Positions 1 to 29,314 of a stretch of 29,314 nt of DNA are shown in pieces. Under the pieces are notes generated by a model, which was not told where the DNA came from, ran no database searches, and saw nothing but the letters and a program-made list of their open reading frames with translations. The translations under genes were made by a program, and so were the position numbers. The number at the start of each line of letters is the position of its first letter. The first letter of the stretch is position 1. Origin of the DNA: a virus. The stretch is from IMG/VR virus record IMGVR_UViG_3300021962_000465, positions 1 through 29,314 of that record; one strand, 5' to 3'.

Positions 1-13
1 GTCCGTTGATCAT
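1..13 (-). CDS. Start of a leftward gene cut by the window edge
   Basis: Only the first four codons (M-I-N-G) are inside the window. The start is supported by a near-perfect Shine-Dalgarno AGGAGG six bases upstream of the ATG, inside the end of the preceding gene, whose stop lies one base before this start. It continues the leftward operon. Nothing can be said about its function. Confidence 0.55.
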
Positions 14-14
14 T

Positions 15-221
15 TCAATCCTCCTGTTGACGGGCTTTAAGGTTTCTGTTCAATTCCATCTGCTCGCGCATCTGGCGCTGTTCGTCTTGGTACATGTTCC
101 GCCACTTGCGGTACTTGTCCTGACATTTTTTGCAATTGCATGCAAATTCAAATTCATCAGGGTTGGCGATCATGCCCTCGCCCTTGATTGGTGTGCTCAT
201 CATGTTTAGTACCATGGTCAT
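15..221 (-). CDS. Small Cys-cluster hypothetical protein (68 aa)
   Basis: This is a 68-residue protein of unknown function. Its middle has a tight Cys cluster, C28-x-C30-xx-C33, which could bind a metal, followed by a strongly charged helical tail (about residues 35-66) rich in Arg, Gln and Glu. The start at 221 is chosen because AAGGA lies about seven bases upstream. An internal Met at residue 8 is an alternative. It overlaps the end of the upstream 57-residue gene by 65 bases, the only large overlap in this operon. It is one of four neighbouring genes with Cys pairs. Confidence 0.6.
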   Translation of the reverse strand: MTMVLNMMSTPIKGEGMIANPDEFEFACNCKKCQDKYRKWRNMYQDEQRQMREQMELNRNLKARQQED

Positions 222-330
222 TTGTTTTCCTTTCTTCTTTCACTTTTACAAATTGCATCGCCGCGCACTTGGTGCAGCGAATGCGCTTGGTCAGGCCATC
301 AACAAAATGCCAGTTGTGTTTGCAGTTCAT
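157..330 (-). CDS. Mini zinc-finger-like protein (57 aa)
   Basis: The ATG at 330 overlaps the stop of the upstream gene in an ATGA, as in most of this operon. The protein has C3-x-H5 near its start and C19-xx-C22 after a short loop. This is a plausible four-ligand zinc site of a kind common in very small phage proteins. The N-terminal 33 residues look like a real domain. The Gly/His/Asn-rich C-terminus overlaps the next gene and may be only a frame extension. Function is unknown; nucleic-acid or protein binding would be an inference. Confidence 0.55.
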   Translation of the reverse strand: MNCKHNWHFVDGLTKRIRCTKCAAMQFVKVKEERKTNDHGTKHDEHTNQGRGHDRQP

Positions 331-557
331 AGGATCTTCCCCGCCGCGCGCAAATCATCAAGTGCATCGGCCCACGCTTCACGGGCCTTTTCCTCAACGC
401 GTTGGCTTACTTTGGGCTGCGCAGCAAAAAGCTTTGCGTCCTTGAAGTCTTCGTACGCCGCATCCCTGTTGATCGGATAACGGTCATAGCAGTACTCATC
501 GAATTCGTAGTCAAAGTCCCCACGATCCCATGCATCTTCAAATTCTTGTTCAGTCAT
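327..557 (-). CDS. Acidic hypothetical protein (76 aa)
   Basis: This is an uncharacterised acidic protein, rich in Asp, Glu and Tyr in the first half (several D-Y and E-Y pairs around residues 8-25), with a predicted helical, charged second half. It has no Cys pair and no membrane segment. It overlaps its upstream neighbour by ATGA at 554-557 and its downstream neighbour at 327-330, so translation is probably coupled on both sides. Small acidic early proteins in phages often inhibit host enzymes or mimic DNA; that is only a possibility here. Confidence 0.65.
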   Translation of the reverse strand: MTEQEFEDAWDRGDFDYEFDEYCYDRYPINRDAAYEDFKDAKLFAAQPKVSQRVEEKAREAWADALDDLRAAGKIL

Positions 558-853
558 GTCAGCACCTCGTAAGAGTCATAGGTCAATTGCCGCGATCCCC
601 AGCTATCGATGACATCACCGACAAGGAAAACGCTGTGATCAAAGCGTGCAGGCCCCCAACCGTGCTCATGCACACCGGTTCTTAGGACACGAAGCTTCTT
701 GCCCGCACCGTCACCGCGGGTGATCAATACCAGATCACCGGCCTTGACTCCACGATCATGGACCACGGGCCGAGCTTCACAGGCCCTAGCCTCAGTCTCG
801 GTGTTGTACAAGCGCTTGCAGATCTCGCATTGGTATCTGTTGATGATCTTCAT
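554..853 (-). CDS. Zinc-binding plus SH3/KOW-like small protein (99 aa)
   Basis: The N-terminus has a C9-xx-C12 pair and a third Cys at 25 within a Y-x-C-x-x-C...A-C-E pattern, typical of small phage zinc-finger proteins. Residues about 36-60 (VKAGDLVLI followed by a Gly-rich turn) read like the first strands of an SH3/KOW-type barrel. The function is unknown; nucleic-acid binding fits both parts but is an inference. The start at 853 overlaps the upstream stop in ATGA, and its own stop overlaps the next start in the same way. Confidence 0.65.
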   Translation of the reverse strand: MKIINRYQCEICKRLYNTETEARACEARPVVHDRGVKAGDLVLITRGDGAGKKLRVLRTGVHEHGWGPARFDHSVFLVGDVIDSWGSRQLTYDSYEVLT

Positions 854-942
854 GCGTTTTTCTCCATGTAATTACCCCAACGGGCGCATTTGCAATCAGG
901 GTATGGACGCATACAAACTGGGCAAAACCCTGTGATCTTCAT
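850..942 (-). CDS. 30-residue Cys-rich micro-protein
   Basis: This gene of only 30 codons fills the gap exactly between its neighbours, with ATGA overlaps at both ends (939-942 and 850-853), which strongly supports it being translated. Four Cys residues are arranged C7-xx-C10 and C17-x-C19, enough for a single zinc knuckle. Function is unknown. It lies below the usual gene-calling length limit and would normally be missed. Confidence 0.6.
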   Translation of the reverse strand: MKITGFCPVCMRPYPDCKCARWGNYMEKNA

Positions 943-1331
943 GCGTTCTTCTCCTTGAGTGATGCAATGCAGGACCTAGCAGTCATTTCTACAATTCGCC
1001 AAGGGTTAATTGCATGCTGTATTTCTGTTTGCGTTAAGACCCGACAGACTTGTTGATCGCCTACCCACACCTTTACGCCTGCATAGCCCACAGGCTCTTG
1101 CTTTGGTTGTGGGCGGGTGTAGAGGGGAATGTTGTAAAAACCAAATTTATCCTCTCGAACATACAACTCAATATCGTCAGTTTTCCACGCCACAGGCTTT
1201 TCCTTCTCTGCATCTGCGATGGCTTGGTCGATGGATTCAATGGCTTGTTTACATCGGTCAATGTAAGGTTTGTCATCGCTTAACGCACATGCCAACGCCT
1301 CACGCCACTTTCTCATTGCTTCAATGCTCAT
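939..1331 (-). CDS. Phage hypothetical with PLYTRP-type motif (130 aa)
   Basis: The N-terminal third (residues 1-45) is a charged helical stretch. The middle contains a K-P-V-A-W start and an N-I-P-L-Y-T-R-P motif followed by a second E-P-V-G-Y segment. Short segments of the form 'PVAW...PLYT.P' are widespread in small phage early proteins of unknown function. No catalytic motif is visible. The start overlaps the upstream stop by ATGA at 1328-1331. It is the longest gene in the leftward operon. Confidence 0.7.
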   Translation of the reverse strand: MSIEAMRKWREALACALSDDKPYIDRCKQAIESIDQAIADAEKEKPVAWKTDDIELYVREDKFGFYNIPLYTRPQPKQEPVGYAGVKVWVGDQQVCRVLTQTEIQHAINPWRIVEMTARSCIASLKEKNA

Positions 1332-1567
1332 CCCTTCTTCCCCTCAAAAGCTTTGTCCGCTTCCTTGTAGAAAGTCATGAACATGTGGATTGCACGGTGC
1401 AGATCCAAGCCCGACATAGCCGACACACCTGCAGCAACACGGATCGCGGCAACTACGCTGGCCTTCTTGCTGCATTGGGTCTCAAACATGGCCACGCTCA
1501 TCGCATGCGCCACCTTCGCGGCCTCTTCCTTGAGCTGCGCGAGCTCTTCTTTGGTTGGTTCAATCAT
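1328..1567 (-). CDS. Small helical hypothetical protein (79 aa)
   Basis: This is an alpha-helical protein (an E-E-L-A-Q-L-K-E-E-A-A-K heptad-like start, then Ala-rich helices) with a single Cys and several Met residues. The open frame extends upstream to 1714, but the ATG at 1567 is preferred: it overlaps the end of the preceding gene by only eight bases, matching the tight packing of the operon. The longer version would run deep inside the neighbour and has an unlikely composition. Function is unknown. Confidence 0.65.
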   Translation of the reverse strand: MIEPTKEELAQLKEEAAKVAHAMSVAMFETQCSKKASVVAAIRVAAGVSAMSGLDLHRAIHMFMTFYKEADKAFEGKKG

Positions 1568-1850
1568 AAAAATCGTCCTGTTGGTTTTCAAAATGCGTTT
1601 CTGCAGCCTCTTGGATCTCTTGCAAGAGGGAATCATGCAAGATGCCAAAGATGTCGGTGCCATCGGGCAAATAAACATACTGCAGCGTCCATGTGGCAGG
1701 GTAGTCCGGCTCATTCTTCAAGCCATACTCATCCATCGAGCCCAGCTCCTCTTCTTCGTATTCAAAGAAGCAAACCAGTTCCTTGCCGTTCAACTCATCA
1801 CATTCAAAGTCATAGCGAATCAGGTCGCTGTGTGTGGGGATCTTGCTCAT
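1560..1850 (-). CDS. Acidic hypothetical protein (96 aa)
   Basis: This is a strongly acidic protein with an E-Y-E-E-E-E-L run near residue 30 and a D-D-F-Y-D C-terminus. It has a likely alpha/beta make-up and no recognised motif. The start at 1850 overlaps the upstream stop by ATGA, and its end overlaps the next start by eight bases. The high negative charge may indicate a protein- or DNA-mimic role, but nothing in the sequence proves this. Confidence 0.65.
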   Translation of the reverse strand: MSKIPTHSDLIRYDFECDELNGKELVCFFEYEEEELGSMDEYGLKNEPDYPATWTLQYVYLPDGTDIFGILHDSLLQEIQEAAETHFENQQDDFYD

Positions 1851-2029
1851 TTGTTCATCTCCTTCAATCCGGCTTCCAACTTGACCAATTCCCGAAGGTC
1901 CGAAAGACGCTTCATATACGCCAAGGCCTTTTTGTTGTCCTGCAGCTGCACACCAACAATCGAATTGGCTTGAACGAATTGCAGGTCTGTTAAATACTTG
2001 CTGATGTCGTGTAAGTCCTTAGCAGTCAT
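1847..2029 (-). CDS. Small coiled-coil-like protein (60 aa)
   Basis: This is a short helical protein with spaced Leu/Val positions and a charged C-terminus (L-x-x-L-R-E-L-V-K-L-E-A-G-L-K). The frame is open up to 2095, but the ATG at 2029 forms an ATGA overlap with the upstream stop (2026-2028) and is the better start. Function is unknown. Confidence 0.6.
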   Translation of the reverse strand: MTAKDLHDISKYLTDLQFVQANSIVGVQLQDNKKALAYMKRLSDLRELVKLEAGLKEMNK

Positions 2030-2316
2030 TGCGCACATCCCTTCATGAAAGCCATTGCAAAAAGAATTAAGCCAGCAGCACCGATCAAGGCCCACGGACT
2101 ACGCTCCATCCAATCCGCCACGCGGCGCTCAATGCTCAAGGGCCAGCCCATCAAAGCAGCCTGAATGCGCTCGTCATCAGCATCCATCTTGGGTGGTGGG
2201 GGCTGGTACAACAGGCCAATCTTGACCTTGCCGGTGTCGTAGGGCACAACACGCTTTGGGTGCTTCAAGGTTGCCGGATCGTGGACCACGCGCTTTTTTC
2301 TTCGGGTTGCGTTCAT
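2026..2316 (-). CDS. C-terminally anchored membrane protein (96 aa)
   Basis: The first 70 residues are hydrophilic, with a basic start (R-R-K-K-R), a run of four prolines near 39-42 and a helical D-A-D-D-E-R-I-Q-A-A-L stretch. Residues about 74-91 form one hydrophobic segment, predicting a single C-terminal transmembrane helix with the N-terminal part probably in the cytoplasm. Function is unknown; in early phage operons such proteins may act at the inner membrane. ATGA overlaps join it to both neighbours. Confidence 0.65.
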   Translation of the reverse strand: MNATRRKKRVVHDPATLKHPKRVVPYDTGKVKIGLLYQPPPPKMDADDERIQAALMGWPLSIERRVADWMERSPWALIGAAGLILFAMAFMKGCAQ

Positions 2317-2411
2317 AGCGGAGCATCCTCTTCATTTGCAGGGTTGTACTTCGGCACCGTGGTGCCACGGTCCAAAGGATTGGGGAATGGGGGAAACGGC
2401 CATGTCTTCAT
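2313..2411 (-). CDS. Pro-rich micro-protein (32 aa)
   Basis: This 32-codon gene fills the space between two better-supported genes with ATGA overlaps on both sides (2408-2411 and 2313-2316). The protein starts with a Pro- and aromatic-rich segment (W-P-F-P-P-F-P-N-P) and ends with an acidic tail. Composition and exact fit argue for a real gene. Function is unknown. Confidence 0.55.
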   Translation of the reverse strand: MKTWPFPPFPNPLDRGTTVPKYNPANEEDAPL

Positions 2412-2734
2412 TTGGCAGCCTCCCGAATTGCATAGCTTTGGTATTCATAGTGCGCCCAAGCTTTCTTGGTTGGCAACAGGTATTTGGTGCGGCGGTTGCC
2501 GTCCCGATAGTCATGGGTCACTAAGTTGGCAGCCACTAACTCGTCCAACTTGCGGTGGATCGTGGCAGGGCTTGCAATGCTGGCCAGCGACATGGCTTCA
2601 GTCACGGACAACGGCTCAAGGTCCGCGCAACTGGCAATCACATCCAACAAGGCCAACGCCTCACGCGAGACCTTCAAAAGCTTAGTGGGATCCTCCACCA
2701 AAGCCAAAAATTTGAAATAGGCACGGTCTGTCAT
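2408..2734 (-). CDS. Winged helix-turn-helix protein (108 aa)
   Basis: Residues about 43-86 read as a winged-helix DNA-binding domain: a first helix (S-V-T-E-A-M-S-L-A), a recognition helix (S-P-A-T-I-H-R-K-L-D-E-L-V), then an L-V-T-H-D-Y turn and a basic wing (D-G-N-R-R-T-K-Y). This layout is typical of MarR-like and other small transcription regulators. Being the second gene of the operon, it is a candidate regulator of this operon or of the divergent promoters at about 3000-3430. That role is inferred; the fold assignment is fairly safe. Confidence 0.75.
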   Translation of the reverse strand: MTDRAYFKFLALVEDPTKLLKVSREALALLDVIASCADLEPLSVTEAMSLASIASPATIHRKLDELVAANLVTHDYRDGNRRTKYLLPTKKAWAHYEYQSYAIREAAK

Positions 2735-2955
2735 TGCATGATGTCCTTCTTTGCGGTTTTGAGGTCGTTATAGGCGCTAGAAACGCCCTCCAAGAGCACA
2801 GTCAGGGGCATGCCTACCCCATGGGATAAAGTGGCAAGGACCAAGGTGCAGGCCATCAACGATTCGATGGGGTACTCATGGGTTTCAGATAAGTGGGCCA
2901 TCAAATCCCTCGCATTCGCAAGAGACTCTTTAATGAGCCTGTGGTTTTCAGTCAT
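2731..2955 (-). CDS. First gene of leftward operon, hypothetical (74 aa)
   Basis: This is an alpha-helical small protein, amphipathic in its first half, with a more hydrophobic central part (L-M-A-C-T-L-V-L-A-T-L). It is not clearly membrane spanning and has no recognised motif. It is the promoter-proximal gene, and its ATG directly follows the leader AGAAAGGATAGAG that also precedes seven genes on the opposite strand. It ends in an ATGA overlap with the winged-helix gene. Confidence 0.7.
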   Translation of the reverse strand: MTENHRLIKESLANARDLMAHLSETHEYPIESLMACTLVLATLSHGVGMPLTVLLEGVSSAYNDLKTAKKDIMQ

Positions 2956-3024
2956 CTCTATCCTTTCTGAGGTGTTTTTCGGTTACTGAGCCGCTACTAT
3001 AGCACACGATTATGAACTTGCAAA
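2956..3024 (-). promoter_or_regulatory. Promoter and leader of the leftward operon
   Basis: Reading leftward, a -10 box TATAGT (3001-2996) is preceded by TGC, an extended -10. A -35-like TTTGCA (3024-3019) lies 17 bp upstream; TTGCAA with 16 bp is the alternative. About 27 bases after the -10 comes the leader AGAAAGGATAGAG (2968-2956) immediately before the ATG at 2955. Its AAAGGA core fits the 16S anti-Shine-Dalgarno. This looks like the single promoter for all fourteen leftward genes. Confidence 0.6.
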
Positions 3025-3215
3025 CACTTTGCGTGTTCTTTTTTGTACGAATCTATAGGTAGTTTCCCTAATAAATTAATTGGGGACAGGTTGAAATGGG
3101 GGTCTATATATGGATTTTGGACCATGGACCGAGGGTCTTATGCTATTTTGGATAGATCTATAGGGATTTTTTGGGTAAGAGGTGTTTTTTTTTTATTTTT
3201 TGTGGGATTTGGTGC

Positions 3216-3298
3216 GATAGGCGTAATGCCGTAAGGAACGAGTATTGATGCGGGTTTCAAGGCATTACGGGTCATTACAGGTGTCTGATAGGCGTAAT
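3216..3298. repeat. Direct and inverted repeats in the divergent region
   Basis: The 12-base word GATAGGCGTAAT occurs at 3216-3227 and again at 3287-3298. Between them GGCATTAC (3261-3268) is the inverse of GTAATGCC (3223-3230), and another CATTAC sits at 3273-3278. Such clustered half-sites are what one expects for a repressor or initiator binding region. The binding protein is unknown; the winged-helix gene at 2408-2734 is a candidate. Confidence 0.5.
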
Positions 3299-3337
3299 AT
3301 GCTTAAAAAACAGGCATTTTTCAGGGGAGCTCCGCGA

Positions 3338-3370
3338 GAAGAGATCACGGTTTTTAAAAACCGTCTCTTC
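3338..3370. repeat. Long palindrome centred on TTTTTAAAAA
   Basis: ACGGTTTTTAAAAACCGT (3347-3364) is a perfect 18-bp palindrome. It is extended by GAAGAG (3338-3343) and CTCTTC (3365-3370), with three unpaired bases on the left arm. It lies about 35 bp upstream of the rightward -35 box. With no loop and no T-tract after it, it is more likely an operator or DNA structure than a terminator. Confidence 0.55.
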
Positions 3371-3402
3371 CCCAAAAAGTCCTATAGGAACCCTGATTTG
3401 GC

Positions 3403-3431
3403 TTGATGCCCCTGTTCACAGATGTTACACT
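3403..3431 (+). promoter_or_regulatory. Rightward promoter before the terminase small subunit unit
   Basis: A -35 box TTGATG (3403-3408) and a -10 box TACACT (3426-3431) are separated by exactly 17 bp, about 30 bases before the ATG at 3463. It differs from the cassette promoters further right, lacking their AATCAATT box. The 3463 gene has a GGGGA Shine-Dalgarno rather than the AGAAAGGATAGAG leader. Confidence 0.55.
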
Positions 3432-3462
3432 AGCGTCCAAAGAATAACGGGGAATTTACGAT

Positions 3463-3678
3463 ATGTACAAAATCGATTCGGGGGTGGCGTTCCCTGACCT
3501 GCGGTCCAAGTATCCGTTTTCGGACATGGAGGTGGGCGACAGCATCCTGTTCAAAGATCGTCCCGAGGCTGATAGCGCTCGAGTGTGTGCGCTGCGGTAT
3601 GTTCGCAACTACAACCCCACATGGAAGTTTTCCCTGCGCACCGTGGATAACGGTTGGCGCTTGTGGAGGGTCAAGTAA
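3463..3678 (+). CDS. Small conserved phage protein, KYPF/WRV type (71 aa)
   Basis: The pattern K16-Y-P-F...M-x-V-G-D-S (16-27), a middle helix with spaced Ala/Arg, then W-K-F-S-x-R-T-V-D-N-G-W-R-L-W-R-V-K to the end, matches a small family I recognise from many phages, where it is uncharacterised. The likely fold is a small alpha/beta domain; DNA binding is a guess from the basic C-terminus. Its TAA stop shares a base with the ATG of the small terminase (TAATG), so the two are translationally linked. Confidence 0.7.
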   Translation: MYKIDSGVAFPDLRSKYPFSDMEVGDSILFKDRPEADSARVCALRYVRNYNPTWKFSLRTVDNGWRLWRVK

Positions 3679-4352
3679 TGGGCAAGAAGGATGTCTACAA
3701 TGTCCCGCCTGCCCTGCGAGACAAAGCTGCATCGCGTATGGCTACCGAGGTGGCCCCGCTGAGAAAGCAGCCGCGCACCGTCAATGCCAAGGAATGGAAG
3801 TTCATCACCGAGCTGGTGAGCGGTGATGGCCGAGTCACCATGAAAGAGGCGGCCATTCGGGCGGGCTACAAACCCTCGTCCGCCTCGGTCATGGCTTGGA
3901 AGCTGACCAACCCTGAGATCAATCCCCATGTGGTGGCTGCCATTCAGGCCTACCGAGCTGAGTTGAACAGCAAGTACAACACCTCGTATGAGCGGCACAT
4001 GCGTGACCTGCAGATCATTCGAGACAAGGCCTTGGAAGCGGGAGCTTTCGCTGCTGCAGTCCAAGCAGAGTATCGGCGCGGCCAAGCTTTGGGCAGCATC
4101 TATGTGGACCGCAAAGAGATCCGTCACGGCACAATCGATAGCATGAGCAAAGAAGAGGTTCAGAAAAAGCTGGATGAGTTGAAAAAGCTTTATGGCGGGC
4201 CTCCCCCTAGTGCGTTGATCGACGCGAGCACAGGACAAGTCATTGAAAGCATCGACAGAGAAAAAGACCCTGAATTTGTGGCTGGAGTGGAGCAACCTCC
4301 CCTCGATATCTTTGAACGGGACAACGATTTGGGGCCCGACGATGAAACCTGA
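3678..4352 (+). CDS. terS: Terminase small subunit
   Basis: This 224-residue protein is the probable DNA-recognition subunit of the packaging terminase. Residues 53-75 (V-T-M-K-E-A-A-I-R-A-G-Y...A-S-V-M-A-W-K-L) form the helix-turn-helix typical of phage small terminases. The helical middle would drive oligomerisation, and the acidic C-terminus with the D-N-D-L-G-P-D-D end is typical of the part contacting the large subunit. An in-frame TTG at 3654 would add eight residues, but the ATG at 3678 has GGAGG at good spacing and is preferred. Unusually, the large subunit lies 5.5 kb downstream. Confidence 0.75.
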   Translation: MGKKDVYNVPPALRDKAASRMATEVAPLRKQPRTVNAKEWKFITELVSGDGRVTMKEAAIRAGYKPSSASVMAWKLTNPEINPHVVAAIQAYRAELNSKYNTSYERHMRDLQIIRDKALEAGAFAAAVQAEYRRGQALGSIYVDRKEIRHGTIDSMSKEEVQKKLDELKKLYGGPPPSALIDASTGQVIESIDREKDPEFVAGVEQPPLDIFERDNDLGPDDET

Positions 4353-4761
4353 AGCGGCATTTTCGGCACGCGTGCGTGACGGCCTGATTCGGTATGGCGT
4401 GGACATCGAGCGCATCGAGAATCGGGTCAACCTTGGCATCCCTGACATGCTGGTGGGCGTGGGGGATCGATTCGTCATGATGGAGACCAAGGTGGTGCAG
4501 CGCGGGTTAAAGGTCAATCTTCGGCCGCATCAAATCGCTTTCATGGCGCGACAGTCCGGCAAGGGCCGTCCCTGTTTTGTGCTGGTGCTGCAGTCTGGCG
4601 GAACTACGCTGCGCCCTGCCATGATTCATCTCTACCGCGGGCGGGATGTGATCGACCTTGCTGCCCATGGGCTGCGCTTGCCTGCGTTGAAGAGCTGGCC
4701 CTCGCGTGGGATGCCATGGGAAGAGCTTTTCGAAAGGCTATCGGAAATCGAAACGCCATAG
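4342..4761 (+). CDS. PD-(D/E)XK nuclease, VRR-NUC-like (139 aa)
   Basis: The core nuclease motif is visible as G32-I-P34-D35 followed after a short strand by E48-T-K50, then R-P-H-Q64 at the place of the helix-capping Gln in VRR-NUC enzymes. Such enzymes cut branched or free-ended DNA with divalent metal. The start at 4342 overlaps the end of the small terminase by 11 bases; an upstream in-frame ATG at 4243 would overlap far more and is less likely. The close link to packaging suggests trimming of branched DNA before packaging, an inference. No Shine-Dalgarno stands out. Confidence 0.75.
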   Translation: MKPEAAFSARVRDGLIRYGVDIERIENRVNLGIPDMLVGVGDRFVMMETKVVQRGLKVNLRPHQIAFMARQSGKGRPCFVLVLQSGGTTLRPAMIHLYRGRDVIDLAAHGLRLPALKSWPSRGMPWEELFERLSEIETP

Positions 4762-4771
4762 AAAAAATCAA

Positions 4772-4800
4772 TTGGACGGGGATTATCGTTGTGCTAAAAT
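4772..4800 (+). promoter_or_regulatory. Cassette promoter P1
   Basis: TTGGAC (4772-4777) and TAAAAT (4795-4800) are separated by 17 bp, with TGC just before the -10 (extended -10). The -35 is embedded in AAAAAATCAATTGGACGGGG, the conserved upstream box shared with the other cassette promoters. The leader AGAAAGGATAGAG (4816-4828) follows, then the ATG at 4830. Confidence 0.75.
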
Positions 4801-4815
4801 TATCCCGTCATCAAC

Positions 4816-4828
4816 AGAAAGGATAGAG
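4816..4828 (+). repeat. Conserved ribosome-binding leader, first of seven plus-strand copies
   Basis: The 13-base word AGAAAGGATAGAG occurs without change at 4816-4828, 5053-5065, 5491-5503, 6565-6577, 7668-7680, 8450-8462 and 8989-9001 on the plus strand, and at 2968-2956 on the minus strand. Each copy lies 0-3 bases before an ATG. AAAGGA is a good Shine-Dalgarno match, but the invariance of the following TAGAG goes beyond ribosome binding. The preceding bases are AAC or ACTT in most copies. It also fixes the starts of the genes at 6580, 8465 and 9004, which are open further upstream. Confidence 0.9.
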
Positions 4829-4829
4829 C

Positions 4830-5063
4830 ATGAAAAAACCGGTTTGTGTTTATTGGGCCCATTGCCGCAATGATCAACCTTCGCGCATTTTTAAATTGAA
4901 GCGCGAAGCAATTGCATGGGGCCGAAGCAGCTTCGAAGGCGCGTTCATTGTGGAGCCGATCAATAAAGAACGGCTATCGCAACGGCTGGAGTATTTAAAA
5001 AATCAATTGGGCATTGTGCCTGAGCTGGCCTATACTGTCCGCACATCAAACCAGAAAGGATAG
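4830..5063 (+). CDS. Hypothetical protein (77 aa)
   Basis: This is a basic alpha/beta protein of unknown function, with an aromatic N-terminal strand (V-C-V-Y-W-A-H-C-R) and a K-R-E-A-I-A-W-G helix. The start is fixed by the AGAAAGGATAGAG leader. Near its 3' end the coding sequence contains another copy of the AAAAAATCAATTGG promoter box (4997-5010), read as K-N-Q-L-G, which seems to serve the next gene. It is the first gene of the accessory island. Confidence 0.65.
   Translation: MKKPVCVYWAHCRNDQPSRIFKLKREAIAWGRSSFEGAFIVEPINKERLSQRLEYLKNQLGIVPELAYTVRTSNQKG
5007..5036 (+). promoter_or_regulatory. Cassette promoter P2, inside a coding region
   Basis: TTGGGC (5007-5012) and TATACT (5031-5036) are separated by 18 bp. 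The -35 lies in the same AAAAAATCAATTGG box as P1, but here within codons of the 4830 gene. The leader AGAAAGGATAGAG (5053-5065) and the next ATG follow directly. Spacing is one base longer than in the other copies. Confidence 0.55.
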
Positions 5064-5066
5064 AGC

Positions 5067-5450
5067 ATGAAAAAATTTAGAGTCACCGCGTCATACGCGA
5101 CTTATTGCACCACCGAAATATTGGCCGAAAACCAAGAGGAAGCGGACCAGATTGCGCGCGGATTAGACGGCGGTCAATTTAGTTCGGGCGATAGTGACGG
5201 CTGGCATATTGATAGCGTTGAAGAGCTGCCCGACAATCTGAAACCCGCGGAGCTGGCATTCATTGAAGCCTATGGGACCGCATGCGCTGAAGAGAGCGCC
5301 GACACCGTGCGCGCGTTTTTCATGCTGTACGATGACGCTGACGCGTTTTGCGAAAAATACGGCACCGGCGCGTATACCTCAATAATGGACGCTTTTCAGG
5401 TGTGGCAATTAGCTATCAAATACCAGCGCGGCATTGAAAAAATCAATTAG
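5067..5450 (+). CDS. DpnD/PcfM-like N-terminal domain protein (127 aa)
   Basis: The first 55 residues show the pattern K-F-R-V-T...T-T-E-I-L-A-E-N-Q-E-E-A-D-Q-I-A...D-G-W-H-I-D-S-V-E-E-L, typical of the DpnD/PcfM-like small domain: a strand, a strand with a turn, a helix of the form 'eA...A', then a strand. Members are found in plasmids, phages and beside restriction systems; their function is not established. The acidic C-terminal half (56-127) is unrecognised. Its last codons A-T-C-A-A-T-TAG form part of the next promoter's -35 region. Confidence 0.65.
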   Translation: MKKFRVTASYATYCTTEILAENQEEADQIARGLDGGQFSSGDSDGWHIDSVEELPDNLKPAELAFIEAYGTACAEESADTVRAFFMLYDDADAFCEKYGTGAYTSIMDAFQVWQLAIKYQRGIEKIN

Positions 5451-5475
5451 ACGGGGCTTTTTATTTTGCTAAGAT
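5447..5475 (+). promoter_or_regulatory. Cassette promoter P3, overlapping a stop codon
   Basis: TTAGAC (5447-5452) and TAAGAT (5470-5475) are separated by 17 bp, with TGC before the -10. The stop codon TAG of the preceding gene is part of the -35 box, within the conserved AAAAAATCAATTAGACGGGG. The leader at 5491-5503 and the ATG at 5507 follow. Confidence 0.75.
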
Positions 5476-5506
5476 AGCGACACCATCAACAGAAAGGATA
5501 GAGAAA

Positions 5507-6205
5507 ATGCTAAAAACCGTACCCGTCACCGCAAACCGTAAAACCGGCCCAATTGCTGTCACTTACCGAAGCGGCACGCATGAGACCTACGCGACCTGCC
5601 CCAAAAGCTGCGCCCTGCACCCAAAAGCTGCCACCGGCACCGAACAAATCGACACCGATTATCTGGCCGCATTATTGGACGCGGTGCCGCGCCGTGGTGT
5701 TGCTTGGACTTATTCGCATTTTGCGGCCGCGCTGCTGCCTGTGGCAAAAGCTGGCCAGACTGTAATCAATGCGAGCTGTGACACCGAAGCCGAAGCCGTG
5801 GCCGCTGTGAATATTGGCCGCCCTGCCGTGCTGGCCGCTCCAACTGATACCGCGGACACTTTCCCGAAAGTGGTGGACGGCGTGCGCTTTCACCGGTGCC
5901 CTGCAGAGCTGGCCGACAATTTCACCTGTGCACAATGTGGCAATGGTTCGCCCTTATGTGCGCGCCCTGAGCGCCGCGATGTGGTGGTTTTTGTTGCCCA
6001 TGGCACCGGCGCGAAAAAAGTGGGCACCGGTTCCGGTGGCTGTTACGCTGCGAGCGGTCCGACCGCTATTCAATGGCACGGCACTAAAAAAGCGAAAACC
6101 CCGAACGATGCGGCCGCGCTGCGCGCTTTTGCAAAATCGTTGCCTGCCGGTTCAATGCTGCGCCATCATGTGGCGGGGGATATTGGCCGCGAGGTGGCCG
6201 CATGA
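5507..6205 (+). CDS. Cys-rich phage/plasmid-type protein of unknown function (232 aa)
   Basis: I do not recognise a characterised family. Cys residues occur as C31-xxx-C35, C91, C131, C141-xx-C144, C151 and C179 (a G-G-C-Y-A motif), enough for one or two metal sites. The N-terminus has a Thr/Arg-rich strand, and the T-Y-A-T-C-P-K-S-C-A-L opening resembles uncharacterised proteins of phages and plasmids. Many Ala and a high GC codon choice (GCC, CGC, ACC) differ from the late genes. It lies behind its own cassette promoter and overlaps a tiny membrane-peptide gene by ATGA. Confidence 0.65.
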   Translation: MLKTVPVTANRKTGPIAVTYRSGTHETYATCPKSCALHPKAATGTEQIDTDYLAALLDAVPRRGVAWTYSHFAAALLPVAKAGQTVINASCDTEAEAVAAVNIGRPAVLAAPTDTADTFPKVVDGVRFHRCPAELADNFTCAQCGNGSPLCARPERRDVVVFVAHGTGAKKVGTGSGGCYAASGPTAIQWHGTKKAKTPNDAAALRAFAKSLPAGSMLRHHVAGDIGREVAA

Positions 6206-6267
6206 TCATCTTTTTTGGCTTAGCTGTTTTTGTGTTGCTTTGGTGGTTTTTGGACCTGTTCGATTAA
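6202..6267 (+). CDS. 21-residue membrane peptide
   Basis: The start overlaps the preceding stop by ATGA. Nearly the whole peptide is hydrophobic (I-I-F-F-G-L-A-V-F-V-L-L-W-W-F-L) and ends in D-L-F-D, so it would be a single membrane helix. Translation coupling to the 5507 gene supports it, but such a short frame can occur by chance. If real, a small membrane effector is possible. Confidence 0.4.
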   Translation: MIIFFGLAVFVLLWWFLDLFD

Positions 6268-6269
6268 CC

Positions 6270-6338
6270 GGCCGGAAATTGGGGACAGATCAACAGAGAA
6301 TCAGAGGGGCGGAGGCCGAAAATTGGGGACAGATCAAC
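6270..6338 (+). repeat. Tandem direct repeat containing TTGGGGACAGATCAAC
   Basis: Two 25-base copies, at 6270-6294 and 6314-6338, differ by one base: GGCCG(G/A) followed by AAATTGGGGACAGATCAAC. Copy starts are 44 bp apart. The core AATTGGGGACAG also appears at 3078-3089. Words of the form TTGGGGACAGA occur near REP/RAYT-type transposable sequences in many proteobacteria as I recall, but no transposase is present, so the origin is unproven. Confidence 0.65.
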
Positions 6339-6375
6339 CAGTAAAGAAAACCCCGTAAACTAGGCCCGCGGTCCC

Positions 6376-6485
6376 TGACGCTTGCCGCGTCAAATCTGGC
6401 ACGCGAACCGGTTCGAACCGGTTCGGGGCTCGCGCCTATGCAAGTTTTTGCATAGGTTCGGGGCTATCGGGGCCGCGGCCCCGAT
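6376..6485. repeat. Series of four hairpins/palindromes
   Basis: In 110 bases there are TGACGC/GCGTCA (6376-6381 with 6387-6392); a tandem repeat of the 10-bp palindrome GAACCGGTTC (6405-6414 and 6415-6424); CCTATGCAA/TTGCATAGG with a GTTT loop (6435-6443 with 6448-6456); and the perfect palindrome ATCGGGGCCGCGGCCCCGAT (6466-6485), followed by TAAAAAATTC. The last could end transcription from the 5507 unit, although the following tract is A-rich on this strand. No gene is seen between 6268 and 6579. Confidence 0.7.
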
Positions 6486-6497
6486 TAAAAAATTCAA

Positions 6498-6526
6498 TTG
6501 GACGCGGTCCGCGGAGCGCGTAGAAT
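6498..6526 (+). promoter_or_regulatory. Cassette promoter P4
   Basis: TTGGAC (6498-6503) and TAGAAT (6521-6526) are separated by 17 bp of GC-rich sequence, with the conserved AAAAAATTCAATTGGACG box upstream. The leader then carries two CCGCGG words (6537-6542 and 6552-6557) able to form a hairpin before the AGAAAGGATAGAG at 6565-6577. Confidence 0.7.
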
Positions 6527-6579
6527 TCAACACATGCCGCGGGGATTCGCTCCGCGGTCAACTTAGAAAGGATAGAGTT

Positions 6580-7530
6580 ATGGCACACATGATTGATACC
6601 ACCACCGGCCGCGCTGCAATGGCATATGCTGGCAAAACCCCATGGCACGGCCTAGGCCAGAGCCTGACGGAGGGCGCGACAATTGAACAGTGGACCCGCG
6701 AAGCGGGTTTGGCTTACACCGTGAAAGAAAGCCCCGTGCTTTTTAGGACCGAAGCGGCCAGCGAGCCGGAGGTTTTCACCGGCCGCAAAGTGCTGCACCG
6801 CTCCGATACTGGCGGGGCGCTGGCCGTGGTCTCTGATGGATATCATGTGGTGCAGCCCGCGGAGGTTATGGGCTTTTTTGAAAAGCTGGTGCAGCTGGGC
6901 GGGTTTCAATTGGAGACCGCCGGAGCCCTGAGCCATGGCAAACGCGTTTGGGCGCTTGCTTCGGTAGGTGCTGGCGCTGATGTGGTGGACGGTGACACCG
7001 TGAAACCGTATTTATTGCTGGGCACCTCGTATGACGGCACCATGGCCACAGTTGCAAAATTTACAACCATTCGCGTGGTGTGCAATAACACCATCACCGC
7101 GGCCGTTGCGGATCAATCGGCCGCGGTTCGTGTGCTGCACTCCGAGCGGTTCGATGCGGACCGCGTGCGCCTCGAGCTGGGGATCGTGGCCGATAATTGG
7201 GAGCGCTTTTTGGTTCAATCGCGCAAGCTGGCTGCCGTGCCCATGGCTGCAGCCGAAGCTGATGCATTTGTGGCCGAGCTGCTCAAGCCCTACCATTCGA
7301 GCACTCTCGCTGTCACCGATACCCGCGCATATAAGCGCATCATGTCGCTGTTTAATGGTGCGTCAATCGGCCACGGCCTTACCGGCCAAACCCGTTGGGG
7401 GATGTTGAACGCTGTCACCGAATTAGTGGATCATGAGCGCGGCCGTTCGGACAACACGCGCTTGGAGTCCGCGTGGTTCGGCACCGGTGCCGCAATGAAA
7501 ACGCGAGCGCTGGAGCTGCTGGCCGCGTAA
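6580..7530 (+). CDS. DUF932 phage/plasmid-like protein (316 aa)
   Basis: The order of motifs matches the DUF932 (phage/plasmid-like protein) family: P-W-H-G-L-G at 21-26, a middle region with S-D-G-Y-H-V-V-Q and E-T-A-G-A-L-S-H-G-K-R-V-W, then R165-V-V-C-N-N-T171. Its length is typical for the family. The molecular function is unknown; members are spread by phages and plasmids. The frame is open back to 6382, but the AGAAAGGATAGAG leader and promoter P4 fix the start at 6580. A hairpin follows the stop closely. Confidence 0.85.
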   Translation: MAHMIDTTTGRAAMAYAGKTPWHGLGQSLTEGATIEQWTREAGLAYTVKESPVLFRTEAASEPEVFTGRKVLHRSDTGGALAVVSDGYHVVQPAEVMGFFEKLVQLGGFQLETAGALSHGKRVWALASVGAGADVVDGDTVKPYLLLGTSYDGTMATVAKFTTIRVVCNNTITAAVADQSAAVRVLHSERFDADRVRLELGIVADNWERFLVQSRKLAAVPMAAAEADAFVAELLKPYHSSTLAVTDTRAYKRIMSLFNGASIGHGLTGQTRWGMLNAVTELVDHERGRSDNTRLESAWFGTGAAMKTRALELLAA

Positions 7531-7534
7531 GGCT

Positions 7535-7554
7535 ATCGGGGCGCGAGCCCCGAT
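7535..7554 (+). terminator. Hairpin after the DUF932 gene
   Basis: ATCGGGGC (7535-7542), a GCGA loop, and GCCCCGAT (7547-7554) form an 8-bp GC-rich stem five bases after the stop codon. It is followed by TAAAAAATACAATTAGAC, the start of the next promoter. The same stem core (ATCGGGGC) is used at 6466. It lacks a T-tract on this strand, so its strength as a terminator is uncertain. Confidence 0.5.
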
Positions 7555-7566
7555 TAAAAAATACAA

Positions 7567-7595
7567 TTAGACGGGCGGCACGGTTCGGCGATAAT
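7567..7595 (+). promoter_or_regulatory. Cassette promoter P5, -10 box inside an inverted repeat loop
   Basis: TTAGAC (7567-7572) and GATAAT (7590-7595) are separated by 17 bp. CGGTTCGGC (7581-7589) and GCCGAACCG (7597-7605) form a 9-bp inverted repeat with the -10 box in its loop, an arrangement that would suit operator control. A longer leader than usual (about 70 bases, with the G-rich element) leads to AGAAAGGATAGAG at 7668-7680. Confidence 0.65.
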
Positions 7596-7615
7596 TGCCG
7601 AACCGCCGAAAGAGG

Positions 7616-7652
7616 TTCCCTCAATTGGTGGTGGCGGGGGCGGGTGGGCTCG
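7616..7652 (+). repeat. G-rich element, copy A
   Basis: TTCCCT is followed after a few bases by GGTGGTGGCGGGGG, one base, then GGGTGGGC. The same element is found at 9627-9662. Between 7627 and 7649 there are enough G runs for a G-quadruplex in RNA or the plus strand. It lies in the leader between promoter P5 and the gene at 7684. Confidence 0.6.
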
Positions 7653-7683
7653 CCAGACCATTAACTTAGAAAGGATAGAGATT

Positions 7684-8097
7684 ATGGGAAATCGTGCAGT
7701 TATCACAGCGTCAACTTCGCAAACCGAAGGGGCGGGAATTTATTTGCATTGGAATGGCGGCCCCGAGTCGGTGCTGGCTTTTTTGGATGTGGCACGCGAG
7801 CGAGGGTTTCGCGATCCGGCAGGTGATGATCAATATGCAATGGCCCGCCTTTGTGGTTTGATTTGTGAATTTTTTGGCCATGGTGATTCGTCAATTGGAA
7901 TCGGTGCACTCAATGAGCTGGACTGCAACAACCACGACAACGGCGTGTATGTCATTGGCAAAGGCTGGACTGTGGTGGATCGTTGGGGTGCTGGCGCTGA
8001 GCCTATGCCCACCAGCATGACGCACATGAGCGACTACCAATTGAAACAATATCGGGGGATTAAGGACCAGCTGCAGGGGGAAAAGTCATGCGCCTGA
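7684..8097 (+). CDS. Conserved phage/plasmid hypothetical, MGNRAVIT family (137 aa)
   Basis: The start M-G-N-R-A-V-I-T, then I-Y-L-H-W-N-G-G-P-E-S-V (22-33), and later D-N-G-V-Y-V-I-G, matches a small family I recognise as common in phages and some plasmids, without known function. It is likely a mixed alpha/beta fold. The start is fixed by the leader at 7668-7680. Its last ten bases overlap the next gene, which has its own GGGGA site, so these two form a short operon. Confidence 0.7.
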   Translation: MGNRAVITASTSQTEGAGIYLHWNGGPESVLAFLDVARERGFRDPAGDDQYAMARLCGLICEFFGHGDSSIGIGALNELDCNNHDNGVYVIGKGWTVVDRWGAGAEPMPTSMTHMSDYQLKQYRGIKDQLQGEKSCA

Positions 8098-8393
8098 ACT
8101 TCTACGAAGATCCGGGGCACGGCTGGCTTGCCGTGCCCATTCCCTTGCTCGATAAGCTTGGGATCATTGACCAGATCAGCACCTACAGCTACATGCGGGG
8201 CATGCTTGCCCACTTGGAAGAGGACTGTGACTATTCGGTATTCTGGGCGGCGGCTCAGCGTGCAGGCCTGAAGTTGCACATTCGCACCACCCGCACCGAT
8301 AACCGTTCACGCATTCGGGGCTATGCCCCATTCACCCCAGCAAGGGCACGGGCGGCTATCGCCGAAGCTTCGGCGATAGTAACAATCAATTAG
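8088..8393 (+). CDS. Conserved phage hypothetical, DPGHGWL family (101 aa)
   Basis: The opening D-P-G-H-G-W-L-A-V followed by I-S-x-Y-S-Y...H-L-E-E-D-C-D-Y and a C-terminal R-S-R-I-R-G-Y-A-P-F pattern belongs to a family frequently found next to the preceding one in phages. The function is unknown. It overlaps the 7684 gene by ten bases. The C-terminal residues A-I-A-E-A-S-A-I-V-T-I-N are encoded by a 24-bp palindrome plus the promoter box of the next cassette, so this tail is shaped by regulatory DNA. Confidence 0.7.
   Translation: MRLNFYEDPGHGWLAVPIPLLDKLGIIDQISTYSYMRGMLAHLEEDCDYSVFWAAAQRAGLKLHIRTTRTDNRSRIRGYAPFTPARARAAIAEASAIVTIN
8356..8379. repeat. Perfect 24-bp palindrome in the 3' end of a gene
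   Basis: CTATCGCCGAAG (8356-8367) is followed immediately by its exact reverse complement (8368-8379). It lies inside the coding end of the 8088 gene, just before the AATCAATTAG promoter box. Its position matches the GGCTATCGGGG hairpins at 6463 and 7533, so it may be the terminator or boundary element of the cassette. Confidence 0.7.
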
Positions 8394-8418
8394 ACCGGCA
8401 CCACAAAACCGCTACAAT
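8390..8418 (+). promoter_or_regulatory. Cassette promoter P6, overlapping a stop codon
   Basis: TTAGAC (8390-8395) and TACAAT (8413-8418) are separated by 17 bp, and the TAG stop of the 8088 gene lies in the -35. The leader then has the hairpin CTCAGCA/TGCTGAG (8426-8432 with 8437-8443) and the AGAAAGGATAGAG word at 8450-8462. Confidence 0.75.
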
Positions 8419-8464
8419 GGAATCACTCAGCAACAATGCTGAGCAACTTAGAAAGGATAGAGTC

Positions 8465-8917
8465 ATGAGCACCAATAACCCATTTCGCCACCACACAAAT
8501 AACTTGTTCGCATCACGCGGTTGTGATATCGATGCAGCATTGTCATATGCTAACGAGGTGATCACTGCACTGCCAACTGAAACACAGGCCGGAGCAATGA
8601 CTGCACTCATGGTAGTGGTCAACACTGCCGCGAATGCATTCGATCAGGCCCGTGGTCCAAGCCCCGAGAAGCTTGCGATCATTGACCTGATTCGCAACCA
8701 GATCGACAACTGGGCATCGAGCCACCTTGACAACCACATCGAAGGATGGATTGACAACAACCTCGGCGCGCACACAGCCATCGATGACAAGGTGCAGGAA
8801 TACATCAACGACAACCTTGATGTTGATGAAAAGATCAGCGAGTGGATGAACGAATACCTTGAGAACCACATCAGCGAAGCGATAGACAATATGGATCTGG
8901 TGGTCCGAGTCCGATAG
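8465..8917 (+). CDS. Acidic helical hypothetical protein (150 aa)
   Basis: The function is unknown. The second half is very acidic and shows loosely repeated units with Trp/Tyr every 13-20 residues: L-D-N-H-I-E-G-W-I-D-N-N-L, then V-Q-E-Y-I-N-D-N-L, then I-S-E-W-M-N-E-Y-L-E-N-H-I. This suggests a repeated amphipathic helix, possibly a binding surface mimicking DNA or another partner. The frame opens at 8417 but the AGAAAGGATAGAG leader fixes the start at 8465. Confidence 0.65.
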   Translation: MSTNNPFRHHTNNLFASRGCDIDAALSYANEVITALPTETQAGAMTALMVVVNTAANAFDQARGPSPEKLAIIDLIRNQIDNWASSHLDNHIEGWIDNNLGAHTAIDDKVQEYINDNLDVDEKISEWMNEYLENHISEAIDNMDLVVRVR

Positions 8918-8925
8918 AAACAATC

Positions 8926-8956
8926 AATGGGGCCTAGGCCCCATTTCTCTTATAAT
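8926..8956 (+). promoter_or_regulatory. Terminator hairpin fused to cassette promoter P7
   Basis: AATGGGGCCTAGGCCCCATT (8926-8945) is a perfect 20-bp palindrome followed by TCTCTT, so it can end transcription from the 8465 gene. It also overlaps a promoter: a weak -35 TGGGGC (8928-8933), a 17-bp spacer, and a consensus -10 TATAAT (8951-8956). After it comes a hairpin of 10 bp with one G-U pair (8962-8971 with 8976-8985) and the leader at 8989-9001. The usual TTRGAC is replaced by TGGGGC here. Confidence 0.6.
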
Positions 8957-9003
8957 TGCATTACCGCAACAATAGTGTTGTGGTATTTAGAAAGGATAGA
9001 GTC

Positions 9004-9471
9004 ATGAGCACTCGCAAAGTAAACCCTCTGATCAAAGCGATCAACCGTTCAATTCAATCGTCTAAGCACGAAGGTCATGCTCTGATCACCAGAGCAAAGC
9101 AGCTTGAAGAACAACGCATGATGATTCGTGCGAAGTATTCAGAGGCATTCAAGGATCTGACTGCAGAAGAGGCCAGCACCTTGTTCATCACCAACACCGG
9201 CTATCACCCAACGATCCACCTGACCCTGCACGATCTGGAAGGGTTCAAGGATCCCAAGCTGGTGGCAATGCTTGGGTTCTTCCTGCAGTTCACCGATAAG
9301 GTGGAAGAGAAAGAGTGGGCGCAGTTCATGAACAAGGACTACACTGTGCAGTTGGATGATGTTCGCATAAGCATCAGTGCTTATGTTCGTGATGGTTCAC
9401 CCACCTGCAGAAAGGTGGCAACTGGCACCAGACTAGAGGAAGTCACCACCTACAAGATCGAATGCACCTGA
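9004..9471 (+). CDS. Hypothetical protein (155 aa)
   Basis: The N-terminal half is a basic, helical stretch with a probable coiled coil (about residues 22-55). The C-terminal half is beta-rich, with repeated V/I-alternating strands (V-Q-L-D-D-V-R-I-S-I-S-A-Y-V). It starts M-S-T like the 8465 gene and shares its leader. No known family is recognised. It is the last gene of the island and is closed by a double hairpin. Confidence 0.65.
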   Translation: MSTRKVNPLIKAINRSIQSSKHEGHALITRAKQLEEQRMMIRAKYSEAFKDLTAEEASTLFITNTGYHPTIHLTLHDLEGFKDPKLVAMLGFFLQFTDKVEEKEWAQFMNKDYTVQLDDVRISISAYVRDGSPTCRKVATGTRLEEVTTYKIECT

Positions 9472-9472
9472 T

Positions 9473-9530
9473 CTAAGAGGCCTCGGCCTCTTAGCATCCA
9501 AGGCCGCCACCTGGCGGCCTTTTGCTTTTT
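9473..9530 (+). terminator. Double-hairpin terminator closing the accessory island
   Basis: The first stem is CTAAGAGGCC/GGCCTCTTAG (9473-9482 with 9485-9494), two bases after the stop. The second is AAGGCCGCCA/TGGCGGCCTT (9500-9509 with 9512-9521), followed by TTGCTTTTT. The second is a classical intrinsic terminator. Confidence 0.8.
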
Positions 9531-9872
9531 CCCTTTAGAATCAACAACTTAGCGCATCATTAAAACAATTAATCGATTCTGATTTGCCGATCAGAAGAAT
9601 CAATTGGACGCGCGCGTCCAAAAATGTTCCCTAAAGGTGGTGGCGGGGGTGGGTGGGCCCGCATACCCTTTCAGATCGCTGCGCTTTGCTTGCTCTTCTT
9701 TAGGGGGGAGGGCCATTTTTGTACCCGGTCTTCGCAGGCTCGCCCTTCGCCCTATTTTTGCCATAGGAAACCACCACAAATACTTATCATCCAAATAGTA
9801 AACCCACCCCCTTGTTTTTAAAATCGCTTGGGTGGGGTAATATATAAAAATTCCAGAACCTGAGGGTCTGCT
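9531..9872 (+). other. Non-coding gap before the large terminase
   Basis: No supported gene is present in these 342 bases. They hold a decayed promoter box AATCAATTGGACG (9599-9609) without a matching -10, the second G-rich element (9627-9662), a C-rich stretch CCCACCC (9803-9809) able to pair with GGGTGGG (9830-9836), and an AT-rich TAATATATAAAAA (9838-9850) just before the terminase. GAGGGT serves as the Shine-Dalgarno of the terminase. A short frame at 9624-9821 exists but has an unlikely composition. Confidence 0.5.
9627..9662 (+). repeat. G-rich element, copy B
   Basis: TTCCCT is followed by GGTGGTGGCGGGGG, T, GGGTGGGC. Apart from one base in the core and the short stretch after TTCCCT it equals copy A at 7616-7652. 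Both copies follow an AATTRGACG box. Unlike copy A it is not followed by the AGAAAGGATAGAG leader. Confidence 0.6.
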
Positions 9873-11339
9873 ATGGCATACGCACCTGCTGATATTGAAG
9901 AAGAACAACTACGCCTCGAGCTACGGCTCAAGCTCCTTGAAGCGCACGAACGCGCAACCGGCAACTTCATCGACTTCTGCCAATATGTTTGGCCAGAAAT
10001 GTTGGTCGGCGATCATCACCGCATGATTGCTGAAAAGTTCGACCGAGTCATCTCTGGCGAATGCAAGCGCCTGATCGTGGCCATGCCCCCGCGCCACGGT
10101 AAGTCACAAATGGGCAGCTATCTTTTCCCTGCCTACCTGATGGGCAAGTTGCCCCAATCTAAACTGATCGTCGGCTCGCACACCGCGGAGCTCGCTCAAC
10201 GCTTCGGTCGCATGATCCGTAACTTGGTGGACGATGAGAGGTATCGAGAGATCTTCCCCAACATGCAACTCTCTGCTGACAGCAAGGCCGCCGGACGGTG
10301 GAACACGGCCCAAGGCGGGGAAGCCTTCTTCATTGGTAAGGGCGGCGCGATGACTGGCCGCGGTGGTGATGTGATCATTCTGGACGACATCTTGGACGAA
10401 CAGGATGCCAACTCTGAAACCGCGATGGAAGCAACTTGGGAGTGGTACGAGTCTGGCCCTCGTCAGCGTTTACAGCCGGGCGGCGCAATCATCCTGATCA
10501 ACACCCGTTGGAAAACAGATGATCCTGCCGGTCGCCTGTTGAAAATGCAATCCAACCTCAAGGCCGACCAGTGGGAGGTCTTGGAGTTCCCTGCCATCTT
10601 GCCCAGCGGCAAGCCCCTTTGGCCGGGCTACTGGAAGCTTGAGGAGTTGGAGAAGGTCAAGTTCTCCATCGGTCTGAAAAAGTGGAACGCCCAGTGGCAA
10701 CAGAACCCAACCAACGACGAAGGTGCGATCCTGAAACGCAACTGGTGGCGCAAGTGGAAGTTCGATGAGCCGCCATCATGCGAATACATTATCCAGTGCT
10801 ACGACACGGCGTACTCCAAAAAAGAGACGGCCGACTTCTCTGTCATCAGCACTTGGGGCGTGTTTTATCCTGATGCGGATTCGGGTGCAAACCTGATCCT
10901 GTTGAATGTGCGCAAAGGCCGTTGGGACTTCCCCGAGTTGAAGCGTGTCGCGAAGGACGAGTACCTTTACTGGAAACCAGATAATGTTTTGATTGAGGCC
11001 AAAGCAACGGGCACGCCGTTGCAGCAAGAACTTCGTCGTCTGTCGATCCCTGTCACGATGTACTCACCCGGTGGTCGCCGAACGGGGCAGGACAAGATTT
11101 CCCGCGCCAACGCTGTTGCTCCTATCTTGGAGTCGGGCATGGTTTGGTACCCTGAAAATCAGGAGTGGGCCGAGGAGATGGTTGAGGAATGCGCGGCCTT
11201 TCCCCTTGCTCCTCATGATGACCAAGTGGACACCGCGGTGATGGCATGGCATCGCTTCCGTCAGGGCAACTTCATTGCTTTGGCTGATGATGATTTGGAT
11301 GAGGGCGAACCGCAAACGGGACCTGTTGAGTATTATTGA
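9873..11339 (+). CDS. terL: Terminase large subunit
   Basis: This 488-residue protein is the ATP-driven packaging motor and nuclease. The ATPase part shows Walker A M71-P-P-R-H-G-K-S78 and Walker B V-I-I-L-D-D (167-172), plus a T-R-W (211-213) coupling-type motif. The RNase H-like nuclease shows C-Y-D311-T-A-Y, L-I-E375-A-K, and H-D449-D450-Q-V-D453. All catalytic acids are present, and the length is typical. It should assemble with the small subunit at 3678 and the portal at 14813. It is the first gene of the late region. Confidence 0.95.
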   Translation: MAYAPADIEEEQLRLELRLKLLEAHERATGNFIDFCQYVWPEMLVGDHHRMIAEKFDRVISGECKRLIVAMPPRHGKSQMGSYLFPAYLMGKLPQSKLIVGSHTAELAQRFGRMIRNLVDDERYREIFPNMQLSADSKAAGRWNTAQGGEAFFIGKGGAMTGRGGDVIILDDILDEQDANSETAMEATWEWYESGPRQRLQPGGAIILINTRWKTDDPAGRLLKMQSNLKADQWEVLEFPAILPSGKPLWPGYWKLEELEKVKFSIGLKKWNAQWQQNPTNDEGAILKRNWWRKWKFDEPPSCEYIIQCYDTAYSKKETADFSVISTWGVFYPDADSGANLILLNVRKGRWDFPELKRVAKDEYLYWKPDNVLIEAKATGTPLQQELRRLSIPVTMYSPGGRRTGQDKISRANAVAPILESGMVWYPENQEWAEEMVEECAAFPLAPHDDQVDTAVMAWHRFRQGNFIALADDDLDEGEPQTGPVEYY

Positions 11340-11389
11340 CAAGCTGCTTAAAATGGGGCAACTTACTCACTAGCCGAGGGCCACGGACC

Positions 11390-14300
11390 ATGCCTCAACC
11401 ACAAGACATCGAAGCCAAGATCAGGGCAGCGGCAGCTGCGAAGAATGTAGACCCTGATCTAGCGCTTCGAATTGCGCAGGCGGAGAGCTCTGGCCGTGCC
11501 GATGTTAAGAACCCGCGCTCCACGGCTCAGGGTTTGTTTCAGGTGATTGATGACACTTGGAAGAGGTATGGTGGCAAGCCCGGCATGAAGACGGATGTGG
11601 ATGAGAACATCCGTGTGGGCACAGACATTTTGGCTGACAACACGCAAAAACTTCGTCAGATGTTGGGCCGTGATCCTCAGGGGCATGAGGTTTATGCAGC
11701 GCATTTCTTTGGCCCGGGCACCGCGAAGTATGTTTTGCAGGCCGAACCCGACCGTCCGTTGGATCAGATCTTGTCCAAGGCGGTGATGAATGCAAATCCC
11801 ACGCTCAAAGGCAAGACAACGGGTCAATTTTTGCAGGAAATGCAAGGAAAAGTGGGCACCAAGCCCCAGTCGCAGCCTTCTGTTGCGTCAAAACCGGCGG
11901 CGGAGCCCACGGCGAGCGAAAAAATGATGACCGATGCTCTGAAAAGTGGCATGTCGGCGCAAAATTTGATCAAGGATGCCGGTCCGGGCTACAAAGCGGC
12001 CATGGCAATGATGTTTTTGGCGGATGACAAGCCCGAAACGCCCGATGAGGACATCTGGAAGGAGTCCGAACCTGAGGTTGTTGCTGAAGAAACGCTCCCA
12101 AGTCCCCTTGCAAGCTTGGATTTAAGCTACCAAAGCCCGTTTCCTGCGCCAAAACAGCCTGCAGTGCAGCAATTAGCCCATGGTGGCGTGGTGCACAGAG
12201 CCGACGGCACCCCTGAATCAGGGGAGGTATACCAAGAAAAGGGCATGAAGACCGAGTATTCGGATGCCCCCAAGCGTACAGCCAAGGAAATGCTGGTCTA
12301 CATGCAAGCGCAGAACCCAAGTGTGCGCATCGACAAGTTTCCGATGGACTCCAACACCATGGGGTATGTCAGCTCACGCGAGCCAGACATTGTCAACATC
12401 AATCCCAACCAATCTGCTGCCCGTGAAGAGCTGACCAAGCTGCATGAGCTGGAACACTCCATGGCTTTTCGCGCTGGCGACATCCTTGGCCGTCCAAATG
12501 TCCGTTCGCAGGACAACGCCTACCGCGCCTACCATTTGTTGAACAAAGATTGGACTCCAATTCGCCAGTTCGCTTTCAACATGGCCTCCAACCGCGACAA
12601 GTTGGAGAAGTTCTTTGGCCAGCCCATGGACAGCGGCTATCTGAACATGGACGCAAAGACTTTGGATAGCATCCGCAACCGCGGCGATGCGTTGCAAGGT
12701 CTGGCAGAAGAGCAGATGGCTTCTTTGTCGGCGCTGGAGCAGACCACTGGCAAGTTTTTGACGCAAGATCCAGAAATGCGCAAGCTGTTCCCATCCACCA
12801 AGATGATGGCGGTCTACGACGCACTGACAGGTCCCCGCCAGACTCGCATGGATGCACGCGATTTGCCTCCGCACACACCAGTGCCTTCGTACATGTACGA
12901 AACCAATCCCCTGATGCGTTTTATTCAAAAGCACACCACGGGAGAAAAGGAATACGGCATCCCGGTCAAGCGCGCTGATGGCAGCCCCATGGGCGGCGAA
13001 AATGTTGATCACTTGACTCCACAAGAGATCGAGCGCATGGCAGCCGCACAGAATGCAGCGTTCTTGACCCCCAGTTCTGGTCGTGGCCGCCAAGCAGGCA
13101 ATATCAGTCAGGCGTTGAACTCTGGCGAGGCCTATCCTGCCATCGCACGCGGTGTGATGGATGTTCCGTACAGTATCGCGGGCGGTCCTGTTGACCTTAT
13201 CACCATGGCAATGCGTCCCTTTGGTTACAAGGAAGAAAAACCAGTATTCGGTAGCGATTGGATCAAGGAAAAGATGACCAAATATGGCATCCGCCCCGGT
13301 GATGAGGCCACGCCAACGCTGCAAGGTTTCCGTACCATGGGGGAGCTCGGTGCATCGGCTGTGAACCCTGCATCCGTTGTACGAGGGACGATCAGCGCTG
13401 CAGAAAAAACCGGCGAAGCAGCCAAGATGTTGGCAAAGGACTTCCAGCAATACAACCGTCAGCTCACTGTGCCCGGCGCATCCTACGCTGTCAAACCTAC
13501 CGGTGGCGCATACTTAGCTCAGCACATGGACTCCAACATGGGCGACTATGTGAAGAATCTGGAAAAAGAAGCTGCAAGGCTTGCAGGTGATCGTCCAGAT
13601 GTCGCTGAATTCTTGCGCAACAAGGCACTGCCTTACCTGACCAAGAACTACGGCACCACCAATGATCCTATTCGCGATGCAATCTTGAAGGGGCAGATGG
13701 GCTTGTCTGGACATGATTCCAAGAATTTCCCAGAAGCACTGATTTTGGCCGCCAACAGAGGCGACAACATGGCGCGTGAGGCATTGGAGGCCACACATGA
13801 TGTGCGCACAGGACTTACTGGCCATGTCTATGATTTGAGTCCAAATGCGCGCTACATCCCCTCAGATATTCTCAGGCAACAAGAAGCCATGAAAATGCGG
13901 GAGCAGGGCTACACAGGCGCGACCACTCCTAAGATCTATTTCATGGGTGAAACTGAAGCCAAGTCGGCAGCAAGCGACCCCCGCATGGCGGACTACTATT
14001 TTGGGCAGCTCGGCGTGTCTCCCTCGTATAACGGAACGCCCGAAGGACTCAAATATTCGTTGGCAAACAAGCAGCCTGTTTATGACCTGAACCAGAACGA
14101 CTACTCAATGCTGGATTACATGATTCCAGAAAATGTGGTGGCTGCAATCTCCAGCGTGGATCCCAAAAAGCTCAAGAACTCTTCTTTTGCCGATGCGCTC
14201 ATCCAAGGCAACAACAACTTGTATTCCGGCCTGTACAAGCCATACATGAAGCAGGTGGACACATGGTATGACGCGGTGGACAAGGGCAACAAAGAAGTAG

Positions 14301-14803
14301 CCCTGCAGTATCCAAAGGAGGCCTCTCTCTTCGGCATGAGTGACCCTGTGTTGACAGATGCCAGAGGCTTTACTTGGCGCAAAGTTGTCGATCCCGATGC
14401 CACTCGAATCCAGAGTCAGCTGATGAATCACTCGATTGAAGGCTATGCCTATCCCAAGGCGTACAGACACAGCGGCTCGGAAAAGCTGGGGTCAAGCAAC
14501 GCGCGGGTGTCTTTGCTAAATGGCGATGTCGAGCTATATTCGCTGTACGACCCCAACGGCCACATCGTGTCGAACTTGGAATACTTGCCCAAGCAAAGGG
14601 AAATCTTTCAGGCCCGTGGCAATGGGGTATTAACAGGAAATGCGGAACCTGTAAACTACGCGGATCAGGTGTTTGACCTAGTTGAGCATTTAGATCCTAC
14701 GGAGATCTCGAACAGCGTGAAAACGCTGCTACGCGCAAACAACAAGTTTGCACAAGGGGGTGCAGTAGAGCGCGTCTCCGGTGACAATCGTCGCTACCTT
14801 TAA
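11390..14803 (+). CDS. Large virion protein with transglycosylase and HExxH motifs (1137 aa)
   Basis: Residues 20-125 form a lytic transglycosylase (SLT) domain: A-E32-S-S-G-R with the catalytic Glu, A-Q-G-L-F-Q-V at 47-53, and a downstream A-A-H-F-F-G-P-G. Such domains cut peptidoglycan during DNA entry. Residue 352 starts H-E-L-E-H, an HExxH zinc-protease signature in a helical setting. The rest is unrecognised and resembles multi-domain internal virion proteins. Short L-A-H-G-G-V-V-H-R (about 262) and final F-A-Q-G-G-A-V-E-R segments recall motifs in the 22711 protein. The frame is open from 11336, but the ATG at 11390 avoids overlapping the terminase. Probably an ejected internal protein. 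Confidence 0.8.
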   Translation: MPQPQDIEAKIRAAAAAKNVDPDLALRIAQAESSGRADVKNPRSTAQGLFQVIDDTWKRYGGKPGMKTDVDENIRVGTDILADNTQKLRQMLGRDPQGHEVYAAHFFGPGTAKYVLQAEPDRPLDQILSKAVMNANPTLKGKTTGQFLQEMQGKVGTKPQSQPSVASKPAAEPTASEKMMTDALKSGMSAQNLIKDAGPGYKAAMAMMFLADDKPETPDEDIWKESEPEVVAEETLPSPLASLDLSYQSPFPAPKQPAVQQLAHGGVVHRADGTPESGEVYQEKGMKTEYSDAPKRTAKEMLVYMQAQNPSVRIDKFPMDSNTMGYVSSREPDIVNINPNQSAAREELTKLHELEHSMAFRAGDILGRPNVRSQDNAYRAYHLLNKDWTPIRQFAFNMASNRDKLEKFFGQPMDSGYLNMDAKTLDSIRNRGDALQGLAEEQMASLSALEQTTGKFLTQDPEMRKLFPSTKMMAVYDALTGPRQTRMDARDLPPHTPVPSYMYETNPLMRFIQKHTTGEKEYGIPVKRADGSPMGGENVDHLTPQEIERMAAAQNAAFLTPSSGRGRQAGNISQALNSGEAYPAIARGVMDVPYSIAGGPVDLITMAMRPFGYKEEKPVFGSDWIKEKMTKYGIRPGDEATPTLQGFRTMGELGASAVNPASVVRGTISAAEKTGEAAKMLAKDFQQYNRQLTVPGASYAVKPTGGAYLAQHMDSNMGDYVKNLEKEAARLAGDRPDVAEFLRNKALPYLTKNYGTTNDPIRDAILKGQMGLSGHDSKNFPEALILAANRGDNMAREALEATHDVRTGLTGHVYDLSPNARYIPSDILRQQEAMKMREQGYTGATTPKIYFMGETEAKSAASDPRMADYYFGQLGVSPSYNGTPEGLKYSLANKQPVYDLNQNDYSMLDYMIPENVVAAISSVDPKKLKNSSFADALIQGNNNLYSGLYKPYMKQVDTWYDAVDKGNKEVALQYPKEASLFGMSDPVLTDARGFTWRKVVDPDATRIQSQLMNHSIEGYAYPKAYRHSGSEKLGSSNARVSLLNGDVELYSLYDPNGHIVSNLEYLPKQREIFQARGNGVLTGNAEPVNYADQVFDLVEHLDPTEISNSVKTLLRANNKFAQGGAVERVSGDNRRYL

Positions 14804-14812
14804 GGAATACAC

Positions 14813-17269
14813 ATGGCTATCGAACGGAACAACGACTTGCCCGCGGGCGATGCACTGATTGAATTCGACAAAATGGCAGAGATGCCTGATGTGGAGATCG
14901 AGATTGAAGAAGATGGCGGCGCTACCGTCAGCATCGGCGAAGAAGAAGACGGCAAAGTCGCGTTTGACAGCAACCTTGCTGAAGTGATCGACCCCTCGGT
15001 CTTGCAGAACATGTCGTCAGACTTGATGTCACTGTTCGAAGCAGACAAGTCGTCCCGCAAAGAATGGGAAGAGCAGTACAGCAAGGGCTTGAAGCTTCTT
15101 GGCTTCACCTTCGAAGAGCGCACCAAGCCATTCAAGGGCGCGTGCGGCGTGAGCCACCCACTCTTGACCGAGTCCATCGTTCAATTCCAATCTACAGCTC
15201 TGAAAGAGTTGATGCCTGCAGAGGGCCCCGTGCGCACGCAGGTGCTAGGCAAGGAAACGCGTGAGAAGTTGGCGCAAGCAGAGCGCGTGCGCAACTACAT
15301 GAACTACCAGATCACCACGGTGATGGAAGAGTACACGCCTGAGTTCGATCAGTTGCTGTTCTATGTTGGCTACGGCGGCTCGGCATTCAAGAAGATCTAC
15401 TTCGACGAGAACAAGGGCCGCATGGTCAGCCAGCTGGTGCTGCCAGACAACTTGTACATCCCTTACAACGGTTCAACGGTGATGAGCGAATGCGCTCGCA
15501 TCACGCACCGTGTGTTCATGTCGGTCAACGACTACAAGAAGGCCGTTGTCCGCGGTCAATACCTCGACACCGCATCTCCCACCACCATGGGCGAAGCCTC
15601 TCAGAGCGTGATCAAGAAGGAAATCGACAAGACCAATGGCGTGCAGCCCAACTCCACCGAAGAAGAAATGTCTTTGTTGGAGTTCCAAGTTGATTTGGAC
15701 TTGGAAGGTTTTGAGCACAAGGATGAAGACGGCGAAGCCACAGGCATTCGCTTGCCCTACATCGTCACCATCGATGAGATCACCAACGATGTGGTTGGCG
15801 TGCGCCGTAACTGGAAAGAGGGCGATCCGCTCTACGCTCGCAAGCAGTACTACATCCACTACTTGCTCGTCCAAGGTCCCGGCGCATACGGCCTTGGCTT
15901 CTTGCACCTGATCGGGGGCTTGACCAAGACTTCGACAGCCGCTTTGCAGCAGTTGATCGACTCGGGCACCCTGTCCAACCTGCCAGCAGGTTTCAAGGCC
16001 AAGGGCGCTCGTATCATGAACGACGATGTGCCTCTGAGCCCCGGCGAGTGGCGCGACATCGATGTGGGCGGCGCAGACCTGCAAGCCTCAATCTTGCCTC
16101 TGCCTTACAAAGAGCCCAGCCAAACCTTGTTTGCGCTCATGGGCGCGTGCGTGGACTCTGGTCGCCGCTTGGCCAGCATCACCGACATGCAAGTTGGTGA
16201 CAGCAACCAAAACGCTGCCGTGGGCACCACGATTGCTTTGCTCGAAAAGGGCAGCGCGGTCATGTCTTCGATCCACAAGCGCATGCACTACAGCCAGAAG
16301 CTGGAGTTTGCGTTGTTGGCCAAGGGCTTTGGCGAATACCTACCTGACCACTACCCTTACGATGTGCCCGGCGAGAGCCGCTACATCAAGAAGCGTGACT
16401 TCGACAATCGCGTTGATGTTCTCCCCGTCTCTGACCCCAACATCTTCTCTGTGGCTCAGCGCATCACCATGGCGCAGACCCAGCTACAGCTCGCTCAGAG
16501 CGCACCGCAGATGCACAACATGTACGAGGCATACCGCCGCATGTATGAGGCGATTGGCGTGCGTGATATCGACGATTTGTTGAATGGCTCGAATGTGGAC
16601 AAGCCAAAGGACCCTGCAAGCGAGAACGCACAGGTCTTGGACGGCGTGGCCTTGAAGGCATTTGCTGGCCAACAGCACGATGCGCACATCATGGCGCACA
16701 TCATGATGGGCTTGTCGCCCATGGTGCAGGCAATGCCCAATGTGGCCGTCAACTTGCAAAAACACATCATGGAGCACATCAAGCTCAAGGCCGAGGAAGA
16801 GGTCGAAGCCGAGTTGTTCAAGGCCTATGGTGCCGATCCACAGGGCTTGGTGTCTGCGTTGCAGCGCGAGGCCTTGGTGGCGATGAAGACCGCCCAGTTC
16901 TTCCAAGAAGTCAAGCAGTTGCAGACGCAAATGCAAGGAAACCAAGAAGATCCTTTGGTGGCATTGAAGAAACAAGAATTGGACCAGAGCGCACAGCGCG
17001 ATCAGGCCAAGCTGCAGCTCGACCAAGCGCACTTGACTTTGGATCAACAGCGCGAGCAAGCCGATCAGGCCGAAGCCGCTGCCAAACTGCAATTAGACCG
17101 CGAGAAGCTCGAAGCACAACACGGTGTGCAGCACCGCCAAATCGACCAAAAAGGGGTACAACATGCCAACCAACTCACCCAGCAAGCGATCCAAAACGCC
17201 CAGCAAGTCGCGCAGCAAAATGCTGACCGGATCGCCCAAGCGCAGCAAGCCAGCCAGTACCAACCCTGA
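14813..17269 (+). CDS. Portal protein
   Basis: This 818-residue protein should form the dodecameric ring at the packaging vertex. Its central region (V-L-P-D-N-L-Y-I-P-Y near residue 210; a P-x-K-x-P-S-Q-T-L-F and I-T-D-M-Q-V-G-D-S-N-Q-N-A-A-V-G-T stretch near 440-480) is the pattern I know from portals of P22-like and related short-tailed phages. The acidic N-terminus (1-50) is followed by the folded core, and residues about 700-818 form a Gln/Ala-rich coiled coil, as in the barrel of long portals. AAGGA precedes the start. A small gene overlaps its 3' end. Confidence 0.85.
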   Translation: MAIERNNDLPAGDALIEFDKMAEMPDVEIEIEEDGGATVSIGEEEDGKVAFDSNLAEVIDPSVLQNMSSDLMSLFEADKSSRKEWEEQYSKGLKLLGFTFEERTKPFKGACGVSHPLLTESIVQFQSTALKELMPAEGPVRTQVLGKETREKLAQAERVRNYMNYQITTVMEEYTPEFDQLLFYVGYGGSAFKKIYFDENKGRMVSQLVLPDNLYIPYNGSTVMSECARITHRVFMSVNDYKKAVVRGQYLDTASPTTMGEASQSVIKKEIDKTNGVQPNSTEEEMSLLEFQVDLDLEGFEHKDEDGEATGIRLPYIVTIDEITNDVVGVRRNWKEGDPLYARKQYYIHYLLVQGPGAYGLGFLHLIGGLTKTSTAALQQLIDSGTLSNLPAGFKAKGARIMNDDVPLSPGEWRDIDVGGADLQASILPLPYKEPSQTLFALMGACVDSGRRLASITDMQVGDSNQNAAVGTTIALLEKGSAVMSSIHKRMHYSQKLEFALLAKGFGEYLPDHYPYDVPGESRYIKKRDFDNRVDVLPVSDPNIFSVAQRITMAQTQLQLAQSAPQMHNMYEAYRRMYEAIGVRDIDDLLNGSNVDKPKDPASENAQVLDGVALKAFAGQQHDAHIMAHIMMGLSPMVQAMPNVAVNLQKHIMEHIKLKAEEEVEAELFKAYGADPQGLVSALQREALVAMKTAQFFQEVKQLQTQMQGNQEDPLVALKKQELDQSAQRDQAKLQLDQAHLTLDQQREQADQAEAAAKLQLDREKLEAQHGVQHRQIDQKGVQHANQLTQQAIQNAQQVAQQNADRIAQAQQASQYQP

Positions 17270-17321
17270 CATTAAGTATGTCTACCGTAAAGATGCGTTC
17301 AAAAAAGTGAAAATTGCGTAA
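17163..17321 (+). CDS. Basic small protein overlapping the portal end (52 aa)
   Basis: In the +1 frame relative to the portal, an ATG at 17163 with AAGGGG upstream opens 52 codons. The first 36 overlap the portal's 3' end, and the last 16 (I-K-Y-V-Y-R-K-D-A-F-K-K-V-K-I-A) are outside it. The protein is strongly basic, with many Ser, Lys and Pro. The overlapping part could be an echo of the Gln-rich portal codons, but the Shine-Dalgarno and the tail beyond the portal stop favour a real gene. DNA binding is possible from charge only. A longer start at 17124 is open. Confidence 0.5.
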   Translation: MPTNSPSKRSKTPSKSRSKMLTGSPKRSKPASTNPDIKYVYRKDAFKKVKIA

Positions 17322-17372
17322 GTTTTTGTGCATAATGTGCACACAACCCCCAGACAGGGGTCCATCTGTCTG
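17308..17372 (+). promoter_or_regulatory. Possible promoter and hairpin upstream of the head-assembly genes
   Basis: CATAAT (17331-17336) lies within the palindrome-like GTGCATAATGTGCAC (17328-17342), with a weak TGAAAA -35 (17308-17313) 17 bp upstream. A stem CAGACAG/CTGTCTG (17351-17357 with 17366-17372) follows just before the GGAG of the next gene. It could drive the co-chaperonin, scaffold and capsid genes. The -35 match is poor. Confidence 0.35.
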
Positions 17373-17389
17373 CTTCATTGGAGTTATCC

Positions 17390-17590
17390 ATGCTTGAGTT
17401 TGTTGAAAATCTGCACCGTTCCATCCGTACTCTTGAGCGCGAGACGCAAGACATCGTGGTGGCCGGGAAAGTGCGGGATATGGAGCAGTACAAGTTCCTG
17501 ATGGGCCGTCTTGAGGGTTACCGATTTGTGAAGGAGGCCATCCAAAGCCTCTTGAGCAATAACCCCGACTTACAAGAGGACCAACTATGA
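17390..17590 (+). CDS. Small helical protein before the co-chaperonin (66 aa)
   Basis: This protein is mostly helix: L-E-F-V-E-N-L-H-R-S-I-R-T-L-E-R-E-T, then M-E-Q-Y-K-F-L-M-G-R-L-E-G-Y-R-F-V-K-E-A-I-Q. The last pattern (Q-Y-x-x-L-x-G-x-x-x-G-x) is common in small proteins next to phage portals and scaffolds, whose role is unknown. GGAG is seven bases upstream of the ATG at 17390. It overlaps the co-chaperonin by ATGA, so the two are coupled. Confidence 0.7.
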   Translation: MLEFVENLHRSIRTLERETQDIVVAGKVRDMEQYKFLMGRLEGYRFVKEAIQSLLSNNPDLQEDQL

Positions 17591-18060
17591 CTGAACTGAC
17601 CCCGTTAGAGAAAAAATGGGCGGAAGAGCAAGCCGCTGCGGAAAAAGAAGCCGCAGACAAGGCAGCCGCCGAAGCCATTGCCACTGCTGAGGCCCGCAAA
17701 GAGCATCAGGAGCAGGTGTCTAGCATCAAAGAACACTTGCCCAACGCCACAGGCTGGCGCGTGATTGTTCTGCCCTACCGCGGTGCCCGAAAGACCAAGG
17801 GCGGTATCGAATTAGCCAATGAGACTCTAGAACGCCAACAGCTGACTACGACCTGCGCGTATGTTCTGTCTGTCGGCCCGCTCGCCTACAAAGACGAAGC
17901 GAAGTTCCCCACCGGTGCGTGGTGCAAAGAGGGCGATTGGATCATCTTTGGTCGCTACGCCGGTGCGCGTATGGCCATTGACGGCGGCGAGATTCGCATC
18001 TTGAACGATGACGAAGTCTTGGCGACGATTAAAGACCCCGAAGACATTCTGCATATGTGA
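17587..18060 (+). CDS. GroES-like co-chaperonin with coiled-coil extension (157 aa)
   Basis: Residues about 56-149 align with Cpn10/GroES: G-W-R-V-I-V-L opens the barrel; K-T-K-G-G-I-E-L (69-76) sits where the mobile loop with its GroEL-contacting hydrophobic tripeptide lies; A-Y-V-L-S-V-G corresponds to the G-x-V-x-A-V-G strand; E-G-D-W-I-I-F to V-G-D-x-V-I-F; and I-L-N-D-D-E-V-L-A-T-I to the closing helix-strand. Residues 6-50 are an extra Ala/Glu/Lys-rich coiled coil absent from bacterial GroES. It probably works with host GroEL to fold the capsid protein, as gp31 does in T4. Its place beside scaffold and capsid fits. Confidence 0.85.
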   Translation: MTELTPLEKKWAEEQAAAEKEAADKAAAEAIATAEARKEHQEQVSSIKEHLPNATGWRVIVLPYRGARKTKGGIELANETLERQQLTTTCAYVLSVGPLAYKDEAKFPTGAWCKEGDWIIFGRYAGARMAIDGGEIRILNDDEVLATIKDPEDILHM

Positions 18061-18068
18061 GGTAAGCA

Positions 18069-19034
18069 ATGGCAACTCTAATGAACGACGAACAGCTGGA
18101 GTTTGACTTGGGGGCCGATGAAAAGGCCACTGATGTCGCAATTCAAGGTGACCAAAACGAGGACAAAAGCGGCGACACAGCTGCTGCCCCCGCCGCGGAC
18201 GACCAACAGCAAAACAACCAATCGGATACCCGCAACGAGCTGGATTCGGTCAACGACGCAGTGCAAAAACGCATTGCCAAATTGACCGCACGCATGCGCG
18301 AAGCGGAACGCCGTGAACAAGCAGCCTTGGAATACGCCAAGGGCCTGCAAAACCAAACACAGACCCTGCAGCAGAAGTTGGTTCAGACCGACTACAGCCG
18401 CTTGACTGAGGCGAAAGCCCGTTTGGATACCCAACAAACTGCATTGCGCCAGATCATCATGAAGGCTCGCGAAGAGAACGACATGAATACTGAGCTGGAA
18501 GCACAAGAGCGCTTGGCAGCCCTTGTTCAAGAGCAGCGCCAAGTGGCCGGTTGGTTGCAAGACCAGCCCCAGCCAAATCAGCAGCAAGTGCAGCAGCAAC
18601 ATGCTCCCCAACAACAGCAGTACCAGCAGCCTGCTCAACAGCAGCAGCCACAACAGCAGCCGCAACAGCCTCGTCCGAGTGCAAAAGCTGAAGACTGGGC
18701 CGCGCGCAACGAGTGGTATGGCAAGAACCGTATGCTGACTTATGGTGCTTGGGGCATCCATCAGACACTGGTTGAGGAAGAGGGGGTTGAACCTGATTCC
18801 GAAGAGTACTATACTGAACTAGATCGTCGTCTTCGCGAGGAGTTTCCAAAGCACTTCGCTGACACGCAACAACAATCCAGACAACAGCGTTCCGCGCCTG
18901 CTGTTGCCCCTGCCTCCCGTAGTTCGGGAATCAATAGTGCGCGCCGTACTGTCCGGCTTTCGCCGAGTCAGGTTGCTATTGCAAAAAAACTGGGTGTTCC
19001 TCTCGAGGAATATGCCAAGTATGTGAAGGAGTAA
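18069..19034 (+). CDS. Scaffolding protein
   Basis: This 321-residue protein has a scaffold layout: an acidic N-terminus (1-60), coiled-coil helix (about 62-165), a low-complexity Gln-rich linker (166-200), a conserved-looking W-A-A-R-N-E-W-Y...E-E-Y-Y-T-E-L-D block (210-260), and a basic helical C-terminus (290-321), where scaffolds normally bind the coat. GAGG precedes the ATG at 18069; a second ATG at 18081 is less well placed. It lies two genes upstream of the decoration protein and directs procapsid assembly before leaving the head. Confidence 0.75.
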   Translation: MATLMNDEQLEFDLGADEKATDVAIQGDQNEDKSGDTAAAPAADDQQQNNQSDTRNELDSVNDAVQKRIAKLTARMREAERREQAALEYAKGLQNQTQTLQQKLVQTDYSRLTEAKARLDTQQTALRQIIMKAREENDMNTELEAQERLAALVQEQRQVAGWLQDQPQPNQQQVQQQHAPQQQQYQQPAQQQQPQQQPQQPRPSAKAEDWAARNEWYGKNRMLTYGAWGIHQTLVEEEGVEPDSEEYYTELDRRLREEFPKHFADTQQQSRQQRSAPAVAPASRSSGINSARRTVRLSPSQVAIAKKLGVPLEEYAKYVKE

Positions 19035-19038
19035 GAAC

Positions 19039-19518
19039 ATGAGCAAAGAAATCACAATCGACCGTGCAACCCGCAGCGCGAGCACTCGTGCTAAGGAAGA
19101 GCGTCGCAAGCCATGGGCTCCACCTTCGCGTCTTGACGCACCTCCCGCCCCTGAAGGATTCGAACACCGTTGGATTCGTGCAGAAGTCAACGGCTACGAA
19201 GACAAGAAGAATGTGTATTCGAAGCTGCGCGAAGGTTATGAACTCGTGCGCATCGATGAGCTCCCAGAGGAGTATCAGCACTTGTTGCCAACCGTTGAGG
19301 ACGGCAAACACGCTGGTGTTGTTTCTGTTGGTGGTCTCTTGCTTGCAAGGATCCCCAAAGAGACCCTCAAGGAGCGTGCAGATTACTTCCGCCAGAAGGC
19401 TCGGGATCAGTTACAAGCGGTAGACAACGAGATGATGCGTGAGAACGCCCACTCGTCCATGCGAATCCAATCTCCAGAACGGAGTTCGCGCACAACTTTC
19501 CGTCAGCCGCAAGGTTGA
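19039..19518 (+). CDS. Conserved structural-region protein (159 aa)
   Basis: The pattern R-K-P-W-A-P-P-S-R-L-D-A-P-P-A-P-E-G-F-E-H-R-W-I-R (23-47 in pieces), then K-L-R-E-G-Y-E-L-V-R and G-G-L-L-L-A-R-I-P, belongs to a family I know between scaffold and capsid in many aquatic short-tailed phages. It has a basic, flexible N-terminus and a charged helical C-terminus. The role is unknown; head assembly is likely from context. AAGGAG precedes the start. Confidence 0.7.
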   Translation: MSKEITIDRATRSASTRAKEERRKPWAPPSRLDAPPAPEGFEHRWIRAEVNGYEDKKNVYSKLREGYELVRIDELPEEYQHLLPTVEDGKHAGVVSVGGLLLARIPKETLKERADYFRQKARDQLQAVDNEMMRENAHSSMRIQSPERSSRTTFRQPQG

Positions 19519-19543
19519 TAACTTTTTCTAGCAGGAGCTACAA

Positions 19544-20131
19544 ATGGCAAATGTAAACAAGCCTTTTGGTCTGCGCCCTTTGGGCAACCTGTCTGCTACT
19601 GGTGCACAGAAGCAGTACGGTTACCAAATTGCGGATAACCAAGCTGGCGCAATCTACCAAGGTGACTTGGTTGTCGTCTATGACGGCTACATCATCAAGT
19701 ATGACGCATCCACTCATGCCGCCCCAACAGGCGTGTTCAATGGTTGCCAATACAACGACCCCACCCGTGCTAACAAGCCCACATGGAAGAACTACTACCC
19801 CGGTAGCATCAACATCACTACAGGCATCATTGCTTGCGAAGTGAACGATGATCCCGCTCAGTTGTTCGTCGTGCAGGCTGATGGCTCTGTGTCTCAAGCC
19901 AACATTGGCAAGAACGCTGATCCAACTGCATCTACCACTGGCAGCACCACTTCTGGCGTTTCTGCAGGTTCTCTGGACTCTGCTTCTATCGCTAAGACAG
20001 CAGCGTTGACCTTCAAAATCGTTGGTTTGTACGAAGCACCGGGCAATGACTTCGGTAACTACGCACAAGTCGTTGTAAAACTCAATCAACACCAATACGG
20101 CAGTGTTGGCGTTGCAGCTGATGGAGCTTAA
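19544..20131 (+). CDS. Capsid decoration or head-stabilising protein (195 aa)
   Basis: The opening N-K-P-F-G-L-R-P-L-G, the I-Y-Q-G-D-L-V segment, G-V-F-N-G-C-Q-Y-N-D and the D-D-P-A-Q-L-F-V-V-Q-A-D-G stretch are typical of a beta-rich protein placed directly before the major capsid protein in podovirus-like genomes. It is thought to decorate or stabilise the head. Thr/Ser/Gly-rich residues 126-150 look like an exposed loop. AGGAG precedes the start. The exact role is inferred from neighbours. Confidence 0.65.
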   Translation: MANVNKPFGLRPLGNLSATGAQKQYGYQIADNQAGAIYQGDLVVVYDGYIIKYDASTHAAPTGVFNGCQYNDPTRANKPTWKNYYPGSINITTGIIACEVNDDPAQLFVVQADGSVSQANIGKNADPTASTTGSTTSGVSAGSLDSASIAKTAALTFKIVGLYEAPGNDFGNYAQVVVKLNQHQYGSVGVAADGA

Positions 20132-20133
20132 TC

Positions 20134-21045
20134 ATGGCTATTACCCGTTCCCAACTTGTTAAAGAGCTGGAGCCCGGCCTGAACGCTTTGTTCGGCTTGG
20201 AGTACAAGCGCTACGAAAACGAGCACGAAGAAATCTTTGCTATCGAGACTTCTGACCGTGCATTCGAAGAAGAAGTTATGTTGACCGGCTTCAGCACCGC
20301 TCCAGTGAAAACTGAAGGCGCTGGTGTGGCATATGACGACGCAATCGAATCGTACACAGCTCGCTACACACACGAAACCATTGCTATGGCATTCGCGTTG
20401 ACCGAAGAAGCCGTTGAGGACAACCTCTACGACCGCTTGTCAGCTCGCTACACCAAGGCTTTGGCTCGTTCTATGGCCAACACCAAGCAAGTCAAAGGCG
20501 CTTCTGTGTTGAACAATGCTTTCACTGGCGGCAACTATGCTGGCGGCGACGGCGTTGCTCTCTGCTCGGACGCTCACCCCACTGCTTTGGGCCCCAACTT
20601 CAGTAACACTCCTGCAGTGCCTGCTGACTTGAACGAGACTTCTCTCGAACAAGCTATCATCGACATTGCAGCGTTTACTGACGAACGCGGCTTGCGCGTG
20701 GCCTTGACTGGTCGCAAGATGATCGTTCCTAAGGAACTGCAGTTCACTGCAGAGCGCCTGATGAAGTCAACTTTGCGCACCGCTACAGCTGATAACGACA
20801 TCAACGCTATCAAGTCTATGGGTTTGATCCCTGAAGGCTACGCTGTCAACCACTTCTTGACTGACACCAACGCATGGTTCATCATCACTGATGCTCCTAA
20901 CGGTCTCAAGATGTTCGAGCGTTCACCTATCAAAACCGCCTTCGAAGGCGATTTCGACACAGGTAATGTGCGCTACAAGGCCCGTGAGCGTTACAGCTTC
21001 GGCTGGTCTGACCCACGCGGTATCTACGGTTCTCCCGGCGCGTAA
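20134..21045 (+). CDS. Major capsid protein
   Basis: This 303-residue protein has HK97-fold coat character. Residues 88-125 (A-L-T-E-E-A-V-E-D-N-L-Y-D-R-L-S followed by a long helix with A-L-A-R-S-M-A-N-T-K) and 126-150 (L-N-N-A-F...G-G-D-G-V-A-L-C-S-D-A-H-P) are the spine-helix region of Mu gpT-like coat proteins. The N-terminal E-L-E-P-G-L-N-A-L-F-G is also typical. Its codon choice is uniform and suited to high expression, and a strong terminator follows. GGAG precedes the start. Confidence 0.9.
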   Translation: MAITRSQLVKELEPGLNALFGLEYKRYENEHEEIFAIETSDRAFEEEVMLTGFSTAPVKTEGAGVAYDDAIESYTARYTHETIAMAFALTEEAVEDNLYDRLSARYTKALARSMANTKQVKGASVLNNAFTGGNYAGGDGVALCSDAHPTALGPNFSNTPAVPADLNETSLEQAIIDIAAFTDERGLRVALTGRKMIVPKELQFTAERLMKSTLRTATADNDINAIKSMGLIPEGYAVNHFLTDTNAWFIITDAPNGLKMFERSPIKTAFEGDFDTGNVRYKARERYSFGWSDPRGIYGSPGA

Positions 21046-21056
21046 GCGACGGAAAC

Positions 21057-21090
21057 CAAAAAGGGGCCTTCGGGCCCCTTTTCTTTTTCT
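21057..21090 (+). terminator. Strong intrinsic terminator after the capsid gene
   Basis: AAAAGGGGCC, a TTCG tetraloop, then GGCCCCTTTT, followed by CTTTTT, starting 12 bases after the capsid stop. The stable loop and T-rich tail make this the clearest terminator in the window. It would help set higher dose for the head genes relative to the tail genes. Confidence 0.9.
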
Positions 21091-21197
21091 GTGGATGGTG
21101 TATATTCAAGCCATTCCGGGGATTTTCCGGTGCGCTGACAGTCCCGGCTGACGACATGCAGACAGACGCACCTCAACTCGCATGTAAGGAAAAAATT

Positions 21198-21716
21198 ATG
21201 GCAAATACCACATTCAACGGACCAGTTCGTTCCCAGAATGGTTTTCAGTCCATTACAAAAAACGCCACTACTGGCGCGGTAACCGTCACAGGCACTTTTG
21301 GCCCTACCACCAGCGTGACCAACTTGACGACCACCAATTTGGTCTTCACTGATCAAAACCACCCAACAACTGCTGCAATCAACGCTACGGCCACCGCCAC
21401 TGCAGCTCAAGTTGCAACTGGCTACATCACCTCAACTTCAGCCTCGCCAACAACCATCACTTTGCCCACAGGCACCTTGTTGGGTGCTGCACTAGGTGCA
21501 ACTAAAGGAACCGTGATGGACTTGTATGTGGACAACACTGGCGGCGCATCGACTGTGACCATTGCTGTGGCCACCAACGGCATTTTGTCGTCTGCTGCCG
21601 TTGACACTGCGGGCAGTTTTGGTGACTTGACCATTGCCGCCGGTGCGACAGGGTTGGCTCGATTCACCATCATGTTCTCTAGCGCAACTGCTTATGTATT
21701 CACTCGTACCGCTTAA
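21198..21716 (+). CDS. Thr/Ala-rich structural protein (172 aa)
   Basis: This beta-structured protein has a N-G-P-V-R-S-Q-N-G-F-Q start and repeated T-T-x-V-T type strands, then a Gly/Ala/Thr-rich C-terminal half. It probably belongs to the head-fibre/decoration type proteins that follow the capsid gene in many phages. The open frame extends to 21156, but AAGGA lies before the ATG at 21198. No promoter is obvious in the 21091-21197 gap, although TATATT occurs at 21103-21108. Confidence 0.65.
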   Translation: MANTTFNGPVRSQNGFQSITKNATTGAVTVTGTFGPTTSVTNLTTTNLVFTDQNHPTTAAINATATATAAQVATGYITSTSASPTTITLPTGTLLGAALGATKGTVMDLYVDNTGGASTVTIAVATNGILSSAAVDTAGSFGDLTIAAGATGLARFTIMFSSATAYVFTRTA

Positions 21717-21728
21717 TAGGAGCCTACC

Positions 21729-22022
21729 ATGGGCTTTCAATATGATGTAAAAGCGAAAACGATGACCAGTACTGGTGCAACCGGTATTGGTCTACCTCGC
21801 GCCCGTATCAAAGCGGTCTATGCCCTGTTAGGGGCTTCCGCTGGCTCGGTGTCTTTCAAAGATGGTGGTTCGGGTGGCACAGAACTTCTCAAGTTCGACA
21901 CGCCCGTAAGTTCCGCTACAGGCAACATGTATGTCCTCATTCCAAATGACGGCGTGCGTTTTGAAGCGGACCCCTACCTCACTCTCACCAATGTGACTTC
22001 TGTCACATTCTTCTACGGATAA
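21729..22022 (+). CDS. Small beta-rich structural protein (97 aa)
   Basis: It shows alternating strands and turns (V-S-F-K-D-G-G-S-G-G-T-E-L-L-K-F-D), with a final V-T-S-V-T-F-F-Y-G. This looks like a small virion protein domain, perhaps a decoration protein. AGGAG is eight bases upstream. No named family is recognised. Confidence 0.6.
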   Translation: MGFQYDVKAKTMTSTGATGIGLPRARIKAVYALLGASAGSVSFKDGGSGGTELLKFDTPVSSATGNMYVLIPNDGVRFEADPYLTLTNVTSVTFFYG

Positions 22023-22032
22023 GGAGCCCAAC

Positions 22033-22218
22033 ATGGGACGAGCAGCAAAAATGGCAGATGACCAGTATCAAGGCGAGCGCCAACCCGGTGCCCAACGCCA
22101 AGACATGAGCAAAGGCGGTCCAAAGCAGACTCCTCGCAAGAACTACCAAGCCCCAAGCGGTTCGGTGGCTCCTCGCGGCGTGGGCATGGCTCGCAACAAA
22201 CAGTGCAAGATGTACTGA
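22033..22218 (+). CDS. Basic small protein ending KQCKMY (61 aa)
   Basis: This is a Gln/Gly/Arg-rich flexible protein with no hydrophobic core. The C-terminus R-G-V-G-M-A-R-N-K-Q-C-K-M-Y is a short ending I recognise from several small phage proteins in the same genomic place. It may bind DNA or the head inner surface; function is unknown. AAGGAG precedes the start. Confidence 0.6.
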   Translation: MGRAAKMADDQYQGERQPGAQRQDMSKGGPKQTPRKNYQAPSGSVAPRGVGMARNKQCKMY

Positions 22219-22219
22219 C

Positions 22220-22474
22220 ATGGCAAAGTCTCCTGCTTGGCAACGCAAGGAAGGGAAAAGCCCATCTGGCGGCCTAAACGCCAAAGGACGGGCTTCCTAC
22301 AACCGCGCCAATCCGGGAAAGCCGGGGTTGAAGGCTCCACAGCCTGAAGGCGGTGCACGCAAAGACAGCTTTTGTAGCCGGATGGAAGGCATGAAGAAGA
22401 AGCTGACAAGCAAAAAGACCGCCAGTGATCCAAATAGCCGCATCAACAAAAGCTTGAGAAAGTGGAAATGTTGA
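22220..22474 (+). CDS. DUF6321-like basic small protein (84 aa)
   Basis: S-P-A-W-Q-R-K-E-G-K-S-P-S-G-G-L-N-A-K-G-R-A followed by P-G-L-K-A-P and S-F-C-S-R-M-E-G-M is a well conserved pattern in a small phage family (DUF6321 type, as I recall). The protein is highly basic. Its function is unknown, though its presence amid structural genes suggests a virion component. Confidence 0.7.
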   Translation: MAKSPAWQRKEGKSPSGGLNAKGRASYNRANPGKPGLKAPQPEGGARKDSFCSRMEGMKKKLTSKKTASDPNSRINKSLRKWKC

Positions 22475-22475
22475 C

Positions 22476-22724
22476 ATGGAAATGATGCTATGGAACACGG
22501 TCTTGTCGCTCTTCACTGGCCTCTTGATTTGGTTGGCGAAGACGATTTGGGACGAGACCCAGCGAATTCAGATTCTGTTGAACAGGACTCGGGAAGAGAT
22601 TGCCCGGGACAATGTGACACAGGCGGAAATCGACAAGATCGTTGCCCACATCGACCAGAGGTTTGACAAGCTCAATGACAAGCTGGATGCTTTTGTGAAG
22701 GAGCAACGAAGTGCCCTCAGTTAG
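22476..22724 (+). CDS. Membrane-anchored coiled-coil protein (82 aa)
   Basis: Residues about 4-22 (L-W-N-T-V-L-S-L-F-T-G-L-L-I-W-L-A) form one N-terminal membrane helix, followed by a charged helical region to the end with heptad-like spacing (I-D-Q-R-F-D-K-L-N-D-K-L-D-A-F). It could be a spanin-like or holin-associated protein or a connector-linked membrane protein. The sequence does not settle which. Its end overlaps the next gene by 14 bases. Confidence 0.6.
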   Translation: MEMMLWNTVLSLFTGLLIWLAKTIWDETQRIQILLNRTREEIARDNVTQAEIDKIVAHIDQRFDKLNDKLDAFVKEQRSALS

Positions 22725-23067
22725 CGCAAAGCAGAAGAAATTGATGGATGCAGCGGCGCACAACCGCTCATTCGCCAAAAAGGTTGGCATCTCACAAAAA
22801 GTTGCCAAGGAATTTAGTGCGGCCAGCAAAGGCCAAAAATTCAGGAAAGGCGGTGACGCTATGAAGAATTGTTACGCAAAGGGCGGTTTGGCCAAGCGCG
22901 GTGAAGGTATTGCCAAAAAAGGCTTTGCTTCTGGCGGCATGGTCGGTGCTTCTTCTCAATCACAAGGCAAGATGCTGAGTGAGCCCGTGCGCAAGAGCGT
23001 ACAAGGCGACACCGTCAATGTCCGCGGCGTAGGCGCTGCGCGTGCTCGTACAGCCAAGATCTACTAA
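22711..23067 (+). CDS. Basic Gly/Lys-rich protein, GTG start (118 aa)
   Basis: The first 45 residues (V-S-A-K-Q-K-K-L-M-D-A-A-A-H...F-A-K-K-V-G-I-S-Q-K-V-A-K-E-F) form a small helical domain common in phages. The remainder is Gly/Lys-rich with Y-A-K-G-G-L-A-K-R-G and A-S-G-G-M-V repeats, similar to the G-G-x-V tails in the 11390 protein. The start is GTG with AAGGAG seven bases upstream. It ends R-A-R-T-A-K-I-Y, recalling the C-terminus of the 22033 protein. Confidence 0.65.
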   Translation: MPSVSAKQKKLMDAAAHNRSFAKKVGISQKVAKEFSAASKGQKFRKGGDAMKNCYAKGGLAKRGEGIAKKGFASGGMVGASSQSQGKMLSEPVRKSVQGDTVNVRGVGAARARTAKIY

Positions 23068-23070
23068 GCC

Positions 23071-23748
23071 ATGACCACTTCGGGCGTAGCCGATTTCGAC
23101 CTGCAATTCGACGACATGATCGCCGAAGCGTATGAGCGCTGCGGCATTGAAGTTCGTGACGGCTATGACATGAAGACAGCGATGCGCTCGCTCAACCTCA
23201 TGTTCGCAGAATGGGGCAACCGAGGCCTCAACCTGTGGACGATTGAGCAGCGGCAGCAGGCACTGACGGCAGGGGTGTATGAATACAACCTGCCCTCAGA
23301 CACGATTAACGCGTTGTCCGCGGTCATCCGCACAAATGCAGGCCTGCCTACGCAGCAAGACATCACGATTGATCGCATCAGCCGTGCTGAATGGCTGCAC
23401 ATCCCCAACAAGAACACACAGTCGCGCCCTGCTCAATACTATGTGCAGCGTTCGGTGCCCACCACGGTGTATTTGTACCCCTCCCCTGATGCAACCCAGC
23501 AGTGGACATTCGTGTACTACGCCATTCGTCGCATCGAAAACGCAGGCACCTACACCGACACGGCAGACATTGTGTTCCGTTTTTTGCCTGCTTTGACGGC
23601 AGGTTTGGCCTTTCACTTGTCGGTCAAAAAAGCCCCTGATCGCACTGTCTTGCTCAAGCAGCTCTACGAAGAAGAGTTTGCCCGCGCAGCCACTGAGGAT
23701 CGGGATACGGCCAGCGTCTTCTTGGTCCCAACTTACACGCAGAGGTAA
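23071..23748 (+). CDS. Head-tail adaptor, P22 gp4-like (225 aa)
   Basis: The helical opening M-I-A-E-A-Y-E-R-C-G-I...A-M-R-S-L-N-L-M-F-A-E-W-G-N-R-G-L-N-L-W-T-I and the following beta segment with Y-N-L-P-S-D-T-I match the style of connector proteins that bind under the portal in short-tailed phages (P22 gp4 class). The final helix (about 190-215) is also typical. The exact family needs a profile search. It lies right before a zinc-ribbon gene and a second adaptor. Confidence 0.65.
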   Translation: MTTSGVADFDLQFDDMIAEAYERCGIEVRDGYDMKTAMRSLNLMFAEWGNRGLNLWTIEQRQQALTAGVYEYNLPSDTINALSAVIRTNAGLPTQQDITIDRISRAEWLHIPNKNTQSRPAQYYVQRSVPTTVYLYPSPDATQQWTFVYYAIRRIENAGTYTDTADIVFRFLPALTAGLAFHLSVKKAPDRTVLLKQLYEEEFARAATEDRDTASVFLVPTYTQR

Positions 23749-23750
23749 GC

Positions 23751-24086
23751 ATGGGCGCAGGGTACGCATCCGGCAAATTTGCGATAGCGCTGTGCGATCA
23801 ATGTGGACAGCGCTTTAAACTATTGGAGCTCATCAAAGATTGGAAGGGCTTCAAGGTTTGCAACGAATGCTACGAGCCCAAGCACCCTCAGCTGGAGCCA
23901 AAACGCAACATCACGGAGCCTCAGGCTTTGTACCAGCCCCGCCCTGAAAAGCGCATGGCTGTGACGGTGTATGTGGGGGAAACAGCTGACACATCTTTCG
24001 CCAGCGTTGGTATGATGCCTATGCCGCCCGCTAAACAACTAGCCGCAGCGGGAGTGTTGTCTCCTGTCACAACGAGTATCACATGA
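23751..24086 (+). CDS. Zinc-ribbon protein (111 aa)
   Basis: Residues 15-40 contain C15-D-Q-C18 and C37-N-E-C40 in the order C-x-x-C, 18 residues, C-x-x-C, a classical zinc ribbon, followed by a conserved Y-E-P-K-H-P-Q-L-E-P tail. This domain is found between connector genes in many phages. It probably has a structural or assembly role. Its end overlaps the next gene by four bases. Confidence 0.75.
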   Translation: MGAGYASGKFAIALCDQCGQRFKLLELIKDWKGFKVCNECYEPKHPQLEPKRNITEPQALYQPRPEKRMAVTVYVGETADTSFASVGMMPMPPAKQLAAAGVLSPVTTSIT

Positions 24087-24922
24087 ACTACGCAGAACTC
24101 ACCGCCGCCATTGAAGAGTACACCGAGAATTCGTTCACGGCTACTGAGCTGCAGACTTTTGTTCAACAGGCCGAGCAGCGCATCTACAACTCGGTGCAGT
24201 TGGCCAACTTGCGCAAGAATGTGCAGGGTGTGCTGCAAACAGGCAACAAGTATTTGTCTGCCCCAGATGATTTCTTGTCGGTCTACTCCATGGCCATCTA
24301 CAGCTATGCGAGCACTACGGCAACAGGCACCTCTGGTGCATTCACCATCACGGTGAGCAGCGCATCTGGAATTGAGGTTGGCCAAGCAGTTTCTGGCACC
24401 GGTATAGCACTGGGGGCGCTGGTCACCTTGATCAATGGCACCACCGTCACTCTAGACAAAGCACACACAGGGACAGTTTCTGGCACGATCATTTTCGAAG
24501 GCGACTTTTTGTTTCTTTTGAACAAGGATGTGAACTTCATTCGCGAGGTTTACCCCAACCAATCCGCCCGTGCCAAGCCAAAATACTATGCAATATTCGG
24601 CCCCGTTTACAACAATGTGAACGAGCTGACATTCATTGTGGGCCCCACACCCAATTTGAACTACAAGGTGGAGCTGCACTATTACTACTACCCCGAATCC
24701 ATCGTCACCGCGAGCACCACATGGCTGGGCGACAACTTCAGCTCTGCGCTTTTGTATGGTTCGTTGGTTGAAGCCTACACCTTCATGAAGGGTGAATCAG
24801 ACATGATGGCCTTGTACGATGGAAAGTACAAAGAGGCGCTTGCACTGCTCCAGAACTTGGGCGAAGGCAAACAGCGTGGCGACACCTACCGCGATGGTCA
24901 AATCAAGATTCCAGCGAGGTAA
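24083..24922 (+). CDS. Phage adaptor/connector protein with an inserted beta domain (279 aa)
   Basis: The helical start (A-E-L-T-A-A-I-E-E-Y...F-V-Q-Q-A-E-Q-R-I-Y-N-S-V), the L-S-A-P-D-D-F-L strand region and the final helical E-A-Y-T-F-M-K-G-E...Y-K-E-A-L-A-L-L are typical of the phage adaptor protein family at the tail junction. Between residues 78 and 138 lies an extra Gly/Thr/Val-rich module (I-T-V-S-S-A-S-G-I-x-V-G-Q-A-V-S-G-T-G-I...G-T-T-V-T-L) that interrupts the usual continuity. The same type of small beta module occurs in many phage proteins. It probably faces outward. Confidence 0.7.
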   Translation: MNYAELTAAIEEYTENSFTATELQTFVQQAEQRIYNSVQLANLRKNVQGVLQTGNKYLSAPDDFLSVYSMAIYSYASTTATGTSGAFTITVSSASGIEVGQAVSGTGIALGALVTLINGTTVTLDKAHTGTVSGTIIFEGDFLFLLNKDVNFIREVYPNQSARAKPKYYAIFGPVYNNVNELTFIVGPTPNLNYKVELHYYYYPESIVTASTTWLGDNFSSALLYGSLVEAYTFMKGESDMMALYDGKYKEALALLQNLGEGKQRGDTYRDGQIKIPAR

Positions 24923-24925
24923 GAC

Positions 24926-25342
24926 ATGTTTGTAGCAGGACTCACACAATCATTCAAAGAGCAGCTGCTGTTGGCTGTTCACGATTTCGACAACGATGTC
25001 TTCAAAATTGCTTTGTACGGCCCTGATGCTGTATTGGATAGCGATACAGCGGTCTACACCACCACAGGCGAAGTCAGCAGTGCAGGCTACACCGCGGGCG
25101 GCGAAGTGCTTTTGAACGCCACTGTCAATGCAGGCAACAACACGGGCTATGTCTCGTTTGACAACCCAACATGGTACGGAACTACCTTTACTGTTCGTGG
25201 GGCGCTAATCTACAATTACACCAAGGGCAACAAGTCGGTTGGTGTACTCAATTTTGGGCTTAATCAGACGACTTTGACTCAGGATTTTCGAATCCAATTT
25301 CCGTTCAATAACCCAGAAACTGCGGTCATTCGCATCCTTTAA
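24926..25342 (+). CDS. Structural protein, paralog A (138 aa)
   Basis: This beta-rich protein shows F-K-I-A-L-Y, Y-T-T-T-G-E-V-S, Y-T-A-G-G, N-A-T, a Trp region, A-L-I-Y-N-Y-T-K-G-N-K-S-V-G-V-L-N-F-G, and a terminal A-V-I-R-I-L. The same order occurs in the 25556 protein, so the two are paralogs. They are probably virion surface or tail components. GAGG precedes the start. Confidence 0.7.
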   Translation: MFVAGLTQSFKEQLLLAVHDFDNDVFKIALYGPDAVLDSDTAVYTTTGEVSSAGYTAGGEVLLNATVNAGNNTGYVSFDNPTWYGTTFTVRGALIYNYTKGNKSVGVLNFGLNQTTLTQDFRIQFPFNNPETAVIRIL

Positions 25343-25352
25343 GGAGAAACAG

Positions 25353-25544
25353 ATGCTAGTCAACACGACAAAAGGTGAAATGGATGACTCCTTGCTCGAG
25401 AAGCGAGAGGGTGTGATCGATGACGACAACGAACGCACCAGCTGGGTTGAGTACTGGTTGGAGGGGGAGCTTGTGCATCGTTCTGTACATGTTCATTTAA
25501 AGAAGGCGCTTGTCATGGGCGCTGAGGCAGCAAAAATCGCATAA
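25353..25544 (+). CDS. Small acidic protein between the paralogs (63 aa)
   Basis: It starts N-T-T-K-G-E-M-D-D-S-L-L-E-K-R-E-G, then D-D-D-N-E-R-T-S-W-V-E-Y-W-L-E-G-E-L-V-H-R-S-V-H-V. I recognise this as a conserved small protein in this position in related phages, with no known function. AAGGAG precedes the start. It lies between the two paralogous structural genes. Confidence 0.65.
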   Translation: MLVNTTKGEMDDSLLEKREGVIDDDNERTSWVEYWLEGELVHRSVHVHLKKALVMGAEAAKIA

Positions 25545-25555
25545 AGGAGCCTACT

Positions 25556-26014
25556 ATGGCAAATACTCAATCAATGTGCACTTCGTTCATGGGCGAACTC
25601 CTGACCGGAACGCACAACTTCACTCCTTCTACTGGAGACACATTCAAGGCTGCCTTGTATTTGTCGTCAGCCACTTTGAACGCTTCTACCACGGCTTATT
25701 CAAGCACTGGTGAAGTGTCGGGCACTAACTACAGCGCAGGGGGCATTTTGGTAACGAATGCCACGGCTCCCGCGTCCACCAACGCTTCGACAACCGCAGG
25801 GACGGCTTACTGGACTCCGTCAGCAAGCCTGACATACACCTCGGTGACTTTGACCACTGCTTTCAACTGCGTGTTGATTTACAACTTCAGCAAGTCAAAC
25901 AAAGCGGTCAGCGTGCATACCTTTGGTGATCAAACCATCACCGCAGGCACATTCACTTTGACGATGCCGACAAACGACACATCAAACGCTTTATTGCGCT
26001 TGGCAACAACCTGA
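25556..26014 (+). CDS. Structural protein, paralog B (152 aa)
   Basis: It follows the motif order of the 24926 protein (F-K-A-A-L-Y, Y-S-S-T-G-E-V-S, Y-S-A-G-G, N-A-T, V-L-I-Y-N-F-S-K-S-N-K-A-V-S-V-H-T-F-G, A-L-L-R-L), but with an extra Ser/Thr-rich loop (about residues 80-100) and a longer N-terminus. It is a likely virion surface protein. AAAGGAG precedes the start. Confidence 0.7.
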   Translation: MANTQSMCTSFMGELLTGTHNFTPSTGDTFKAALYLSSATLNASTTAYSSTGEVSGTNYSAGGILVTNATAPASTNASTTAGTAYWTPSASLTYTSVTLTTAFNCVLIYNFSKSNKAVSVHTFGDQTITAGTFTLTMPTNDTSNALLRLATT

Positions 26015-26026
26015 TAGGGGCCGCCC

Positions 26027-26704
26027 GTGGCAACCTCATGGGGCTACCAAAACTGGGGGGATAACTCATGGGGCGGCCAACAGGCAGGGCTCTCGGGTAA
26101 TGCTGCTTCAGGCCAAGTAGGAACAGTTGGTTTCTCTCCGGTAGCCACAGGTGTTGAAGCTAACGGCGCGGTAGGCACGGTCGCCGTTGCAGTCAGGCAG
26201 ATTGCAATCACAGGCACCGCGGCATCGGGCAACGCGGGCAACATCGCTGCAAATGAACAGCGATCAGGGCTTGGCGTACAAGCTGAAGGCCAAGTCGGCA
26301 GTGTAGTCCAATCAAAAGCAGTTGCGCTTTCAGGAGTGCAGGCCAGCGGGGCGGCGGGGACGATTGTTCCTAAGCTTGTTCTTGATGGTGTTGCCGCATC
26401 AGGTTTTGCAGGGACAGTATCTGTAGGATCTATTGAGCTCGCTCTCACGGGCGCGGCCGCTGCAGGCCAAGTAGGCAATGTTACCGAGGCACAGGTCATC
26501 AATGGATTAGGGGTGCAAGCACGCGGTCAAGTGGGATCGGTGGTTGGATCAAAACTTGTGGCAATTACAGGTTGTCAGGCGATGGGCGCGGTTGGATCAG
26601 TTGGGGTTCGTTATTGGAGCTTGATTGATGACAGCGAGACAGCAAACTGGCAAAATATCAACAACGCCCAGACTGCGGACTGGGTATTGGTTTCGACGGA
26701 ATAG
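26027..26704 (+). CDS. Repeat-built beta structural protein, GTG start (225 aa)
   Basis: After a W-G-Y-Q-N-W-G-D-N-S-W-G-G start, nine units of about 18-21 residues follow the pattern (T/S)-G-x-x-A-x-G-x-V/A-G-x-V, regular enough for a beta-helix or stacked solenoid. The end has a D-S-E-T-A-N-W-Q-N-I and A-Q-T-A-D-W-V-L-V pair, typical of tail-fibre related proteins. The start is GTG at 26027 with AGGGG upstream. The ATG at 26038 is out of frame. Probably a tail spike or fibre component. Confidence 0.7.
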   Translation: MATSWGYQNWGDNSWGGQQAGLSGNAASGQVGTVGFSPVATGVEANGAVGTVAVAVRQIAITGTAASGNAGNIAANEQRSGLGVQAEGQVGSVVQSKAVALSGVQASGAAGTIVPKLVLDGVAASGFAGTVSVGSIELALTGAAAAGQVGNVTEAQVINGLGVQARGQVGSVVGSKLVAITGCQAMGAVGSVGVRYWSLIDDSETANWQNINNAQTADWVLVSTE

Positions 26705-26714
26705 GAGCGCTTAA

Positions 26715-27548
26715 ATGACGATCAACTACACCACTCTGCTGGGTCTTGCCGAGCCAGTCACTGGGACACAGTCAGGCACATGGGGAGATGATGTCAACAG
26801 GGGCATTACAGACTACCTTGATGTCGCCATCGCTGGCACTCAGACAGTCAGTGGCAGCCAAACCGCGGTGACTTTGTCGCTCACAAACGGCGACAACACT
26901 GGCAACAACATTTCGCAGGTGGGGTCAGGCTCAACTGGTACTGCTCAGTTTGCCGTGATCAATTGCACAGGAAACCCTGCAGGTTTGCTCACCATCACGG
27001 TTCCCGCTTCGAGTCGCCAGTACATCGTCGTCAACGCCACCTCCACCTCACAGTCGGTCAAGATTGTCGGGGCAGGGCCTACCACCGGTGTGACGCTTGT
27101 CAGCGGGGAAAAAGCCATTGTGGCTTGGAACGGCTCTGATTTCATCAAGGTCTCGTCTACTGTCATCACCAATCAGACTGGTACGCTGACAACGGATAAC
27201 GGCGGTACGGGTTTGGCCAGTTTTACTGCTGGTGACCTGCCCTACTACGCCACTGGCACTGCGCTCTCAAAGTTGGGTATTGGCTCTGCAAACACGGTCT
27301 TGACATCGAGTGGCACTGCTCCACAGTGGTCGTCGACATCAGGTATTTCCGTGGGCACTGCTACAAACCTTGCAGGCGGCGCAACTGGGTCCTTGCCTTA
27401 TCAGTCCACAGCAGGGGCCACAACCTTCTTGGCTGCGGGCACAAACGGGCAAATCTTGACTTTGGCGGGTGGCGTTCCAACTTGGGCGGCAAACACAGGT
27501 ATTTCAACAGGTAAAAGCATCGCGATGGCGATGATTTTTGGCGGCTAG
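26715..27548 (+). CDS. Tail fibre-like protein (277 aa)
   Basis: The opening L-L-G-L-A-E-P-V-T-G-T-Q-S-G-T-W-G-D-D-V-N is a well known N-terminal attachment pattern of phage fibre proteins. The Gly/Thr/Ser-rich shaft follows, with a repeated L-T-T-D-N-G-G-T-G-L motif near 180, and the C-terminus is the short conserved G-K-S-I-A-M-A-M-I-F-G-G. It probably attaches to the tail or head-tail connector and contacts the host surface. AGGAG precedes the start. Confidence 0.75.
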   Translation: MTINYTTLLGLAEPVTGTQSGTWGDDVNRGITDYLDVAIAGTQTVSGSQTAVTLSLTNGDNTGNNISQVGSGSTGTAQFAVINCTGNPAGLLTITVPASSRQYIVVNATSTSQSVKIVGAGPTTGVTLVSGEKAIVAWNGSDFIKVSSTVITNQTGTLTTDNGGTGLASFTAGDLPYYATGTALSKLGIGSANTVLTSSGTAPQWSSTSGISVGTATNLAGGATGSLPYQSTAGATTFLAAGTNGQILTLAGGVPTWAANTGISTGKSIAMAMIFGG

Positions 27549-27565
27549 CGTCCAAATGCTATTAT
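27537..27565 (+). promoter_or_regulatory. Promoter for the HNH endonuclease gene
   Basis: TATTAT (27560-27565) with TGC before it (extended -10) and TTTGGC (27537-27542) 17 bp upstream; TTGGCG with 16 bp is an alternative. It overlaps the end of the fibre gene. The -10 resembles the TGCTANNAT style of the island promoters. Confidence 0.5.
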
Positions 27566-27586
27566 GTGGCTTTTGGAGAATAAGCC

Positions 27587-28075
27587 ATGTGGACAGATGA
27601 AAGAAGGAAACAAGCAAGTGACAGAGCAAAAAAGCGGTGGTCAAATCCTGACTCAAGAAAGAGTCATGGCGAAGCCGTGTCCAAGCCTGCTTGTTGCCCG
27701 TCATGCGGCGAAACGGACATTGCCAAGTTTTATGTTGACAAAAAAGGGCGTCGATCAAATGCTTATTGCAAATCGTGTCACAAAGCACGATGCAAAGAGC
27801 GTTGGCATGTTCGCAGTTGGCTTGATAGATGGTCGTCACGCGCCTATAAATATGGCGTCACGCAACAGTTTCTCCTTGATCTGTACCACAAACAAGAAGG
27901 AAAATGTGCAATATGTGGGGATGAGCCACAAACCGAAAGAGCTTTGCATGTCGATCATTCACATGCAACGCAAAAGGTTCGCGGCCTCCTCTGCCACGGA
28001 TGCAACACTGGCATTGGGGCGCTCAAAGAAGACCCTAAAATTTTTTCAAAAGCAATCAGTTATTTGAAAGGCTGA
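27587..28075 (+). CDS. Endonuclease VII-like HNH endonuclease (162 aa)
   Basis: Residues 100-162 match the recombination endonuclease VII family: Y-H-K-Q-E-G-K-C107-A-I-C110, L-H121-V-D-H-S-H126, G-L-L-C136-H-G-C139-N140, G-x-L-K-E-D-P, and a final helix. The metal-binding and catalytic His/Asn residues are present. An N-terminal region (A-S-D-R-A-K-K-R-W-S-N-P) resembles NUMOD-type DNA-binding motifs, and C37-xx-C40 with C61-xx-C64 forms a zinc site. A Shine-Dalgarno GGAG and its own promoter suggest a free-standing homing endonuclease inserted among tail genes. Confidence 0.85.
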   Translation: MWTDERRKQASDRAKKRWSNPDSRKSHGEAVSKPACCPSCGETDIAKFYVDKKGRRSNAYCKSCHKARCKERWHVRSWLDRWSSRAYKYGVTQQFLLDLYHKQEGKCAICGDEPQTERALHVDHSHATQKVRGLLCHGCNTGIGALKEDPKIFSKAISYLKG

Positions 28076-28081
28076 TAAAAA

Positions 28082-28459
28082 ATGGCAAATCCAAACATCG
28101 TCAATGTCACGACCATCTACGGTAATTCGTCGCAGGTCTCGTTGAGCACCACATCTGCTACATCGTTGGCAAGCAACGCCGCATCAAGTGGCAAGGTGTA
28201 CAAAATCAACTCAATCGTGGTGGCGAACACCAACGGCACAGCCGCCGCGAACATCACGATCAACATCTACTCACAGGCTTCTTTGGGTGGCACGGCATAC
28301 CCAATTGCGTCAACCATCTCGGTTCCCGCAAACGCCACTTTGATCGTCACTGACAAGACCACCACCTTCTATTTGTTGGAAAATCAATCCATCGGTGCAA
28401 CAGCGGGTACAGCGAACTACCTGACCGTGACTGCATCGTGGGAAGAAATCAACAGCTAA
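28082..28459 (+). CDS. Beta-rich tail or decoration protein (125 aa)
   Basis: It opens A-N-P-N-I-V-N-V-T-T-I-Y-G and continues with A-S-S-G-K-V-Y-K-I-N-S-I-V-V-A-N and A-A-N-I-T-I-N-I-Y. The pattern fits a family of small phage virion proteins near fibre genes. It is predicted to be almost all beta. The spacing after the HNH gene is six bases, so it may have followed the fibre gene before the endonuclease arrived. Confidence 0.7.
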   Translation: MANPNIVNVTTIYGNSSQVSLSTTSATSLASNAASSGKVYKINSIVVANTNGTAAANITINIYSQASLGGTAYPIASTISVPANATLIVTDKTTTFYLLENQSIGATAGTANYLTVTASWEEINS

Positions 28460-28468
28460 GGAATAAGC

Positions 28469-29314
28469 ATGTCTCAGCGTTACCTCGGCGGTGTGATTAC
28501 CGCCAACCCTACCACGCCAACATTGACCACTGAGAGTGGCGTGTGGACGCTTGAGCAACAGTTTCAGTATTCCAGCGTTTGGTCACCAAAGATCGTTGGC
28601 AACAGTGTGCGTTTGCGTGCAAGTGCATCTGGCAACTTGAGCAGAACACCTGCAAGCGCAAGCAACCGCAAAACTTGGACTTGGAGTGCGTGGATCAAGC
28701 GCGGAACTTTAGGCACAGCCGCGCAATGGCTCTTCACCTCAGATGCTGGAGGCACAGACCAGAATGAATTTAATCTGGCTTTCACTTCTTCAGACCAGCT
28801 TTCCGTCAGTGGCGCTTTAACGACTTGGAGAATTTCAACCCCCGTTTATCGCGACCCATCTGCGTGGTACCACATTGTTTTGGCTGTAGACACAACACAA
28901 TCAACGGCTAACAATCGCATACGCCTTTATGTGAATGGCGTAGAGGTGACTGCGTTTGGAACACTTAGCAATCCCACGCTAAACGATGACCTTGCAATCA
29001 ATCAGGCATCACAGCACAACATTGGTATTCGCGTAGGAAACACTAGCCCGTTTGACGGCTACCTCGCTGAGGTCAACTTCATCAATGGTCAAGCACTGAC
29101 ACCTTCCAGCTTTGGCGCATTCGACACAAATGGGATTTGGCAACCTCTGCTGTACACAGGCACATACGGCACGAACGGTTTTTATCTGACCTTTGCTGAC
29201 AACAGCGCCGCGACAGCCACCACGCTGGGCAAAGACTACTCAGGCAACGGCAACAACTGGACACCGAACAACATCAGCGTGACCAGTGGGGTGACATACG
29301 ACTGGATGCTAGAC
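28469..29314 (+). CDS. LamG/ConA-like lectin-fold tail protein, partial
   Basis: Open to the right edge (282 residues visible). Residues about 65-215 show a jelly-roll lectin pattern: T-W-S-A-W-I-K-R-G, W-Y-H-I-V-L-A-V-D-T-T, R-I-R-L-Y-V-N-G-V-E-V, D-G-Y-L-A-E-V-N-F-I-N-G-Q-A-L-T-P-S-S-F-G. The following G-F-Y-L-T-F-A-D-N-S...D-Y-S-G-N-G-N-N-W-T motifs are typical of tail proteins in aquatic phages. It probably binds sugars on the host surface or holds fibres together. AAGGA precedes the start. The C-terminal part is missing. Confidence 0.85.
   Translation, partial: MSQRYLGGVITANPTTPTLTTESGVWTLEQQFQYSSVWSPKIVGNSVRLRASASGNLSRTPASASNRKTWTWSAWIKRGTLGTAAQWLFTSDAGGTDQNEFNLAFTSSDQLSVSGALTTWRISTPVYRDPSAWYHIVLAVDTTQSTANNRIRLYVNGVEVTAFGTLSNPTLNDDLAINQASQHNIGIRVGNTSPFDGYLAEVNFINGQALTPSSFGAFDTNGIWQPLLYTGTYGTNGFYLTFADNSAATATTLGKDYSGNGNNWTPNNISVTSGVTYDWMLD

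Follow-up and report, generated by a model that had tools for sequence, protein, structure and literature searches.

A phage GroES with a conserved N-terminal tail motif is inherited with one capsid lineage

Introduction

In T4, the phage-encoded co-chaperonin gp31 acts together with host GroEL in folding the capsid protein gp23, a step for which gp31 is essential (PMC6318259). GroES is also a core gene of HTVC023P-type pelagiphages, and the presence of a phage GroES gene beside head genes has already been published (PMC9599517); a GroES has likewise been shown in CRP-901-type phages (PMC10149686). Only for a few phages, T4 among them, is the client of the co-chaperonin established.

Here we analyze a GroES gene carried on a viral record of 29,314 nucleotides (IMG/VR IMGVR_UViG_3300021962_000465; the whole stretch is hereafter called the window). 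HTVC023P-type GroES proteins, including those of HTVC027P and HTVC023P, belong to the same family (51–59% identity over the matched part) and share with the window the gene order and a long N-terminal extension, which in HTVC027P-type proteins mostly bears the same motif (ALEEKY), whereas HTVC023P itself has only a partial one (KLTDF). Their linker between motif and barrel is shorter (25–29 residues against 43 in the window) and rich in Lys and Glu. Closer still, the GroES of DSL-LC04 is 67% identical to the window protein over the matched part, lies in the same module and carries the motif TALEEKW.

Results

The gene occupies positions 17587–18060 of the plus strand, begins with an ATG preceded by a Shine-Dalgarno-like AGAGGA, and encodes a protein of 157 amino acids. 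This protein matched Pfam Cpn10 (PF00166; 37.6 bits against a cut-off of 21.1) and phrog_3188, 'co-chaperonin GroES' (E = 4e-18), and GroES chains in the PDB aligned to its residues 55–148 with E-values down to 5e-7. NCBIfam GroES models also matched, all below their curated cut-offs, indicating that the window protein is a divergent member of the family. An AlphaFold2 model of the single chain, built on 84 sequences (mean pLDDT 83.5), consists of a beta-barrel at residues 58–148 and one helix at residues 6–48. The barrel region (residues 51–149; 17737–18033, plus strand) aligned with bacterial GroES 8wuc_a over 91 residues in VIA-align (Z 11.3, rmsd 2.8). A sequence-only reading of this DNA had called the product Cpn10/GroES-like and had named a structure prediction lacking a GroES barrel as grounds for abandoning that assignment; the family matches and the predicted barrel both bear the assignment out.

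Structural alignment of the model with T4 gp31 gave Z 7.8–8.2, and the best viral fold matches were GroES proteins of 'uncultured virus'. In sequence and fold, the window protein is nearer to bacterial GroES than to gp31, and it aligns with GroES across the roof hairpin, a region that is apparently present here but absent from gp31. Bacterial GroES (Cpn10) has the barrel and mobile loop in common with the window protein, at about 30% identity, but is about 97 amino acids long and has no N-terminal extension, whereas the window gene lies in a phage head block without groEL; no Cpn60/GroEL was found in the 29-kb record, itself a fragment. The mobile loop, located by alignment to GroES (17782–17850, plus strand), carries an intact G72-G73-I74-E75-L76. 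The I-E-L triplet that had been picked out earlier as a mobile-loop feature (I74–L76, 17806–17814) does fall at the mobile-loop position, directly after G-G, and a hydrophobic-x-hydrophobic triplet (IEL, IVL, LYL, ILL or similar) was present in nearly all relatives that could be read by a simple pattern. By homology, the barrel would form a seven-fold lid, with the G-G-I-E-L loop binding GroEL.

Relatives of the window protein are encoded on more than 580 viral contig stretches. Only two contigs matched in the bacterial genome set, both in metagenome-assembled bins; these contigs (L332 and L333), binned as Armatimonadetes and Gammaproteobacteria, carry this GroES and are probably phage contigs inside metagenome bins. 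We also considered whether GroES was acquired as a host-like auxiliary gene, which is unlikely given its fixed place in the head block and its occurrence on just these two contigs of the bacterial set.

The N-terminal extension of about 50 residues has two parts. Residues 5–12 (TPLEKKWA; 17599–17622, plus strand) form a conserved motif, which we followed in relatives as L-x-x-[KR]-[WYF]. This pattern occurs in the extension of 76/76 long relatives (75 with W or Y, one with F), a set drawn from the window, DSL-LC04 and HTVC027P types in which all members are less than 90% identical to one another. Shuffled extensions carry it at 0.8–3.4%, a comparison that serves as a guide and not as a p-value since the sequences share kinship. 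The motif and the linker that follows it are predicted to form a single Ala/Glu-rich helix (residues 6–48; 17602–17730, plus strand; pLDDT about 71–81). The distance from motif to barrel varies by type: most window-type proteins have 43 or 39 residues in between, most of the DSL-LC04 type have 37 or 36, and most of the HTVC027P type have 25 or 29. Rough pN/pS values, pS being high, were 0.17 for the motif codons, 0.53 for the linker and 0.13 for the barrel.

The extension had previously been read as a coiled coil of about 50 residues that might control oligomerization or bind the scaffold, and such a tail could pair with a coiled coil in the scaffold. One long predicted helix is what such a structure would call for, but a heptad hydrophobic pattern was absent from the extensions of all 13 sequences tested: the best a/d occupancy in the window extension was 0.23, against a mean of 0.24 in shuffles and 0.80 for the GCN4 yardstick. 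The linker, moreover, differs in length by 4 to 18 residues and contains Pro and Gly in DSL-LC04-type relatives. We therefore consider this reading very improbable, and the proposed role in oligomer control finds no support in a linker that varies in both length and composition. Given the missing heptad pattern and the variable linker, the extension is a short conserved motif on a fast-changing, mostly helical linker, and not a recognizable coiled coil. Such an arrangement fits a tail that binds a phage assembly partner, which is possible, better than a coiled coil would.

Alternatively, the tail could be a spacer for solubility or localization, or could make weak contacts with GroEL or substrate, leaving an ordinary phage GroES that has no dedicated phage partner. 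An Ala/Glu-rich linker that is free to change is what a spacer would predict, and related GroES proteins do exist that have no tail. These shorter relatives, of the CRP-902, MinM2, Caulobacter and Alcaligenes types and from spring-water phages, retain GroES without the motif, indicating that the tail is dispensable for basic function. A spacer does not, however, account for a motif that is nearly as constrained as the barrel and is conserved in place in every one of the long relatives, and we regard this explanation as somewhat unlikely.

Separately, the linker of DSL-LC04-type GroES (for example L082, 4387–4839) differs from that of the window in carrying, besides its Pro and Gly, a second short conserved block, L-x-D-A-Y.

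Directly upstream of GroES lies a small gene, here called S (17390–17590, plus strand; 66 amino acids), whose end overlaps the GroES start in an ATGA. The sequence-only reading had described it as a coupled gene that may work with GroES. Gene S precedes GroES in 74/74 close relatives with enough upstream DNA, but the ATGA overlap is kept in just 14 of these 74, so that the adjacency, and not the overlap, is what is conserved. A simple pattern caught S at 288/302 loci, covering all groups. Of the 14 loci missed, 12 encode what inspection by eye plainly shows to be S; of the remaining two, one holds a weak candidate and the other (QDWS535) a small frame that takes the place of S but is dissimilar to it; a few of the pattern's picks were wrong-frame ORFs (for example in L049 and L332), the true S of L049 having been found in the survey of close relatives. 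Among relatives of the window, DSL-LC04, HTVC027P and CRP-902 types, S almost always adjoins GroES, and it seems to be a partner that constantly accompanies that gene. It is under purifying selection (pN/pS 0.35), which, together with its presence in all close relatives and at nearly all of the 302 loci, rules out a spurious ORF.

The S protein is predicted to be a two-helix hairpin (AlphaFold2, pLDDT 91). Its only known family is phrog_32603, of unknown function, which was matched by 54/56 S members; Pfam matches were inconsistent between members, and fold matches in the PDB all had E > 2 and were generic helical hairpins, one of them a type III secretion chaperone. The DSL-LC04 copy of S is annotated 'type III secretion system', a label that probably reflects the same chance resemblance. 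In HTVC023P-type phages, S overlaps the start of GroES far more extensively than by the window's ATGA: at HTVC027P-type loci (for example L083, 4188–4421) the overlap is out of frame and spans about 41–68 bases, which makes the N-terminal residues of that GroES dual-coded.

GroES and S are embedded in a block of head genes, all on the plus strand. Upstream is the portal gene (14813–17269; phrog_1216, E = 1e-38). Downstream are a gene for a scaffold-like protein of 321 amino acids (18069–19034; phrog_28737, unknown function), two conserved head-module genes of 159 and 195 amino acids that hold the same place in relatives (19039–19518, phrog_36003; 19544–20131, phrog_37556; both of unknown function), and the gene for the major capsid protein of 303 amino acids (20134–21045; Pfam Phage_capsid_4, 52.5 bits; phrog_371, major head protein). 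Scaffold and capsid had both been proposed as neighbors. The capsid assignment stands, with a portal gene besides, and the product of 18069–19034 may be the scaffold, as its position and Q-rich, helical-looking composition suggest. Annotated relatives have in common the order portal, S, GroES, scaffold-like protein, a protein of about 155 amino acids, one of about 190 and capsid, some with extra genes; this order was found in phages of SAR11, Roseobacter, Caulobacter, cyanobacteria and others.

All 18 phage records whose capsid protein is at least 40% identical to that of the window (18/18) carry GroES. We also fetched loci by two divergent capsid proteins, thereby avoiding choice by GroES, and required at least 3.8 kb of upstream DNA. 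Every one of these loci (32/32 and 51/51, together 83/83) had GroES 2.2–4 kb upstream of the capsid gene, and 0/5 loci of a remote capsid outgroup (about 29% identity) had it within the 6 kb of upstream DNA searched. GroES is thus locked to one capsid lineage. This linkage is one of co-inheritance and does not single out the client among the proteins linked. An S-like match preceded GroES in 50/52 capsid-anchored loci of one capsid group but in only 6/38 of the second group, whose loci have dissimilar small ORFs of about the same size in its place.

A different possibility is a role in general host takeover, in which the phage co-chaperonin would act on many proteins in place of host GroES instead of serving the capsid. 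There is precedent in gp31, which can stand in for GroES in the host (PMC6318259), but a broad role of this kind is hard to reconcile with a gene that keeps a fixed position inside the block of late head genes and is strictly tied to a single capsid lineage, and we consider it improbable.

Discussion

We think it probable that the window GroES acts as a lid of host GroEL in the manner of gp31, that it specifically serves the phage's own head proteins, and that its motif-tipped tail tethers a phage assembly partner. By analogy with T4, the phage protein would cap host GroEL and, judging from homology and linkage, would fold phage head proteins; the likeliest of these is the major capsid protein (33 kDa), which we propose as its main client. 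Seven tails, each a variable helical linker ending in the motif T/K-A-L-E-x-K-W/Y, would ring the lid and hold a phage partner near the folding chamber; candidate partners are the scaffold-like protein, the product of gene S and the capsid protein. Newly folded capsid protein could then be passed on to assembly via the partner held by the tail.

The likeness to gp31 lies in a phage-encoded lid of GroES fold and, as we propose for the window protein, in the use of host GroEL and in a capsid client. Unlike gp31, the window protein has an N-terminal tail, and the capsid protein of its phage is small. Because that protein, at 303 amino acids and about 33 kDa, should fit under host GroES, the need for a larger cage invoked for gp31 and gp23 does not carry over to this phage; a reasonable explanation for keeping a private lid would be that its tail motif tethers it to the assembly machinery. 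In a bolder version, which we hold to be rather unlikely, the motif would be a docking signal linking the phage-supplied GroEL lid to the growing prohead, with S as a co-factor and S-GroES as an obligate, capsid-type-specific cassette across very different hosts.

In the open-access papers that we read, we found no mention of the tail motif, of the constant neighbor S or of a capsid lineage to which GroES is strictly tied across hosts, which is not proof of novelty. Since the co-chaperonin accompanies a single capsid lineage throughout abundant aquatic phages, the question of its client can be tested in cultured members, namely HTVC027P, CRP-901/902 and Caulobacter phage RW, and the conserved tail motif offers a specific handle for seeking the partner of GroES.

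Two further observations concern the surroundings of such genes. Just before the portal gene, the window contains a very long ORF (11336–14803; 1155 codons), and its N-terminal sequence (AESSGRADVKNPRSTAQGLFQ) resembles that of a lytic transglycosylase. A virus assigned to Methanomicrobiales (BK063670; L336, 1027–1383), with a capsid protein of 25% identity, carries a 10 kDa chaperonin gene (groS) upstream of its terminase gene.
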